From Spirosoma sordidisoli (GTDB taxonomy: Bacteria; Bacteroidota; Bacteroidia; Cytophagales; Spirosomataceae): a stretch of DNA of 64,000 nt. A program made the position numbers and the translations under genes. A model generated the notes under the pieces. The model was not told where the DNA came from. It did not search any database and worked only from the letters and a program-made list of their open reading frames with translations. Each line of letters starts with the position of its first letter. Position 1 is the first letter of the stretch. Location: positions 62,001 to 126,000 of the forward strand of contig NZ_SBLB01000006.1 in assembly GCF_004138325.1 (NCBI RefSeq), given 5' to 3'. Positions 1 through 64,000 of this stretch are shown in pieces.

Positions 1-899
1 ACCTGCGGCTTGAACAGCTCGGCCCAGGTGGCGGGTTTGAGCAACTGACGGGCTTCGGCCTGTCCTGACCGATACCGGCCCGAATCGAGCATACACTGCA
101 TCCAGAGGGCCAGATCGTCGGAACACGACCAGACCGACCCGGCCGGCCCTACCGCGTCGACGGCGCCCTCTTCGCGTTTGTTTTTAACGACCCGGACCGT
201 ATCGTTTACCGCTACGTGTGGCCAGGCCCGGTTGGGGTCGGTCACCTCCCGAAACAGCGCTTTGGTGCGGGTCATACCCAACGGTTCGAAAATACGCTGC
301 CGGATAAACGTTTCCCAGGGCTGGCCGCTCACTTTCTCCACCACTTTGCCGGCGGCCAGATACATGATATTCTGGTAGATGAACCCCGACCGCAGCGAGT
401 ATACCGGTTTGACCAGCCGCATCCGATGCAGAATCTCATCGGACGGAATCTGCATAATGGTCCAGAGCAGATCGGCATTCCCAACACCGGTGTTATGGGT
501 CAGCAGGTCGCGCACCCGCAACTCGCGCGTAACGGCCGGATCGTACAGCTGAAAATCAGGCAGGTAATTGAGGACCGGATCGTCCCAGTGGAGTTTGCCT
601 TCGTCGACGAGCATGCCGAGACAGGCCGCCGTCATAGCTTTGGTGGTCGACGCCATGGCAAAAAGCGTTTGCGTATTGACGGGCTCCGCCTGGTTGAGCT
701 CCCGAACGCCGTAGCCTTTCTTGAGCAGCACGGTTCCATCTTTCACCACCGTAACGGTGAGGCCCGGAACGTGCCAGTCGCGCACGGCCTGCTGTACGTA
801 GGTGTCGTAGGCCACGACCGGATCGGCCTGCCGGGTTTTTGACTGGGCCATCAGGCAGTGGCTGCCGATGAGGAGGGTACACAACAGGGCGAGTTTCAT
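1..899 (-). CDS. Serine hydrolase, beta-lactamase/PBP fold (C-terminus off window)
   Basis: Read on the minus strand from ATG at 899, the frame is open to the left edge, giving about 299 residues. It starts with a signal peptide (MKLALLCTLLIGSHCLMAQ). The SxxK motif is visible as STTK within MASTTKAM, and the YxN motif as YQN within FIYQNIMY. This is the class C beta-lactamase/D-alanyl-D-alanine carboxypeptidase-like family of secreted serine hydrolases; the substrate cannot be told. It is divergent from the M28 peptidase gene, with 125 bases between them. A second member of the same family lies at 2561-3733. The C-terminal part is outside the window. The family is secure and the physiological role unknown. 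Confidence 0.88.
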   Translation of the reverse strand, partial: MKLALLCTLLIGSHCLMAQSKTRQADPVVAYDTYVQQAVRDWHVPGLTVTVVKDGTVLLKKGYGVRELNQAEPVNTQTLFAMASTTKAMTAACLGMLVDEGKLHWDDPVLNYLPDFQLYDPAVTRELRVRDLLTHNTGVGNADLLWTIMQIPSDEILHRMRLVKPVYSLRSGFIYQNIMYLAAGKVVEKVSGQPWETFIRQRIFEPLGMTRTKALFREVTDPNRAWPHVAVNDTVRVVKNKREEGAVDAVGPAGSVWSCSDDLALWMQCMLDSGRYRSGQAEARQLLKPATWAELFKPQ

Positions 900-981
900 A
901 GAGGGGAGGATTGAAGAGCCAATATACACAGAGATCGACCAGTATTTTACGGATTGGCACCAATCATCAGCGCCAGGCCAT

Positions 982-989
982 TAGCTTTG
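982..989 (+). promoter_or_regulatory. Candidate -7 box for the M28 peptidase gene
   Basis: TAGCTTTG fits the Bacteroidota -7 consensus TAnnTTTG and lies 35 bases before the chosen ATG at 1025. A TTG at 954-956 is the nearest possible -33 element, but the spacing of 25 is longer than usual. Its position supports starting the gene at 1025 and not at the upstream in-frame codon at 911. Confidence 0.45.
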
Positions 990-1024
990 CTTTTCATCCT
1001 GTTTGTGCCCAATACATCCTGACA

Positions 1025-2530
1025 ATGATTCACCTGTACAGTCAACGAACCCTGCTGCTGGCGGCCCTGAGTGCCTGCATCAACCTGGCCAGTCCATCCG
1101 GTATCCATGCTCAGTCCAAAGCCCGATCCGCTTCACCCGCCGGAGCCGCTGCCATCCGCGAAGCAGACATCAAACGCGACCTGTTTGCCCTGGGGGGCGA
1201 TCATTTTCGGGGTCGCGAGGCCGGCTCGCTCGATGAGCTGAAAGCCTCGGTCTGGATTGCCGAACAACTCCGCGCCATGGGCCTGCAACCCGCCGGCGAC
1301 GACGGTACGTTTTTCCAGTTCTTTCATATCCAGCGCACCCGCATCACCGAAACCAGCCGGCTCGCCATTGGCAGTCGACAGCTCACCCACGGCCAGGACG
1401 CCTTTCTGCTGGCGCCGGCTATTGCCTCGGTCGATGCCCCCCTCGTCTTCGTCGGTACGGGTTCGCCGGGCGAGATGGCCAATGTCGATATTAAAGGCAA
1501 GGCCGTAGCGATCCTGTTTTCGGGAACCGGCCCGGCCGAGCTGAGCTACCGTCGGTTTTTGTTCGGCACCATGACCCGGCGGGCGGCCGAACTCGTGAAG
1601 GCGGGTGCCGTGGCGGTGGTGTGGGTATCTAACGAGCAGGCCCAGTCGTATTTCGAGCGCTGGACAACGGGGCTGGAACGCGGCCGATACGATCTGCCCG
1701 GCGGGCCCAACACGCGCATATTTACCCAGGCGCCAACGGTCTGGTTACCGGCCAGCGCCATCGACTGGATCAAACAACCCAACCAGCAGTTTACCAACGT
1801 GGTCAACGTGGAGAGTTTCAGCTACCCGTCGGTCAATATCGTCGCCAAAGTAGCCGGTACCGACCCAACGCTGGCTAAAGAACACATCCTGTTCAGTACC
1901 CACCAGGACCACGACGGCGTTCGGCGGGCGGTAGCGGGTGATTCGATCTGGAACGGTGCCGACGATAACGCCAGCGGCTGCGTTGCCACGATGGCCATTG
2001 CGAGAGCGTTTGTCAAACAACCCGCCAAACGCTCGGCGCTGTTTGTGTTCCACGGCGCCGAAGAACGGGGGCTGCTCGGTTCGCGCTATTACGTGGACAA
2101 GCCTACCGTGCCGCGCGGGTCGATCGTGGCGGTGCTGAACGCCGAAATGATCGGCCGTAATGCCCCCGACAGTGCCTGTATTCTGGGTCAGCAGCCACCC
2201 CACCGTAACTCGACCGACCTGGTCAGTGCCGCTCTGGCCGCCAACCAGGCCAACACCCGGTTCAAACTCGACACGCTCTGGGACAAACCAGAGCACCCCG
2301 AAGGCTGGTATTTCCGGAGTGACCACCTGCCCTACGCCCGGGTCAATATCCCCGCCATCGCGTTTACGAGCCTGCTCCACCCCGACTATCATACCCCCAA
2401 AGACGAACCCGAGCGCATCGACACCGGCAAAGTGACCAACATAGCCCGCTGGATGTACCTCACCGGCTGGGACATTGCCAACCACCCAACCCGCGTCCGG
2501 CTCGATCCGAATTTCAAGCTGGAACGATAA
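1025..2530 (+). CDS. Secreted M28-family zinc metallopeptidase with PA-like insert
   Basis: The 501-residue protein has a signal peptide ending near residue 30 (GIHAQ). The stretch from about 120 to 260 looks like a protease-associated insert. The catalytic part shows HQD (293-295), GADDNASG (311-318), the glutamate pair in GAEERGL (about 345-347), NAEMIGR (about 372-378) and YHTPKDE near the end. These match the metal ligands and general base of M28 aminopeptidases, except that the usual Asp of the N-x-D-M-x-G-R motif is Glu. It probably trims peptides in the periplasm or outside the cell. The frame extends upstream to 911, but 1025 gives a clean signal peptide and sits after a promoter-like box. 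A serine hydrolase gene follows 30 bases later and may be cotranscribed. Confidence 0.9.
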   Translation: MIHLYSQRTLLLAALSACINLASPSGIHAQSKARSASPAGAAAIREADIKRDLFALGGDHFRGREAGSLDELKASVWIAEQLRAMGLQPAGDDGTFFQFFHIQRTRITETSRLAIGSRQLTHGQDAFLLAPAIASVDAPLVFVGTGSPGEMANVDIKGKAVAILFSGTGPAELSYRRFLFGTMTRRAAELVKAGAVAVVWVSNEQAQSYFERWTTGLERGRYDLPGGPNTRIFTQAPTVWLPASAIDWIKQPNQQFTNVVNVESFSYPSVNIVAKVAGTDPTLAKEHILFSTHQDHDGVRRAVAGDSIWNGADDNASGCVATMAIARAFVKQPAKRSALFVFHGAEERGLLGSRYYVDKPTVPRGSIVAVLNAEMIGRNAPDSACILGQQPPHRNSTDLVSAALAANQANTRFKLDTLWDKPEHPEGWYFRSDHLPYARVNIPAIAFTSLLHPDYHTPKDEPERIDTGKVTNIARWMYLTGWDIANHPTRVRLDPNFKLER

Positions 2531-2560
2531 ACGGCTCACGACAAACCTTTCTCTACACGC

Positions 2561-3733
2561 ATGACGCATCTCTATTCCCGCCCACTGGTTACCGCGTTGC
2601 TGTTGTGGCTGGTGGTTGCCTGCCAGCGCCCCGTTTCGTCCTCCGCAGTATATTATCCGCCCAAAGGCGATAACTGGGCCACGATAACGCCCGAAAAAGC
2701 AGGCATGAACCCTGCGTTGCTCGACGCAGCCGTGGCCTTCGCCAAAACGCAGGAAACCACCCAGATGAAACCGGATTTCTCGACCCAGGAAGAGATTTTC
2801 GGGAAGCTCCTCGGGCCGATGCCCACCAGCCGGGCGGCCACGAACGGCATCATTCTCCGCCACGGCTACATCGTAGCCGAATGGGGCGACACCCGCAGCG
2901 TTGACCCAACCTACAGCGTAGCCAAAAGCGTGCTGTCGACGGTGGTAGGCATCAGCCACGAGCGGGGCCTGATCCCGGACATTTTCGAGCCGGTCTCGAC
3001 GCTGATTCACGATGGCGGCTATGATTCGGAACAGAACCGGGCCGTAACCTGGGAGCAGCACCTCCGCCAAACAACCGAGTGGGAAGGCAGTCTCTGGGGT
3101 AAAAACAGCGATTTTATTGGCAAGGAAGCGTTTGGCCGCGGAGAACGCAAGCCCCGCACCCTGCAAAAACCCGGCACCTATTACGAGTATAACGACGTAC
3201 GGATCAACCGCATGGCGCTTTCGCTGCTGCGGCTCTGGAAAAAGCCGATCCCTGAGGTAGTGCGCGATGAGATCATGAACCCCATCGGTGCGTCGGACAC
3301 CTGGCAGTACATCCCCTATCCTACGGCCGTAGCCGACGTGGATGGCCAGTCCATGCCCTCGGTAAGTGGCGGTACCCGCTGGGGGGGTGGCCTACGCATC
3401 AGCGCCCGCGATCTGGCCCGGTTCGGCTACCTCTACGGGCGGCAGGGACGCTGGCAGAACCGGCAGATCATTTCGGCCGACTGGGTCAGGCAGGCTACTA
3501 CCGGCAACGCCGTTGGCCCCGACTACGGCTACCTGTGGTGGCTGAATACGGGCAACGCAGCCGGTGGCAAAAAGCCCTGGCCCGACGCACCGACCACCAG
3601 CTTTGCAGCCCTTGGCGCGGGGTCGAACACCGTCTGGGTCGACCCCGAACACGATATCGTTATTGTGTGGCGCTGGCATAACGGCAGTCCGAACGAGCTG
3701 ATCAAACGGGTACTGGCCGCAGTACAGCCGTAA
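2561..3733 (+). CDS. Serine hydrolase lipoprotein, beta-lactamase class C fold
   Basis: This 390-residue protein starts with a lipoprotein signal (LLLWLVVAC), so it is probably anchored to a membrane. The active-site SxxK is SVAK within YSVAKSVLS, and YxN is YND within YEYND. YGYLWWLN near the C-terminus is typical of this family in Bacteroidota. It follows the M28 peptidase by 30 bases in the same direction, so the two secreted hydrolases likely form an operon. The family covers penicillin-binding proteins, esterases and D-aminopeptidases, so the substrate is unknown. Confidence 0.88.
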   Translation: MTHLYSRPLVTALLLWLVVACQRPVSSSAVYYPPKGDNWATITPEKAGMNPALLDAAVAFAKTQETTQMKPDFSTQEEIFGKLLGPMPTSRAATNGIILRHGYIVAEWGDTRSVDPTYSVAKSVLSTVVGISHERGLIPDIFEPVSTLIHDGGYDSEQNRAVTWEQHLRQTTEWEGSLWGKNSDFIGKEAFGRGERKPRTLQKPGTYYEYNDVRINRMALSLLRLWKKPIPEVVRDEIMNPIGASDTWQYIPYPTAVADVDGQSMPSVSGGTRWGGGLRISARDLARFGYLYGRQGRWQNRQIISADWVRQATTGNAVGPDYGYLWWLNTGNAAGGKKPWPDAPTTSFAALGAGSNTVWVDPEHDIVIVWRWHNGSPNELIKRVLAAVQP

Positions 3734-3749
3734 CGGTACGATCGGCGGG

Positions 3750-4124
3750 TTATCGACGTAAGTAGCTGGCTACCAGGAAATCGTCCGGGCGGATTTGCTG
3801 CTTCAGCGCCCACTGGCGGCCGATGTCGACGCGGGCTCGGTTGAGTTGACGCACCACCCGTTTCCGGTAAATGTTCAGACAACGCCCCGGCAGTTTTTCT
3901 TCGTAGATCAGCTGGTTGGTTTCATCGTAGAAGCGTACAATCGTATAGGGCGATGGCTTGCGGTTGGTTTCGGTCATCCAGAAAATGCCCGACGGTTCGG
4001 CCGGTGCGGCATAGCCCGCCAGTCGGTTTTTTTCCGTGTAGGAGCCCGCGGTCAGGGTCTGCGCATAGCCAGTGAGGCTCAGGCTGGTCAGTAGTAGACA
4101 GAGGAGTGTGATTTTACCAGTCAT
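3750..4124 (-). CDS. Small secreted protein of unknown function
   Basis: This is a 124-residue protein with a clear signal peptide (LCLLLTSLSLTGYAQ) and a basic C-terminal half. It contains YTIVRFYDETNQLIYEE, a beta-hairpin-like segment, followed by an Arg/Lys-rich stretch. It converges on the serine hydrolase gene, with only 16 bases between the two stops. No family was recognised. The signal peptide and good codon use make it likely to be a real exported protein. Confidence 0.68.
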   Translation of the reverse strand: MTGKITLLCLLLTSLSLTGYAQTLTAGSYTEKNRLAGYAAPAEPSGIFWMTETNRKPSPYTIVRFYDETNQLIYEEKLPGRCLNIYRKRVVRQLNRARVDIGRQWALKQQIRPDDFLVASYLRR

Positions 4125-4434
4125 AGACGTAACGAGTAGTCATTGTGCCGGCCCCTACCAGGGTCGGCACAATGGGTTTGGAGGTTTAGGAATAGCTGTC
4201 TGATCAACTCAGCATCCCTTTGTCGGTATCGAACCGGCCGAGGGTAACACGACCAGTACCCGTATTGAGCGAACGGTCATGGAGAGCCTTTTTGGCGCAT
4301 TTTACTGGCATACAAGCGGTTCGGAACCCGTATACGCATGAAATTTTCAATCATTAAGTCAGCATGCATACTATCTTTGACGGCTGATTCATCAGCGAGC
4401 CTGTGCTTACCCGCCTGACATTAACAGATCACTT
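4125..4434. other. Intergenic region upstream of the GH63-like gene
   Basis: This 310-base gap separates two divergent genes. It holds a -7-like box before the GH63-like gene, annotated separately. No open frame with coding character, repeat or RNA structure was seen in the rest. Confidence 0.5.
4373..4380 (+). promoter_or_regulatory. Candidate -7 box for the GH63-like gene
   Basis: TATCTTTG matches TAnnTTTG and would give a leader of about 50 bases before ATG 4435. No good -33 TTG lies at the usual distance, so the call rests on the -7 box alone. Confidence 0.4.
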
Positions 4435-7110
4435 ATGACCACGATAGCCGAACGCGAACGTCTGTACGAACGAGCCGACAACAAAGGGTGGAAAAAATGG
4501 GGACCGTATTTATCCGAGCGGGCCTGGGGTACTGTCCGTGAAGACTACAGCCCCTACGGCGACGCTTGGAACTACGTAACCCACGATATGGCCCGCTCCC
4601 GCGCCTACCGCTGGGGCGAAGAAGGCATCGGCGGCATTTCCGATAACAAAGGTCATATCTGCTTCGCCCTGGCGTTCTGGAATCATAAAGACAATATCCT
4701 CAAAGAGCGGTTATTTGGCCTGTCGGGGCCCGAAGGCAACCACGGCGAAGACGTAAAGGAGCTGTATTATTACCTCGACAGCACCCCCACGCACTCCTAC
4801 ATGAAGATGCTTTACAAGTATCCGCAGCAGGAGTTCCCCTACAACCGCCTGGTCATCGAAACCGCCCGCCGAAACCGACAGCAGCCCGAATATGAACTGA
4901 TCGATACCGGGGTTTTTGAGCAGGATGAGTACTTCGATATTTTCATCGAATACGCCAAAGCCGATCAGAACGACTGGCTGGTAAAAATTACCGCCCACAA
5001 CCGATCTGCCCAGACAGCTCCGCTAACGATGCTGCCCACGATCTGGTTTCGTAATACCTGGTCCTGGGGTTACGAGCAGTACAACGCCCGGCCCATGATG
5101 AACGGGATCGCCAACAACCAGATCGAGGTGAACCACAAGCAGCTGGGGAAGTATAAACTCTACTGCGAAGACGCCGACGCGCTGCTGTTCTGCGACAACG
5201 ACACCAATACCGAGCGGCTCTACGGCCGGCCCAATGTAGCCAAGTACCCCAAAGACGGGATCAACAATTACATTACGTCGGGCGGGAAGAAAAACTTTAT
5301 CAACCCCAACCAGATCGGCACGAAAGCGTCGGCTCAGTATACCCGGCAGATACCGCCCGGCGAGAGCATCAGCGTACGGCTGCGCTTCAGCGACCAGACG
5401 CTGATGGGCCAGCCCTTTGCCGACTTCGACGACATCTGGAACCAGCGCCTGGCCGAAGCCGATGCGTTTTACGCCAGCCTGCAAACCAACGTAACCGATC
5501 CCGAACTGCTTACGATTCAGCGACAGGCCTACGCCGGTATGCTCTGGAACAAGCAGTTTTATTACTATAACGTCAACGAGTGGCTCAAGGGTGACCCCAA
5601 GATGCCGGTACCGTTTCAGGGGCGGGTCTATGCGCGCAACGAGAGCTGGCGGCATATGTACACGGCCAATATCCTGAGTATGCCCGACAAGTGGGAATAC
5701 CCCTGGTTTGCGGCCTGGGATCTGGCGTTTCATACGCTCACCCTGGCGCGGCTCGACCCCGATTTCGCCAAACGGCAGCTGGCCGTTATCCTGCGGGAGT
5801 ACTACATGCACCCCAATGGTCAGATACCCGCCTACGAATGGAATTTCAGCGATGTGAACCCACCGGTTCACGCCTGGGCTACCTGGAAAGTGTACGAGAT
5901 TGACCGGGAGCAGAACGGCACCGGCGATGTGGCCTTTCTAGAGCGGGTGTTCCATAAGCTGCTGCTTAACTTTACGTGGTGGGTGAACCGCAAAGACGTC
6001 GAAGGCAACAACATTTTCGGGGGCGGCTTCCTCGGCCTCGACAACATCGGGGTGTTTGACCGGAGCCAGCCGCTGCCGATGGGTGGGCGCATCGAGCAGG
6101 CCGACGGTACGGGCTGGATGGCCATGTATACCCTGAACATGCTGCGGATTGCCTGCGAAATATCCCTGACGCGCCCCAGCTATCAGGATATGGCCAGCAA
6201 GTTCTTCGAGCACTTTCTGCACATAGCATCGGCCATGAACAACCTCGGCAAGCAGAACATCAGCCTCTGGGACGAGGTCGATCAGTTCTACTACGATGTC
6301 CTTCACACGCCCGACAACAACGCCCGCCTGCTGAAGATCCGCTCAATGGTGGGGCTGATTCCGCTCTTTGCGGTCGAGATTCTGGACGAGGAACTGCTCT
6401 CCAAACTCCCCGACTTCAAGCGACGGGTCGAATGGGTACTGACCAACCGCCCCGACCTGGCCTCGCTGGTGTCGCGCTGGCACGAGCCGGGTAAGGGCGA
6501 AACCCACCTTTTGAGCCTGCTGCGCGGTCACCGGATGAAGATGATCATGAAGCGGATGTTCGACGAGACGGAGTTCCTGTCCGACTTTGGCATTCGCGCC
6601 CTGTCGAAATTTCACGAGCAGACACCGTATCAGTTCGAGCTGAACAGCGAGATTTTCCAGGTGCGGTACTCGCCGGCCGAGTCGGAAATGAGCATGTTCG
6701 GGGGTAACTCCAACTGGCGCGGTCCGGTCTGGTTCCCACTTAACTTCCTGCTCATCGACTCCCTGCAGAAGTTCTACCAGTATTACGGCGACGACTTCGA
6801 GGTAGAATACCCCACTAATTCGGGGCAGGTGATGAGCATCAAGGAAGCGTCTGTTCAGGTAGCCGAGCGGTTGATCAACCTCTTCCGGCGCGGGGCCGAC
6901 GGCCGTATTCCGGCCTACGGGTTCGATAAGAAACTACAAACCGACCCGCATTTCGATAAGCTTTACCTGTTCTTCGAATATTTCCACGGCGACGTTGGAG
7001 CGGGTCTGGGCGCCAACCACCAGACCGGCTGGACGGGTCTGGTAGCCGACCTGATCGAGTACTGGTACAAGTACCAGAGTGAAACGGTTGCTGTGCCCGC
7101 TACCAAATAA
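4435..7110 (+). CDS. GH63/MGH1-like glycoside hydrolase
   Basis: The 891-residue protein has no signal peptide. Its N-terminus (ERLYERADNKGWKKWGPYLSE) is typical of the bacterial MGH1-like branch of GH63, the family of mannosyl-oligosaccharide glucosidases. The C-terminal (alpha/alpha)6 barrel is seen from about residue 340 on, with YPWFAAWDLAFHT, GLDNIGVFDRSQ, MFGGNSNWRGPVWFP and the closing GVGAGLGANHQTGWTG-type segment. Length fits the family. It likely releases glucose from an alpha-glucoside in the cytoplasm; candidates are trehalose-like or glucosylglycerate-like substrates, and the sequence does not decide between them. It stands alone and ends at a strong bidirectional hairpin. Confidence 0.85.
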   Translation: MTTIAERERLYERADNKGWKKWGPYLSERAWGTVREDYSPYGDAWNYVTHDMARSRAYRWGEEGIGGISDNKGHICFALAFWNHKDNILKERLFGLSGPEGNHGEDVKELYYYLDSTPTHSYMKMLYKYPQQEFPYNRLVIETARRNRQQPEYELIDTGVFEQDEYFDIFIEYAKADQNDWLVKITAHNRSAQTAPLTMLPTIWFRNTWSWGYEQYNARPMMNGIANNQIEVNHKQLGKYKLYCEDADALLFCDNDTNTERLYGRPNVAKYPKDGINNYITSGGKKNFINPNQIGTKASAQYTRQIPPGESISVRLRFSDQTLMGQPFADFDDIWNQRLAEADAFYASLQTNVTDPELLTIQRQAYAGMLWNKQFYYYNVNEWLKGDPKMPVPFQGRVYARNESWRHMYTANILSMPDKWEYPWFAAWDLAFHTLTLARLDPDFAKRQLAVILREYYMHPNGQIPAYEWNFSDVNPPVHAWATWKVYEIDREQNGTGDVAFLERVFHKLLLNFTWWVNRKDVEGNNIFGGGFLGLDNIGVFDRSQPLPMGGRIEQADGTGWMAMYTLNMLRIACEISLTRPSYQDMASKFFEHFLHIASAMNNLGKQNISLWDEVDQFYYDVLHTPDNNARLLKIRSMVGLIPLFAVEILDEELLSKLPDFKRRVEWVLTNRPDLASLVSRWHEPGKGETHLLSLLRGHRMKMIMKRMFDETEFLSDFGIRALSKFHEQTPYQFELNSEIFQVRYSPAESEMSMFGGNSNWRGPVWFPLNFLLIDSLQKFYQYYGDDFEVEYPTNSGQVMSIKEASVQVAERLINLFRRGADGRIPAYGFDKKLQTDPHFDKLYLFFEYFHGDVGAGLGANHQTGWTGLVADLIEYWYKYQSETVAVPATK

Positions 7111-7138
7111 ACAGGCTAACCGTATAAAACCGAATCCG

Positions 7139-7192
7139 TACGGCCCTAAAAAAGTCCTCCCCATGCATGGAGAGGACTTTTTTAGGGCCGTA
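7139..7192. terminator. Bidirectional hairpin terminator after the GH63-like gene
   Basis: Two perfect 21-base arms (7139-7159 and 7172-7192) flank a 12-base loop. The stem contains runs of six A and six T, so either strand forms a GC-rich stem flanked by a U tract. It starts 28 bases after the GH63-like stop. On the other strand it lies about 140 bases beyond the end of the subtilase gene, so it can serve both convergent genes. Confidence 0.8.
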
Positions 7193-7331
7193 TGTCAAGT
7201 GACTCAACGAATATCCCTATCTCAGGGCCTATCGCTCATGTCGAACCCAGCCTACGGTCATTTTGCGGATTAGTCTACAGCTTTGTCAGGATCGGCATAC
7301 CCATCGGTATGAATCACCTGTCGACAATTCG

Positions 7332-10300
7332 CTAATTCGCAGCCGGAAACGACACGGATCCTTTTGTGGCTACAAACTGTAACGTCCCCCCTCTGTATAC
7401 GAGTTGTCTGGCCCACTGGCTTAGCTGGTCTACCGATACGATATGCCCATTGTCCAGAAACACCACATCATTAATCGTTGGCAGACGGTTGCAGGACCAG
7501 GTGGCCGGATTTGACCAGGTGCCCGACTGCACCGTACGCATGGCATCCCGGCTGAGGGTAACCGCAACCCGGTTGCTGGGGCAATATCCCATACACTGGC
7601 TCTGTACATAAACCGTTTGGCTGGCAGTGGTCGACAGTGGCGGGCTATACGAACTCCCGGTTTCCAGCAGTGTACCGCTGGCAGGTGCGCTCCACCAGGT
7701 GAGTGTAGCTGGCGGAACACTACCCACTGTTTCAACCGTTACCGAGAATCCGGATACACAAAGCGGATCCAGGGAATAGTCGTCCAGCGGTAATAGCGTC
7801 CATACACCGTTAGGGTTCTGCCCCGTAAGTATAGAAAGCGACTGCGCCGGTGAAAACGTACCCGACCTGGGGGTTGAGCCAAAGACAATAGCGGGAGCAC
7901 CATCCTGAAAAACCGTCGTTATACTACCTGCATAGGCCGTATTCAGGCCATAGGTACGGGCAGGCACCAGCGTAATGATAGTGCCCTGGGGCGACTGAAG
8001 CTGAAACTGGACTTCTTCATTGAACGGATTACCGGAGCCAGCCGGCAGGCCGCAACTGGTTTCGTAATTTCCATCTTTCTTTTCCCAGGTAATTGACACA
8101 GCAATTCGGCTCAACTGCGCCAATCCGCTTATCTGTACCGTTGGGTCGTTCCCGCTTTTCAAGCGGCCATCGTAGCCAACCACTCCTCCGCTGTAGGTGG
8201 CGGTCTGGGTTATACTGGTTGGACAGGCAGTCGCTGCGGCAGTCAACGACGTGGTAGAAGGGCGGGCCGGATCAAGTCCGCACAGGGTCAGGCTGGAGGC
8301 TGCCGGTAGCGGACTTCTGACATCCAGAAATTGCAGAGGCAGTTGATTGGATGTGAATAAGCAATTCTGGATAGTAGCACGAGCCTGGTACGTACCTGCC
8401 TGCGTTGCGCCAAGGGTTGATGACACCGCGCCCGACACAACCGCACCGTTACGGAGCCACTGGTAACTGGCCGGAGGTAGTGTATTGGTACTCAACATGA
8501 TCTGGCCACCCGTACAGCCCACGGTCATCGAACTACCAATTGTGACGGTATGTGCCACAACGGTTGTTGATACGGGTGTTGCCTCAATCTGACACCCTGG
8601 AAAGATAACGGATACCGTATACGTACCTGTGATTCGGGAGGCAAGACTGGCCGAATGAATGCCGGTTATGACCTGCCCATCGCGGCTCCAGGTGTAGGGC
8701 AGGCTGCTACGAACAGCCGCGCTGGCATCAACCGCAATGGCCTGCAAAATTGTCGAGTCGCCACTGCAGATACCGGGCGGACGCGTGGTTGAGATCTGAA
8801 GCGCGCCCGGCAGCTGCAGGACCAGTTTGCGGGTAGACGGAATAACGCAGTTACCGGTATTGATCGAGGCCGAATATACACCACTCTCGGCAACAGTGAG
8901 CGTCGGGGTCGATATCGCCAACGAGGCATTGTCTCGCTGCCACTGGTAGGTGGCTCCCGCTACCGGCACCAGACTCAATGTCGTCTGCTGGCCCGGGCAA
9001 AGTGTCGTACTACCCGACGCCGACAGGTTTGGGTCGACCACAACCTGCGTTACCGATATAACCGGACTTACAGCGGTACAGCTCAACCCGGCGGCTTCCA
9101 GACTAACAGAATAATCGCCCCCCTGATTGACCATGAGCCTCGACCGGTTCGTACTCGCCACGAGGCCGTTCCGATACCATAGTACCGTTCCGGCATAGGT
9201 AACAGGAATGCTTAGTTCTACAGAATCGGTCTGGCACAGGAGCGGTCGTTTACTGGTCGTCACGCTCAGCGAAGCCGGAATAAACGTCACGTTCACTGCC
9301 GACGCCGATACGGGACAGCCCTGCGTACCCTGTACCGTTAACCCATATACGCCTGTTTGTGTAACGGCGAGGGTAGCAGCATCGGGACCCGTCGGCTGAC
9401 CATCTCTGGTCCATTGGTACGACTGCGTCCCGGTCAGGCTCGTGGCGCGCAGCGTTAACGGCGTACCCGCGCAGAGGACCGGGTTACCGGAGGGTGTAAT
9501 ACTAACCGTCGACGAGCTTATGCAGGCTTGCTGAACGGCCCGCAGCGCGTTAATCCGACCGCTTCCCAGCAAACCCGAAAAACCGGGGTTCTGCGCATCT
9601 ATGTTATCGCAGGTATTTTTTATGAGCGTAATCAACTCCGAACTGGTCAACGCTGGTTTCACCGACCAGATATACCCAAACAGGCTCGCTACCAGCGGAG
9701 AAGCCATAGAGGTTCCGCTGTATGTGGCATAGGTGCTGGTCGGCACCGTGCTGTAGATCGACGATCCGGGCGCGAACAGATCGACCCAGGGGCCGTAGTT
9801 ACTGAATGAACTCCGCGCATCGGTTGAGGTAGAACTGCCTACCGAGATGATGTTATTGTAAGCGGCCGGATAGGACACCGAACTTGTATTGGAATTGCCG
9901 GCCGCTGCTATCCAGATTATGCCCCGGCTGAATACGTCGTTGGCTAACGTCTGGGCTGTACTGGAGTAAGCACCGCCCCCCCAGGACGTGTTGATGATGT
10001 TTGCCCCATTCTGAGCTGCCCAGGCAACTCCTTCGTATGCATGGGTAATCGCATTGCTACCCGCCGAAGCGTCGGTTGATGACTTTACCGGAATGAGTTT
10101 TATGTTGTTAAACCCCATCGATGCAACCCCTACCCCATTGCCCGTTACGGCACCAACGATACCTGCTACGTGGGTCCCGTGCGACATGGATGTATTCGGC
10201 GGATTAGGGTTATTATCTCCGTCGGCCACATCGTACCCCGAAAGCATATTGGCCGCCAAATCAGGGTGGGTAATCTGCACGGCATCGTCGCAGATCGCTA

Positions 10301-10769
10301 CTTTAATGGTTGCATACCCCTGGTTCAGATCCCAGGCCTGGTAAGCCTTGATGGTACTCAGATGATACTGGCTATTGAGGCTCGGATCGTTAGGGGTCAG
10401 ACTCGTTCGCATGAGCGGAACCCGCTCAACATATTCGATATCCGGACGCGCCTTTATCTCGTCCATAAATTTTTCGACGAGTTTGTGATTGGCCAGTTTC
10501 AGCCGGTACACTCGCTGCAGGTCGGCATTCGTAGAAAAGAAAAACGAACGCTCGGCCCTGTCGACGGCAAACTGCGTACTGAGCTGGGCTATAAACGGTA
10601 ACTCGGCCTGTATGTTCACCGCGTTGCTCCCTTTGCGCTGAACGGAGCTCACTGACTTCAGCTTGACATATACCTCGCCGTCGACATACTCTTTACTACT
10701 ATCCTGCGCCTGTCCACCGAGGGAGAAACACAGAAACAACAGAGTGAACAAGCACCACACCCGATTCAT
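7332..10769 (-). CDS. Secreted subtilisin-like serine protease with Ig-like repeats and P-domain
   Basis: From ATG 10769 the protein has 1145 residues. A signal peptide (to about 22) and a propeptide (about 25-120) precede an S8 peptidase domain (about 130-420). The catalytic triad is Asp161, His197 in HGTHVAG and Ser354 in SGTSMASP, with the oxyanion Asn in AAAGNS. The usual DTG around the Asp is DDA here. Several Ig-like or SprB-like repeats (roughly 430-850) follow, each with a Q-W-x-R-[DN]-G core. Next come a proprotein-convertase P-like domain (about 870-1030) and a C-terminal WSNPATWSCNRLPTINDVV segment seen in many secreted Bacteroidota proteins. No canonical T9SS sorting domain was recognised. 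The upstream in-frame codon at 10802 is not used, because a -7 box lies over it. Confidence 0.9.
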   Translation of the reverse strand: MNRVWCLFTLLFLCFSLGGQAQDSSKEYVDGEVYVKLKSVSSVQRKGSNAVNIQAELPFIAQLSTQFAVDRAERSFFFSTNADLQRVYRLKLANHKLVEKFMDEIKARPDIEYVERVPLMRTSLTPNDPSLNSQYHLSTIKAYQAWDLNQGYATIKVAICDDAVQITHPDLAANMLSGYDVADGDNNPNPPNTSMSHGTHVAGIVGAVTGNGVGVASMGFNNIKLIPVKSSTDASAGSNAITHAYEGVAWAAQNGANIINTSWGGGAYSSTAQTLANDVFSRGIIWIAAAGNSNTSSVSYPAAYNNIISVGSSTSTDARSSFSNYGPWVDLFAPGSSIYSTVPTSTYATYSGTSMASPLVASLFGYIWSVKPALTSSELITLIKNTCDNIDAQNPGFSGLLGSGRINALRAVQQACISSSTVSITPSGNPVLCAGTPLTLRATSLTGTQSYQWTRDGQPTGPDAATLAVTQTGVYGLTVQGTQGCPVSASAVNVTFIPASLSVTTSKRPLLCQTDSVELSIPVTYAGTVLWYRNGLVASTNRSRLMVNQGGDYSVSLEAAGLSCTAVSPVISVTQVVVDPNLSASGSTTLCPGQQTTLSLVPVAGATYQWQRDNASLAISTPTLTVAESGVYSASINTGNCVIPSTRKLVLQLPGALQISTTRPPGICSGDSTILQAIAVDASAAVRSSLPYTWSRDGQVITGIHSASLASRITGTYTVSVIFPGCQIEATPVSTTVVAHTVTIGSSMTVGCTGGQIMLSTNTLPPASYQWLRNGAVVSGAVSSTLGATQAGTYQARATIQNCLFTSNQLPLQFLDVRSPLPAASSLTLCGLDPARPSTTSLTAAATACPTSITQTATYSGGVVGYDGRLKSGNDPTVQISGLAQLSRIAVSITWEKKDGNYETSCGLPAGSGNPFNEEVQFQLQSPQGTIITLVPARTYGLNTAYAGSITTVFQDGAPAIVFGSTPRSGTFSPAQSLSILTGQNPNGVWTLLPLDDYSLDPLCVSGFSVTVETVGSVPPATLTWWSAPASGTLLETGSSYSPPLSTTASQTVYVQSQCMGYCPSNRVAVTLSRDAMRTVQSGTWSNPATWSCNRLPTINDVVFLDNGHIVSVDQLSQWARQLVYRGGTLQFVATKGSVSFPAAN

Positions 10770-10799
10770 AGAAGGCTCTTTATCAATAGTTGGAGAGCC

Positions 10800-10807
10800 C
10801 AAATATA
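10800..10807 (-). promoter_or_regulatory. Candidate -7 box for the subtilase gene
   Basis: On the minus strand this reads TATATTTG, matching TAnnTTTG, 30 bases before ATG 10769. It overlaps the upstream alternative start at 10802, which argues for the downstream start. No convincing -33 element was found. Confidence 0.45.
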
Positions 10808-10875
10808 TAAAATACTTTACGGGATATACTTAGTAAAAATACTCAATCCGTTTAAAGTGAATTTTTTAACTCGTA

Positions 10876-11898
10876 TCACACCACGGCGGGTTCAAGCAGC
10901 CGAATCAGGCCTTTCTCGGCGTCCATCTCGGCGTTGATTCCGATGGGTACGGTAAACTTGTCGGTAATATGCCCGATCATGGCGCCGGCAAAAGCCGGAA
11001 TATTCAGCGGCCCTATATGCTCGATCAGCACGTCTTCGAGCGTCAGCGACCCGTAGCCCCCGCTACCGGGACCACAACGCGTACACTTGCCGAACACGAG
11101 CCCCGACAACTGGTTGAGCACCCCGGCCAGTTTGAGATGGGTCAGCATTCGGTCAACACTGTAGATATCCTCGCTGACGTCTTCAATGAACAGAATTTTG
11201 TTACGCCAGTCGGGCACGTAAGCCGAACCCAGCAAATGGCAGAGCACCGTCAGATTGCCACCCACCAGCGGACCACGCACCGTACCGGGCCGGATCGTCC
11301 AGATGCGATCGTCGGTCTGGGCGAGCGTATCGCCCTTTTCGGTCGGATTTTCATACACGACCGGTTCGCCCTCCATAATCACGCGCCGGAACCGGTCTAC
11401 GGTATACGAATTCCAGGTGGCCGAGCCTACCGGGCCGTGGATGGTAGCCAGCCCGGTTTTGGTATGAATGCCTAGCAGCAGAGCCGTAATGTCGCTGTAG
11501 CCAACGAGTAGTTTGGGGTTTCGGCGGATCAGTTCGTAGTCGAGCAGCGGCAGCAACCGGGCGCAGCCCCAGCCGCCGTGCATGGCCATGACCATCTGGA
11601 TATCCGGGTCGGCAAACATGGCGTTCACGTCGGCAGCCCGGTCGGCATCGCGCCCGGCCAGATAGCCGTAGCGGTCGTAAAAGTGCGGAGCCAGCCTGGT
11701 TTTCAGCCCCATCGCCACCAGCGACTCCTGCGTAACCTGCACCTCTTCGCGGCTGTAGGCCGGCGCAGCCGGACAAACCAGCCCCACCGTATCGCCGGGC
11801 TTGAGCCGGGCCGGTTTTACAGTAGCCAGTGGTTTTTGGTCGTAGGTAGCAAAGGGCGCAAGCGCAGTGGTTTTGAGCAGAGAACGGCGGGTCAGCAT
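10876..11898 (-). CDS. LD-carboxypeptidase family S66 (LdcA/MccF-like), Tat-type signal
   Basis: This 340-residue protein starts with MLTRRSLLKTTALAP, a twin-arginine export signal. The body shows the S66 signatures: LKPGDTVGLVCPAAP at the N-terminus, then AMHGGWGCARLLPLLDY, and GYSDITALL, whose Ser is the expected nucleophile. The E/H part includes VGGNLTVLCHLLGS and the C-terminal GHITDKFTVPIG, which supplies the catalytic His region. The family cleaves the L,D-bond of murein tetrapeptides during peptidoglycan recycling. Related MccF enzymes hydrolyse microcin C. Export by Tat suggests a periplasmic role in wall turnover. A longer frame to 11952 exists, but 11898 places the Arg pair correctly. 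Confidence 0.9.
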   Translation of the reverse strand: MLTRRSLLKTTALAPFATYDQKPLATVKPARLKPGDTVGLVCPAAPAYSREEVQVTQESLVAMGLKTRLAPHFYDRYGYLAGRDADRAADVNAMFADPDIQMVMAMHGGWGCARLLPLLDYELIRRNPKLLVGYSDITALLLGIHTKTGLATIHGPVGSATWNSYTVDRFRRVIMEGEPVVYENPTEKGDTLAQTDDRIWTIRPGTVRGPLVGGNLTVLCHLLGSAYVPDWRNKILFIEDVSEDIYSVDRMLTHLKLAGVLNQLSGLVFGKCTRCGPGSGGYGSLTLEDVLIEHIGPLNIPAFAGAMIGHITDKFTVPIGINAEMDAEKGLIRLLEPAVV

Positions 11899-12126
11899 GG
11901 CAGAAAGTCGTTTGCAGAAATCGACGTATAATACTAGCGAAAAATCGTACATGAGCGCATATACGGGTGCTTGTAGCTGCCCGCAAACAGGTTACGGCCA
12001 GACGATTTACCCCACCATACACTGGTAGTACTTGCTGGATCTGCCGGGCGCAGGTGTTAAAAAATCGTAACGGCACAACGCATCCACCCGCGCGGGTATC
12101 CTGCTGGTAACCAAACTACATACCCG

Positions 12127-13140
12127 ATGGCTCATGTCAACAGGCTCCTGATTATCATTATTCTCGCGCTCGCCCAGCCCCTGGCCGCTGCCCCGGCTAT
12201 GCGCCCTAAGAATATACCGTGTGCCCCACCCGATTACAGGATATATCATCGCAGCATTGCCCGCATCCATGACCTGATTGCCAGTCAGCAGTACAACGAT
12301 GCATTGGTGGCCTACAAAAATGTATTTACCAGCTATGATTTCGTCTTCCTGCGGGACTACAAAATAGCCGCCCAACTGGCATTATATCTGGGCAGGCCCG
12401 GCGAGGCTCTGGGCTTCGTTCACAAGGGCTTCGCAGCGGGCATAACACCAAAGCAGATCCGTAAGCACGCCTTTCTCAGGCAGCTTACCGACCAGCCCGA
12501 CTGGAAAAAACTCAAAAAACAGTACCCTGCACAACGGGTCATCTATCAGCAACGCATAAACCCGGCGGTTCGAGCCGAGGTGCAGGCCATGTTTCGTAAG
12601 GATCAGTGGAAAGCACTAGGTGCCTTGTTTACCTTCAGTTCTAGACGACAGGACCACTATGCCGAAAAGCGGTTCGCCCCGCATAGTCAAATTCAGCTGG
12701 CCAGGCTCACCAGGATTCTGAAAGCCTACGGCTATCCTGGTGAGAAGCTAACGGGTAATGGCAGTTGGGGAGCCGTTATTCTCAGCCACCACAATTCCAT
12801 TAGCCAGCGCCATGCCCTTGCGGATACACTCTATCCGGCACTCAAACCTAAACTTCTCAACGCACTGGCACTGGGGCAGCTTTCGCCCTATGAACTGGCT
12901 CTGATCGATGACTGGTATGTAGCCGTCAAAAGCAGTCGCCGGGAAAAACTCTATGGCTACATGGACGACGTCCTGACAGAAACCGAACGGGACAAAGTCA
13001 ACGAGTGGCGCGGTGAGATTGGCCTTAGCCGGGTTGAGACAATCAATGCGCTCATGGACAGACAACAGGAAACCGGCCTGAACTTTCATCTTCCATTCCG
13101 CCAACCCGCTAAAACACGCATTCGACCCGATAGCCTGTGA
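12127..13140 (+). CDS. Secreted protein resembling DUF6624 family
   Basis: The 337-residue protein has an N-terminal signal (LLIIIILALAQPLAAAPA). The first half looks helical, with DALVAYKNVFTSYDF and YLGRPGEALGFVHKG, which resemble tetratricopeptide-type helices. The second half carries YGYPGEKLTGNGSWGAVILSHH followed by a helical tail with ALALGQLSPYELALIDDWY. That order resembles DUF6624 proteins, which have a G-W-P-G motif, a QH-type motif and a terminal Y-A-L-x-D-R helix; here the Gln-His is His-His. The molecular function of that family is unknown. It is divergent from the LD-carboxypeptidase. Confidence 0.7.
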   Translation: MAHVNRLLIIIILALAQPLAAAPAMRPKNIPCAPPDYRIYHRSIARIHDLIASQQYNDALVAYKNVFTSYDFVFLRDYKIAAQLALYLGRPGEALGFVHKGFAAGITPKQIRKHAFLRQLTDQPDWKKLKKQYPAQRVIYQQRINPAVRAEVQAMFRKDQWKALGALFTFSSRRQDHYAEKRFAPHSQIQLARLTRILKAYGYPGEKLTGNGSWGAVILSHHNSISQRHALADTLYPALKPKLLNALALGQLSPYELALIDDWYVAVKSSRREKLYGYMDDVLTETERDKVNEWRGEIGLSRVETINALMDRQQETGLNFHLPFRQPAKTRIRPDSL

Positions 13141-13369
13141 CTCTGTATAGCCACATAAGGGCCTGAGACCGATGTGAATAATCTGACTGCACCGGGGTTA
13201 TTCCATCGCTCGTGCCGTTAGATCGGCCATTCTAACGATTAAACCAGCGATTTATGACCTACTGGTTCATAGTGAACCGGTTAACGATGAGCCTGCTCTG
13301 TTAGGCTACTATTGCAAAACAATCACACACAGAGGCAGTTTATAATATAAACAAAACACAACCAGCGTT

Positions 13370-13732
13370 ATGAAAATTGCCGTAGAAAAAGGACAGGATA
13401 AACCACTGCTGGCCGACGGGCACCACAGCGTTACGATCACGCACATCGACGAAGGTACCAGCGAGAATAAAGGGGTGCCTTTCTTTGCCGCCCGCTTTGA
13501 AAACGAAGACGGATATGTTTCGCACCGGTTTTACCAGTCGCAGGCGGGTATGGCCAGTATTGTCGGCCTGTTCGAGCAGGCGGGTATAACCGTAGAAGAA
13601 GGCAAGGAGCTGGACACGAAACAGCTGATTGGCAAACAGGTAGACATTGAAGTCGGCGAACGGTCGTATACGGACCCCGAAACCGGTAACGAGCGCACCC
13701 TCAAACAGGCGATGAATTTTCTGGTAAGCTAA
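13370..13732 (+). CDS. Small cytoplasmic protein, phage-like gp2.5/DUF669-type appearance
   Basis: This 120-residue, acidic, soluble protein has no signal. Its order of segments is a beta-rich start with VTITHIDEGTSENKG, then FFAARFENEDGYVSHRFY, and a late VDIEVGERSYTDPETGNE before a short helix. This recalls small single-strand-binding or DUF669-like proteins found in phages and mobile elements. That is an inference from pattern only. The neighbours are not phage genes, so it could be a domesticated copy or a housekeeping protein of unknown role. It has its own upstream region of 229 bases and ends at a hairpin. Confidence 0.7.
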   Translation: MKIAVEKGQDKPLLADGHHSVTITHIDEGTSENKGVPFFAARFENEDGYVSHRFYQSQAGMASIVGLFEQAGITVEEGKELDTKQLIGKQVDIEVGERSYTDPETGNERTLKQAMNFLVS

Positions 13733-13739
13733 ACCAGGC

Positions 13740-13769
13740 TGCGCCAGCTGCTTCCGGGTGGCTGGCGCA
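13740..13769 (+). terminator. Hairpin after the DUF669-like gene
   Basis: Nine-base arms TGCGCCAGC (13740-13748) and GCTGGCGCA (13761-13769) sit 8 bases after the stop at 13732. There is no T run, so intrinsic termination is only suggested. Confidence 0.4.
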
Positions 13770-13852
13770 ACCAGTTAGTCAGAAAACCAGTCTGCTTTTC
13801 GGTCCTATCGCCGGATCAGGTATCTTAGCCGTTCATGTTTACTCCTTACGTT

Positions 13853-14227
13853 ATGAAACCTGTGTTCGGCCTTCGCTTCTGCCTGCTTTTATTGACCTGT
13901 CTGCTCTGGAACTGCAAAAGCGACGACCCCGCCCCTACCCCGTTTCAGGCCACCGATTTTGAGGTCGTTATCAATACAACCACCCAGTCCGGAAACGACT
14001 ACCGGGTCAACTACGATATCGTTAACAAAACGACCCGCCGGTACGCAGCCCCCAGCGACCAGCTGTTTAACGTTGTCTTCACGGCCAAAGCAGCCGATGG
14101 CTCAACCTATACCGAGCAGGAAGGCGTACCCGAACTGGATGCCAGCTCCCGACAGTCGCGGGTAACGCTGGTCAGCACGACCGGCAAGCAAACTACCATT
14201 ACGGCCGAAGTGCTCAAGGCCCAATAG
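13853..14227 (+). CDS. Small lipoprotein of unknown function
   Basis: From ATG 13853 the protein has 124 residues. It has a lipobox (CLLLLTCLLWNC), an Asp-rich linker and a beta-sandwich-like body with FEVVINTTTQSGNDYRVNYDI. The longer start at 13835 would put charged and polar residues before the signal. No family was recognised. It converges on the SdiA-regulated-type gene with 3 bases between stops. Confidence 0.68.
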   Translation: MKPVFGLRFCLLLLTCLLWNCKSDDPAPTPFQATDFEVVINTTTQSGNDYRVNYDIVNKTTRRYAAPSDQLFNVVFTAKAADGSTYTEQEGVPELDASSRQSRVTLVSTTGKQTTITAEVLKAQ

Positions 14228-14230
14228 GGT

Positions 14231-15070
14231 TTACTTTTTGTAGGCAAATCGCATCAGATACCCTTTCTTGCCATCGCCTTCGCTCGCGATGAATAGATCG
14301 CCGTTGGGTGCAAAACAGATGCCTTCCGGCTGGCGAAACCGCTTCGGGTCGAGCGACTCCGAGTAGGTAATTTTGGCCTGTCGGTTCGTAATGACCAGCC
14401 GCTTCCCGGCCGAGGTCAGTATATACCACTCGCCCGTTATGGGGTGAACAGCAATGGCCGAGGGCTTGTAGGATTTAGGATCGATGCCCGCGCCGTTCAG
14501 CTGCTCGTCGTTTAGCTGCATATCCTTAAATACCGCCCGGTTCAGCAGATCGAACGAGTAAACGGCTTTATCGCTCGACGCGCTCCCCCCGTTCTTGACG
14601 GCCAGCAGCAGCCGTTTTGTCTTAGGATCGTAGCCCAGCCCTTCTACCTCGGTTTTGGCGGGCAGGTCGGTTTTGGTGCGACCAATCTGCGTCGACTCCG
14701 GCTTGAACCGGAACAGGTTGCCATTACTTTCGAGCACGTAAACCTCGCCGTTCACGTATTCGATCCCCTCAAAATCGCCGTACCCGCCGAAGCCAAAATC
14801 TTTGACTACTTTCTTTTTGCGGATATCGTAGACGTACACTGCCGCTTCTTCATCCTGCACGCATAGCAGCTGGCCATCCTTGTAATACGTCAGGCCCGAT
14901 ATCTCTTCCAGCGCTTTGGGCAACGTTACGTTGTCGTCGGGCGATTGGAGGTCGTAGGGAAGTTTGAACGGGGCCGCTATGGTTGCGGACTCGGGTTGGT
15001 TCTCCGTTTTGGTCGATGAGGTGCCGCAGCCAGCCAGCCCAAGCAGTATTCCCAACAAAAAGCGATTCAT
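14231..15070 (-). CDS. SdiA-regulated-domain lipoprotein (beta-propeller)
   Basis: This 279-residue protein has a lipoprotein signal (LLGILLGLAGC). The body has the repeats of the SdiA-regulated/YjiK-like propeller family: LEEISGLTYYKDGQLLCVQDE, GGYGDFEGIEYVNGEVYV, and near the end RFRQPEGICFAPNGDLFIASEG. The family is extracytoplasmic and related to phytase-like esterase propellers. Its substrate is not established. A promoter-like box lies just upstream. Confidence 0.85.
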   Translation of the reverse strand: MNRFLLGILLGLAGCGTSSTKTENQPESATIAAPFKLPYDLQSPDDNVTLPKALEEISGLTYYKDGQLLCVQDEEAAVYVYDIRKKKVVKDFGFGGYGDFEGIEYVNGEVYVLESNGNLFRFKPESTQIGRTKTDLPAKTEVEGLGYDPKTKRLLLAVKNGGSASSDKAVYSFDLLNRAVFKDMQLNDEQLNGAGIDPKSYKPSAIAVHPITGEWYILTSAGKRLVITNRQAKITYSESLDPKRFRQPEGICFAPNGDLFIASEGDGKKGYLMRFAYKK

Positions 15071-15089
15071 ACAGGATGCAGGTTTGGCG

Positions 15090-15097
15090 CAAAGGTA
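15090..15097 (-). promoter_or_regulatory. Candidate -7 box for the SdiA-regulated-type gene
   Basis: On the minus strand this reads TACCTTTG, matching TAnnTTTG, 19 bases before ATG 15070. No TTG at the right spacing was seen. Confidence 0.4.
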
Positions 15098-15292
15098 CGT
15101 GCCTAACCGATCTGCACACCGATCGGCTGCCCAACCGCCGTTTTTTTAACATGACGACATGGCCCTATTTTACTCGGAACGCTGAATCTCAGGCCCGTCG
15201 GGCAAAAACCGTCGTTCATCCACATTGCTTTTGCGGGTTGATTCGGGCAGCACACCTTTGTCTCAGTCAAACGAACCAAACAAATACGAACC

Positions 15293-15646
15293 ATGAAAAA
15301 AGTATTCGTTCTGATGCTGGGACTGGTAGCCGGTACCGCATCATTTGCCCAGACCACCGCCGACAAAGCGCCCGTCACCTACGTGTCCGTCACCACTGAC
15401 CAGAAGATTCAACTCGTTGTCGGCCGTGAACAGGCCACCGCTACGGTGAGCCTTCGCGATGAGCAGGGCCGCATCCTGTACGCGCAGAACGTAAACCTGC
15501 GCGATGGCCTCCACCAATATTTCAACATTGCCGAACTGGCCAACGGAACCTACCAACTGGCCGTTCGTGTCGGTAAAGAGCAGATAGTGAAAACGTTTGT
15601 AGTCGGCGAGCAGCCCGCTCAGAAAGTGGTTGCTTTTGAGTCGTGA
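15293..15646 (+). CDS. Small secreted beta-sandwich protein
   Basis: The 117-residue protein has a signal peptide (KKVFVLMLGLVAGTASFAQ). The mature part ends with NIAELANGTYQLAVRVGKEQIVKTFVV, which resembles the fold of T9SS-type C-terminal or DUF3244-like domains standing alone. It is therefore a free-standing single-domain secreted protein. The function is unknown. It has its own T-tract terminator. Confidence 0.72.
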   Translation: MKKVFVLMLGLVAGTASFAQTTADKAPVTYVSVTTDQKIQLVVGREQATATVSLRDEQGRILYAQNVNLRDGLHQYFNIAELANGTYQLAVRVGKEQIVKTFVVGEQPAQKVVAFES

Positions 15647-15671
15647 TCCAAAAATCGTCACCCAACCCACC

Positions 15672-15701
15672 GAAACCGGCATTCCGCCGGTTTCTTTTTT
15701 T
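15672..15701 (+). terminator. Intrinsic terminator after the small secreted protein
   Basis: The arms GAAACCGGC (15672-15680) and GCCGGTTTC (15686-15694) enclose a 5-base loop and are followed by seven T. This is a textbook rho-independent terminator, 26 bases after the stop at 15646. Its T run also supplies the likely -33 element of the next gene. Confidence 0.85.
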
Positions 15702-15728
15702 GTAGCATAGGTAGGATGTGTAGATTTG
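15699..15728 (+). promoter_or_regulatory. Promoter of the LytS-type kinase gene
   Basis: TTTG (15699-15702), 18 bases, then TAGATTTG (15721-15728) matches the Bacteroidota TTG/TAnnTTTG promoter. The -7 box ends 4 bases before ATG 15733, so the transcript would have little or no leader. The -33 element lies inside the T tract of the preceding terminator. Confidence 0.6.
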
Positions 15729-15732
15729 TTAT

Positions 15733-16887
15733 ATGACCACCGTACCGACAACATACCGCCTGACCAACCGGCAAAAATGGCAGCTCGCCCTGAGCGTGTT
15801 TGTTGTCTACTGGCCCCTGCGGCTTTATGTCAATATCTCGAACCCCAGCTGGGCCCTGCGGGCGTCGCGGCTGCCGTTCTTCATTCTCGAGATTCTGCTG
15901 TCGCTGTTCTTTTTCTTTCTCTGGATCAGCATTACCGAGTGGATACAGCGACGGCTGTTCAGCTGGTTCGGCGACGGGTTTCTGCTGGAGTTCAAAATTC
16001 CGGCTCAGCTGGCTACCCTACTCATTGCCAGCGTCATAGCCCTTTCGTTTAACTATGGCTTTTACACCATCTGGCGCACACTGGACAGCTTCGTTGACGA
16101 GCGGTTTCCGGCGTACCGGTCGCAGCGCCCCCCCAAATCATACACTCCCCTCGACCTAGCCGTTTGGCGGCAGGGGCGCGAACAGCGGGCCCGGGCCAAT
16201 AACAGCCTCACCGTTCTGGCACTGCTGTCGGCTTTTTACCTGGCGGCCAACCGGCGTACCAACCGCCGGCTCGAGCTGGTTCAGGTGCGGGCCGAACGAC
16301 TCGAGAAAGAAGCGGTACAGGCTCAGTTTACGGCCCTCAAAAGTCAGGTCAATCCGCATTTTCTGTTCAACAGCCTGAGTATTCTATCGTCGCTGGTTCA
16401 CGCCGACGCCGATCTGTCGGAGCGCTTCATCGACCAGCTCTCCCGGGCGTATCGGTATATTCTGGAGCAGAAAGATAACGAGAGCGTATCGCTCAAAACT
16501 GAGCTGGAGTTCATTCAGGCCTACCGCTTTCTGCTCAACATCCGCTTCGAAAACAAGTTCGATGTCATCATCAACGTACCCGAGGCCGATCAGGTCCGGT
16601 ACGCCATTGCTCCGCTCACCCTGCAGCTCCTGGTCGAAAACGCCGTAAAACACAACCGGATGTCGGCCAAAGAGCCGCTGCAGGTACAGATCTTCCTGGA
16701 AGACGACAGCCTGGTTGTGCAGAACAACCGGCAGCTGCGTCCCCAATCCGAGGTGTCGACCGGTGTGGGTCTACAGAATATTGTCAACCGATATACGCTG
16801 CTTACCGATCGGCCTGTGCACGTCAGTGAGAACGAATCGGCTTTTATTGTCAAAATACCGCTACTCGGCGAACGGGTACCGGCATAG
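15733..16887 (+). CDS. LytS/YehU-type membrane sensor histidine kinase
   Basis: This 384-residue protein has an N-terminal membrane region of about four segments (roughly residues 14-125 and 155-175). A linker helix leads to the His_kinase domain. The phospho-acceptor His is in QVNPHFLFNSLSILSSL. The ATP-binding part has LQLLVENAVKHN (N box) and GVGLQNIVNRY (G box), as in the LytS/YehU class. There is no recognised extracytoplasmic sensor domain. The partner regulator starts 56 bases downstream. Such pairs control cell-envelope or carbon-related genes in many bacteria; the target here is unknown. Confidence 0.92.
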   Translation: MTTVPTTYRLTNRQKWQLALSVFVVYWPLRLYVNISNPSWALRASRLPFFILEILLSLFFFFLWISITEWIQRRLFSWFGDGFLLEFKIPAQLATLLIASVIALSFNYGFYTIWRTLDSFVDERFPAYRSQRPPKSYTPLDLAVWRQGREQRARANNSLTVLALLSAFYLAANRRTNRRLELVQVRAERLEKEAVQAQFTALKSQVNPHFLFNSLSILSSLVHADADLSERFIDQLSRAYRYILEQKDNESVSLKTELEFIQAYRFLLNIRFENKFDVIINVPEADQVRYAIAPLTLQLLVENAVKHNRMSAKEPLQVQIFLEDDSLVVQNNRQLRPQSEVSTGVGLQNIVNRYTLLTDRPVHVSENESAFIVKIPLLGERVPA

Positions 16888-16943
16888 CCTCCCTACAGGT
16901 TTTTGTTTACGGTAGTTCGTCGGCTGGCTCTGCTGCCCCGATT

Positions 16944-17723
16944 ATGAATGTATTGATTATTGAAGATGAGAACCTCACCGCCAAACGGCTGGAGGGCATG
17001 TTGCAGAAATACGATCCCGGTATACAGGTGCTGGCGGCCATTCCATCGGTAAGTGAAGCCGTGGCGTGGTTCAACCAGCCGGCCCGCCCCAGTGTCGATC
17101 TGGTTTTCATGGACATCCACCTCGAAGATGACCTGGGATTCCGCATTTTCGAGCAGGCCAACCTGACTACGCCGGTCGTTTTTACCACCGCCTATGATGA
17201 GTACATGATCCAGGCGTTTAAGGTAAACAGCATCGATTACCTGCTCAAGCCCATCAACTACAACGAACTGGTAGCGGCCATTGAAAAATTCAAAGCGCTG
17301 AAAAAGCAGTTTGGCTCGGCGAGCGCATCGGCTCCCGACCTCGAAACCCTCCTGAGCCTGATTGGCGGCCCCCGCCAAACCGAGTATAAGGACCGGTTCA
17401 TGATTACGGTGGGCACCAAAATCCGGAGCATCGAAACAACCGATGTAGCGTATTTCTACCTCGAAGAGCGGGTGGTCTTTCTGGTCACCAAAGACGGGCT
17501 CAACCTGCCTATTGACTATAGCCTCGACAAGCTGACGCAACTGCTGAACCCCCGGCAGTTTTTCCGGATCAGCCGGCAGTTTCTGGTGTCCTTATCTGCC
17601 ATTCAGACCATCCACACCTATTCGGCGGGCAAACTGAAACTCGATCTGATGCCCAAATCGCGGCAGGAGGTGTTTGTCAGTGGCGACCGGATGACCGAGT
17701 TTAAGGAATGGTTGGGGAAGTAG
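16944..17723 (+). CDS. LytR/AlgR-type response regulator (REC + LytTR)
   Basis: The 259-residue protein has a receiver domain (1-125) with the acidic pocket at EDE, the phospho-Asp in LVFMDIHLED, and Lys in YLLKPINY. A LytTR DNA-binding domain follows (about 145-255), with FMITVGTKIRSIETTDVAYFY and FFRISRQFLVS. It would be phosphorylated by the kinase encoded just upstream. Its last 23 bases overlap, tail to tail, with the HPt gene on the other strand. Confidence 0.93.
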   Translation: MNVLIIEDENLTAKRLEGMLQKYDPGIQVLAAIPSVSEAVAWFNQPARPSVDLVFMDIHLEDDLGFRIFEQANLTTPVVFTTAYDEYMIQAFKVNSIDYLLKPINYNELVAAIEKFKALKKQFGSASASAPDLETLLSLIGGPRQTEYKDRFMITVGTKIRSIETTDVAYFYLEERVVFLVTKDGLNLPIDYSLDKLTQLLNPRQFFRISRQFLVSLSAIQTIHTYSAGKLKLDLMPKSRQEVFVSGDRMTEFKEWLGK

Positions 17724-18084
17724 GGTCAGCCAGCCGGTCCAGTTCGCTGCGTAACACAGGTAACGCCTGCTCCAGCCCGGCTTTGAAGTGATTCCAGCGG
17801 CTAATTACCCCCTCTGGTTCGGGCGCTGACTTGGCATACTGCTCCAGCTGGCGCAACTCCATTTCCAGCGACGTCAGTCCGACCATACCCACCCAGGGCA
17901 CAATCTTATGGGCCACATCGGCCACACCGACCCAGTTTTGCTGCGCCATACCGGCTTCCAGCTGGTCAAAATCCGGCATGACCTCATCGAGAAACAGATG
18001 AAGTACACTCACAATCTGTCCTCGGCTTCCGCCATGCAGCCGGTCTAGTCGTGGGTAATCAATAGCGGGGGCGGTTAATGGCAT
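17701..18084 (-). CDS. Stand-alone HPt phosphotransfer protein
   Basis: This 127-residue helical protein has the HPt core DVAHKIVPWVGMVGL, in which the His is the expected phosphorylation site. It follows the receiver gene by 44 bases on the minus strand. No kinase gene lies beside the pair, so both must receive phosphate from a hybrid kinase encoded elsewhere. The 3' end overlaps the LytTR regulator gene by 23 bases in the opposite direction, so the two converging transcripts share that segment. Confidence 0.8.
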   Translation of the reverse strand: MPLTAPAIDYPRLDRLHGGSRGQIVSVLHLFLDEVMPDFDQLEAGMAQQNWVGVADVAHKIVPWVGMVGLTSLEMELRQLEQYAKSAPEPEGVISRWNHFKAGLEQALPVLRSELDRLADPTSPTIP

Positions 18085-18128
18085 AGTAGTTGGATGAGCA
18101 AACGGTGGTGATCAGGCCCGGCGGTACG

Positions 18129-18590
18129 TTACCGCTGGGTATATCGGGCAATCTTTTCGAATAAATCGTCGGGGTTGAACGGTTTGGTGACGTAATCGTT
18201 CATGCCGATCGCAAAGGCGCGGTCCTGGTTGCTGAACGGAGCCGATCCGGTCAGGGCCAGCACGGGTACAGCCGGATTTTGCTGCCGAATAACCTCGGTA
18301 GCCAAATACCCATCCAGAACCGGCATCTCCAGATCCATCAGTACAATATCGTACGTACCGGCGCTGAATTTATCGATGGCTATCTGTCCGTTCTCTGCGG
18401 TATCGACCAGAATTCCCCACTTCTGCATAAAGCGCTGCGCCATTTTAAGATTGATCGGGTAATCATCGACCAGTAACAGCCGGATGCCAGCCAGCGGCTG
18501 GTCACTGCCATCGGCCGGCGTCGGTTTTTGAGAAGAGGACAGGCTATCCACGGTATATATCGGTTTGTCAATCAGGTGTATGGCACCCAT
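18129..18590 (-). CDS. Single-domain response regulator (receiver)
   Basis: This 153-residue protein has a 30-residue polar N-terminal tail and then one receiver domain: LLLVDDYPINLKMAQ (acidic pocket), VLMDLEMPVLDG (phospho-Asp), a Thr in LALTGSA, and Lys in YVTKPFN. There is no output domain. The sequence style, including PINLKMA, is that of receivers found at the end of hybrid histidine kinases. With the HPt gene just downstream it makes a minimal relay module without a kinase. It may be the split or surviving tail of a former hybrid kinase. Confidence 0.88.
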   Translation of the reverse strand: MGAIHLIDKPIYTVDSLSSSQKPTPADGSDQPLAGIRLLLVDDYPINLKMAQRFMQKWGILVDTAENGQIAIDKFSAGTYDIVLMDLEMPVLDGYLATEVIRQQNPAVPVLALTGSAPFSNQDRAFAIGMNDYVTKPFNPDDLFEKIARYTQR

Positions 18591-18627
18591 GATTCGCTGA
18601 AAATCCAGCCTGAATCAGGTCCTGCAA

Positions 18628-18635
18628 CAAATATA
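18628..18635 (-). promoter_or_regulatory. Candidate -7 box for the receiver/HPt operon
   Basis: The minus-strand TATATTTG matches TAnnTTTG, 37 bases before ATG 18590. A clear -33 TTG at normal spacing is missing. Confidence 0.4.
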
Positions 18636-18848
18636 AGTTAGTTTACCATTTCTTAACTCAGGCAATTAAAATTTTACTTTTCAGGAAAAATAGAGTTTTT
18701 AAGCGGTGTGTTTCGGGCTCAACCTGCGCCAACGAACCCCGTTTGGCTGGTTCAGTTACGGCTGGCAGGCAGCCTTATCGGGTACTGAGACTGAGGCTTT
18801 CTACGGGATGTTTATCGGCCCGAATCCGGTTAATCGGGTTTGTACCCG

Positions 18849-18856
18849 TACCTTTG
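18849..18856 (+). promoter_or_regulatory. Candidate -7 box for the RluA-family gene
   Basis: TACCTTTG matches TAnnTTTG, 46 bases before ATG 18903. It lies downstream of the alternative in-frame start at 18840, so a transcript from here cannot use that start. Confidence 0.45.
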
Positions 18857-18902
18857 CCGGATGACCGGCTCGTTATGGCCGGTCTTTGACATCTGGTATA
18901 CT

Positions 18903-19817
18903 ATGCAACATTCCGATCAGCCGCGTCGACGCGGTCAGCGCACCGACCAGCAGCTCACGGTTCAGGCTCCGGCCCAACTGATGGCTTTCCTGATTGACAA
19001 GCTGCCGCACAAGAATCGTAACAATATCAAATCGCTGCTGAGTAATAAACAGATTCTGGTCGACGGGCGGGTGTATACCCAGTTTAACCACCCGCTGCAA
19101 CCCGGCCAGATCGTTACCGTAGCGGGCAACCGGGCGCCCGAGACAACCCAATACAGAGGCCTGACCATCCTGTACGAAGACCCACACCTGATCGTGATCA
19201 ACAAACAGGCTGGTCTGCTGTCGATGGGCACCAGTAAGGAGCGCGACCGTACGGCCTACAGCATGCTGAGCGACTTCACCAAGAAAGAGGATCCGAAGAA
19301 CAAGATTTTTATCATCCACCGGCTCGACCGCGAAACATCGGGGGTGATGATGTTTGCCCGGAGTGAGAAAGTGCAGAAGCTGATGCAGGAATCGTGGAAC
19401 GATACCACCAAGCAGCGGACCTACGTGGCGCTGGTAGAGGGCGTACCGGAACCGCCAGCCGATACCATCACCTCCTATCTGCGCGAAAGCAAAGCCCTGA
19501 TCGTATACTCCAGCCAGAATCCGGAATATGGTCAGCTGGCCGTCACGAACTATACCGTGTTGAAGGCCGCCAACGGATACGCCCTGCTTCACCTGGAGCT
19601 GGAAACCGGGCGCAAGAACCAGATTCGGGTACACATGCAGGATATTGGTCACCCTATTGCGGGCGACAGTAAGTACGGCGCCACTTCTGACCCGATCGGG
19701 CGCCTGGGGCTGCACGCCGAGATGCTGGCCTTCGAACACCCCATCACGGGCGAGGCCATGCGGTTCGACGCGCCGGTGCCCAAATCGTTTCTGAGCGTTT
19801 TAAAACAGTCCGAATGA
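18903..19817 (+). CDS. RluA-family rRNA/tRNA pseudouridine synthase
   Basis: From ATG 18903 the protein has 304 residues. An S4-like RNA-binding domain (about 20-85) precedes the catalytic domain with IIHRLDRETSGVMMFA, the RluA motif containing the catalytic Asp. Later motifs LETGRKNQIRVHM and HPIAGDSKYGA also fit. It isomerises uridine in rRNA or tRNA; RluC/RluD-like is likely, but the exact site cannot be read. It converges on the glycan operon. Confidence 0.93.
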   Translation: MQHSDQPRRRGQRTDQQLTVQAPAQLMAFLIDKLPHKNRNNIKSLLSNKQILVDGRVYTQFNHPLQPGQIVTVAGNRAPETTQYRGLTILYEDPHLIVINKQAGLLSMGTSKERDRTAYSMLSDFTKKEDPKNKIFIIHRLDRETSGVMMFARSEKVQKLMQESWNDTTKQRTYVALVEGVPEPPADTITSYLRESKALIVYSSQNPEYGQLAVTNYTVLKAANGYALLHLELETGRKNQIRVHMQDIGHPIAGDSKYGATSDPIGRLGLHAEMLAFEHPITGEAMRFDAPVPKSFLSVLKQSE

Positions 19818-19826
19818 ATAGTTCAG

Positions 19827-19858
19827 ACTGCGGACCCGTTACTCAGCGGGTCCGCAGT
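19827..19858. terminator. Convergent-gene hairpin
   Basis: Twelve-base perfect arms (19827-19838 and 19847-19858) flank an 8-base loop containing the stop of the minus-strand glycosyltransferase. It lies between two convergent genes and could end transcription both ways, although neither side has a T run. Confidence 0.5.
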
Positions 19859-20562
19859 TGACGTTTGAAGGTATTCAGCACCCGGGCCAGGGTCAGCGTA
19901 TCGCCAAAGGCCTGCCGGACAATCTTCAGCGAAGCGCCCTTGCTCACGCCCGACTCACGCGGGTGATATCTGGACTCTACCTGCCGAACGGTATGCCCCG
20001 TAACGAGCAGCTTCGCGCATATTTCACTTTCTACCAGGGAGCTCTCCAGCTCGACCTTCAGCGACTGAACGGCCTGGGTCTTGTAGATCTTTACCCAGTT
20101 TACATCTTTCAGGTCAAAGCTGAGCAGAAACCGGTTCACAAGCCGGTTGGCGTACGAGAGCGCGTTGCGGAGCATGGTATAGGTCGTATTCTCGAGCCGG
20201 TAAAACGACACGAACGACCGGTCCGGCACGTTCATGTGCGGAATCAGCTCATCGGTATCGAACTGCCCATCGGCCGGAACCGCCGTCAGGTTTTCGTAAC
20301 GCGCATTGGCGTATCCTGTCCGCAGCGCATGGCCAATACCCCGGTTGACCGGATGAATCAGCGGCCGGATTACGGCATATTCTGCAGCCAGCTCCCGTAC
20401 CACATCGGCCGAGCCATCTGAACTGCCGTCGTCGACCAGCAAAATTTCATACAGGCCGGGTTTGTACTGCTCAAACGTCTGAATCAGTTTGGTAACGACT
20501 TTCCGAACGGTACCTACTTCGTTGTAACAAAAGACGACTACACTCCAGGTTTGGTCCATCAA
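19843..20562 (-). CDS. Family 2 glycosyltransferase
   Basis: This 239-residue GT-A fold enzyme has SVVVFCYNEVGTV at the start, ILLVDDGSSDGS for nucleotide-sugar binding, HPVNRGIGHALRTGY, and a modified DXD region VPADGQFD. It has no membrane segments at the C-terminus. It is the last gene of the minus-strand operon. Its start overlaps the stop of the aminotransferase gene by 4 bases, so it is translationally coupled; a second Met is at 20559. It resembles dolichyl-phosphate-type or polymer-assembling transferases. The sugar it adds is probably the one made by the neighbouring genes. Confidence 0.9.
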   Translation of the reverse strand: MMDQTWSVVVFCYNEVGTVRKVVTKLIQTFEQYKPGLYEILLVDDGSSDGSADVVRELAAEYAVIRPLIHPVNRGIGHALRTGYANARYENLTAVPADGQFDTDELIPHMNVPDRSFVSFYRLENTTYTMLRNALSYANRLVNRFLLSFDLKDVNWVKIYKTQAVQSLKVELESSLVESEICAKLLVTGHTVRQVESRYHPRESGVSKGASLKIVRQAFGDTLTLARVLNTFKRQLRTR

Positions 20563-21665
20563 TAGCGGTTGATCACGTCAATAACCTGATTAACTTCTTC
20601 GTCGGTCAGTTCGGCAAACATCGGTAGCGATACACAGTGTTCGGCCAGGTATTCGGCCTGGGGGAAATCGCCTTTGTGATACCCGAGCGATTCGTAGGCC
20701 TTCTGGAGGTGGCAGGGCACGGGATAATGTAAACCAGCCACAATGTTGTTTTCTTCCAGATAGCGCAGGAAGTCGGCCCGGTTCTCGACCGTAACCACAA
20801 AGAGGTGATAAACGGATTCGGCAAAGCCGGGCTGCTGCTGCATTCGTACACCCGGGTTGGTGATCTCCTGCTGGTAACGGGCGGCAATAGCCTGCCGACG
20901 GGCATTCCACTGATCGATATACCGCAGCTTGATGCTCAGGATAGCGCCCTGAAGACCATCCATCCGCATGTTATACCCAATCTCGTCGTGGTAGTACCGC
21001 GTCTGCGAACCATGGTTGCGCAGACTTAGCACATGATCGTAATAGGGTCGGTGGTTGGTCGTTATCCCTCCGGCTTCGCCATAGGCGCCCAGGTTTTTGC
21101 CGGGATAAAAGCTGAAGCAGGCCATTTCACCAAAGCCCCCCACCCGCGTACCGTTGTAGCGGGCGCCGTGGGCCTGGGCGGCATCTTCGATAAAGCGCAG
21201 GTTGTGCTGTTCCGCTACGGCCTGAACGGCCGCAATATCGAAGGGTTGCCCGTACAGGTGTACGCCCGCAATCACTTTGGTCCGCTCGGTGATCCGTTCG
21301 GCAATTTTCGATGCGTCGATCTCCCAGGTGTTCGGGTCGCAGTCGACAAATACGGGGGTAGCGCCCACGTGCGACGCGCCCCAGGCCGTAGCAATGAACG
21401 TATTGGCCGGAATGATGACTTCATCACCGGGGCCAACGCCGAGTGCCAGCATGGCCAGCTGCAGGGCCGTGGTTCCGTTATTAACCCCCATGGCATGCGA
21501 TGTACCACAGTAATCGGCAAAGGCCCGCTCGAAGGTGGCAACGTAGGGACCGCCGGAGAACGCGTTCGATTCAAAAACTTCTTCGGTTACTTTGAGCACC
21601 TCGTCTTTCAACTGGTGATACTGTTTCCGCAGATCAAGAAAAGGAATTTTGTGGGTGGCTACCAT
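20559..21665 (-). CDS. DegT/DnrJ/EryC1/StrS sugar aminotransferase (WbpE-like)
   Basis: This 368-residue PLP enzyme starts with IPFLDLRKQYHQLKDEV. The PLP-binding region has NNGTTALQLAMLALGVGPGDEVI and EDAAQAHGARYNG. The Schiff-base Lys is in CFSFYPGKNLGAYGEAG. It transfers an amino group to a 3-keto or 4-keto nucleotide sugar. The Gfo/Idh dehydrogenase and hexapeptide acetyltransferase just upstream match the WbpB/WbpE/WbpD set, which makes UDP-2,3-diacetamido sugars. The exact keto position is inferred from context. Confidence 0.92.
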   Translation of the reverse strand: MVATHKIPFLDLRKQYHQLKDEVLKVTEEVFESNAFSGGPYVATFERAFADYCGTSHAMGVNNGTTALQLAMLALGVGPGDEVIIPANTFIATAWGASHVGATPVFVDCDPNTWEIDASKIAERITERTKVIAGVHLYGQPFDIAAVQAVAEQHNLRFIEDAAQAHGARYNGTRVGGFGEMACFSFYPGKNLGAYGEAGGITTNHRPYYDHVLSLRNHGSQTRYYHDEIGYNMRMDGLQGAILSIKLRYIDQWNARRQAIAARYQQEITNPGVRMQQQPGFAESVYHLFVVTVENRADFLRYLEENNIVAGLHYPVPCHLQKAYESLGYHKGDFPQAEYLAEHCVSLPMFAELTDEEVNQVIDVINRY

Positions 21666-21693
21666 CTGATAAATTGAGTTGGCGCGATGGAAA

Positions 21694-22188
21694 TTAGGAT
21701 TTCACAGACTTAAGAACACGGGCTGGGTTACCCGCCACGATGGTGTTGGGCGCAACGGATTTGGTCACGACCGAACCGGCGCCGACAATGGCTCCTTCGC
21801 CAATGGTGACCCCGCACAGAATCGTGACGCTCGACCCGATCGACGCGCCTTTTTTCACCCAGGTTTCTTCCATAGTCCAGTCGGCATCGGTCTGTATCGA
21901 CCCGTCGGGGTTGGTAGCACGGGGGAAACGGTCATTAATAAACGTCACATTATGCCCGAGAAACACGTTATCCTCGATATGGACGCCTTCGCAGATAAAA
22001 CTATGGCTCGATATTTTGCAGTTCTTGCCGATGGTAGCGCCCCGCTGAATTTCAACGAACGTGCCGATCTTAGACCCATCGTCGATTGTACAATGGTAGG
22101 CGTTTACAAAATCGTATATCTTGACGCCTTCGCCGACCTGCACCTGATTCAGCGAACGTTTGGGCGAGTCTTCTGTCAGTGTAGTCAT
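21694..22188 (-). CDS. Left-handed beta-helix N-acetyltransferase (WbpD-like)
   Basis: From ATG 22188 the protein has 164 residues. It is built of hexapeptide repeats such as IGTFVEIQRGATIGKNCKI, VHIEDNVFLGHNVTFIND and VTIGEGAIVGAGSVVTK. This is the WbpD/WlbB type of acyltransferase, which acetylates the amino group put on by a DegT-family aminotransferase. The start lies 1 base after the stop of the oxidoreductase, and 28 bases separate its stop from the aminotransferase start. The frame could extend to 22275, inside the preceding gene, but the hexapeptide protein needs no extra N-terminus. Confidence 0.9.
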   Translation of the reverse strand: MTTLTEDSPKRSLNQVQVGEGVKIYDFVNAYHCTIDDGSKIGTFVEIQRGATIGKNCKISSHSFICEGVHIEDNVFLGHNVTFINDRFPRATNPDGSIQTDADWTMEETWVKKGASIGSSVTILCGVTIGEGAIVGAGSVVTKSVAPNTIVAGNPARVLKSVKS

Positions 22189-22189
22189 G

Positions 22190-23197
22190 TTACAGTTTAA
22201 TTTCTTTCCCGTTTTGTTTGATCGACATTTCGGCGGCTTCGAGTACGCGGACGACCTCCAGGCCTTTGTGTCCATCTACTAACGGTTGTTTCCCGTGCAG
22301 GATTGCCCCCACAAAGTCGGCCGCCATATCGGCCAGCGCTTCCTTCGGCGACACTTTCGGGATAAACACATCGCCGGTTCGGTAGTCGACCTGCTTGCGG
22401 TGTTTTTCCTGTTCCGACTCGTTGAGCTGGTAGCCCGTGTCGTAGATCCGAATTTTATCGGTCGGTTCCACGTCGTCGTAGAGTACCATCTTCCGGTCGC
22501 CCCCGATCAGAATCCGGCGTACCTTCAGCGGAGAAATCCAGGAGCAGGTAAAGTGAGCGATAAAATCGGACTGGTAGTGCAGCGTCAGGTAAGCAATATT
22601 CTCGATGCTGTTGATAGCGTGGGCTTTACCGGTTGCCGTCAGGCTGTAGGGTTTCTCGCCAACCAGATGGAACAGAATCGAGATGTCGTGCGGAGCCAAA
22701 TCCCAGATCACGTTGACATCGGACTGAAACAGGCCCAGGTTGATCCGGGTGGAGTCGAAATACTGGAGCTTGCCAAATTCGCCCGATTCGCAGAGCGATT
22801 TGATTTTCTGCACCGATCCCGTATAGAGAAACGTATGATCGACCATCACGACCAGGTTCCGCTGAGCCGCCAGTTCGATCAGCTCTTCGGCTTCGGCAAC
22901 GCTGGCCGTAAACGGTTTCTCGACCAGCACATGCTTCCCCGCCAGCAGCGCCTGTTTGGCAAGTTTGTAGTGGGAGAAGACGGGGGTGGCCAGCACGACC
23001 GCGTCGATAGCCGGATCGGCCAGCAGGTCAGCATAATCGTGGGTACCGCTAACCGTTGGATAGCTCTGCCGGGCTACGGCCAGCCGCTCGGCCCGCGGAT
23101 CGCAGACGGTTTTAACGGTGCACTCTTTGGCGTTCATGAAGTTACGAAGCAGATTGACTCCCCAATATCCGTAACCGACCAGGCCAACTTGTATCAT
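22190..23197 (-). CDS. Gfo/Idh/MocA-family sugar dehydrogenase (WbpB-like)
   Basis: From ATG 23197 the protein has 335 residues. The Rossmann part has VGLVGYGYWGVNLLRNF, and the typical LVEKPFTASVAEAEEL and VMVDHTFLY follow. In the WbpB/WlbA branch the enzyme oxidises C3 of a UDP-sugar with NAD, giving the substrate of the aminotransferase. Gene order here is dehydrogenase, acetyltransferase, aminotransferase. The frame extends one TTG upstream at 23209, but the ATG is preferred. Confidence 0.92.
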   Translation of the reverse strand: MIQVGLVGYGYWGVNLLRNFMNAKECTVKTVCDPRAERLAVARQSYPTVSGTHDYADLLADPAIDAVVLATPVFSHYKLAKQALLAGKHVLVEKPFTASVAEAEELIELAAQRNLVVMVDHTFLYTGSVQKIKSLCESGEFGKLQYFDSTRINLGLFQSDVNVIWDLAPHDISILFHLVGEKPYSLTATGKAHAINSIENIAYLTLHYQSDFIAHFTCSWISPLKVRRILIGGDRKMVLYDDVEPTDKIRIYDTGYQLNESEQEKHRKQVDYRTGDVFIPKVSPKEALADMAADFVGAILHGKQPLVDGHKGLEVVRVLEAAEMSIKQNGKEIKL

Positions 23198-23253
23198 TCG
23201 ATATGACAATAAATAAGGTTAATACGCTGCTCTTTTCGGCAGGCAGCGCTGCA

Positions 23254-24510
23254 TTACTTGCTCATCCCGATGAGCCGGGCTGCCTTGAACTGGATGGCCA
23301 GCAGCCAGATTAAACAACCAACGATAACGACCTCCAGTACGTATTCGGCCACGGCCTTAGCGGTGGTGAGGTCGCTCAATGAACTGAACAACGGCATATC
23401 CATACTCCACCAGAGGGGTGGCTGAACCACAACCGCCACGTTGAACAAAAGCAGGAACAGCAACTGGTTCCGGCTGGTCAGCGCAACAACGCCGAACAGC
23501 ATGGGCATGACATAGATATACGCGTAGTTGGCCAGCGAACTCTGCTGAACAATCATCATAAACGCGTACGTACTGACCCATAGCGTCACAAAACCAGCCT
23601 CGAACCGCGGTCGGTTGCGGTAAGCCACATAACAGCCGAACGCCAGAATAGACGCCAGCCCCACCCAGTTGAGCGATTTCTGACCCAGCGGGATAACACT
23701 GCCCAGCAACGGCCGCAGAACGGTCCAGATATTCGGAGTCCGCGGATCGTTGGCCTGCTGAACGGGCTCCAGAAACTCAAGCCCTACTAAACCATACATA
23801 ATAGCTAGAGCTGGTAAACCAACTAGCAATAATCCGGCCACATACCGCAGCTGGTTACGAACCAGAAAAAACACCGGTATGAGGGTCAGCACCAAAATGG
23901 CTTTGGTTACGACCATACCCAGACCCAGCACCAGCCCCACCGACAGATCGTCCTGACGGTGACGCCAGGCCATCAGCGCCCATACGCCAAAGAGCCACAT
24001 CAGTTCATCTTCCTGCCCGCTCAGCACCGACAGTACCATCGAGATGGGCAGCAGCAGGTACAGGATGGCTTTATGGAACGGCTCGTCGGCCGGGCCCGGC
24101 AGGCTGCGATAGTAGCGGAAGGTCAGCGCCAGCGTCAGCCCCTCCAGCAGAATCAGCAGCAGGGTAATGGCTTCCGGGCTGTACCAGATCAGCAGGGGCA
24201 GGGCCGTCAGATAGGCAAATAAAGGCGAGTAAGCCGAATCGAAATCGCGGTAAACCACCTTCATCTCAAGCGCTTCTTTCGAGGCTTCAAAAAACATGGG
24301 CACATCCGAACGCGCATCGTAGCCCAGCACGATGTACAGGCCAATAAACGGAACGATACGGAGCAGAAAAAAGGCAATCCCCAAAGCGAGGGGCTGGCGG
24401 TTATAGGCGGGCGTAAGTGCCTGACGATAATACCAGAACAGAACAAGCAACACGGATAACAGGAATGCAATAGCCGCTTTGGGAATGACTGACGACGGGA
24501 AATCTGGCAT
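23254..24510 (-). CDS. Polytopic membrane protein, GT-C/DUF2029-like mannosyltransferase
   Basis: From ATG 24510 the protein has 418 residues and about ten hydrophobic segments. GYDARSDVPMFFEASKEAL and FDSAYSPLFAYLTALP in the first periplasmic part carry the acidic pair expected of GT-C glycosyltransferases that use lipid-linked sugars. The family is GT87/DUF2029-like by appearance. It is the first gene of the minus-strand operon and probably moves a sugar to a lipid-linked acceptor in the periplasm. It could also be a flippase-like membrane protein, but the acidic motif favours a transferase. Confidence 0.75.
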   Translation of the reverse strand: MPDFPSSVIPKAAIAFLLSVLLVLFWYYRQALTPAYNRQPLALGIAFFLLRIVPFIGLYIVLGYDARSDVPMFFEASKEALEMKVVYRDFDSAYSPLFAYLTALPLLIWYSPEAITLLLILLEGLTLALTFRYYRSLPGPADEPFHKAILYLLLPISMVLSVLSGQEDELMWLFGVWALMAWRHRQDDLSVGLVLGLGMVVTKAILVLTLIPVFFLVRNQLRYVAGLLLVGLPALAIMYGLVGLEFLEPVQQANDPRTPNIWTVLRPLLGSVIPLGQKSLNWVGLASILAFGCYVAYRNRPRFEAGFVTLWVSTYAFMMIVQQSSLANYAYIYVMPMLFGVVALTSRNQLLFLLLFNVAVVVQPPLWWSMDMPLFSSLSDLTTAKAVAEYVLEVVIVGCLIWLLAIQFKAARLIGMSK

Positions 24511-24742
24511 TGGTGGATTGCTTGTACGCAACAAAACTAAGATAAAAGTACAGATCCGCGACGAATTAATTATCTACCGTATGTTGTGTAAACGGTAGCA
24601 GCCTGGTTTGACCACTTTTTGTTCCCGGGGTCAATCCCTGCTTTCGGCACCCAAAAATCGGCATTCGGCCAAATTGATTTCCCGGCCAGACAGCCTGTCA
24701 TCACCTTTGGGGCATCAGTCCGATCACCAGATATACAACCCT

Positions 24743-27397
24743 ATGAAAACGTTATTACTTGTTTTATACATCGCTTCGGCAACGGCCGCGCTGGCTCAGG
24801 TTCCTGCCGGAGCAGGGCCGGGCAGCTCTGGCGGATTTGGCCGGCCTGCCGACGAACGAACTCAGCGCCCTACAGCTACCATTTCCGAGTCTGATCCGCT
24901 GCCCCGCGGCAACGGTAAAATTGCGGGTCTGCTCATGGACTCCACCACCAGCAAGCCCGTTGAGTTCGCGACCATAGCCGTACTCAGCGCCCAGACCAAC
25001 AAACCCGTTGACGGGACCACCACCGATGAAAAAGGCCGGTTCACCCTGACCAAGCTGGCTCCCGGCCAGTACCGGCTTCAGTATTCCTTTATCGGGTACC
25101 GGGACAAACGGTCTGCGCTCATCACCGTTGAACGGGGTACCGACCTCAACCTGGGCATCATCAATCTGGCCCCCGACATTCGCACGCTCAGCGAAGTAAA
25201 CGTGGTAGGTCAGGCGGCCATGATCGAAGAAAAAGTAGACCGGCTTGTTTACAACGCCGACAAAGACATTACGGCCAAAGGGGGCGACGCCAGCGACGTG
25301 ATGCGCAAGGTGCCGATGCTTTCGGTCGACCTGGATGGCAACGTGAGCCTGCGCGGCAGCAGCAACGTAACCGTACTGATCAATAACAAGCCCAGCACGA
25401 TCGTGGCCAGCAGCGTAGCCGATGCGCTCAAGCAGATTCCGGCCGACATGATCAAAACCGTAGAGGTCATTACCAGCCCCTCGGCCAAATACGATGCGGA
25501 AGGGTCGGCGGGTATCATCAACATCGTGACCAAGAAAACGACGCTGCAGGGGGCTACCCTGAACGTCGACGGGGGCGTTGGCAACCGGGGGGCGCTGCTC
25601 GGCCTGAACGGTAACTACCGCACCGGCAAGATGGGCTTCTCGCTGAGCGGCTTCGGCCGGGCCGAGTATAATGTGCGTGGCGCCTTCAGCAATGACCAGA
25701 CAACGGCTTCGCCCAATGGCACCATCCGTACGCTGCAGAGTGCCAGCACGCAGAACCAGCGCATCTTCGGCAACTATCAGCTGGGCTGGGATTACGACAT
25801 CAACAAGAATACCTCCCTGACCGCCAGCGTTCGTTACGGAGCCCGTAATGGACTGACGAGCCAGAACAACCTGCTGACCCAGACCTTTCTGCCCAACGGT
25901 TTCTTCCCGATCAATAACCTGCGGAACGTAGACACCAAGGATTTGTCGGGTACGGTCGATGCCAACGTAACGTATACCCGTACGTACAAGCCCCAGCAGG
26001 AGCTGAGTATTCTGGCCCTGTATAGCCGGAACAACCGGACCAACAACTTCGTTGCCGACATCCTGAGCGGAACCGACTTCCAGACCATTACGGCCCGCCA
26101 GCGAAACGATAACCAGAGCTACAACCAGGAATCGACCCTTCAGCTCGACTATCAGGTACCGGTCGGCAAAAACCAGCTCTTCGAACTCGGTGGTAAAGGT
26201 ATTTTCCGGCAGGTCAACAGCGATTTCCAGTATTTGATTGCCGACGGCCCCGACGCCCCCTACGAGACGGACAACAGCCGCCGGGCCAACACCCTCTTCT
26301 ACGATCAGCAGATTGCCGCGTCGTATCTGTCGTATACCCTGACGACCAAGAGTAAATTCACGATCAAAGCCGGAGCCCGGTACGAGTATACCTTCATCGG
26401 CGCCCGGTTCAGCAACGAGCAGGGCGCCCCAGCCGCGTCGATTCCCGACTATGGCAATCTGGTTCCGAGCATCAATATCTCGAAGAACCTGGGCGGTGGC
26501 AAAATCATCAAGCTGGCCTACAACCGCCGAATCCAGCGGCCGGGTATCCAGTTCCTGAACCCGAACGTAAACACGGCCAACCCGACCAATATCACCACGG
26601 GTAACCCCTACCTCTCGCCCGAGTTGACCGATAACATCGAGCTGGGTACGAGTGCCAACATCAAAGGCATTTACCTGAACGCAACGGTTTTTGCCCGGCG
26701 CACCAACAACGAGATTACCGCCGTTCGGGATACGTCGACCCAGAACTTCGGCGATCCAACCAACCCCGTTTTTCAGCAGGTTATCCGGACCGGCTATCAG
26801 AACGTTGGGCGGCAGGACGCCTTCGGTCTCAACCTGTTCGGTAACGCTACGTTGTTTTCGAAGTGGCAGCTTGGTGGCGGTGTCGATGTGTTCCATGTCA
26901 GCCTGACCAACAACAACAGCAACCCCATTTATGCAGCCTCTAACTCGGGCTGGATCGTGAGCGGTCGTCTGATGACCAGCCTGACCCTGAAGGGCGGCTG
27001 GGGGCTACAGGCCTTCGGTGGTATGCGGGGTCGGCAGGTGCAGCTCCAGGGCTACCAGAGCACCATGTACTTCTACAGCATGGGGGTTCGCAAGGATTTC
27101 AACCAGAAGAAGGCCAGCCTGGGCCTGGCTGCCGAAAACTTCCTGAACCATCCGTTCGTACAGACCTCCGAACTGCGCTCGCCCATCCTGACGCAGAACA
27201 GCACCAACAGCTTCTACAACGCCGGGGTTCGGTTGACATTCAGCTACAAGATTGGCAAAATGAGCTTCGACGCCCCGCAGAAACGCCGGCGGTCGATTGA
27301 CAACGACGACATAAAAAGTGGCGAAGGTGGCGGCAACGACGGTCCACAACAGGGCGCTGCGGGCGGTGGCGGAGGGGGCGGTCGCCCAAAAAATTAG
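24743..27397 (+). CDS. TonB-dependent-receptor-type outer-membrane beta-barrel protein
   Basis: From ATG 24743 the protein has 884 residues. A signal peptide (LLLVLYIASATAALAQ) leads to a carboxypeptidase-regulatory-like domain (GKIAGLLMDSTTSKPVEFATI, about 50-135). A plug-like domain follows with VMRKVPMLSVDLDGNVSLRGS and AKYDAEGSAGIINIVTKK. The rest is an outer-membrane barrel with aromatic strands. The C-terminal tail is rich in Gly, Asp and Asn (GGGGGGG). It belongs to the outer_membrane_beta_barrel family (OMP_b-brl), a relative of TonB receptors that usually lacks a SusD partner. The ligand is unknown. The upstream start at 24608 is less likely. Confidence 0.9.
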   Translation: MKTLLLVLYIASATAALAQVPAGAGPGSSGGFGRPADERTQRPTATISESDPLPRGNGKIAGLLMDSTTSKPVEFATIAVLSAQTNKPVDGTTTDEKGRFTLTKLAPGQYRLQYSFIGYRDKRSALITVERGTDLNLGIINLAPDIRTLSEVNVVGQAAMIEEKVDRLVYNADKDITAKGGDASDVMRKVPMLSVDLDGNVSLRGSSNVTVLINNKPSTIVASSVADALKQIPADMIKTVEVITSPSAKYDAEGSAGIINIVTKKTTLQGATLNVDGGVGNRGALLGLNGNYRTGKMGFSLSGFGRAEYNVRGAFSNDQTTASPNGTIRTLQSASTQNQRIFGNYQLGWDYDINKNTSLTASVRYGARNGLTSQNNLLTQTFLPNGFFPINNLRNVDTKDLSGTVDANVTYTRTYKPQQELSILALYSRNNRTNNFVADILSGTDFQTITARQRNDNQSYNQESTLQLDYQVPVGKNQLFELGGKGIFRQVNSDFQYLIADGPDAPYETDNSRRANTLFYDQQIAASYLSYTLTTKSKFTIKAGARYEYTFIGARFSNEQGAPAASIPDYGNLVPSINISKNLGGGKIIKLAYNRRIQRPGIQFLNPNVNTANPTNITTGNPYLSPELTDNIELGTSANIKGIYLNATVFARRTNNEITAVRDTSTQNFGDPTNPVFQQVIRTGYQNVGRQDAFGLNLFGNATLFSKWQLGGGVDVFHVSLTNNNSNPIYAASNSGWIVSGRLMTSLTLKGGWGLQAFGGMRGRQVQLQGYQSTMYFYSMGVRKDFNQKKASLGLAAENFLNHPFVQTSELRSPILTQNSTNSFYNAGVRLTFSYKIGKMSFDAPQKRRRSIDNDDIKSGEGGGNDGPQQGAAGGGGGGGRPKN

Positions 27398-27470
27398 TGG
27401 ATACAGGCCCGTACCGTTCAGCGCTGGCTAACGTATTCAGTACAAGCAATTAATTAGATAGGTTGACGGT

Positions 27471-27507
27471 AATCCCTTCTGCACTGCGGGGGGGATTCCT
27501 TTTTTTA
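27471..27507 (+). terminator. Terminator after the TonB-type barrel gene
   Basis: AATCCC (27471-27476) pairs with GGGATT (27492-27497), enclosing a GC-rich loop, and is followed by CC and eight T. The stem is short, but the T run is strong and lies 74 bases after the stop at 27397. Confidence 0.5.
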
Positions 27508-27539
27508 GTGTGTTTGCGCGAAAGTTGCCGGGCCAACAC

Positions 27540-27570
27540 TTGCGCGACATAGCGGAAAGCACTACTTTTG
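27540..27570 (+). promoter_or_regulatory. tRNA promoter
   Basis: TTG (27540-27542), 20 bases, then TACTTTTG (27563-27570) fits the Bacteroidota promoter. The tRNA begins 18 bases after the -7 box, as expected for a short 5' leader removed by RNase P. Confidence 0.65.
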
Positions 27571-27588
27571 CCCCACAATTCAGGAGAC

Positions 27589-27672
27589 GCCAGTGTCGGA
27601 TAGCGGTCGATTCCGCCTGATTTGTAATCAGGATGCGCAAGCGCGTCGGGGGTTCGAATCCCTCCACTGGCT
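27589..27672 (+). tRNA. tRNA-Thr (anticodon TGT) with long variable arm
   Basis: The acceptor stem is GCCAGTG (27589-27595) with CACTGGC (27665-27671) and discriminator T. The anticodon stem is CCTGA/TCAGG with loop TTTGTAA, giving anticodon TGT. The T arm is GGGGG-TTCGAAT-CCCTC. The D arm has a three-pair stem GGA/TCC and contains GG. Between anticodon and T stems lie 15 bases with a GCGC/GCGC pairing, so the molecule is 84 bases long and class II in shape, although the anticodon is a threonine one. The 3' CCA is not encoded. It has its own promoter and terminator, so it is a single-gene unit. Confidence 0.88.
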
Positions 27673-27673
27673 C

Positions 27674-27713
27674 AAAAAAAGCACGTATAGCCCAGGCCGT
27701 ACGTGCTTTTTTT
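27674..27713 (+). terminator. Terminator of the tRNA gene
   Basis: Fourteen-base perfect arms (27674-27687 and 27700-27713) carry seven A on one side and seven T on the other, around a GC stem. The hairpin starts right after the tRNA. Confidence 0.85.
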
Positions 27714-27777
27714 GTTCGTTACGCCAGCGCGGGCGGTACCTGAACGCTGCCTTCGTATACGGTAGTCGACCCCGTTA

Positions 27778-28035
27778 AGAGGTTGTTTGGGGAAGGAATT
27801 TATGTGAATTCTTCTAGCCCGAATGGCTGCCTTTTCGCCCCCCAGCCCCTTCAGAGCTTGTCTGGGGAAGGAATCTGCTGGCTTTAGTCGCTCGAATGGG
27901 CACCTTTTTTACCCCCCAGCCCCCTAAAGGGGGAGAAAAAACGGCTGGGTTAACTCCCCCTTTAGGGGGCTGGGGGGCAAAGTCCGGTCTCTTTATGGCT
28001 TTACCTGCTTATCAACCCTTCCCCAAACAACCTCT
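27778..28035. repeat. MITE-like repeat with 19-bp terminal inverted repeats
   Basis: The ends are perfect 19-base inverted repeats (AGAGGTTGTTTGGGGAAGG at 27778-27796 and its complement at 28017-28035). A degenerate direct copy of the left end recurs at 27853-27874, and the following sequence is also repeated, with CGAATGG and CCCCCCAGCCCC in both copies. Inside is a second perfect palindrome with 24-base arms (27912-27935 and 27954-27977). There is no open frame. This is the structure of a nonautonomous miniature element or a nested repeat cluster. The right end meets the stop codon of the gene at 28034-28270. No clear target duplication was seen. Confidence 0.7.
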
Positions 28036-28270
28036 ATAGTGTCGTTGCCGGTTTGAGCAATTGCTTCCTGATTTTATCAGCCGCCGACAGGTCCGTCAGG
28101 GTAATATTCATCCGGTGGCGCATGGTGGGCGAAGCCGTTAAAATTTCCGTTGCCATCTGAATCAGCAGGGCTGCCGTTGCCGATCCGTTGGCTTTTCGGC
28201 GTGCGGGCCGTGCTGAGGTCGTAGCTGCACCGTGATGCAGTGGTTTGCTGGCCGTGTAAGTCGATTCCAT
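28034..28270 (-). CDS. Small hypothetical protein, possibly shortened by the repeat
   Basis: From ATG 28270 the protein has 78 residues, is basic and Thr/Ala-rich, and has no signal or membrane segment. ALLIQMATEILTASPTMRH and LSAADKIRKQLLKP look like helices. The stop codon lies in the terminal base of the adjacent repeat, so the original C-terminus may have been cut. No family was recognised. A longer frame to 28351 exists. Confidence 0.4.
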   Translation of the reverse strand: MESTYTASKPLHHGAATTSARPARRKANGSATAALLIQMATEILTASPTMRHRMNITLTDLSAADKIRKQLLKPATTL

Positions 28271-28570
28271 AGGTATGTTCTCTAGCAGTTGTTGTCTACT
28301 TAAGAACAAAATCCAGCCGAAATTCGTCCCATTTTTACTCAGCTTTACCATCAGGTCATCTAACTGATTAACAGCAGCTTAAGTGTATACTTTCGAGTTT
28401 CAGCAACAGCAGGCGTAGCTGGTAAAACAATCAATTTCAAGGTGCAGGTAACCCACATAGCTACGAGGAAAAGTGTACATAATTATGGACTCGCCAAACC
28501 ATTTTGTCCGTCGGCTGTTTGACTTTACCAAACGGATTGGTTTGAGGAAATACACTCAATACAGATAGAC
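28271..28570. other. Intergenic region between two small hypothetical genes
   Basis: This 300-base, AT-richer stretch separates divergent small genes. I see no clear promoter pair, repeat or RNA structure. Confidence 0.4.
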
Positions 28571-28777
28571 ATGCGTCACACAGTGTGGATGTTTTTGCTG
28601 ATTGCCACCGCGCTTCTGGGCTTTTGTGGCTACTGTACAGCCCTGCTGGATTGGGTGCAGGACGTTCGGACCGGCGCATACGGACTGAATTATCAGGAAG
28701 CGGTTCTGGAAACTTCGGCCCTGATTATGTATACGTATCTGTCGATTCGATTTTTTAGAAGCAAGCTATTCCCCTGA
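28571..28777 (+). CDS. Small membrane protein (68 aa)
   Basis: The protein has an N-terminal hydrophobic segment (MFLLIATALLGFCGYCTALL) and a second weaker one (ALIMYTYLSIRFF) with positive residues at the C-terminus. No family was recognised. It is isolated in a region of weak coding content, so it could be a small integral membrane protein or chance. Confidence 0.42.
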   Translation: MRHTVWMFLLIATALLGFCGYCTALLDWVQDVRTGAYGLNYQEAVLETSALIMYTYLSIRFFRSKLFP

Positions 28778-29734
28778 TCGGTATAATAGATCCAAATTTT
28801 AGTGTCAGTTGCCGATAACCGGTTCAGGGCCAGTCAGTCAGTTTTCACCGGATAAGTAAATGAATTTGCTCATATTGCAGCCATCTTCTATCAAGCAACT
28901 TGACTAGATCGGCCACACTCAACGTCACCATCACTATGCGCAACACTACCAATTAGCTGAAACCCGATTCACCGGTTTCAACCAGGCAATTTTTCGGGTG
29001 GGGTACCGTGCTATCCGGCGCGACCCAGTGCGCCTTCCGGGTTGGCTTATCGACACAAAAAATCCGGCGGCCGGTTTCGGGCCATGGGCGTTTGGGTTCT
29101 TCTGTGCGTCTGTTTATTCATGATGTCTTTGCCTTTTATAGCCAGTTGTCCCGCTCATCGGCCTGGGTACTCCTGATCGGTTTGTTCTATGCCATGGCAG
29201 TGCTGGAAGTAGATCCCGGCGACCTGGGCGATGACTTTGGCGACACCTACGACACGCATCTGTCGGTCACCTCCGAAAAGTCCCTTGAGGTCTTACCGGC
29301 TTTTTTTCCTGCCCCGTCAGCGTCAGATCAGTCCTTTGGCTCTGTACGTCGACTGCCCCTCCGGCTAGTTCGGGTTGTCCATAATCCGTACCAGCAGCGT
29401 CTGGCGCCCGCCCGGCGCATTTATCTCCGTCATGCGGTCTGGCGTATATAACCAGCCTTCGACAATGACCCGGCCTCAGAACAGGTTCCTGTAACCAGTC
29501 CTCGATTACGATGATCGGCTGCGCGCCCTGCTGACCTGTACGATAACCTCTACAGTAGTAGGGACAATTTCGTTCGACTATACGCGAAACAACGTATATA
29601 CCTACTCGTTCGTCTTTGAAACGTAAGTAACGACAGGTTACAAGTTTACGACATCAGCCGCTTAACGATACACTTACTCAACCATTCGTTAACTTAAATT
29701 TTCAGTATCAGCACTTCCTGGCACTGTCACTAGT
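28778..29734. other. Gene-poor stretch with degraded coding remnants
   Basis: The first 230 bases hold nothing I can name. From about 29000 to 29650 several short coding-like pieces lie in different frames and strands: a lipoprotein-type start (29084-29176), a plausible minus-strand C-terminus (29365-29475) and a plus-strand C-terminus (29504-29626). One 147-codon frame (29008-29451) also spans part of this region. It has one hydrophobic segment and no family resemblance, and I do not call it a gene. The remainder to the Wzi start is noncoding. Confidence 0.5.
29084..29626 (+). pseudogene. Possible decayed lipoprotein gene
   Basis: At 29084 a start gives MGVWVLLCVCLFMMSLPFIASC, a good lipoprotein signal, but the frame stops at 29176. 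At 29504-29626 another frame encodes 40 residues starting DYDDRLRALL and ending NNVYTYSFVFET, like the C-terminal beta repeats (Y-D-x-x-x-R-L, N-x-V-Y-T-Y) of Bacteroidota lipoproteins. The two may be the ends of one gene whose middle has been shifted or lost. This is a reading of pattern only. Confidence 0.3.
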
Positions 29735-31357
29735 ATGATTACTCAACGACATAACCAGTACCCGCGCAGGCTCTGGACTACGCGCTTTATTGCATATGGC
29801 CTTTTCGGACTACTTATGCCTGCCGGTATGGCATCGGCTCACGGCCCCGATTCGTTACGACTGCCCCGGACGTTACCAACCTGGGTGCCCGTAATTCCCG
29901 TCGATTCGGCGGGGAAGCGATCTACCCGGGTCAGCGCCGAAGCGGGCGGTTTTGCCTCGTCGTCCGGCGTTACCCCTTTCTGGCTGCAAACCAATCAGTT
30001 TGGCGTTGTTCCAGCCACGGCTCCGTCGGGCCTGCTGCGGGTCGGCATGCAGCAGACGTACCGGCAGGGAACCAGCCCGCGCAAAACCGACTGGGGTTAC
30101 GGACTGGACATAGTGGGGCAGGCAGGATCGAGCCAGTGCGTCATTCTGGCCGAAGCTTACCTAAAAGCCCGACTGGGGGTGTTCGAACTGTTTGGCGGCC
30201 GGCGCAGGCAAATAGTGGGTCTGGTCGAAAGTCCGCTCTCTTCGGGGTCTTTTATCTGGTCGGGTAACGCCCTGCCCCTGCCCCGGGTGCAGATCGGCCT
30301 TCCTGATTACGCCCCTCTGGGCTTTACCGGAAACTGGTTGGCTGTAAAGGGCTTCTTTGCCCACGGCTGGTTTGGCGATGGGCGCTACGTACAGCGTTCA
30401 TACCTGCATCAGAAGGCTATCTTCCTGCGGCTCGGCACCGACAGATCACGGGTTCGGCTATACGGCGCCTTCAACCACCAGTCGCAGTGGGCCGGCTACG
30501 CCCCCTTCCTGGAGATGGATCCTGCCACCTCGTTCGGGGGTCAAATTGCCAATAGCCTCGACGCGTACCTCAACGTGGTTGTGCCGATGAAGACCGACGC
30601 CCTCAAAAACCTGTCGAAGTTTACCACCTACGATCAGAACCGGGTAGGCGACCATCGGGGCGCGGCCGAGCTGGCTCTGGACGTAAAGGCCGGCACGTGG
30701 TCCATACTGGCTTATCAGCAGCATTTCTACGAGCGGGGTCGTAAACTGCTCAACTTTCGCAACATTGAAGATGGTCTGTATGGGCTGCGGCTCCTGAATA
30801 CCCGCAGGAAGGCTGTGGTTCAGGAGTTCATCGTTGAGTTGTTCAACTCAGGAAATCAGGGCTACATGCAGTTCGGTCAGCATCTGGGCGGAGAACACGA
30901 AGAGTATTTTCTCAACGGGCAATACCCCGACAGCTGGTCATACCGGGGCCGGACGCTGGGTACGGCCTTCATCAGCCAGGCCCGCGATACCAACCCTACC
31001 CTACCCCGCCCCACGTTTGAGGGTATGACGGCCGATAACCAGCTTATTCAGGGTATTCACGGCATCAACAACAACCGCGTGTGGGCGCTGTATACGGGTA
31101 TAGCCGGGAATCTGGGCGCGCGCTGGGGCTATGTCGCCAAAGCGTCGTTCAGCCGAAACTACGGCACGCTTCACCGGCCCTTCCCGGCCGAAACGAACCA
31201 GCTCTCAACCATGGCTTCGCTTACCAAATCCATGCGCTGGCTGAACGGGGCGACCATGCTGCTGTCGGTTGGCTACGATCAGGGCAAGCTTTTAGCGAAT
31301 CCGATGCAGTACGGAGGTTACCTCGGCTTACGAAAAGAATGGAAAGTTCGCTCATGA
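29735..31357 (+). CDS. Capsule assembly protein, Wzi family (outer-membrane barrel)
   Basis: This 540-residue protein has a signal peptide (about 1-36, ending MASAHG). The family signature STRVSAEAGGFASSS followed by PFWLQTNQFGVVP is the start of the Wzi-type 18-strand barrel. The rest shows alternating aromatic strands. Wzi proteins help attach or organise capsular polysaccharide at the outer surface. The gene overlaps the next small membrane gene by 4 bases (ATGA), and a LytTR regulator follows. Confidence 0.88.
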   Translation: MITQRHNQYPRRLWTTRFIAYGLFGLLMPAGMASAHGPDSLRLPRTLPTWVPVIPVDSAGKRSTRVSAEAGGFASSSGVTPFWLQTNQFGVVPATAPSGLLRVGMQQTYRQGTSPRKTDWGYGLDIVGQAGSSQCVILAEAYLKARLGVFELFGGRRRQIVGLVESPLSSGSFIWSGNALPLPRVQIGLPDYAPLGFTGNWLAVKGFFAHGWFGDGRYVQRSYLHQKAIFLRLGTDRSRVRLYGAFNHQSQWAGYAPFLEMDPATSFGGQIANSLDAYLNVVVPMKTDALKNLSKFTTYDQNRVGDHRGAAELALDVKAGTWSILAYQQHFYERGRKLLNFRNIEDGLYGLRLLNTRRKAVVQEFIVELFNSGNQGYMQFGQHLGGEHEEYFLNGQYPDSWSYRGRTLGTAFISQARDTNPTLPRPTFEGMTADNQLIQGIHGINNNRVWALYTGIAGNLGARWGYVAKASFSRNYGTLHRPFPAETNQLSTMASLTKSMRWLNGATMLLSVGYDQGKLLANPMQYGGYLGLRKEWKVRS

Positions 31358-31596
31358 CCCCTACCAGCCGCACCCGCATCTACGCCTGGCTACTGCTCGG
31401 AATGGGCAGTTTACTGAGTCACTGGCTCTATTACAACCTGCTCACCAGCTGGCTCCAGACCCTCGCCAGGCTGGATAGCCGGTCGGTTGACGGGCGGCAA
31501 TTCGGCTGGCTATCAGTTGGGCTAGCCCTGTGGCTATGGGGCACACTGTTCTTCTATAAGAAAAACGCCAGGCTCCTCAAGTCCGAACTTCGCTAA
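31354..31596 (+). CDS. Small two-segment membrane protein coupled to Wzi
   Basis: The start ATG overlaps the Wzi stop codon (ATGA), giving 80 residues; an in-frame ATG at 31339 is also possible. There are two hydrophobic segments (YAWLLLGMGSLLSHWLYYNL and FGWLSVGLALWLWGTLFFY) and a positively charged C-terminus. No family was recognised. The tight coupling implies it is made in proportion to Wzi. Confidence 0.6.
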   Translation: MTPTSRTRIYAWLLLGMGSLLSHWLYYNLLTSWLQTLARLDSRSVDGRQFGWLSVGLALWLWGTLFFYKKNARLLKSELR

Positions 31597-31664
31597 TTAA
31601 TTATTTTTTCAACTAATTGACTTACAAGTAGTTCACTTTTTTTCACTCAACACCAGCTATTCAC

Positions 31665-32015
31665 ATGACATCTGCCTCAGCACCCAACGCCATCAAATTA
31701 CCCAGTATCTCTGATCCGGTTGCTATCGACTTTATCACCTACCTGGAAGGGTACGGCAACTACACCCGGGTTTACCAGCAGGCCAAGTCGACGCCCCTCG
31801 TTATCAGCCAGACCCTCAAATGGTTCGAAGATCAGCTACCGGCCTTCATTCGTACGCATAAGTCAATGATGGTTAACCCGAGTTACGTAGCCACCATCAG
31901 CCAGGGCGATGATGCCCGTACCATACGCCTGAAGCTGGTCGACGGCTCCTGGATATCGGTGTCGCGTCGGCGGGCCGATCTCGTGCGCGGCAAACTGACA
32001 ACCCTCCGGCGCTAA
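31665..32015 (+). CDS. Single-domain LytTR DNA-binding regulator
   Basis: This 116-residue protein is a LytTR domain only: IDFITYLEGYGNYTRVY, ISQTLKWFEDQLP, FIRTHKSMMVNPSYV and WISVSRRRADLVRGKL are the usual blocks. There is no receiver, so it is not a classical response regulator. It follows the Wzi gene pair by 68 bases. It may regulate capsule genes, or it may be controlled by level alone. Confidence 0.85.
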   Translation: MTSASAPNAIKLPSISDPVAIDFITYLEGYGNYTRVYQQAKSTPLVISQTLKWFEDQLPAFIRTHKSMMVNPSYVATISQGDDARTIRLKLVDGSWISVSRRRADLVRGKLTTLRR

Positions 32016-32088
32016 CGGCAGCTGATTGAAACAAGGCGGCTGGTTCAGTAACCCGTCGGGTCTTCGTTTCGGTTATGCTCTAAACAAA

Positions 32089-32118
32089 TATCCCCGGCAC
32101 GGGTGGGTGCCGGGGATA
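32089..32118. terminator. Hairpin between LytTR gene and YceI gene
   Basis: Twelve-base arms (32089-32100, 32107-32118) with a 6-base loop lie between two convergent genes. No long T run follows, but the stem is strong. Confidence 0.55.
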
Positions 32119-32143
32119 CTGGTATGCTACGAAAAGGGGTTGC

Positions 32144-32755
32144 TTATTTGCTGGCTACCAGCTTCATTTCAACCGTAAAATCGTCGTATATGGCTTTGTC
32201 GCCAATGTTCTCGAAGAACGATTTCGATCCGTAACGGATGTCGTATTTCGTACGGTCGAGGGTGGCTTTGCCGTTAGCTTCGATGGTGTTTCCGTTCATT
32301 TTAACCGTAGCCGGGAACGTTACCGCATTCGTGATGCCTTTGATGGTCATGTTACCGGTGATGTCGTAGACGTTGGCACCCTTCGGCGTCACTTTCGTGA
32401 TTTTAAAGGTAGAGGTCGGGAATTTCGCCGTGTTGAAGAAATCTTCCGACTTCATGTGGCCGATGAATTTGGCGTTGTAGCCAGGATCGGTCAGGTCGGT
32501 ACAGGTGATGCTGTTCATGTCGAAGCTGAACGTACCGCCCGTGATTTTGCCGCCGTCGACGGTGAACGCACCGTTTTCCAGCTTAACCGCACCCGAGTGC
32601 TCACCGGTTACTTTCTTGCCATTCCAGTTCAAAACGCTTTTCTGGGTATCTACCTTAAACGTAGCAGGGGCTTTTTTAACGGGACCAACAAAGGCCGAGG
32701 TGGCAGCAATTACCGCAACGGCAACCATGCCTGTCAGAAATTGACGAGTTTTCAT
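32144..32755 (-). CDS. YceI-family periplasmic lipid-binding protein
   Basis: This 203-residue protein has a signal peptide (about 1-28). The YceI core contains ATFKVDTQKSVLNWNGKKVTGEHSG, GGTFSFDMNSI, FFNTAKFPTSTFKI and a closing FTVEMKLVASK. YceI proteins form a lipocalin-like barrel that binds isoprenoid-type lipids. The gene lies 52 bases downstream of the MarR gene in the same direction and is probably cotranscribed under its control. Confidence 0.92.
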   Translation of the reverse strand: MKTRQFLTGMVAVAVIAATSAFVGPVKKAPATFKVDTQKSVLNWNGKKVTGEHSGAVKLENGAFTVDGGKITGGTFSFDMNSITCTDLTDPGYNAKFIGHMKSEDFFNTAKFPTSTFKITKVTPKGANVYDITGNMTIKGITNAVTFPATVKMNGNTIEANGKATLDRTKYDIRYGSKSFFENIGDKAIYDDFTVEMKLVASK

Positions 32756-32807
32756 AGAGATTACTTGTGTTAACTTGGTTGTATACTTGAATTAAAGGAA
32801 ATACGTG

Positions 32808-33263
32808 TCAGGACCGCATTCGGTCCAGGAGATCGCTCAGCAGAACCGCTTCGTCTTCGGTTAGCTTACACCGCTGGCTCTCGTCCCATTCGGTCAGATG
32901 CGCATCAATCCGTTTCAGCAGCGCCAGCCCCTGTTCGGTAATGACCACATCGACAGCCCGGCGGTCGCTCGGACATTCCGTCCGGAGAACGAGCCGCTTC
33001 AACACCAGTTTATCGACCAGGCGCGATGCATTCGACATTTTGTCGAGCATACGCTCCGTAATGTCGCTCACCTTGACCGGGTTGGGGTGCTGACCGCGCA
33101 GGATACGCAGCACGTTATATTGCTGCAACGTCAGACCAAACGGTTTTAATATACGGGTCTGGTTGTCAGCAATCCAGTTGCTGGTATAGATCAGGTTCAC
33201 CATCACCCGGTGATAGGGTGTTTTGAACGGTGTCGTTTGTTTGATGTCGGTTTCAATTGACAT
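32808..33263 (-). CDS. MarR-family transcriptional regulator
   Basis: From ATG 33263 the protein has 151 residues. The winged helix includes LTLQQYNVLRILRGQHPNPVKVSDITERM, then MSNASRLVDKLVLKRLVLR (recognition helix) and the wing with CPSDRRAVDVVITEQG. It is a dimeric repressor of the MarR/SlyA type, and a palindrome overlaps its own promoter. The YceI gene follows. The ligand is unknown. An upstream Met at 33281 overlaps the promoter, so the 33263 start is preferred. Confidence 0.9.
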   Translation of the reverse strand: MSIETDIKQTTPFKTPYHRVMVNLIYTSNWIADNQTRILKPFGLTLQQYNVLRILRGQHPNPVKVSDITERMLDKMSNASRLVDKLVLKRLVLRTECPSDRRAVDVVITEQGLALLKRIDAHLTEWDESQRCKLTEDEAVLLSDLLDRMRS

Positions 33264-33267
33264 GATG

Positions 33268-33299
33268 CAAATATAATGCAATTACATTTAATGTAACAA
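33268..33299 (-). promoter_or_regulatory. Promoter of the marR-yceI unit
   Basis: On the minus strand TTG (33297-33299), 21 bases, then TATATTTG (33268-33275) fit the Bacteroidota promoter. The -7 box is only 4 bases from ATG 33263, which predicts little or no 5' leader. Confidence 0.55.
33282..33296. promoter_or_regulatory. Likely MarR operator palindrome
   Basis: TTACATT-T-AATGTAA is a perfect inverted repeat of 7-base arms around one base. It sits between the -33 and -7 elements of the marR promoter. Size and position fit autorepression by a MarR dimer. Confidence 0.6.
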
Positions 33300-33320
33300 C
33301 ATTAAATACAAAAAGTTTTT

Positions 33321-35291
33321 TTATCGATAAGGAACAAGCTGAGGAGCCGACAGGTCGAAGTCGCGGAACCGGAGGGCCGGCACCCCTTCAAAAGCCTGAC
33401 GGAAAGGCTGCCGGTTGTTCGGAATGTTGGGATAGTACGACAGCCGGATCTGAAAACTAGTAAACGTCAGGTTCTCGTTTCGCAGTCGGAACCCCAGACC
33501 GTAGCCCTGGTACAAAGGGCCCCGCAGTAGCGAACGACCCGGGAAACTGACCAGACCCAGATTGGCAAAGGTGATAAACGCCACCCGAAAGCCAATGACA
33601 CTGATGCGTGAGAAGAGAATGTTCTCGTAGTTGATCAGCATCCGTTTGGTACCGCGCAGCGCGTCGCTGTTGATCCCGATTCCGTCGGTGTTGATCCCGC
33701 TTCCCGAACTGCTCAGCGATATGTATTCGTTCTGAAACCGCCCGATACCGGTCGTGAACCGGGTGTTGAAAAAATGACGGGCGTTGCCCCAGCGGGTGGC
33801 CAGCAACGGACTGAAATAATTCGACTCCAGCGATACCACCCCCTGCTCAATACCCTGGCTCCGCGCGTAGCCGCCCAGGTTGACCAGCCCATAGAGGTAA
33901 CCGAGTCGTTTGACGTACTGCCCGTGGGAGAAGTTGATGCCCGTATACAGGCGTTTGCCCAGTTCGGCATTATCATACCCGATTATACCGGCCAGGGTTC
34001 CCCCTACGGGTACGTCCTCCGTTCGGCCGAAGCCGTAGATCAGCACGTCGCGCACGTACTTCCGGCGCGACACACCCACGCTGAACAGGGTTGTTCGGCT
34101 GTTCTGGTAAATCTGGTTGGTATCGGCCGTTACGGTGGGGCGGTTGACGTACTCGTAGTTCGTATTACGCAGGGCTACAATCAGTCGGGTACGGCCGACC
34201 TCGTCGGGGTTCTGCGGCCCGTAAAACAGGCGGAACGACCGGCCAATCCAGACATCGGAATAATTATACCGCAGGGGAACCAGCAGGACGCTGTCGTTGC
34301 GGTCTACGATCCGGCTGTTGATCTGCGTATGGTTGAGTTCGATCGATCCCGCGTATTTGGTATCGGGCGTCAGAAAGGGTCTGAACAGCCGTACGGCCGC
34401 CTGCTTCAGATCACGCAGGTACAGAAATTCGGCCTGGGCGGTCAGAAACGTTTTTCCGATGAACGGTACCGTATAGCGCCCGCGGTACTCCAGTTTCTGA
34501 CGGGGGTCCCGGCCGGCATAGGCTACCTGCGCAAAAAACTGATGCCCCAGTCCCCTGAAATTACGCTGCTCAAAACCAACGTTGAAATTGTCGAGCCCCC
34601 CTACTCCACCCGTGGGCAGCAGCGACCAGACGTCCTGGGTGATCACGTACACGTCCACAAACTGACGGCTTCCCTCCCGGGGTAACACCAGAATCCGGGC
34701 ATCGTGGAAAATACCCGAAGCGGTTGTCCGCAGCAGCCGTTCGTTATCGCGCAGCACGTTGGGATCAACGGCATCGCCTTCTTTAAACAACAGGTACGAT
34801 CGGCGGATAACGTTCTCGCGGGTGTTGGTGTGCAGCCGGTTGGCGGTTCGTTCGAGCCAGTTGCCGGGCTGCCGCAGCGTATCGTAGACCGACTGCCCGA
34901 ATACGCCCAGCCGCCGAATGTAAATGTCGCCGATGATCCGCCCCGCAAAGGGCAGGAACGGGTTTTCTTCAATCTGGTTGACCTCCCCGGTTCTTGACCG
35001 GCTGTTATACACATCCCGGAACACCGCATCGTAGAGCTGTCGGGTGAGCCGACGCTTGTACATGCCTGTTTTGAGCCGGGTGTAGAAAACGCTGTCCCGT
35101 TGCTGCAGGATACTGTCGGCCATGACCATGGAGCGGGTCGTTGCCAGCGAGTCGGCCGCCAGCACCCGTTTTGATTTCTGGCGGGTACTGTCGATCTGCG
35201 CCTGTACGCTCAGGATACATCCGCACCAAAACAGCCCTGCCAGCCAGTATCGGTAGACCCGGAGGTAACTGTTTGCAACGGTGTTTTTCAT
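33321..35291 (-). CDS. BamA/TamA-like outer-membrane barrel protein
   Basis: This 656-residue protein has a signal peptide (about 1-32). A POTRA-like region (about 110-210) contains IIGDIYIRRLGVFGQSV and a second block ending FVDVYVITQDVWSL. A barrel follows, with aromatic strands such as GFEQRNFRGLGHQFF and the closing LYQGYGLGFRLRNENL. The family holds outer-membrane insertion factors and surface-antigen proteins. A full-length BamA would have five POTRA domains, so this shorter form is more like a TamA-related or accessory barrel. The role is inferred. Confidence 0.82.
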   Translation of the reverse strand: MKNTVANSYLRVYRYWLAGLFWCGCILSVQAQIDSTRQKSKRVLAADSLATTRSMVMADSILQQRDSVFYTRLKTGMYKRRLTRQLYDAVFRDVYNSRSRTGEVNQIEENPFLPFAGRIIGDIYIRRLGVFGQSVYDTLRQPGNWLERTANRLHTNTRENVIRRSYLLFKEGDAVDPNVLRDNERLLRTTASGIFHDARILVLPREGSRQFVDVYVITQDVWSLLPTGGVGGLDNFNVGFEQRNFRGLGHQFFAQVAYAGRDPRQKLEYRGRYTVPFIGKTFLTAQAEFLYLRDLKQAAVRLFRPFLTPDTKYAGSIELNHTQINSRIVDRNDSVLLVPLRYNYSDVWIGRSFRLFYGPQNPDEVGRTRLIVALRNTNYEYVNRPTVTADTNQIYQNSRTTLFSVGVSRRKYVRDVLIYGFGRTEDVPVGGTLAGIIGYDNAELGKRLYTGINFSHGQYVKRLGYLYGLVNLGGYARSQGIEQGVVSLESNYFSPLLATRWGNARHFFNTRFTTGIGRFQNEYISLSSSGSGINTDGIGINSDALRGTKRMLINYENILFSRISVIGFRVAFITFANLGLVSFPGRSLLRGPLYQGYGLGFRLRNENLTFTSFQIRLSYYPNIPNNRQPFRQAFEGVPALRFRDFDLSAPQLVPYR

Positions 35292-35370
35292 GATATTGGG
35301 TTACGTACAGTCTTTGGATAAAACAGCTCAGCTCTGGTTTAACGATGCATTGATCAGTATAGTAACGATT

Positions 35371-35904
35371 TTACGCGTCAATGATCTTAACGAGCCAGTA
35401 ATCCCGCTGCCGCTCGGGGCCAAACTGGAAGTAGTGAAACCCGAACCGCTCGAATCCCATCCGCTGGTAGAAGCCCAGGGCCCGTTCGTTGCGCTCCCAA
35501 ACGCCCAGCCACACCGCTTTGTAACCCTGCTGCCGGGCCCAGTCCAGGCAGTAGTTCATCAGCAGGCGCCCCTGCCCCCGCCCCACCTGGCTGTTTAACA
35601 AATAGATCCGCTGTATTTCGATGGCCTGACCACGACCCCGGTACGGCAACGGCATTCGGCGCGGAGGGGCATGCCGGCGGAGTTTGGCGAACCCCACCGC
35701 GGAGCCATCCTGATCTGCGATGAAAAAAGACGACCGCTTATCATCCAGTTCGGACGCCAGCCTTTCGGGCGTCAGGGCTGACTGAATATAGGCGTCAACG
35801 ACCGGCGCCGGATTATGAGGTGGCCCGAAGGCTTCGCGCATGGTAACGGCCGACAGGTCAGCCAATAAAGCCGCATCGGCAGCTGTAGCGGGACGGATAA
35901 ACAC
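35371..35904 (-). CDS. GNAT-family N-acetyltransferase
   Basis: This 177-residue protein has the GNAT layout: N-terminal IRPATAADAALLADL, then VGFAKLRRH, the acetyl-CoA loop region IYLLNSQVGRGQGRLLMNY (a Q-x-x-G-x-G/A type motif), and WLGVWERNERALGFYQRMGFERFG. It starts with GTG at 35904. The substrate is unknown, as usual for the family. Confidence 0.88.
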   Translation of the reverse strand: MFIRPATAADAALLADLSAVTMREAFGPPHNPAPVVDAYIQSALTPERLASELDDKRSSFFIADQDGSAVGFAKLRRHAPPRRMPLPYRGRGQAIEIQRIYLLNSQVGRGQGRLLMNYCLDWARQQGYKAVWLGVWERNERALGFYQRMGFERFGFHYFQFGPERQRDYWLVKIIDA

Positions 35905-35969
35905 GTCAGATAGGGTTTAGTGCGTATGATTTACGAATTTTGTCGATAAAAATAGCCATAAACACCTTG

Positions 35970-36542
35970 ATGCGTCTACGCTATCCGCTGGTGCTGGCGT
36001 CGGGTTCGCCCCGTCGAAAGCAACTTATGACCGATGCCGGTTTTTCCTTTACGATCGAGACCCGCCCTACCGATGAGGTCTTTCCCGACACGATGCCGGC
36101 CAACGAGGTCGCCGAATACCTGGCCCGCCAGAAAGCGGAACAGTTTCTGCCAGACCTTGGCAACCGGCTCGTACTCTGCGCCGACACGGTCGTTATTTTG
36201 GACGGCCAGATTCTGAACAAACCCCAGGACGAAGCCGACGCCCGCCGTATGCTGCGCGCGCTCTCCGGACAGACCCACCGCGTTCGAACGGGCGTGGCCA
36301 TCCTGAGTCCGGACGGGTTCGACTCATTTACGGACGAAACGACGGTTCAGTTTGCCACCCTCACCGATGCCGAAATCAGCTATTACATCGACGTTTGCCA
36401 GCCGTTCGACAAAGCCGGGGCCTACGGGGCGCAGGACTTCATCGGTCTGGTCGGTATCGAGCGGCTCGATGGGTCGTTCTATACGGTGATGGGATTACCG
36501 ACGCATCGCGTTTATCAGGCGCTGAAAGCGTTCATGATCTAG
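35970..36542 (+). CDS. maf: Maf-family nucleoside triphosphate pyrophosphatase
   Basis: From ATG 35970 the protein has 190 residues. It begins LVLASGSPRRKQL, the Maf hallmark, then LCADTVVI with the catalytic Asp, SGQTHRVRTGV, and FDKAGAYGAQD. Maf/YhdE proteins hydrolyse dTTP and UTP, including modified forms, to the monophosphates. The TTG at 35940 is in frame, but the motif sits at the very N-terminus in this family, so the later ATG is preferred. Confidence 0.92.
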   Translation: MRLRYPLVLASGSPRRKQLMTDAGFSFTIETRPTDEVFPDTMPANEVAEYLARQKAEQFLPDLGNRLVLCADTVVILDGQILNKPQDEADARRMLRALSGQTHRVRTGVAILSPDGFDSFTDETTVQFATLTDAEISYYIDVCQPFDKAGAYGAQDFIGLVGIERLDGSFYTVMGLPTHRVYQALKAFMI

Positions 36543-36545
36543 GCC

Positions 36546-37928
36546 CTACTCAACTACGACGTCGCGCTCCAGCGGCAGGGCATCGACCGGACCGGCGCCC
36601 TGAAGCTGCTGATAGACCAGCCGATACCGACCGGCGGGCAGGGTTGCCGGTACCGGAAACAGAACCGATGAGTCGGCCTGCGGCATCACCGTGTACTGCT
36701 CGGCCGGGTTGGTCAGCGAAATGAGCCGGAGCTGCGGCCTGACCGGACTGTTGGCGGCAGCTGCCACCTCGACCACGGAGGTATGGATAGCGTACGTTTT
36801 GCCGCGCCGAAAAACCAAAGGTGTCGTAAACGGGGCGCCGGGTGTCAATAACTGACTGACCGACGCAGCCGTTCCCAACTCGGTTATCCGCTGGATAAAC
36901 AGCGTTCGGGCATCGCGGATGACAACGAGCCGAACCTGGGCGGCTGTCGGCTGCTCGTCCTGAAAAAGCTGTGCGTAATAATAACCGGGTTTTAGCTGGG
37001 GTGGGGTTCTGAACGCAGCGGCCGTTCGGCGAAAGCCACCTACAACCAGCGGAGCCTGAAAGGTTTCACCCGCAGCGTTGGTAAGCTTCAGGCTCAGCCG
37101 ACTGTCTTCGTACAGATTATAACCTGTCAGGACAAACGATGCGCTATCGACCAGCACGGGGCTGGCCTCGGCCGACAGCACCACCCGCCCCTTCCGCACC
37201 GTCAGGGTCTGGGGCAGCGTAGCCGTGCGGCCATTTTCTTTGCGCACCGACACCGTATACTCGCCCGGATCGACAACGTTATGCTCAACCAGCAGCGACA
37301 GCACCACAGCGCCATCGGTCTGGCGGGTCGACTGACAGGTGCTGCCGGGACACAGGAAGAATTCGCGTCGGCGGGCGGTTGCTACGTTGGTCAGCGTCAG
37401 GAAACCACAGGCCACACTATCCCTAAAATTATAGATCGGAAAGCACAGGCTCGACGGCTCGGCTTCCATGCTCACCTCGCGGGGGCCCGTATAGGGAGCA
37501 AAGGCCATATCGCCGGCGGCTCTGGTCACAAACTGATAGGTAGCTGCCTTTTTGGTATCACTCACGATCCGGAGCGTCTGCGTATCAAGCAGCCACTGAT
37601 TTTTGTCGTTGCTGAACAGCGACGAGTTGCCGTAATCGACGGTGGTGTTGGGCGTGAGCTGCAGGATCGGCACCACTCCCGTAGCGCTCAGACTGGCGGG
37701 AATCGTGACCACCACCCGGCGCAGGTTCTGATCGATGCGGATATGGTCGGCCGGAATACCAGCCAGGGCCAGCCCGAGGAGCCGGGGCTCACCGTCTGGT
37801 CCGGACCCGGGGTTGGGAGCCACGGCATCGGGCCCACAACGGCTGAGCAGCAGCAGCAACAGCCCGGCCAGCAGGCCATGTGGCCAACGCAACGGTCGAG
37901 TCGGGTAGCCGGAAAACGTCCGTCCCAT
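36546..37928 (-). CDS. Large secreted lipoprotein with beta-sandwich repeats
   Basis: From ATG 37928 the protein has 460 residues. It has a lipobox (LLAGLLLLLLSRC). The body looks like successive Ig-like or IPT-like beta sandwiches, with LLGLALAGIPADHIRIDQN, GGFRRTAAAFRTPPQLKPGYY and LPAGRYRLVYQQL. A Cys-containing segment (FFLCPGSTCQSTRQTDG) lies in the middle. No enzyme motif was seen. It is probably a surface-exposed adhesin or binding lipoprotein. It converges on maf with 3 bases between the stops. Confidence 0.7.
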   Translation of the reverse strand: MGRTFSGYPTRPLRWPHGLLAGLLLLLLSRCGPDAVAPNPGSGPDGEPRLLGLALAGIPADHIRIDQNLRRVVVTIPASLSATGVVPILQLTPNTTVDYGNSSLFSNDKNQWLLDTQTLRIVSDTKKAATYQFVTRAAGDMAFAPYTGPREVSMEAEPSSLCFPIYNFRDSVACGFLTLTNVATARRREFFLCPGSTCQSTRQTDGAVVLSLLVEHNVVDPGEYTVSVRKENGRTATLPQTLTVRKGRVVLSAEASPVLVDSASFVLTGYNLYEDSRLSLKLTNAAGETFQAPLVVGGFRRTAAAFRTPPQLKPGYYYAQLFQDEQPTAAQVRLVVIRDARTLFIQRITELGTAASVSQLLTPGAPFTTPLVFRRGKTYAIHTSVVEVAAAANSPVRPQLRLISLTNPAEQYTVMPQADSSVLFPVPATLPAGRYRLVYQQLQGAGPVDALPLERDVVVE

Positions 37929-38020
37929 GGTAGTTTCCTTTTTATGCAATAGGATGATTTTTTCGGATAAAACCAAGTTTTCCTGAACGCATAGTAGCAT
38001 CAGGCCGCGTGGTATTTCCG

Positions 38021-38028
38021 TAAGTTTG
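38021..38028 (+). promoter_or_regulatory. Candidate -7 box for the T9SS amylase gene
   Basis: TAAGTTTG matches TAnnTTTG, 23 bases before ATG 38052. The -33 position is weak, which would suit a regulated promoter, but this is not proof. Confidence 0.45.
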
Positions 38029-38051
38029 CTTTACGTATTACCAGCTAACCC

Positions 38052-40897
38052 ATGCGAACACTTCTTCACACGTTTATTTTTTCGATTTGTCTCTTCCTGA
38101 CGGCACAGGCTCAGGTAGTTACCACCCAGCCCGCTTTTCCAACCGCCGACGCCGAGGTTACCCTGACCATCGATCTGAAATTAGCCACCGATAGCCGCGC
38201 CAAAGCCCTGCTCGGCAAAACGGACGATGTTTATCTCTGGTCAGGGGCAGGCACCTCCGAAACAGGCAATGCCTTTGAATTTCAGCCAGCGGGCCAGACC
38301 AACTTCAGCGCCCCCTTCGCGCCCGGCAAAATGACCGCCCTCGGCAATGACCGCTGGCAGATCAAACTTGTACCGCGTACGTACTTCGGTGTTCCTTCCG
38401 GCCGCCCCATCCGGAAACTGGGCCTGCTGCTCAAGAGTGGCAACGGCCAGGCGCAGACTGAAGACCTGCAGGTTACTATTTATGATGACAGCTTCAACCT
38501 GTCGCGGCTCTCGCCCAACCAGAAAGACTTCTACGTCGACGCCAGCCTGGACCTGCTCGTTCGGTATAAAACGTCCCGGCAGGCTACCTTCTCCCTAACC
38601 CTCGATGGTCAGCCCACGCCCGCGCTCCCCTCGGGCGACTCGGTACGAACCACGCTGAACACCGGCACCCAGGCCGGCGTTCGTCGGACGGCTATTCTGC
38701 GCGCCACCGCCACGGCGGCTTCGGCCGAGTCGGCAGCCGATACGTTCTACTTTACCGTAAAGCCCCAGCCGACCATTGCCGCGCTCCCCTCGGGTCTGCA
38801 GGATGGTATCAACTATACAGCCGCCAACCGGGGCGAAACCAAAGTGACGCTGGTGCTGTACGCGCCGAAGAAAAGCTTTGTTTATCTGCTCGGCGAGTTC
38901 AACGACTGGACCGTCAGCCCGGCTTACCTGATGAACCGCACCCCCGACGGCAACCGCTACTGGCTCGAGGTGTCGAACCTGCCCACCGGCGAAACCGCCT
39001 TCCAGTACCTGGTCGACGGCACCATCCCCGTTGGCGATCCGTATGCCGATAAGGTGCTGGATCGGAACAACGACCGGTTCATCACCCCGGCTACCTACCC
39101 CAACCTGAAACCCTTTCCCGAAAAAGCGCAGGGCAACGTGGTATCGGTACTTCAGCCCGCCCAGGCTCCGTTTACCTTCACCACTAATTTTCAGCGGCCC
39201 GCCGTCAACACCCTGGTTGTTTACGAACTGCTCGTGCGGGACTTTTCGGCCAGTCAGACCTTCAAAGCCGTGCAGGACAGCCTGCCTTACCTGAAGCGGC
39301 TGGGGATCAACACCATTGAACTGATGCCGATCATGGAGTTCTCGGGCAACAACTCCTGGGGCTATAACCCCATTTATTACTTTGCCCCCGACAAAGCGTA
39401 CGGCACCAAAAATGACCTGAAGCGGCTCATCGACGAAGCCCATAAACAGGGCATTGCGGTGGTGCTGGATATGGTGCTGAACCAGGCCGACTACGAGTTT
39501 CCGTACGTAAAAATGTACTGGGATGGCAACCGCCCCTCGGCCGACAGCCCTTTTTTCAACCAGCAGGCCACCCACCCCTTCAGCGTTTTCTTCGACTTCA
39601 ACCACGAAAGCGCCGATACCAAAGCGTTCGTAGACCGGGTGTGCCGGTACTGGCTGCAGGACTACCGGTTCGATGGCTTCCGGTTCGACCTCTCCAAAGG
39701 ATTCACGCAGAAAAACACGGGCGACAACGTCGGTGCCTGGGGGCGTATGATGCCAGCCGGGTGGCCATCTGGAAACGGATCTATGATCAGATTCGCGCTG
39801 TTGACCCAACGGCCTACGTCATTCTCGAACATTTTGCCGAAAACACCGAAGAGCGCGAACTGGCCGATTATGGCATGCTCTTCTGGGGCAATCATAACGG
39901 CGACTACCGGAGTGCGGCCCGCTCGGGGCAGGGCAACCTGTCGGGGATATCGTACCAGCAGCGCAACTTCCGGTCGCCGAACCTGATTGGCTATGCCGAA
40001 AGCCACGACGAAGAACGACTCGTGTACGACCTGCGCCAGAACGGCCAGACCCAGGGCAGCTACTCCATCAAAAACCTGCCCACCGCCCTCGACCGCGCCA
40101 AGCTGGCGGCAGCCTTCCTGCTAACCGTACCCGGCCCGAAAATGCTGTGGCAGTTTGGCGAGCTGGGCTACGATGCCTCCATCAACACCTGTCCCAACGG
40201 CTCCATCAGCGACGGGTGCCGCACCGATCCCAAACCCGTTCGGTGGAACTATTACCAGGAAGCCGACCGGCGGAAACTGTACAATGTCTACGCCGAGCTG
40301 ATCAAACTCAAAACCACCGTGCCGGCCTTTGCCAGCACCGATTTCTCCACCGATTTTGCCAACCCGGTTAAACGGCTGACCCTGCGCAGCTCGTCGGGAA
40401 CGGTTTTTCTGCTCGGCAATTTCGATGCGCGCGCGCAGACGGTCAACGCCGGTTTCCCTTCGGCAGGCACCTGGTACCACTACTTTACCGGCCAACCGGT
40501 AACGATTACCGACGCGGAGCAATCCGTTACGCTGGAACCCGGCGCGTTTCATCTGTACACGACCAGCCGCCTGCCTACCCCGCCGGCCGGGCTCGTCCCG
40601 TTCGCGCTGGTTCCCAGTCCCGTAACGGCCAGCGAACCCGACGCATCGGGACAGATTACGGTCTCGCCGAACCCGGTCGATAACCAGATGGTTATTGACG
40701 TGACGAGTTCGTACAGAGGTTTGGTAGAATTTAACCTCCTCAATGCGGGTGGCCGGTCAATCCAGACCGTGCGAAGCCAGAAGTCTGCCAGCCAGCTTCG
40801 GCAGCCGCTGGATCTGCACACCCTCCCCACCGGCTCTTACCTGCTCCGTGTACAGCAGGGCGACCGGCAACGAACCGTTACGGTATTGAAACGGTAA
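38052..40897 (+). pseudogene. Secreted GH13 alpha-amylase with T9SS sorting domain, frameshifted
   Basis: Two overlapping frames together encode one protein of about 948 residues. A signal peptide ends at AQAQ. Beta-rich N-terminal domains include an E-set/CBM48-like one around 270-350 (FVYLLGEFNDWTVSP). The GH13 barrel has the nucleophile Asp in FDGFRFDLSKG, the acid/base Glu in YVILEHFAE and the third Asp in AESHDEERL. A C-terminal T9SS sorting domain has SPNPVDNQMVIDV and TGSYLLRVQQG. The frame shifts after GDNVGAW at a run of five G (39739-39743). Six G would restore GAWGAYDASRVAIWKRI and a continuous frame. Without the extra base the protein loses the acid/base Glu and the sorting domain. 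It may be a sequencing error, a true mutation or phase variation. In context it is the surface amylase of the starch locus. Confidence 0.88.
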
Positions 40898-40966
40898 AAG
40901 ATCGTCCTGTCCCGGGATATGCCCGTCATCGGGTGGCCCGGGCAGGACGGTATAACAGTCTATTAC

Positions 40967-42925
40967 ATGACCCGATTTGGTCTTTTTCTGGCGTTCTTCT
41001 GGATGCTGGCTCTTACGGCGTCGGCTCAGGTTCGGGTAGAGGTGTCGGAGTACCCGGCGCTGTCGCCAACGGCATCGGGCCTGTTTATTGCCGGCGAGTT
41101 CAACAACTGGAACCCCGGCGACCCCCGATTTGCGCTCCGTCGGCAGAACAACGGTACCTACGCCATCACCTTACCCGATACGCTGCGCCGGTTCGAGTAC
41201 AAGTTTACCCAGGGCAACTGGTCGCTGACCGAGGGCGACAGCGACGGCCGGGCCGTGGCCAACCGGGTTTTTGAACGAACGCAGGCGGGCCCGGCTTTTG
41301 TCCGGGTACGTATCGAAGGCTGGGAACAGAAACCCATGTACCGCTTTGTGGTGACGGAGGTACCGGCCAACACCCCGGAAGACGCCACGCTCTACATTAC
41401 CGGCTCGTTTAACCGCTGGAATCCGCATGATGCGCGCTACAAACTCCAGCGGCAGGCCGACGGTACCTTCCGCGTCACGGTCTATAGCGACGCGCCCCTG
41501 CTCGAGTACAAGTTTACCCGGGGCAGCTGGGATGCCGTAGAAGGCCGCGAATCGGGAAAATCACGCCCAAACCGGACAGTAACCCGCACCGAAACCGGCA
41601 ACCAGGACATCGAGGTAACGATTCAGAGCTGGGAAGACCTCACCAGTACCTTCCAGTTTTACTCGGTATACGACCTGCTGATGCTGTTTTCGTGCTTTCA
41701 GGGGCTGCTGCTGCTCATTGCCATTCCGAGTATTCAGAACTACAACCGCGTTGCCAACCGCTGGCTGGTGGTCCTGATCGGCAGTTCATCGCTGTTCATT
41801 CTGCTGAAGGTTATCAGTGGCTACCGCGATGTAGCGCAGGCCTATACCAAACTCCTGCTGGTGCCGGACTTTATCTGGTTTCTGTACGCTCCGCTGTTCT
41901 ATTTCTACATCCGCCGGCTCCTGTTCGATGCGGGGTTACCCAACCGGCGCTGGGCCTATCACTTTATTCCGGTGGCCATTCAGTTTCTGGCGTACCTGCC
42001 CTACTTCCTGATGGAGAGTAAAATGTTCCAGCTCCGGATTGTCAACCAGGACCCGGTGCTGCGGGGGCTGTTTCTGGTTACGGGTTTTCTCGCGCTGGTT
42101 TTCAACGCGGTTTACTGGCTGAGCTGCCGCCGAACCATCCGGGCCTACAAAACCCATTACCAGACCAGCGTATCGTACGAGCAGAACCTCGAATACCTCA
42201 ACACGGTCCTTATCATCCAGGCCGTTTGCCTGACGCTCTGGACCTTCCTGTACGGGTTGGTACTGGTCAGCCGGCTGATGCCGTTCGATGTGCTGGTGCT
42301 GGCCGAAGGGAGCGTAGACACCATCTGGCTGGCCTTCTCGACCATCATCTATTTTCTGGGCTACGTGGCCGTTCACCAGCCGGAGATCTTCAAGATGCCC
42401 CAACCCCGGCTGGCCGACGCGCCCCCCGTCAGCTTTTTCGAGGATGTGGTACACCCCCTGAACGAGCCCGCTCCCGAGCCAGCCTTCGAGCAGGATAGCC
42501 TGCCGATACCGGTAGCCGCCGTCGATGCAGACCAGCGGCCCGGCACCCACAAGCCCGCTTCGGCGTTCGACCTCCCGAAATATCGCGACAGCCTGGAAGC
42601 CTACATGCGCGACCACAAACCTTACACGAACCCGAACCTGACCATCCATGAGCTGGCCAGCGGCTTGAAAATCCCCCCGCATGTGCTGTCGAAAGTCATC
42701 AATGAAGGCTTCGGCAAGAACTTCTTCGACTATGTCAACCAGTACCGGGTAGAGGAGTTCAAGCAACGCATGGACGACCCCCGCAGCCGTCAGCACACCC
42801 TGCTCAGCCTGGCGTTCGACGTAGGGTTCAACTCCAAATCGGCCTTTAACCGGGCGTTCAAAAAGCTAACCCACCAAACGCCGAAGGACTATTTCCAGAT
42901 GGCCAGCGAAGAGCAGCCTTTGTAG
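40967..42925 (+). CDS. Membrane-spanning AraC regulator with two starch-binding-like domains
   Basis: From ATG 40967 the protein has 652 residues. A signal peptide (1-21) is followed by two CBM20/48-like domains (about 22-119 and 123-222). Each has G-x-F-N-x-W-N-P and a late E-Y-K-F-T-x-G-x-W motif (IAGEFNNWNP, ITGSFNRWNP, LEYKFTRGSW). Seven hydrophobic segments lie between 234 and 470, placing the N-terminus outside and the C-terminus inside. A proline-rich linker (471-535) leads to an AraC-type double helix-turn-helix (540-645) with LTIHELASGLKIPPHVLSKVINE and AFDVGFNSKSAFNRAFKKL. It lies between the amylase and the SusC gene. I infer that it binds alpha-glucans outside the inner membrane and activates the locus directly. 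The upstream start at 40919 would spoil the signal peptide. Confidence 0.9.
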   Translation: MTRFGLFLAFFWMLALTASAQVRVEVSEYPALSPTASGLFIAGEFNNWNPGDPRFALRRQNNGTYAITLPDTLRRFEYKFTQGNWSLTEGDSDGRAVANRVFERTQAGPAFVRVRIEGWEQKPMYRFVVTEVPANTPEDATLYITGSFNRWNPHDARYKLQRQADGTFRVTVYSDAPLLEYKFTRGSWDAVEGRESGKSRPNRTVTRTETGNQDIEVTIQSWEDLTSTFQFYSVYDLLMLFSCFQGLLLLIAIPSIQNYNRVANRWLVVLIGSSSLFILLKVISGYRDVAQAYTKLLLVPDFIWFLYAPLFYFYIRRLLFDAGLPNRRWAYHFIPVAIQFLAYLPYFLMESKMFQLRIVNQDPVLRGLFLVTGFLALVFNAVYWLSCRRTIRAYKTHYQTSVSYEQNLEYLNTVLIIQAVCLTLWTFLYGLVLVSRLMPFDVLVLAEGSVDTIWLAFSTIIYFLGYVAVHQPEIFKMPQPRLADAPPVSFFEDVVHPLNEPAPEPAFEQDSLPIPVAAVDADQRPGTHKPASAFDLPKYRDSLEAYMRDHKPYTNPNLTIHELASGLKIPPHVLSKVINEGFGKNFFDYVNQYRVEEFKQRMDDPRSRQHTLLSLAFDVGFNSKSAFNRAFKKLTHQTPKDYFQMASEEQPL

Positions 42926-42973
42926 TGCGAATCGGATCAATATTGCCCAATTTTATCGACTGACTGTTCTATC

Positions 42974-43010
42974 AACGTGCCATTTTTGTAAAATGGCACG
43001 TTCTTTTTTT
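42974..43010 (+). terminator. Terminator after the AraC-type regulator gene
   Basis: Twelve-base arms (42974-42985 and 42991-43002) with a 5-base loop are followed by C and seven T. They end the regulator transcript and separate it from the SusCDE operon, which has its own promoter. Confidence 0.85.
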
Positions 43011-43104
43011 CATATATAATCTACTGGTTTACAGTTTATTATAAATAATTTTAAAGTTTCTTAACACATTCCGAAAGTGGAACGACAGCGGGGAGAGGCA
43101 ATGG

Positions 43105-43112
43105 TACTTTTG
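43105..43112 (+). promoter_or_regulatory. Candidate -7 box of the SusCDE operon
   Basis: TACTTTTG matches TAnnTTTG and leaves a leader of about 70 bases to ATG 43185. There is no good -33 TTG, as expected for an activator-dependent promoter. An AraC-type site would be sought just upstream (about 43020-43100). Confidence 0.5.
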
Positions 43113-43184
43113 TCAGATAAAGTTGACTGAAACAGCTGCTTCGGTCAATAAATCAAGTGTATTAAACCATTGTAAATCAACCCA

Positions 43185-46100
43185 ATGATGAAACTCTTTT
43201 CACAAAGGTTTCGACGGGATGCTCGATCAGCTTCGCTCTGGCGGCTGGTCGTCATCGCGCTGTTATCCGTCGGCATTCACGCATCAGTACTCGCGCAGGG
43301 GGTAACCCTGACGGGGGTCGTTAAGGAGGCCGACGGTGTCCCGCTCCCCGGGGTTACGGTACAGGTAAAAGGTACCAACCGGGGTACGCAGACCAATGCC
43401 GATGGCTCCTATCAACTGACCAACGTACCGGCAGGGTCGGCGCTGATCTTTAGCTTTATCGGAAAAACCCCGCAGGAGGTGCTGGTCGGTAACCGCACCG
43501 CCGTCGATGTGGTCCTGGCCGACGATTCCAAATCGTTGCAGGAAGTCGTCGTGGTGGGGTACGGTACCCAGCGCCGGAAAGACCTGACCGGCGCCATTAC
43601 CTCTATATCGGCCGAAGAATTTCAGAAGGGCAACATTGTCAATCCCGAACAACTCGTGGCAGGTAAACTGGCCGGGGTCAGCATTACGCCCCCCAGCGGT
43701 CAGCCCGGCGGGGGGAGTACCATCCGCATCCGGGGCGGTTCGTCGCTGAACGCAAGCAACGACCCGCTCGTAGTTATTGACGGCGTACCGGTCGATAACA
43801 CCAACATCAGTGGGGCATCGAACGCCCTGAGCCTGATCAACCCGCAGGATATCGAAACCTTTACGGTTCTGAAAGATGCATCGGCAGCGGCTATCTACGG
43901 CGCCCGCGCAGCCAACGGGGTTATTCTGATCACGACCAAAAAAGGACGGCAGGGCGATCAGCTTCGGGTGAGCGTGAGCGCGCTCGGCTCCGTATCGCAG
44001 CTGGTCAATCAGGTGCCGGTGCTGTCGGCCGACCAGTTCCGCGATGTCATCGGGCAGACCGGTAATGCGGCTCAGCAGGCCCTGCTCGGCACCGCGAATA
44101 CCAACTGGCAGGATCAGATCTACCAGACCGCCCTCAGTGGCGACTACAACGCATCGGTTACCGGCTCGGTGAAGAACATGCCGTTCCGGGCTTCGTTTGG
44201 CTACCTGAACCAGAACGGGATTCTGAAAACCTCCAATTTCGAGCGTTTTTCGGGATCGCTGGGTCTCTCGCCCCGCTTCTTCAACAACCACCTGCGCGTA
44301 GACGTCAACCTGAAAGGGTCGATCATCAACAACGTATTTGCCGATCAGGGCGCCATTGGTGCGGCCGTGGCGTTCGACCCCACGCAGCCCGTTTATAGCG
44401 GCCAGGACACCTACGGCGGTTTCTTCGAGTGGCTCGACCCGGCTACGGGCCGGCCCAATACCCAGGCCACGCGTAACCCGCTGGGCCTGCTGATGCAGAA
44501 GCAGGACCTGACCACGGTAAAACGGAGCATCGGTAACGTTCAGTTCGACTATAAATTCCACTTCCTGCCCGAGCTGCGCGCCAACCTGAACCTGGGCTAC
44601 GACCTCTCCTCGTCGACGGGAACGATTTTCGTACCGGCCGATGCAGCCCTGCAGTTTAACCGCGGTGGTCAGAGCAGCCAGTCGGCGCAGACCCGCGATA
44701 ACAAAACCCTGGAGTTTTACCTGAACTACGTCAAAGACCTGCGCAGCGTGTCGAGCCGGGTCGATGTCACGGCCGGGTACTCGTACCAGGATTTCATCCG
44801 GAAGAGCCCGAGCTTTCCGGAGCTGACGGCCAACGGTACGGAGTTTACGCCCGCCGGCGTTCCGTTCGAGACCCAGTATACGCTGCTGGCCTTTTTCGGA
44901 CGGGCCAACTATACCTTCAAGGATCGCTATACGCTGACGGCCACCCTGCGCCGGGATGCAACCTCGCGGTTCAGCCCCGAAACGCGCTGGGGCTGGTTCC
45001 CATCGGCGGGTTTTGCCTGGAACATCAAAGAAGAGTCGTTCCTGCAGGGCGCCAAAGCCCTGTCGGCGCTGAAACTGCGCATCGGCTACGGGGTCACGGG
45101 TCAGCAGGATCTGCCCTCGGGCCTGAGCGACTACCCGTACCTGCCGCGCTACACCCTCAGCGACCTGACGGCTCAGTATCAGTTCGGCAATTCGTTTTAC
45201 CGGACGCTCCGGGCCGAAGGGTATGACGCCAACCTGAAGTGGGAAGAAACCCAGGCCCTCAACGCAGCCATCGACTACGCCTTCTTCGACGGCCGGATCT
45301 CGGGTAGCATCGACGTGTATCAGAAGACAACCAAAGACCTGCTGGCGACCATTCCCGTACCGGCCGGCTCGAACCTGACCAACCAGATCCTGACCAACGT
45401 GGGTAATCTGGAAAACAAAGGGGTAGAATTCACAATCAACACCAACCCCGTTCGGAACGAGCGCCACAACCTCGACGTAGGCTTCAACATCACCTACAAC
45501 CAGAACAAGATCACCAACCTGAGCAAAGTACCAAGCCCGAATGATCCGGGGGTGCTGGTGGGTGGCATCACGGGCGGAACCGGCAACACGGTACAGATCC
45601 AGACCGTAGGCTTCCCGACCAACTCGTTCTTTGTGTATCAGCAGGTATACGACGCATCGGGCAAACCGCTGGAAGGGGTTTATGTAGACCGCGGCCGTAA
45701 CGGCGAAACCACCGGCGACGGCAAGATCACCATCGACGACCGCTACCGCTATCAGTCGGCCAACCCGAAGATATTCCTTGGGTTTACGAGCCAGTACACC
45801 TACGGCAAGTTCAGCGCGGGTTTTGTGCTGCGGGGCAACATCGGCAACTACGTGTACAACAACGTCCGCTCGAACTACGGCGCCTACCGCAACTTCACCA
45901 ACGCGCTGGGCTTCAACGCCAACGGCTCACCGAACGTGCTCGAAACCGGTTTCGTCAACAATCAGTATTTCTCGGACTACTACGTAGAGAACGGCTCGTT
46001 CCTGCGGATGGACAACTTCAACCTGGGTTACAACTTCGGTAAGGTGAGCAACCGCCCCGGCAAAGGCATGAACCTGCGGCTGTCGGCTACGGCGCAGAAC

Positions 46101-46214
46101 GTCTTCGTGATCACCAACTACACAGGTCTCGATCCGGAAGTGTCGGGTGGTATCGACAACAACCTGTACCCCCGCCCCCGCATCATCTCGGCCGGTCTCA
46201 ATCTCGATTTCTAA
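43185..46214 (+). CDS. SusC/RagA-family TonB-dependent transporter
   Basis: This 1009-residue outer-membrane importer has a signal peptide to LAQ near residue 38. A carboxypeptidase-regulatory-like domain (VTLTGVVKEADGVPLPGVTV) is followed by the SusC signature VVVGYGTQRRKDLTGAITSI and the plug domain with RIRGGSSLNASNDPLVVIDGVP and AAIYGARAANGVILITTKKG. A large barrel completes it. SusC moves oligosaccharides across the outer membrane with TonB energy and a SusD lid. The partner SusD gene follows by 48 bases. Position in the starch cluster suggests maltooligosaccharides as substrate. Confidence 0.95.
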   Translation: MMKLFSQRFRRDARSASLWRLVVIALLSVGIHASVLAQGVTLTGVVKEADGVPLPGVTVQVKGTNRGTQTNADGSYQLTNVPAGSALIFSFIGKTPQEVLVGNRTAVDVVLADDSKSLQEVVVVGYGTQRRKDLTGAITSISAEEFQKGNIVNPEQLVAGKLAGVSITPPSGQPGGGSTIRIRGGSSLNASNDPLVVIDGVPVDNTNISGASNALSLINPQDIETFTVLKDASAAAIYGARAANGVILITTKKGRQGDQLRVSVSALGSVSQLVNQVPVLSADQFRDVIGQTGNAAQQALLGTANTNWQDQIYQTALSGDYNASVTGSVKNMPFRASFGYLNQNGILKTSNFERFSGSLGLSPRFFNNHLRVDVNLKGSIINNVFADQGAIGAAVAFDPTQPVYSGQDTYGGFFEWLDPATGRPNTQATRNPLGLLMQKQDLTTVKRSIGNVQFDYKFHFLPELRANLNLGYDLSSSTGTIFVPADAALQFNRGGQSSQSAQTRDNKTLEFYLNYVKDLRSVSSRVDVTAGYSYQDFIRKSPSFPELTANGTEFTPAGVPFETQYTLLAFFGRANYTFKDRYTLTATLRRDATSRFSPETRWGWFPSAGFAWNIKEESFLQGAKALSALKLRIGYGVTGQQDLPSGLSDYPYLPRYTLSDLTAQYQFGNSFYRTLRAEGYDANLKWEETQALNAAIDYAFFDGRISGSIDVYQKTTKDLLATIPVPAGSNLTNQILTNVGNLENKGVEFTINTNPVRNERHNLDVGFNITYNQNKITNLSKVPSPNDPGVLVGGITGGTGNTVQIQTVGFPTNSFFVYQQVYDASGKPLEGVYVDRGRNGETTGDGKITIDDRYRYQSANPKIFLGFTSQYTYGKFSAGFVLRGNIGNYVYNNVRSNYGAYRNFTNALGFNANGSPNVLETGFVNNQYFSDYYVENGSFLRMDNFNLGYNFGKVSNRPGKGMNLRLSATAQNVFVITNYTGLDPEVSGGIDNNLYPRPRIISAGLNLDF

Positions 46215-46262
46215 TCCACAGCCGACGGCTTGCAGTCAATCCGTCGGCTGTACTACAGAGCT

Positions 46263-47864
46263 ATGAACGTACTTACATCCATCACAAAAACCGGTGTTCT
46301 GGCCGCTTTGCTGCTCACGGCAGCCTCCTGCCTACAGGACCTCGACCGGCAACCGGTCTACGACGTCACGTCGGCGTCGGTATATAAAGACCCGGCCAAC
46401 TACAAACAGGTACTGGCCAAACTCTACGCCGTTCTGGCCGTGAGCGGGCAGCAGGGCCCGGCGGGCAAACCCGATATTGCCGGCATTGACGAAGGGTTCT
46501 CCAACTACCTGCGTCAGTACTGGAAAGCCCAGGAGCTGACGACCGACGAAGCCGTTATCGGCTGGAACGACGGGTCGCTCCCCGACTACCACAACATGAA
46601 CTGGTCGTCGAGCAATGAGTTCATCACGGCCATGTACAACCGGATTTTCTACATGGTCACCGCTACCAATGAGTTCATCCGCGAAACCACCGACGCCAAA
46701 CTGGCCGAACGCGGTATTACGGGCCAGGCCGCTACCGACGCCAGAACGTTCCGGGCCGAAGCTCGTTTTCTGCGCGCCCTGGCCTATACGCACGCCATCG
46801 ACCTGTTCGGCAGCGTACCCTTCGTGACCGAAACCGATGCGGTGGGGTCGTTCCAGCCGCGCCAGATCAGCCGGGCCGAGCTGTTCACCTACGTTGAAAC
46901 CGAGCTGAAAGCCATCGAAGAAGAGATGGCCGCGCCCCGCGCTGCGGAATACGGCCGGGCCGACCGGGCAGCGGCCTGGACCCTGCTGGCCAAACTGTAC
47001 CTGAACGCGCAGGTCTACACCGGCACCGCCCGCTATACCGACGCCGTGACGTATGCCAACAAGGTGATCCAATCGAACGCCTACGCCCTCGACGCCGACT
47101 ACAGCAAGCTCTTCCTGGCCGATAATGGCAGCTCGCGCGAGATTATCCTGCCCGTCACCTTCGACGGTACCCGGACCAAAACCTACGGAGGCATGACATT
47201 CCTAGTTCACGCGGCTGTGGGCGGCAAGATGAGTCCGACCAGCTTCGGGATTAACAGCGGCTGGGCCGGTCTGCGTACTACCAAAGGACTGGTTGACTCG
47301 TTTGCCGACCCCTCGGGCCGGACCGACACGCGGGCACTGTTCTTCACCGATGGCCAGAATCTGGAAATCAACGAGGTGCTGAACAAGTTTGAAGACGGCT
47401 ATGCCATTACCAAATTCAAGAACGTAACCTCGGCTGGCCAGCCCGGCTCTGACGTTGAAGGGAACTTCCCCGATACGGACTTCCCGCTCTTCCGGCTGGC
47501 CGATGTCTATCTGATGTACGCCGAAGCGGTACTGCGGGGCGGTACGGGGGGCGACGCAGCTACGGCGCTGACCTACGTGAACCTGCTTCGTCAGCGGGCC
47601 TACAAGGGCACGACGGGCAACATCACAGCCACGGCCCTGACCCTCGACTTCATTCTGTCGGAGCGCGCCCGTGAACTGTATTGGGAAGGCCACCGCCGAA
47701 CCGACCTCATCCGCTACGGCCGCTTCACCGAAGCTACGTACCTCTGGCCATTCAAAGGGGGCGTAAAAGCCGGACGGGCCGTCGAGTCGTTCCGTACTGT
47801 TTTCCCGCTGCCCGCGGCCGACCTTATTGCCAATCCAAATCTGAAACAGAATACAGGCTACTAA
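46263..47864 (+). CDS. SusD/RagB-family glycan-binding lipoprotein
   Basis: From ATG 46263 the protein has 533 residues. A lipobox (LLLTAASC) anchors it outside. The TPR-rich SusD body shows YNRIFYMVTATNEFIRE, AEARFLRALAYTHAIDLFGSVP, LLAKLYLNAQVYTG and the closing ERARELYWEGHRRTDLIRYGRF. It forms the lid of the SusC transporter and captures oligosaccharides at the surface. The SusE gene follows by 75 bases. Confidence 0.95.
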   Translation: MNVLTSITKTGVLAALLLTAASCLQDLDRQPVYDVTSASVYKDPANYKQVLAKLYAVLAVSGQQGPAGKPDIAGIDEGFSNYLRQYWKAQELTTDEAVIGWNDGSLPDYHNMNWSSSNEFITAMYNRIFYMVTATNEFIRETTDAKLAERGITGQAATDARTFRAEARFLRALAYTHAIDLFGSVPFVTETDAVGSFQPRQISRAELFTYVETELKAIEEEMAAPRAAEYGRADRAAAWTLLAKLYLNAQVYTGTARYTDAVTYANKVIQSNAYALDADYSKLFLADNGSSREIILPVTFDGTRTKTYGGMTFLVHAAVGGKMSPTSFGINSGWAGLRTTKGLVDSFADPSGRTDTRALFFTDGQNLEINEVLNKFEDGYAITKFKNVTSAGQPGSDVEGNFPDTDFPLFRLADVYLMYAEAVLRGGTGGDAATALTYVNLLRQRAYKGTTGNITATALTLDFILSERARELYWEGHRRTDLIRYGRFTEATYLWPFKGGVKAGRAVESFRTVFPLPAADLIANPNLKQNTGY

Positions 47865-47939
47865 ACCAGGTGCTGGTCATCGATTCAGGATGGGTTATGT
47901 CCCGAATCGATGACCAACTCTTGATAATCAGTCATTTTT

Positions 47940-49244
47940 ATGAAAACACGGTTTTACAATCTGCTCGTCATGGGCATGGTGTTACTGACGCTGGGGGCGT
48001 GCGAGAAAGAAGACGTGCGGGCGGTTCTGAACCCCGGTTCAGCTCCCGTAGTGACGCTCTCCTCGCCAACGGTCGTGCTGACCAAAGAGAATGCCGACCA
48101 GGACGCGCTGACCGTATCGTGGGCGAAACCCGACTACGGCTTCAATGCCCCGGCGGCCTACACTATCCTGATGGATAAAAAAGGGGGCGACTTCACCAAC
48201 GCCATTACGGTATCGACGGGTAGCGAGCTTCGAAAAACGTTTAAAGCGTCGGAGCTGAATCCTATGTTGCTGAAGCTGGGGCTGGTAGCCGGTACGGCCG
48301 CCGATATCGATCTGAAAGTACAGTCGGACCTGGGTCCCGGCGCGGTACTGATGTCGGCCGTGAGCAGCGTAAAAGCAACGCCTTACCTGGACAAGCTGGA
48401 CCTGAGCAGCACCTGGGGACTGGTCGGCAGCGCTACCGCCAACAGCTGGGATGGCCCCGATCAGCCCTTCTACAAAACCGACCAGAACAACGTGTTCGTG
48501 GCCTACGTAACCCTGACCGATGGGGAAATCAAGATACGGCAGGACAACAAATGGGACGTAAACTACGGCGGCACCGGCGGCACGCTGAAAGCTGGGGGCG
48601 ATAACATCGTGGTGAAAGCAGGTAACTACCGCGTTACCATCAACATGACCGCGCTGACCTATGCCATTGAGCCGTTCTCGTGGGGTATTGTAGGCAGTGC
48701 CGCTCCCAACGGCTGGGACGGTCCCGACGCGCCTTTTGTCTACGATCCCTCTACCGACCAGTGGCGGGCGGTGGTAACGCTCAAGGATGGCGACATCAAG
48801 TTCCGGCAGAACAACGCCTGGACCGTCAATTACGGGGGTGCGGCCGGTACGCTGAAAGAAGGGGGCGATAACATTGCCGTGAAGGCAGGTACCTACCTCG
48901 TCACGGCCGATTTCAAACCGACGGGTCTCAAATACACCATCGAGCCCTTTAACGCCTGGGGGCTGGTCGGCAGCGCGGCCCCCAAAGGCTGGGACGGTCC
49001 GGATGCTCAGTTTCAGCCCAGCTTTGTGGAAGAAGGTATCTGGACGCTTAGTAAGGTAACGCTGAAAGATGGCGAGATCAAATTCCGTCAGAACAACAAA
49101 TGGGACGAAAACCTGGGCGACAGTAACGCCGATGGTATCCTGGAAAAAGGAGGTGGTAACATCACGGTGAAAGCCGGTATCTACGACATCCAGCTCGACC
49201 TGACCAACGCCAGCCGACAGACCTACAAGCTGACAAAAAAATAA
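47940..49244 (+). CDS. SusE-type starch-binding lipoprotein with three tandem repeats
   Basis: This 434-residue lipoprotein has a lipobox (LLTLGAC). An N-terminal SusE domain (about 30-150) contains VTLSSPTVVLTKENADQDALT and YTILMDKKG. Three near-identical binding repeats follow (about 159-246, 248-337 and 340-432), each starting WG-[LI]-VGSA and containing WDGPD, the K-[FI]-RQ-[DN]-N block and AG-x-Y near its end. These match the SusE/SusF carbohydrate-binding modules, in which the aromatic W and the K/R face the glucan. Here all three modules are present and alike, suggesting recent duplication. It would enrich starch at the cell surface. Confidence 0.93.
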   Translation: MKTRFYNLLVMGMVLLTLGACEKEDVRAVLNPGSAPVVTLSSPTVVLTKENADQDALTVSWAKPDYGFNAPAAYTILMDKKGGDFTNAITVSTGSELRKTFKASELNPMLLKLGLVAGTAADIDLKVQSDLGPGAVLMSAVSSVKATPYLDKLDLSSTWGLVGSATANSWDGPDQPFYKTDQNNVFVAYVTLTDGEIKIRQDNKWDVNYGGTGGTLKAGGDNIVVKAGNYRVTINMTALTYAIEPFSWGIVGSAAPNGWDGPDAPFVYDPSTDQWRAVVTLKDGDIKFRQNNAWTVNYGGAAGTLKEGGDNIAVKAGTYLVTADFKPTGLKYTIEPFNAWGLVGSAAPKGWDGPDAQFQPSFVEEGIWTLSKVTLKDGEIKFRQNNKWDENLGDSNADGILEKGGGNITVKAGIYDIQLDLTNASRQTYKLTKK

Positions 49245-49320
49245 CCCCACGCAGCGGTTTGCCGTTATACTATCGCCTTTGTTCGTGATGTTCCCAGTGG
49301 TACGGACCGGATAAGGGCGA

Positions 49321-49328
49321 TACTTTTG
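49321..49328 (+). promoter_or_regulatory. Candidate -7 box of the intracellular GH13 gene
   Basis: TACTTTTG matches TAnnTTTG and ends 7 bases before ATG 49336. A leaderless or very short 5' end is implied. The -33 element is weak. Confidence 0.45.
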
Positions 49329-49335
49329 TTTGCAT

Positions 49336-50868
49336 ATGACCGAAGCGTTACTCCACCATCGTTTGCCCCACGCCCGCCCCATCGGACATACCGGCGTCCA
49401 TTATGAAATCTTTGTCCGTTCCTTTGCCGACTCTAACGGCGACGGCATCGGCGATCTCAACGGCGTTACCAACAATCTCGATTATTTACAGGATCTGGGC
49501 GTATCGGCCATCTGGCTCATGCCCATCAGCCCCTCGCCCAGCTACCACAAATACGACGTTACGGACTATTACGGCATCGATCCGGAATACGGCACGATGG
49601 ATGACTTCCGGCGGCTGATTGCCGAAGCCCACAAACGAAACATTGCCGTACTGATCGATCTGGTCCTGCACCACACCAGCACCCAGCACCACTGGTTTCA
49701 GGAAGCCCGCAAAGGACCTGACAATCCCTACTGGCCCTACTACAAATGGCTCACGCCGGCCGAGATCAAAGCCCGCAACCTGGCCACCCGCGACATTACG
49801 GCCGACTCGGGCGAACGCAACCCCTGGCATGCGGTACCGGGCGCTGCCTACCCCGAACGGTATTATGGCATGTTCTGGCAGGGTATGCCCGATCTGAATT
49901 TTGAGCACCGGCCCCTGCGCGAGGAGGTATTCCGCATTGGCCGCTACTGGCTTACCGAGGTGGGCGTCGACGGGTTCCGGCTCGACGCGGCCCGCCACCT
50001 GTACCGCGAATTCGAAGAGCCGAAAAATCACCAGTTCTGGGAAGAGTTTCGTCAGGAGATGACGGCGGTGAAGCCAGACATGCACCTGATCGGTGAAGTA
50101 TGGACCCGCCCCGAACGGGTAGCGCCCTACTACCGCGGTCTGCACGCTACGTTCAACTTCGATTTTGCGCTGTCACTGGCCGAAGTTATCCGGCAGGAAG
50201 ACGATACCGAAGACCTGATCGAATTTCTGGACCACGTACAGGGCGCCTACGAACACGTCAGCCCCGACTTCATCGACGCGCTGATCCTGTCGAATCACGA
50301 CCAGGAACGCATCGGCAGCACCCTGCGGGCCAATACGAACCATCTGAAAGTGGCCGCTAATCTGCTGCTCACCCTGCCCGGTAATCCATATCTGTACTAC
50401 GGCGAAGAAATTGGGATGCTGGGCCGCAAACCCGACGAGTTCATCCGCGAGCCATTTCTGTGGAACACCCGTGACCTCGACAAACAACGCACCTACTGGC
50501 AACGGGGCCGCTACAGCACCAGCAAAGCCATAAAGCCCCTGGCCCGTCAGCAAACCGACGCCGACTCGCTGTTCTGCCACTATAAACGGCTGATTCAGTA
50601 TCGGAACGCCCACGCCGTGCTGAACGACAACCTGAGCCGGCTGGAGCAGACCGGAATCCGGCAACGGGGCGTCGTGGCGTTTATCCGCAAGTCGGCTACG
50701 GGCGGGCGGGTGTTGCTGGTACATAACCTGACGGCGAACCCCATTGAGGTGGTTTTCTCGCCCGACGAGGAATGGTGCCGCTGTATTGTTTTTGCAACCC
50801 GTGAGGGTGCCTCCTTCAACGACGACCGGGTGCGGGTGCCGGGGTATAGCTGTGTGGTGGTGGAATAA
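49336..50868 (+). CDS. GH13 alpha-glucan hydrolase without signal peptide
   Basis: From ATG 49336 the protein has 510 residues and no signal peptide. Motifs include VHYEIFVRSFADSNGDGIGDLNG, VDGFRLDAARHLY (nucleophile Asp), LIGEVWTRPE (acid/base Glu) and LSNHDQERIGS (third Asp). A small C-terminal beta domain ends RVPGYSCVVVE. It resembles amylase and oligo-glucosidase-type GH13 enzymes. It likely degrades imported maltooligosaccharides in the cytoplasm or periplasm. Trehalose-type substrates cannot be excluded. Confidence 0.92.
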   Translation: MTEALLHHRLPHARPIGHTGVHYEIFVRSFADSNGDGIGDLNGVTNNLDYLQDLGVSAIWLMPISPSPSYHKYDVTDYYGIDPEYGTMDDFRRLIAEAHKRNIAVLIDLVLHHTSTQHHWFQEARKGPDNPYWPYYKWLTPAEIKARNLATRDITADSGERNPWHAVPGAAYPERYYGMFWQGMPDLNFEHRPLREEVFRIGRYWLTEVGVDGFRLDAARHLYREFEEPKNHQFWEEFRQEMTAVKPDMHLIGEVWTRPERVAPYYRGLHATFNFDFALSLAEVIRQEDDTEDLIEFLDHVQGAYEHVSPDFIDALILSNHDQERIGSTLRANTNHLKVAANLLLTLPGNPYLYYGEEIGMLGRKPDEFIREPFLWNTRDLDKQRTYWQRGRYSTSKAIKPLARQQTDADSLFCHYKRLIQYRNAHAVLNDNLSRLEQTGIRQRGVVAFIRKSATGGRVLLVHNLTANPIEVVFSPDEEWCRCIVFATREGASFNDDRVRVPGYSCVVVE

Positions 50869-50920
50869 GTTAAAAAACATATATTTACCTTATTCCTGTT
50901 CTACCAGGTACCTTTCTGTT

Positions 50921-51529
50921 ATGCAGATAACCAAACCGTCTCGCAGGCCAGGGGCCATTTCTCAACGTCGCCGTAAAGCAACACCAGAGCAGTACTTCGC
51001 GTTTGAAGCACGATCTGTGCGCAAACACGAGTACATCGACGGAGAAATTCGCCTTATGCCTTACACGTCCGAAAATCACGGTCTGATTGTGGCCAACCTG
51101 ATTGCTTTATTGCACAGTGCGCTCAAGGGAAGTGGTTGCCGCGTATATCCCAGCGACCGAATGCTGTACGTACCCCCAACGGGTAATTATTATTATCCCG
51201 ACGTGATGGTGGTTTGTGGCGAATCCCTCTTCCACCAATTTAAACCCCGCATGGTCGCCACGCTAAATCCAACCGTGCTGATTGAAGTGCTTTCGGAAAG
51301 TACCGGCGAATATGACGAGACGATGAAATGGTACAACTACAAGCAGATCGATACGCTACAACAGTACGTTCGCGTATCGCAGGACCAAGTCCGGCTTGAC
51401 CTCTACACCCGTGTCGGCACTACCCATGACTGGCTCAACACATTTGCGGAACAGCTCGATCAAACAGTGACGATTGGCAGCTGCGAAATCAGGGTGAGCG
51501 AGGTGTACGAACACATTATCACAAACTAG
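50921..51529 (+). CDS. Uma2-family (DUF820) endonuclease-like protein
   Basis: From ATG 50921 the protein has 202 residues. It shows the PD-(D/E)XK-like core: HEYIDGEIRLMPYTSENHG, YYPDVMVVCGE with the catalytic Asp, and VLIEVLSESTGEYDETMKWYNYK with the second acidic residue and Lys. Uma2 proteins are numerous in Cyanobacteria and in Spirosoma-like bacteria; the biological role is unclear. It stands alone between the starch locus and pyrB. Upstream in-frame codons lie within the GH13 gene and are not used. Confidence 0.85.
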   Translation: MQITKPSRRPGAISQRRRKATPEQYFAFEARSVRKHEYIDGEIRLMPYTSENHGLIVANLIALLHSALKGSGCRVYPSDRMLYVPPTGNYYYPDVMVVCGESLFHQFKPRMVATLNPTVLIEVLSESTGEYDETMKWYNYKQIDTLQQYVRVSQDQVRLDLYTRVGTTHDWLNTFAEQLDQTVTIGSCEIRVSEVYEHIITN

Positions 51530-51612
51530 TTGTAGCTCCTGGTTACTACGAAGTCAGACTACGGATTGGCTCCCCTAGCGCTGGCTACATATGTTTAGAA
51601 CGGCTTTGCGCT

Positions 51613-51620
51613 TATCTTTG
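51613..51620 (+). promoter_or_regulatory. Candidate -7 box of pyrB
   Basis: TATCTTTG matches TAnnTTTG and gives a leader of about 25 bases. The -33 region (about 51593) has GTTTAG, a near match. Confidence 0.5.
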
Positions 51621-51648
51621 CCCAATTTTAGCCGCTTCATTACCCCTC

Positions 51649-52572
51649 ATGGCCCAATCCCTCAGCGTCCGCCATCTGGTGGGCATCAAAGATCTGACCG
51701 AGTCCGACATCAACCTGATCCTCGAAACGGCCGGCCAGTTCAAGGAAGTCATTAACCGTCCGATCAAGAAAGTCCCGTCCCTGCGCGACGTGACGATCGC
51801 CAACGTTTTTTTCGAAAACTCGACCCGAACCCGGCTGTCGTTCGAACTGGCCGAAAAGCGGCTCTCGGCCGATGTCGTCAACTTTTCGGCCTCGGGTAGT
51901 TCGGTCAAGAAAGGCGAAACCCTGCTCGATACGGTCAACAACATTCTGGCCATGAAAGTCGATATGGTCGTGATGCGCCATAGCAGTCCCGGAGCGCCCC
52001 ATTACCTGACCAAACACATCAAAGCCAACGTGGTCAACGCCGGCGACGGTACCCACGAACACCCCACCCAGGCCCTGCTCGACTCGTTCTCGATCCGCGA
52101 GAAACTCGGCGACGTAGCCGGCAAACGCATCGCCATCATCGGCGACATTACCCACTCGCGGGTTGCCCTGTCGAACATCTTCTGTTTGCAGAAGCAGGGC
52201 GCCGACGTTATGGTATGCGGCCCTAAAACGCTGATCCCTAAATACATCGAAAGCCTGGGCGTACGCGTTGGGCATGACGTACGGGCCGCCCTGGCCTGGT
52301 GCGACGTGGCCAACGTATTGCGGATTCAGCTGGAGCGGCAGCAGATCAAGTATTTCCCATCCCTGCGCGAGTATTCGCTGTACTACGGAATCTCCAGGCA
52401 GATGCTCGACGAACTGGACCGACCCATCGTACTGATGCACCCGGGCCCTATAAACCGGGGGGTCGAACTTACGTCCGACGCAGCCGACTCGCCCCATTCC
52501 ATTATTCTCGATCAGGTCGAAAATGGCGTAGCGGTACGGATGGCGGTGCTGTATTTACTGGCTCAGTTGTAG
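51649..52572 (+). CDS. pyrB: Aspartate carbamoyltransferase catalytic subunit
   Basis: This 307-residue enzyme carries the carbamoyl-phosphate motif [13 protein letters not shown] (about 54-66), then [14 protein letters not shown] and the late [14 protein letters not shown]. It makes N-carbamoyl-L-aspartate in pyrimidine synthesis. No regulatory pyrI or dihydroorotase gene lies beside it. The gene has its own promoter and a perfect 20-base-pair hairpin after it. Confidence 0.97.
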
Positions 52573-52597
52573 GTCTGGCGGTATTTCTTCCTACTTT

Positions 52598-52642
52598 GTA
52601 GCAGCAACCGCGCGACCAGTCAGGTCGCGCGGTTGCTGCTAC
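52598..52642 (+). terminator. Long perfect hairpin after pyrB
   Basis: Twenty-base perfect arms (52598-52617 and 52623-52642) flank a 5-base loop, with a C/T-rich tail (ACCCCTCTTT). Its placement 25 bases after the pyrB stop suggests termination. Confidence 0.7.
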
Positions 52643-52675
52643 CCCTCTTTCTACCGTTTCATTCGCCCCCTGCCT

Positions 52676-54577
52676 ATGCGCCCCCCACAACTACCCACTG
52701 GCCTACCAACCGTATTATACGTCGTCCTGTTGATGCTGACTTCTCTGGCCGCCCGGGCGCAGGAAGACGTCTACAAACAATTGCAGGCGGTGGCCATCAT
52801 CGAGCCTAAAGTCATGATGCCCATGCGCGACGGGGTTCGGCTGGCTACGGACATTTACCGCCCCAAAACCGATAAGCCCGTCCCGATTATTTTCTCCAAA
52901 ACCCCTTACAACTTTAACGGCTGGGGCGACGGCGAGCAGCGGCCGAACTCATACCAGGCCGCTCTCGATGCCGTAAAACATGGCTATGCCTATGTAGTAC
53001 AGAACGAGCGGGGCAAGTTCTTCTCCGAAGGCGACTGGGATATTCTGGGGCCACCCACCACCGACGGCTACGATGCCTTCGCCTGGATGAGTAAGCAACC
53101 CTGGTCGAACGGAAAGATCGGCACGCTGGGCTGCTCGTCAACGGCCGAGTGGCAGATGGCCGTTGCGGCACTGGCCCACCCCGCCCACGCGGCTATGGTG
53201 CCGATGGGGTTTGGCGCCGGTGTAGGTCGCGTCGGCCCGTTCATGGAACAGGGCAACTGGTACCGGGGCGGGGCGCAGCAGATGCTGTTCACTACCTGGC
53301 TCTACGGCACTCAGACCGATGCGGCCCGGCCAACCTTTCCTAAAACAGCCAGCAGCGAAGACCTGGCCCGAGTGTCGCGGTTTTACGACATGGCCCCCGA
53401 AATGCCGAAAGTAGACTGGGCACAGGGTCTGAAGCACCTGCCGGTACAGAACATCATCAGCAACGCCAATGGTCAGAAAGGCATCTACGAGAAGATGATT
53501 GTTCGGAAACCGAACGACCCGGCCTGGTACACGGGTGGCTTGTACCACGACAACATGCCGTTCAACGTACCGAGCTACTGGTTTGCTTCCTGGTACGATG
53601 TCTCGACGGGCCCCAACCTGGCGCTGTTCAACCACGTCCGGAAAAACGCCGTAGACCCTAAAGTCCGCGACGCCCAGTACCTTGTCATTGCCCCTACCCT
53701 GCACTGCGCCTATAAACGTGCCACCGCCAACACCATCGTGGGCGAACGAAGCGTAGGCGACGCCCGGCTCGATTACGACGCCCTTACCTACGGCTGGTTC
53801 GACTACTGGCTCAAAGGCGAAGCGAACGACGTGCTCAAAACCACCCCCCGCGTCCGGTATTATACCATGGGCTCGAATAAATGGCAGACGTCCGACAGCT
53901 GGCCACCCGCCAACGCCACCCCAACGACCTATTACCTGACCAGTGGCGGACGGGCCAATAGTCTATACGGTGATGGCAAACTGACCACGACGCCCCCCGG
54001 CAAAAGCGACAAGCCCGACCTCTTCGCCTACGATCCGGCTTATCCGGTGCCCTCGTACGGCGGTAACGTCTGCTGTACCGGCAATGCCGTGCAGGGCGGT
54101 GCCTTCGACCAGCACCAGATGGAAACGCGACAGGATATTCTGGTCTATACCACCGAGCCCTTCGCCGACGGTGTCGAGTTGAGCGGCTCCATCGAAACAA
54201 CGCTCTATGTGGCCTCCGACGCGAAAGACACTGACTTTACTGTAAAACTGATCGACGTATACCCCGATGGGAAAGCGTACAACCTGGACGAAACGATCCT
54301 GCGCGCCCGGTACCGCGAGGGTTTCGACAAGGAGGTCATGATGGAGAAAGGAAACGTGTATAAACTCACCCTTAGCCCCATGGCTACCAGTAACTTCTTC
54401 GCTCCCGGCCACCGGATACGGGTCGAAGTGTCGAGCAGTAATTTCCCGCGTTTCGATCGCAACATGAACACGGGAGGCAACAACTACGATGAGACCAAAG
54501 GAGTTGTGGCCCATAATCAGGTATTCCACTCCGCCCAGTACCCATCGCAGATAAAACTCCCCCTGGTGAAGAAATAA
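52676..54577 (+). CDS. CocE/NonD-family (S15-like) secreted hydrolase
   Basis: This 633-residue protein has a signal peptide ([14 protein letters not shown], to about 29). The alpha/beta-hydrolase part contains [14 protein letters not shown], then [14 protein letters not shown] with the nucleophile Ser in a G-x-S-x-type turn, and the C-terminal jelly-roll X-Pro domain with [22 protein letters not shown] and [18 protein letters not shown]. The family includes cocaine esterase, X-Pro dipeptidyl peptidases and beta-lactam acylases. The substrate is unknown, and acyl or peptide bonds outside the cell are likely targets. Confidence 0.9.
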
Positions 54578-54912
54578 TATACATTCAGCTGGTTTTGCTG
54601 ACGCAGGAGTGGTCCGTGAGGACACGGACCACGGTGTAGGTATGTAGAGACGCAACCCATTGCGTCTCCTGTCCGGATGGTTTTCGCTGACGCGCGAGTG
54701 GTCCGACTACGCGTCCCGGTGCGGACGCGTACGCGGTGACGGAACCCTGTCATATTTATATACCGACGGGCTCGCGGATGCCGAACAAATCGCGGAACCA
54801 CGCTGTTCTTGGAACATACCCCTGCCCCAGCCAGGCCACTGACAGGGGCAGCCTACAGCAGGTGAAAACCAGGACGCCGGTATGGCCGCGTCGCTACATA
54901 AACAACAGACGA
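54578..54912. repeat. Tandem hairpin repeat cluster between hydrolase and VWA gene
   Basis: This 335-base gap has a direct repeat (GCTGACGCAGGAGTGGTCCG at 54597-54616, with a related copy at 54686-54705). It also has three hairpins: 54611-54630, 54647-54668 (GAGACGCAA/TTGCGTCTC) and 54708-54731 (TACGCGTCC/GGACGCGTA). The second has the look of a recurring intergenic palindrome. The remainder holds nothing I can support. Confidence 0.6.
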
Positions 54913-56016
54913 ATGAAAGGCTTTCAGTTTTCCGACTACATACCCCCCGAGCAGAAAGAAGGCTCTAAATTCGATCAGCTCCTCAACATATTCCAGCAAC
55001 TGCTGCTGTTGACCTCCGGCGACGTTGAGCAGGCTATGTCGTGGATGAGCCAGCTCGACCGCCAATACGGCCTGACCGACGATAAATACGGCATCGGCAA
55101 TTTCTTCGACGACCTCAAGGAAAAGGGATACCTGACCGAAGAGAACCAGGAAGGCCGCATCGTGATGACGCCCAAGAGCGAGCAAACCATCCGGCGATCG
55201 GCGCTCGAAGAAATTTTTGGCAAGCTGAAACGGTCCAAGTCGGGAGGCAATCACAAAACCCCGTTTACCGGCACCGGCGACGAGCTGAGTAGCGACCTGC
55301 GGACCTACCAGTTTGGCGACACGCTCGAACAGATCTCGATGACCGAGTCGATCAAAAACGCGCAGATCAACAGTGGCGTTGAGGAGTTTACGCTCATGGA
55401 ACGCGATCTGGAGGTCACCGAGAAAGAGCAGAAGACCCAGACCTCTACCGTACTGATGATCGACATTAGCCACTCGATGATTCTGTACGGTGAAGACCGC
55501 ATCACGCCCGCCAAGAAAGTAGCACTGGCCCTGGTCGAACTGATCAAGATGAAATATCCGAAAGACACCCTCGACATTGTGGTGTTCGGCAACGACGCCT
55601 GGCAGATTCAGGCTAAAGACCTGCCCTACCTGGAGGTTGGCCCCTACCACACCAACACCGTGGCCGGGCTTGAACTGTCAATGGACCTGCTGCGTCGGCG
55701 GAAAAATAAGAACAAGCAGATTTTTATGATTACCGATGGTAAACCGACCTGTTTGAAGGAAGGCATCAAATATTATAAAAACTCGTTTGGGCTGGATCGG
55801 AAAGTGGTGAGCAAAACCCTGACCCTGGCCGCGCAATGCCGTCGGCTGGAGATCCCGATCACCACGTTCATGATTGCCAGCGATCCCTACCTGAAGCAGT
55901 TCGTGCAGGAGTTTACGAAAGTGAACAACGGCCGGGCCTACTACAGCGGATTACAGGGGCTGGGCAACATGATGTTCGAAGATTTTCAGCGCAACCGCCG
56001 GAAAAACATCAAATAA
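54913..56016 (+). CDS. VWA-domain protein, likely partner of a MoxR-type AAA ATPase
   Basis: From ATG 54913 the protein has 367 residues. The N-terminal half is helical and charged. The von Willebrand A domain (about 175-360) has a complete MIDAS start, DISHS (184-188), followed by DIVVFGNDAW, FMITDGKPTCLKEG and TTFMIASDPYL. Such VWA proteins work with MoxR/CoxD-like AAA ATPases as chaperones or insertion factors for metal centres. An AAA gene of that type lies at 60342-61880 on the opposite strand. The longer frame to 54736 crosses the repeat region and is not used. Confidence 0.88.
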   Translation: MKGFQFSDYIPPEQKEGSKFDQLLNIFQQLLLLTSGDVEQAMSWMSQLDRQYGLTDDKYGIGNFFDDLKEKGYLTEENQEGRIVMTPKSEQTIRRSALEEIFGKLKRSKSGGNHKTPFTGTGDELSSDLRTYQFGDTLEQISMTESIKNAQINSGVEEFTLMERDLEVTEKEQKTQTSTVLMIDISHSMILYGEDRITPAKKVALALVELIKMKYPKDTLDIVVFGNDAWQIQAKDLPYLEVGPYHTNTVAGLELSMDLLRRRKNKNKQIFMITDGKPTCLKEGIKYYKNSFGLDRKVVSKTLTLAAQCRRLEIPITTFMIASDPYLKQFVQEFTKVNNGRAYYSGLQGLGNMMFEDFQRNRRKNIK

Positions 56017-56138
56017 CGGGGATTCGGGATGACCCGTCGGGAGCTTCGCTACGTAGCGTCGGTACGATTTACGATAGCTGCGGGTGCTGATCTGACAACC
56101 GTTGACCGCGAATCCGAAACCAGCATCCGTTTAATCGC

Positions 56139-56999
56139 ATGACTAGTTCACCTAAAGTCGGGACGTCCATCCCGACTTTGTTTTTGTTCCTGAGCATGAC
56201 ACTGACGGCTTCGGGTCAGCCGTTACCCGACCGGCTGACGGCCTATCTGCAACAACTACCTGCGTCGGCGCGGGTGAGCGTGGCGGTCGAATCGCTGGCC
56301 GACAGTTCGGTTTCGTTTGCGCACCGGGCCGACGAGCGGGTTCCGTCGGCGAGCGTGATTAAGCTACCGATCCTGCTCGAAGCGATGGAGCGCGTCAAAG
56401 CCGGTACGCTCGACCTGGACGAGATCCATATCCTGACCGACGCCGAAAAAGTGGGGGGCGATGGTGTGCTTAAAACCTATTCGCACCGCAGTCGCATTGC
56501 CTACCGCGACCTGCTCCGGCTCATGATGGTATACAGCGACAATACAGCCACCAATATTTTCATTAACGAACTGGGTATGGACGCCATCAACGCCCGCATC
56601 CGCGCGGTCGGTCTCCCCAGGAGCCAGCTGAACCGGGTCATGATGGATACCCTGGCCGCCCGGCAGGGGCGCGACAACTACGTAACCTGCCTGGAGATGA
56701 ACAGGCTGTTGAAGAAAATCTACCACCGGCAGGTAGCCACGCCCGAGCTGTGTGAGCAGATGCTAACCCTGCTGAAGCAGAACGAAGATACCCTTACCAT
56801 ACCCCGGCTGCTGCCACCGGGTACCGTAGTTGCCCATAAAACCGGTACCCTGTCCTACGTCCGGGCCGACGTCGGCATCGTATACGCCCATCAGCCGTTT
56901 TTGTTATCGATCTTTGTAGAAGGGCTGCCAACGGCCGAAGCCGAGCGGACTATTGCCGAAACGGCCCGGATTTGTTTCACTTACTTCGCCAGGCCATGA
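56139..56999 (+). CDS. Class A beta-lactamase-fold serine hydrolase lacking the deacylation Glu
   Basis: This 286-residue protein has a probable signal peptide (LFLFLSMTLTASG). The active-site motifs are complete for acylation: SVIK (72-75), SDN (133-135) and HKTGT (233-237). The omega-loop position that is ExxLN in class A beta-lactamases reads RSQLN (161-165), so the general-base Glu is absent. It is therefore more likely a transpeptidase-like or carboxypeptidase-like enzyme than an antibiotic-degrading one. A terminator-like hairpin overlaps the first codons, so ATG 56196 is an alternative start. The stop overlaps the next start (ATGA). Confidence 0.85.
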   Translation: MTSSPKVGTSIPTLFLFLSMTLTASGQPLPDRLTAYLQQLPASARVSVAVESLADSSVSFAHRADERVPSASVIKLPILLEAMERVKAGTLDLDEIHILTDAEKVGGDGVLKTYSHRSRIAYRDLLRLMMVYSDNTATNIFINELGMDAINARIRAVGLPRSQLNRVMMDTLAARQGRDNYVTCLEMNRLLKKIYHRQVATPELCEQMLTLLKQNEDTLTIPRLLPPGTVVAHKTGTLSYVRADVGIVYAHQPFLLSIFVEGLPTAEAERTIAETARICFTYFARP

Positions 57000-57694
57000 C
57001 GACCTTTGCCGATCGAGCTATTCCGTATTACCACACACTGACTGCCCCGACCAACTTACCTCCTGGCCTCGGGGTTATGAATCCATATCAGGAGCCGGCC
57101 GTGCAGGCCATCGTAAGCGAGTTCTACGGCAAATTCTACAACGACACGACCCCGCGGGTGTTTGTGCTCGGCATCAACCCCGGTCGGTTTGGCGCGGGCG
57201 TAACGGGTATATCCTTCACCACCCCCCAGAACCTGGATCGGTACTGCGGCATTGCCAACAGCCTGCTCGATACCGGTCCGTCGCGCCGGCCGGAACTATC
57301 GAGTCGGTTCATCTATCAGGTTGTCGATGCGTTCGGGGGGGCGGGCGACTTCTACGGCCGGTTTTTCCTGACGTCGCTCTTCCCGCTGGCCCTCACCAAA
57401 GACGGGAAAAACTACAATTTCTACGACGACCGCCTGACCACCGATGCCTTGTGGCCCGCCATTACCGAAGCGGTACGAACCCAGACAGGCTTCGGCTACG
57501 ATCGGCGCGTGGCGGTCTGTCTGGGGCGTAAGAACGAAACCTACCTCCACCGACTCAATGACCAGCAGGGCTTTTTCGACCGGATCGTCACCCTCGACCA
57601 CCCGCGCTATATTCTTCAATACAAGGCCAAAAGCGTGGCAACGTACCTCGATCGATACATTACCACGCTTCACGATTGTCTGGACGCACAATAA
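56996..57694 (+). CDS. SMUG2-type uracil-DNA glycosylase family protein
   Basis: From ATG 56996 the protein has 232 residues. The core motif VFVLGINPGRFGAGVTGISF is the uracil-DNA glycosylase pocket of the SMUG2 branch. GRFFLTSLFPLALTKDGKNYNFY and the late VTLDHPRYILQYK (with H-P-R) support it. It excises uracil or oxidised pyrimidines from DNA. The start overlaps the preceding stop by 4 bases, so it is translationally coupled to a beta-lactamase-fold gene, an odd pairing. Confidence 0.88.
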   Translation: MTTFADRAIPYYHTLTAPTNLPPGLGVMNPYQEPAVQAIVSEFYGKFYNDTTPRVFVLGINPGRFGAGVTGISFTTPQNLDRYCGIANSLLDTGPSRRPELSSRFIYQVVDAFGGAGDFYGRFFLTSLFPLALTKDGKNYNFYDDRLTTDALWPAITEAVRTQTGFGYDRRVAVCLGRKNETYLHRLNDQQGFFDRIVTLDHPRYILQYKAKSVATYLDRYITTLHDCLDAQ

Positions 57695-57699
57695 CCCGT

Positions 57700-58221
57700 C
57701 TACTTCTTCATTTTGATGGTTGTGGTGTATGTTTTCGGCCCATTCCCATAGTCTTCTTCGGCCGACCTCACCAGGGTAAGCGTACTGTCGGTTCGGGCAA
57801 CATCATATACTCTGGACTGGAGATTACTGGACAGAGTCAGTTTATTTCCTTCCAGTTTCCAGGTGGAATTTTCTGCAATTCCGATCAGGTCGTATGCATA
57901 CAATGTACAGGTCGGAGCTTCTTTGATAATAACTCTCTTATTACTATTAAAAGTAACGGTGGTAGAGGTCAGGCAGGTGATTATATCAGTGCCTGACCCG
58001 TCAGACAAAGTATCCAGATAAGCGATCAGGTCAGTTATTTCCTCTCCCGTGTACAGCAGATCAGCGCCGGGCTCGCTTCTTAAGCCAGCGATACGCCAGG
58101 TTCCTTCAAGCAGGCTGGGGGTTACCGCGCTATCGGCCTCTTTCCTACAACTGCCAAACCAGAGCGGCATGGCCAGTAAGAGTGCCCAGGGCAATACCCT
58201 GGCTCCAGTCATATTCGTCAT
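57700..58221 (-). CDS. Lipocalin-like lipoprotein
   Basis: This 173-residue protein has a lipobox (LLAMPLWFGSC). The first strand after it, LLEGTWRIAGLRSE, matches the start of Bacteroidota lipocalin-like domains; the end has TWKLEGNKLTL and STLTLVRSAEEDYG. No ligand can be named. The start may be ATG 58221 or 58212. It converges on the glycosylase with 5 bases between stops. Confidence 0.78.
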   Translation of the reverse strand: MTNMTGARVLPWALLLAMPLWFGSCRKEADSAVTPSLLEGTWRIAGLRSEPGADLLYTGEEITDLIAYLDTLSDGSGTDIITCLTSTTVTFNSNKRVIIKEAPTCTLYAYDLIGIAENSTWKLEGNKLTLSSNLQSRVYDVARTDSTLTLVRSAEEDYGNGPKTYTTTIKMKK

Positions 58222-58400
58222 ATGAGTTGTTTGATAAATGTATGATTCTGACTCAAGTTGAACTCAAGTTGACTATCAGATACAGTTCGACGGGTAGTAT
58301 ACAGTAGAAGTAACGGCCCCAAATCGGTAGTAAGCGGTCATCCCCACCCGAAAAGTATAAACCCCTTTATTGTCTCTTTCTGACTAAAAACCTGTTTCTC

Positions 58401-59771
58401 ATGATCCGTATCCTGCTCGTTTTTCTGCTCGTCAGTTTATCCATCGTTGTGGCCCCAGCCCAGTCTGTCTACCAGCCGTCGGCCGAGAACCTGGCCGCCC
58501 GAAAAGCCTTTCAGGACGACAAATTCGGTCTTTTCATTCACTGGGGGGTCTACAGCCTCCTGGCCGATGGCGAATGGATCATGAACCAGCGGCAGATTCC
58601 GGCTAAAGACTACGAAAAGCTGCCGACCTTCTTCAACCCGGTCGATTTCAACGCGAAAGAATGGGTCAGCATGGCCAAAAATGCGGGCATGAAGTACATC
58701 ACCATCACCAGCAAACACCACGATGGTTTTGCGATGTACGACTCAAAGGTGTCAGATTATGATATCGTGGATCGGACGCCCTACAAAAAAGACGTGCTGA
58801 AAATGCTGGCCGACGAGTGTCAGGCGCAGGGCATCAAACTCTTCTTTTACCACTCGCACCTCGACTGGCACCACCCCGACTACTACCCACGCGGTCGCAC
58901 CGGCCAAAAAACCGGCCGACCCGAAAGTGGTGATTTTGAGAAGTACCTCACCTACATGGACACCCAGCTGACCGAACTGCTGACGAATTACGGACCCATC
59001 GCCGGCATCTGGTTCGACGGCTGGTGGGATCAGTCGTCCGACGATGCGGGCCACGTAGGAAAAACCGCTCCCGCCAACAAAAACGGCATCGACTGGAAAC
59101 TGGACCGCACCTACTCACTTATCCATAAACTCCAGCCAGCGGCCCTGATCGGCAACAACCACCACGTAGCGCCTTTCCCCGGCGAAGATTTTCAGATGTT
59201 CGAGAAAGATCTGCCGGGTAGCAAATCGACCGGGTTCAACGAAGCGCAGACCATCGGACAACTACCGCTCGAAACCTGCGAGACCATGAACGGCTCGTGG
59301 GGCTTCAACATCAAAGACAATCGGTACAAGAGCACCAAAGACCTGGTTCATTACCTGGTAAAAGCCGCCGGCCATAACGCCAATTTCCTGCTGAACGTAG
59401 GGCCGATGCCCAACGGCAAGATCCAGCCTGAATTTGTCAAATCGCTGGCCGAAATAGGTCAGTGGATGCAGAAAAACGGCGAAACGATCTACGGCACGCG
59501 GGGCGGACCGGTTGAGGCCCGTAACTGGGGCGTTACGACGGCGAAAGGCAACAAAGTCTATGTCCACATCCTCGACTGGGCCGACCGGCAACTGACGCTG
59601 CCCGCCCTGCCGGGTAAGGTAAGCGCAGCCCGGCTGTTTGCCGACAAAAGCCCCGTCAAAATCACCCAGTCGGCCGAGGGTGTGGTGCTGACCATGGCGG
59701 CTCCGCCAGCGGCCGATATGCTGGATACGATCATTGAACTGGATATGGCGCCGGCTACCGCTAAGAAGTAA
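58401..59771 (+). CDS. GH29 alpha-L-fucosidase
   Basis: This 456-residue secreted enzyme has a signal peptide (about 1-22). The N-terminus KFGLFIHWGVYSLLADGEW is the GH29 start. Then come MKYITITSKHHDGFAMYDSKVSDYD, GPIAGIWFDGWWDQ with the nucleophile Asp, and NFLLNVGPMPNGKI. A C-terminal beta domain follows. It removes terminal alpha-L-fucose from glycans. The neighbouring genes do not form a fucose pathway, so it seems to be a stand-alone enzyme. Confidence 0.95.
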   Translation: MIRILLVFLLVSLSIVVAPAQSVYQPSAENLAARKAFQDDKFGLFIHWGVYSLLADGEWIMNQRQIPAKDYEKLPTFFNPVDFNAKEWVSMAKNAGMKYITITSKHHDGFAMYDSKVSDYDIVDRTPYKKDVLKMLADECQAQGIKLFFYHSHLDWHHPDYYPRGRTGQKTGRPESGDFEKYLTYMDTQLTELLTNYGPIAGIWFDGWWDQSSDDAGHVGKTAPANKNGIDWKLDRTYSLIHKLQPAALIGNNHHVAPFPGEDFQMFEKDLPGSKSTGFNEAQTIGQLPLETCETMNGSWGFNIKDNRYKSTKDLVHYLVKAAGHNANFLLNVGPMPNGKIQPEFVKSLAEIGQWMQKNGETIYGTRGGPVEARNWGVTTAKGNKVYVHILDWADRQLTLPALPGKVSAARLFADKSPVKITQSAEGVVLTMAAPPAADMLDTIIELDMAPATAKK

Positions 59772-59861
59772 GATTTTGGCAGATGCCAAAACTCTGCGTT
59801 CTTTGCGTAGCGCTGCACTGGTTGCCTCAGGTTGGTGACCAGCTCGGCTTACTCTGCTCCT

Positions 59862-60176
59862 ATGCTCATCACGACTACGTCAAACATCGAAGGTAAGCAC
59901 ATTACCAAGTACATCGGTCTGGTTAATGGGGAAGCCATTATCGGTGCCAACATTGTCAAAGACTTTTTCGCCAGCATCCGCGATGTGGTTGGCGGTCGGT
60001 CAGGCGCCTACGAACAGGGCCTGCGTGAAGCCAAAAGTATTGCCATCAAAGAGATGGTCGACCAGGCTACCCGGCTCGGCGCCACCGCCATCATCGGTGT
60101 CGATCTGGACTACGAGACCATCGACGGCTCGATGCTTATGGTCAGCGCCAACGGCACGGCGGTCGTAACGGACTGA
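59862..60176 (+). CDS. YbjQ/UPF0145 heavy-metal-binding-domain protein
   Basis: From ATG 59862 the protein has 104 residues, the usual family length. Motifs are [43 protein letters not shown] and [29 protein letters not shown]. The family is pentameric and its role is unknown. The upstream start at 59832 is not conserved in the family. Confidence 0.92.
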
Positions 60177-60284
60177 GCTTACCAATAGCCTGTTCCGAAC
60201 GCCAGTTGCTCCGTATGGCAGCTTCTGGCGTTGGCGGGTTCTGTCGTAAAAACGAAAAAGTCCGCCCGGTGAGTGGGTGTTCAT

Positions 60285-60318
60285 AAACAAAAACGGGCTG
60301 AAGAGCCCGTTTTTGTTT
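60285..60318. terminator. Bidirectional terminator between YbjQ and AAA ATPase genes
   Basis: Fifteen-base arms (60285-60299 and 60304-60318) contain A-rich and T-rich sides around a GC core, with a 4-base loop. They lie between two convergent genes. Confidence 0.85.
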
Positions 60319-60341
60319 AATTCGTATGACTGGCAGATCGG

Positions 60342-61880
60342 TTAATACCGGTCGTCGTCTTCGTCTTCCTCTTCGTCGTCTTCGCCGAACTTGCTACCGG
60401 GGCTGAACATCGACCCGAGCAGGTCTTTGAACGACTGGCCCGTATCCATCGCTTTTTTGCCGACGAGCGAATGCTCGGCGAGTCCGTGCAGGGCAAACTC
60501 CATCATGAACAGTTTTTCGGGCTTGCTCAGTCGCGACTGAAACTGATCGACTACATCGTCGAGGCCGTCGATGGTGCGGAGCCGGGCTTCGTAATCGCGG
60601 TTGGTCAGGTCGTTGAGGATGTCCATCGTATTGCCATCGCCAAACCAGTCGGTAATCTTTTTGTAGGGATTGCCGCGTTTGTCTTTCTTGGCTTTTTCCG
60701 GATTGGGGAAGTACTGCAGAAACTGGTTCCGGATGGCTTTCCCGATCAGGTTCTGGGCCACAATGACGGGACCCTCTACCTCACCTTCGTAAACGAGCTC
60801 GACCTTACCGCAGATAGCCGGCACAACGCCGTACAGATCGGCAATGCGCACGTAGGTATCTTTCTCCCCGTTCAGCAACGCCCGGCGTTCGGCCGCCGAC
60901 AGCAGGTTTTCGTAGGCCGAGATGGTCATCCGGGCCGACACTCCGCTTTTGGCATCGACATATTCGCTTTCCCGGGCTTCGAGCGCAATCTGCTCGATGA
61001 GGTCGGCAATGATGTCGTTGGTTTTGACCATGCCTTTCTGCTCGGTCTTGACCACGGCTTCCTGCATCGTAATTTTCTTCCCGATCTCGATCGATTTCGG
61101 ATAGTGGGTCACGATCTGGCTGTCGATCCGGTCTTTCAGCGGAGTTACGATGCTACCCCGGTTCGTATAATCCTCAGGGTTAGCCGTGAAGACGAACTGA
61201 ATATCGAGGGGCAACCGAAGTTTGAAACCCCGAATCTGGATGTCGCCTTCCTGAAGAATGTTGAAGAGCGAAACCTGAATACGGGCCTGCAGATCGGGTA
61301 GTTCGTTGATGACGAATATGCACCGGTGCGACCGCGGAATCAGCCCAAAGTGAATGGTTCGCTCGTCGGAATACGGTAGTTTCAGCGTGGCGGCTTTGAT
61401 CGGGTCGACATCCCCGATCAGGTCGGCTACCGACACATCGGGCGTAGCCAGTTTTTCCGTGTAGCGATCGTTGCGGTGAAGCCAGGCTATGGGCGTGTCA
61501 TCCCCCTTCTCCGCAATCAGATCAAGCGCGTAACGCGACAGTGGCTCGAGCGGATCGTCGTTCAGTTCAGAACCGGCCACGAACGGAATGTACTCGTCGA
61601 GCAGATTCACCATCAGGCGGGCAATCCGGGTTTTAGCCTGTCCGCGTAACCCGAGCAGGTTGATGTGGTGCATCGACAGAATAGCCCGTTCAACGTCGGG
61701 AATGACGGTGTCTTCGTACCCCCATATTCCTGGAAACACCACTTCTTTATCCTTGATGCGTTGAATCAGGTTATCGCGCAGTTCCTGCTTGATGGATCGG
61801 GATTCGTAGCCGGCGGCTTTCAGCTCGCCCAGGGTCGTAATTTTGGTTAAATTAGATGATTTCAGGCTGCGATAGTTCAT
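60342..61880 (-). CDS. MoxR/magnesium-chelatase-type AAA+ ATPase
   Basis: This 512-residue protein has Walker A GLRGQAKT (77-84), a Walker B-like CIFVINEL and the DIQFVFTANPEDY sensor region. The last 15 residues are an acidic tail (DDEEEDEDDD). The overall layout is that of ChlI/MoxR-type ATPases, not a sigma-54 activator. Its likely partner is the VWA protein at 54913-56016. Together they would act as a chaperone-type insertase, perhaps for a metal centre; the client is unknown. Confidence 0.9.
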   Translation of the reverse strand: MNYRSLKSSNLTKITTLGELKAAGYESRSIKQELRDNLIQRIKDKEVVFPGIWGYEDTVIPDVERAILSMHHINLLGLRGQAKTRIARLMVNLLDEYIPFVAGSELNDDPLEPLSRYALDLIAEKGDDTPIAWLHRNDRYTEKLATPDVSVADLIGDVDPIKAATLKLPYSDERTIHFGLIPRSHRCIFVINELPDLQARIQVSLFNILQEGDIQIRGFKLRLPLDIQFVFTANPEDYTNRGSIVTPLKDRIDSQIVTHYPKSIEIGKKITMQEAVVKTEQKGMVKTNDIIADLIEQIALEARESEYVDAKSGVSARMTISAYENLLSAAERRALLNGEKDTYVRIADLYGVVPAICGKVELVYEGEVEGPVIVAQNLIGKAIRNQFLQYFPNPEKAKKDKRGNPYKKITDWFGDGNTMDILNDLTNRDYEARLRTIDGLDDVVDQFQSRLSKPEKLFMMEFALHGLAEHSLVGKKAMDTGQSFKDLLGSMFSPGSKFGEDDEEEDEDDDRY

Positions 61881-62056
61881 CGGGAGTTAATGATAATGTA
61901 GAATGAATAATGGGAATGTACAGGCCAGATGCGGGAGTCACTCTACATCATTCACTATCTACTAATCCTAACAGGCATTCGAATGAAATGGTTTTTAGAC
62001 GTCAAAAATGGCTAATTTTACAGACCTTGTGCCAGGCAGGAGCCGCTTTATCGTTT

Positions 62057-63859
62057 ATGAAATCAGCTTTATCCTACGTTATCCTTTCCTGTTTTACCCT
62101 CGCGATGGTAGCGGGCTGTCGCGTCCAGAGCAATCCACCGGAGCTTACCGGCCTGACGCCACGCCAGGCTTTTGTAGGCGAAGAAGCGGTGTTGAAGGGA
62201 TACCAGTTCGGTACTGATCCGGCGGTATTGTTCAGCAACAGCGAAACCTCGCTGGCCGCGCCCATACTCAGCCATGACGACAATACCATTCGGGTCCGGA
62301 TTCCATTGATCGCGCCAGGCCCCGCCCGGGTGCAGGTACGCACCGACGAAGGAACATCGGACCCGTTGCCTTTCATTGTACAGCAACCATCGCCGAGCGT
62401 AGCCACGATAACCCCCGGCAATGGCCTGCCCGGCACCGCCGTTGTCATTGCCGGCAATTACCTGAACCAGCTGATTCGGGTGCGTTTCAACGAAGCGGGG
62501 GCTGTCATCAAAGACAGCTCGGCCCAGAAACTGACCGTTACGGTTCCCACCAACGCACCCCGAGGGCCCCTGTCGATCATCATCGAAACCGCCGGTGGGC
62601 AAACTAGCTTTCCGTTTATCGTAGCGGGCACACCCACCATCACGGCCGTCAGCCCAGTCTCGGTGCGGGCCGGGGGCGACCTGCTTATTCAGGGAACGAA
62701 CCTGACCGACGGCGTCGTACGGGTGAACGGACTGGCTATTTTCCGGGAACAGACGACCGTTAAAGACACGGAAATACGGGCCAGAATCCCTGACAACGCC
62801 ACGTCCGGCCCCGTTACGGTTACGGTATTTGACAAGCTTGTAGCGACCAGCCCGCAGCCGGTTCAGGTCGTTCGGCAACCGGTGCTGGCTAACCTGAACA
62901 GCCGCGAGGGTATTCAGGGCGATAAGGTCTTGCTCAACGGGTTCAACCTGAGTACCGTGTCGGGCGTGCTGTTCAACACGACCGCGGCCCCCTTCCGGGT
63001 AATCAGCGATACGCAGCTTGAGGCAACGGTCCCCGCCCTGCCTGCTCCTACATCGGTAACGGTTACGCTCAGCGGTGTGGGGGGCAGTTTTGCCGAAAAT
63101 AACGCTTTCTTTTTCTATACGATTCCGGGGGCTATTACCGTCAACCCGGCCCGGCAGCTCCGCGAACGGGCCATCACGATTACCGGTCCCAATCTGCATC
63201 GCATTCAGGAAGTTCGCGTGAGCGGGCAGCCGGTTCCGATTACAGGCCGGGTGGAAGGATCCGAACTTACGGTCAACGTGCCCGGCAATGCGGTTAGCGG
63301 CCCGGTTACCGTAACCAACCGGGCCGGTACCGCCACCACAGCCCGGCCACTGGTTGTCGTGCAAAAACCGGTTATAACCGACATTATTCCGAAGGTTGCC
63401 CGGCCCGGCGAGCGCGTCGTACTGCGGGGCGACTTCCTGCTGAATGCGCAGATCGTTTTTGCCGGCACCACCGCCCCGGCCGCCGATGGAGGTCGGAACG
63501 AGGACACAGAACGCTGGGTGCTGGTACCGACCGATGCGCAGACCGGCCCACTCCGGATCACCAACGCTACCAACGATCCAACCACAACGGAGTTGTTCAC
63601 CGTGCTTCGGGTCGTTACCAACGTCGATTTTTCGCCCAAGACGGCTAAAGTTGGCGATGAGCTGGTCATCACGGGTACCAATCTGGCCTCTGTACAGGAC
63701 GTTCGGTTCAACAACGGAGCGCTGGCGGCCACCCGGTTCACGCTGAGCAACAACACGATCCGGGTAACGGTACCCACCGGTGCCATTACCGGCCAGATCT
63801 GCCTCATCAACGGAGCCGGCACCACCTGTACCAGCGCCAACGTTACGATCAGTCGGTAA
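62057..63859 (+). CDS. Lipoprotein with tandem IPT/TIG repeats
   Basis: From ATG 62057 the protein has 600 residues. It has a lipobox (LSCFTLAMVAGC). It is made of about six to seven IPT/TIG-type beta sandwiches, each with a P-x-x-G turn and a conserved end of the form [ILV]-x-V-x-[VI]-P. Examples are TPRQAFVGEEAVLKGYQFG, TPGNGLPGTAVVIAGNYLN and IPKVARPGERVVLRGDFL. Such proteins are surface adhesins or glycan-binding lipoproteins. No catalytic domain was seen. Confidence 0.85.
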   Translation: MKSALSYVILSCFTLAMVAGCRVQSNPPELTGLTPRQAFVGEEAVLKGYQFGTDPAVLFSNSETSLAAPILSHDDNTIRVRIPLIAPGPARVQVRTDEGTSDPLPFIVQQPSPSVATITPGNGLPGTAVVIAGNYLNQLIRVRFNEAGAVIKDSSAQKLTVTVPTNAPRGPLSIIIETAGGQTSFPFIVAGTPTITAVSPVSVRAGGDLLIQGTNLTDGVVRVNGLAIFREQTTVKDTEIRARIPDNATSGPVTVTVFDKLVATSPQPVQVVRQPVLANLNSREGIQGDKVLLNGFNLSTVSGVLFNTTAAPFRVISDTQLEATVPALPAPTSVTVTLSGVGGSFAENNAFFFYTIPGAITVNPARQLRERAITITGPNLHRIQEVRVSGQPVPITGRVEGSELTVNVPGNAVSGPVTVTNRAGTATTARPLVVVQKPVITDIIPKVARPGERVVLRGDFLLNAQIVFAGTTAPAADGGRNEDTERWVLVPTDAQTGPLRITNATNDPTTTELFTVLRVVTNVDFSPKTAKVGDELVITGTNLASVQDVRFNNGALAATRFTLSNNTIRVTVPTGAITGQICLINGAGTTCTSANVTISR

Positions 63860-63872
63860 GTTTTGGGGAGGC

Positions 63873-64000
63873 TTACGACTTCACCTGCCTGATCTGCCGC
63901 ACCAGCACCTCGTTGATACGCACGTAGCTTTCGTGGGTCCAGCCCGCTACGTGGGGGGTCAGTACGACCCGCTCCGACTGACGGAGATAATCGAAGGCGG
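63873..64000 (-). CDS. D-2-hydroxyacid dehydrogenase, C-terminal end (start off window)
   Basis: Read from the right edge, the last 42 residues contain VVLTPHVAGWTHESYVRIN and a short helix ending RQVKS. The L-T-P-H-[VI]-A-G-W motif with the catalytic His is typical of NAD-dependent D-2-hydroxyacid dehydrogenases of the phosphoglycerate/glyoxylate group. The remainder of the gene is outside the window. Confidence 0.82.
   Translation of the reverse strand, partial: AFDYLRQSERVVLTPHVAGWTHESYVRINEVLVRQIRQVKS

Follow-up and report, generated by a model that had tools for sequence, protein, structure and literature searches.

The predicted sensor gene and its locus

The window analysed here is the whole 64,000-nucleotide stretch of Spirosoma sordidisoli DNA (contig NZ_SBLB01000006.1, positions 62,001 to 126,000), and coordinates below are counted from its first letter. 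A predicted sensor-regulator gene lies in it between a secreted amylase and a susCDE set. The features of the locus are as follows.

38052..40897, + strand, secreted GH13 amylase with a T9SS sorting tail, present as two ORFs (38052–39986 and 39641–40897)
40967..42925, + strand, putative one-component sensor-regulator gene, 652 aa, with signal peptide, two CBM20/48-type modules, seven hydrophobic segments and an AraC helix-turn-helix
40967..41026, + strand, predicted signal peptide, residues 1–20, from hydropathy, ending TASA
41027..41335, + strand, predicted starch-binding module 1, residues 21–123, likely contacts W48, K79, W85 and N99
41336..41641, + strand, predicted starch-binding module 2, residues 124–225, likely contacts W151, K182, W188 and N202
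41678..42376, + strand, seven hydrophobic segments, residues 238–470, from hydropathy
42575..42907, + strand, AraC-type DNA-binding domain, residues 537–647
42974..43002, no strand assigned, inverted repeat, candidate distal operator, core 42977–42999, GTGCCATTTT...AAAATGGCAC
43074..43088, + strand, promoter-proximal half-site AAAGTGGAACGACAG, candidate activator site
43105..43112, + strand, -7 box TACTTTTG, 31 bp from the half-site, start to start
43185..46214, + strand, susC homologue (TIGR04056, E 9e-230), predicted first gene of the regulated operon
46230..47864, + strand, susD homologue (PF07980, above cut-off), TTG start as called, uncertain
47940..49244, + strand, susE-type outer-membrane protein (PF14292, E 4e-27; PF16411)
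49330..50868, + strand, GH13 alpha-amylase family enzyme (PF00128, E 1e-92) with a SusG_C domain (PF23915)

The start codon at 40967 is backed by a 97%-identical homologue from Spirosoma lacussanchae, whose ORF opens at the equivalent methionine. By hydropathy the N-terminal hydrophobic segment covers residues 4–22, with an AxA-like cleavage site at its end, judged by eye. At the other end of the protein HTH_18 was matched at residues 563–644 (Pfam, E 2.8e-14), identifying a C-terminal domain of the AraC/XylS type. No Pfam match to a histidine kinase or receiver domain was found in the sensor up to an E-value of 1. The order of signal peptide, two CBM modules, seven segments and AraC domain, proposed in an earlier sequence-only reading of this DNA, was borne out by Pfam, hydropathy and fold models.

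The position between a secreted amylase and a SusCDE set, also noted in that reading, was confirmed, except that the amylase gene is split by a frame break near 39738, where the window copy is one base shorter than its relative. The intact relative, a Spirosoma lacussanchae gene that is 97–98% identical, is a single ORF of 948 aa; the break in the window may be a mutation or a sequencing error. Compared with the SusD model NF033071, the susD product gave an E-value of 2.9e-135 and 452 bits, below the model cut-off of 725.

The predicted starch-binding modules

A repeat profile placed the module limits at residues 21–123 and 123–225. Module 1 carries a CBM_48 match at residues 33–81 (E 1.3e-5; 25.8 bits, above the Pfam cut-off of 22.4), and module 2 an AMPK1_CBM match at residues 141–184 (E 6e-4; 20.3 bits, below the cut-off of 26.8). 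When the structures were predicted and the N-terminal region was compared with CBM20/48 and AMPK-beta domains, both modules modelled as starch-binding folds of the CBM20/48 type, as the sequence-only reading had anticipated. The fold assignment consisted of a Foldseek list followed by re-alignment of its listed matches, and covers the families listed there.

The likely contact residues are strongly conserved. Across 109 repeats from 63 homologues, the first tryptophan was present in 109, the lysine in 108, the second tryptophan in 106 and the asparagine in 104. We take this quartet to be equivalent to W100, K126, W133 and N150 of AMPK; the W-K-W positions fall within the alignment to AMPK, and the asparagine falls outside it. 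AMPK-beta modules were reached weakly by sequence, at E 0.4 with the single protein and E 0.65 with profile A3, while a value of 1.4e-4 came from a profile that included L021, an AMPK-like multi-module protein. Chance similarity to CBM families was ruled out by the fold, the conserved residues and the 63 homologues.

From their conserved residues and predicted fold, one or both modules probably bind alpha-glucan. The sensed ligand is most likely a periplasmic malto-oligosaccharide rather than starch, since modules carried by a protein of the inner membrane should have no contact with starch granules. The original proposal of starch sensing agrees with the CBM20/48-type fold and with the alpha-glucan loci described below, and is amended as to the ligand itself.

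Membrane core and topology

When the hydropathy rule that gave seven segments for the sensor was applied to the 63 homologues, 47 had seven segments, 12 had six and four had eight; the predicted odd number was thus recovered in most, with this simple rule giving six or eight in 16 of the 63. In the 47 seven-segment homologues, lysine and arginine residues numbered 439 in inside loops against 229 in outside loops, and the inside number was the larger in 43 of the 47. From a cleaved signal peptide and an odd number of segments, the modules are predicted to be periplasmic and the AraC domain cytoplasmic, in one chain, and the C-terminus would be inside even if the signal were uncleaved. Hydropathy and the Lys/Arg bias both fit the earlier placement of starch binding outside and DNA binding inside, where 'outside' is to be understood as the periplasm. 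The membrane core matched no Pfam family above cut-off, and the full-length model was poor over the membrane part (pLDDT blocks of 30–53, about residues 224–533); how the helices are coupled to DNA is therefore a guess.

Homologues and their neighbours

We assembled 63 sensor loci from 27 genera, 46 encoding two-module and 17 one-module proteins. All 63 proteins have the AraC domain, and the membrane-core profile was matched in 56. These homologues were chosen by similarity to the query, and so show conservation, not frequency. Some match at 1e-12 was obtained in 129 of 390 genomes from the order, many of them to the CBM part alone, and such CBM-only matches also occur in other long ORFs, for example in G403 and G418. 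A phylum-wide search of 395 genomes, which scored the best three candidates per genome so that weaker members elsewhere are possible, returned at least four full or near-full matches, including the window's own, all from the same taxonomic order. The other matches listed were to the core plus AraC domain, to the AraC domain alone or, in genome G166, to the CBM part.

A GH13 or SusD gene was detected by blast within five ORFs of the sensor for 54 of the 63 homologues, compared with one of 20 module-free relatives (Fisher 5e-11). Over the same distance the 63 loci contained GH13 in 45 cases, SusC in 37, SusD in 32 and SusE in 27, and the 20 module-free relatives had one GH13 neighbour, no SusD and two distant SusC-like genes. 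Nine sensors were left with no blast-detected GH13 or SusD within five ORFs. Two of these have GH13 by Pfam, which adds a GH13 gene beside the sensor at L141 and L142 (the 20 controls were compared by blast), and three (L127, L129 and L130) lie on short contigs. The gene next to the sensor encoded SusC at 23 loci, GH13 at 15 and another protein at 25, these last including four GH53 genes that precede susC; the Hymenobacter neighbour at L014 is a GH13 of the cyclomaltodextrinase type (Pfam). The same domain order near alpha-glucan genes in other genomes, which had been named as a check, was thus observed, most homologues being at alpha-glucan loci.

The sensor and its SusD were also found together. 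Among 79 genomes of the same family, 30 had both the sensor and this SusD (counted at E up to 1e-80), one (G765) had the sensor only, two (G652 and G700) had SusD only and 46 had neither (Fisher 3e-18; both searches scored the best 3–4 candidates per genome). The sequences are related, and these P values therefore overstate independence. The loci of G652 and G700 (L163 and L164) are starch-type susCDE loci in which no sensor match and no operator were found.

At four loci (L094, L105, L114 and L118) a gene of the endo-galactanase family GH53 (Pfam) lies between the sensor and susC, and GH13 genes are present there too. A galactan sensor, suggested by these genes, was rejected because SusC, SusD, SusE and a GH13 of the cyclomaltodextrinase type come next in these loci, as judged by blast and, for L187, the continuation of L105, by Pfam.

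Related CBM proteins were encountered outside the sensor group. L146, L149, L150 and other Hymenobacter loci have one divergent from a starch-type susC; blast found the CBM part alone, and these proteins were rejected as sensors. The secreted esterase fusion was scanned in L146 only, where Pfam identified a CBM, an esterase domain (PF00756) and a T9SS tail. Likewise rejected, since blast matched CBM parts only, were the triple-CBM proteins of family f59 (L144, L145 and L162); they are secreted or lipoprotein-like, with apparently three tandem modules and no further domain by blast. In two Aquimarina loci (L019 and L020) the gene for a module-free 7TM-AraC protein is immediately preceded by an independent ORF, about 100 aa long, that encodes one CBM48-like domain. 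The window's own genome encodes a 367-aa protein (L143, C24 near 501870) with one such CBM followed by an esterase-like part, judged by eye.

A candidate operator at the susC promoter

A repeat-motif search upstream of 43105, as proposed in the sequence-only reading, yielded a conserved operator-like half-site at the susC promoter. The half-site AAA(G/C/A)TGGN(A/G)CG occurred in the gap after the sensor at 33 of the 63 loci, in 13 genera, compared with one of 231 other gaps; the former were scanned together with 60 bp of the next ORF and the latter without. TAnnTTTG is the Bacteroidota -7 consensus. Such a box was present within 80 bp of the half-site in 26 of the 33 loci, always at 31–32 bp (L091 has a second at 44), and the exact box was not found within 80 bp in the other seven (L014, L018, L092, L097, L098, L107 and L115). 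In the window the box starts 80 bp before the susC ATG. On the strength of this conservation AAAGTGGNRCG is the probable operator, placed 31–32 bp before the -7 box.

A second element, the palindrome GTNCC...GGNAC formed by two inverted half-sites, was found in 25 of the 63 sensor gaps and 6 of the 231 others, and the half-site and palindrome together in 22 sensor gaps and none of the 231. From the right arm of the palindrome to the proximal site the distance in these 22 loci was 76–104 bp, mostly 80–85 or 90–94, counted start to start and not centre to centre. The spacings showed helical phasing (P about 0.002, kinship ignored). The window's inverted repeat is followed by a T-run and scores as a terminator, and may also terminate the sensor transcript.

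The composite AAAGTGGNRCG-N20/21-TANNTTTG, its spacing fixed from loci already seen, gave 28 hits in 27 of 390 genomes, against four for the reversed pattern. Of the 28, 23 lay within about 4.5 kb of a sensor. Among the five distant hits, three were inside ORFs and one was about 22 bp before an ORF. The fifth, in G670, is an unlinked site before a 902-aa gene whose product has an alpha-amylase domain (32 bits against a cut-off of 22) and a T9SS tail; the box starts 92 bp before the ATG, and an imperfect distal pair, missed by the strict palindrome pattern, lies upstream, with 90 bp between the start of its right arm and that of the site. Within the window's family the exact composite was present in 20 of 31 sensor genomes and none of 48 sensor-free genomes. 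When one mismatch was allowed with a tighter box, in 31 sensor and 31 sensor-free family genomes, all 19 exact hits were in sensor genomes, three sensor-free genomes were hit, all imperfectly, four hits besides the amylase copy lay away from the sensor in sensor genomes, and the reversed pattern gave 13.

The site behaves as an operator would, staying with susC when gene order changes. At L117 and L119, where susC is divergent, it lies before susC on that strand, and at L109 it precedes a 375-aa gene directly upstream of susC, 3.9 kb from the sensor. Where a GH53 gene is present, the site is found between the sensor and GH53, unchanged in L094 and as AAAATGG in L114; in L105 and L118 it is altered, judged by eye. 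No site was found in G652, which belongs to the same genus, retains susC, susD, susE and the amylase, and has no sensor match.

The operator was not found in loci of the f71 lineage (L121–L128, L131–L132 and L134–L140), nor near the sensor in L104, L120, L129, L130, L133 and L141. Either another site serves there or the link does not hold, and the operator claim is therefore limited to the f1 and f3 loci and one f2 locus (L107, with no clear -7 box). The window's genome has one exact site and, with up to one mismatch, nine, compared with 21 when the pattern was reversed; a broad regulon there was rejected. Rejected too was a second operator for the window's amylase, the only other match within two mismatches being at 61538. 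The half-site with two mismatches had two matches in the window against 6.4 expected, and the case for an operator rests on conservation instead.

Proposed mechanism

The analysis supports the sensor as a one-component transmembrane alpha-glucan regulator. For the full reading from ligand to operon, a one-component transmembrane transcription factor for alpha-glucan use, we estimate a probability of about 0.77. Malto-oligosaccharides imported into the periplasm would bind one or both CBM20/48-type modules, and the seven-helix membrane core would relay the change to the cytoplasmic AraC domain. That domain, probably dimeric, would bind the AAAGTGGNRCG half-site beside the susC promoter directly. 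In many loci it may also bind the inverted half-site pair 76–104 bp upstream, looping the DNA between. Binding would switch on the susCDE–GH13 operon, activation being more likely than repression.

The opposite sign of control is unlikely. A free protein would then keep susC off until released by sugar binding, and a distal palindrome and proximal site 76–104 bp apart could indeed form a repression loop. A site just upstream of the -7 box is, however, in an activator-like position, and the half-site holds that position at a nearly fixed 31–32 bp. In addition, SusR is described as activating its operons (PMC3878776), and PULs as being activated by SusR-like, HTCS or ECF systems (PMC6874557).

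We also regard it as improbable that sensing lies not in the CBM modules but in the membrane core, with a small ligand or lipid bound there and the modules only tethering or tuning a protein that would still regulate the locus. Module-free 7TM-AraC relatives do exist, module number varies between one and two among homologues, and the window's genome contains 22 matches to the sensor, itself included, most to the AraC part only and a few also to the membrane core. Yet the W, K, W and N residues are near-invariant in the 109 repeats, and the alpha-glucan setting goes with the presence of modules.

Very improbable is an assignment of the site to another regulator, with the distal palindrome merely the terminator of the sensor gene: although the window palindrome has a T-run and a terminator score, and T-runs occur in several other loci, none of the 48 sensor-free family genomes, G652 with its susCDE and amylase included, has the exact composite site, the palindromes of L086, L088, L089 and L091 have no T-run, and a similar imperfect pair precedes the unlinked amylase gene, where no sensor gene ends.

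The sensor is real and conserved, a well-supported alpha-glucan regulator of apparently undescribed architecture. Because its ligand module and its DNA-binding domain can both be recognised and its predicted operator is short, it makes kinase-free transmembrane glycan signalling directly testable, and it offers a handle on the many module-free 7TM-AraC proteins. Specialists should find most of value in the paired prediction of a ligand module and an operator. The protein could also serve as a compact malto-oligosaccharide biosensor.

Comparison with known systems

Published systems are compared here as the cited papers describe them. SusR of Bacteroides thetaiotaomicron (BT3705) resides in the membrane, its sensor facing the periplasm and its DNA-binding domain the cytoplasm; it binds maltose in the periplasm and activates starch uptake genes (PMC3878776). 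The DNA-binding domain is reported not to resemble any other known type significantly, and the operators predicted for SusR consist of direct repeats with a spacing of 67 or 77 bp (PMC3878776). The mechanism of SusR has been called undefined (PMC6874557), and a Pontibacter PUL with a named SusR has been described (PMC11206854). The available text of PMC10766802 and PMC11206854 contained nothing on a CBM-7TM-AraC architecture, and no such regulator, nor any CBM fused to a membrane transcription factor, was found in the literature searched, mostly outside subscription journals.

Like SusR, the sensor is predicted to be membrane-borne, with a periplasmic sensing part, a cytoplasmic DNA-binding domain and control of starch genes. 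Set against the published description of SusR, it differs in its clear AraC domain, its CBM20/48-type modules and its seven segments. In 22 of its loci the operator spacing is 76–104 bp, compared with 67 or 77 bp for the direct repeats of SusR; the lengths differ and the logic is similar.

Hybrid designs with an AraC output offer a second comparison. HTCS also join a periplasmic glycan sensor to an AraC output in one polypeptide and control PULs (PMC3878776), whereas the sensor has no histidine kinase or receiver match by Pfam up to E 1 and falls outside that class. Predicted HTCS sites average 21 bp apart (PMC3878776), against 76–104 bp at the sensor loci. In the module-free 7TM-AraC proteins of Bacteroidota, too, a membrane core is followed by an AraC domain, the closest of them reaching about 30% identity across the two; they differ in having no CBM match (blast), and 19 of the 20 examined had neither GH13 nor SusD nearby. 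The modules share their predicted fold with CBM20, CBM41 and the CBM48 of AMPK-beta, and the W-K-W residues align with AMPK. To our knowledge, CBM20, CBM41 and CBM48 modules work as parts of enzymes, kinases or adaptors.

Three classes of PUL regulator have been named, SusR-like, HTCS and ECF sigma/anti-sigma (PMC3878776, PMC6874557). We see about even odds that a fourth stands beside them, in which a seven-helix receptor is joined to an AraC domain and the periplasmic sensor is exchangeable. If so, no member of the wide 7TM-AraC group before the CBM version would have had a ligand and an operator that could be predicted, and DNA would be bound from the membrane through a loop of about seven to ten helix turns. 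The sequence-only reading had set the protein apart from SusR as an unusual case of sensing without a kinase. That contrast is not supported as it was put: SusR itself is transmembrane, with a periplasmic sensor and cytoplasmic DNA binding (PMC3878776), and because it is already a kinase-free transmembrane starch regulator the principle was known. What is new in the sensor is its different protein architecture.
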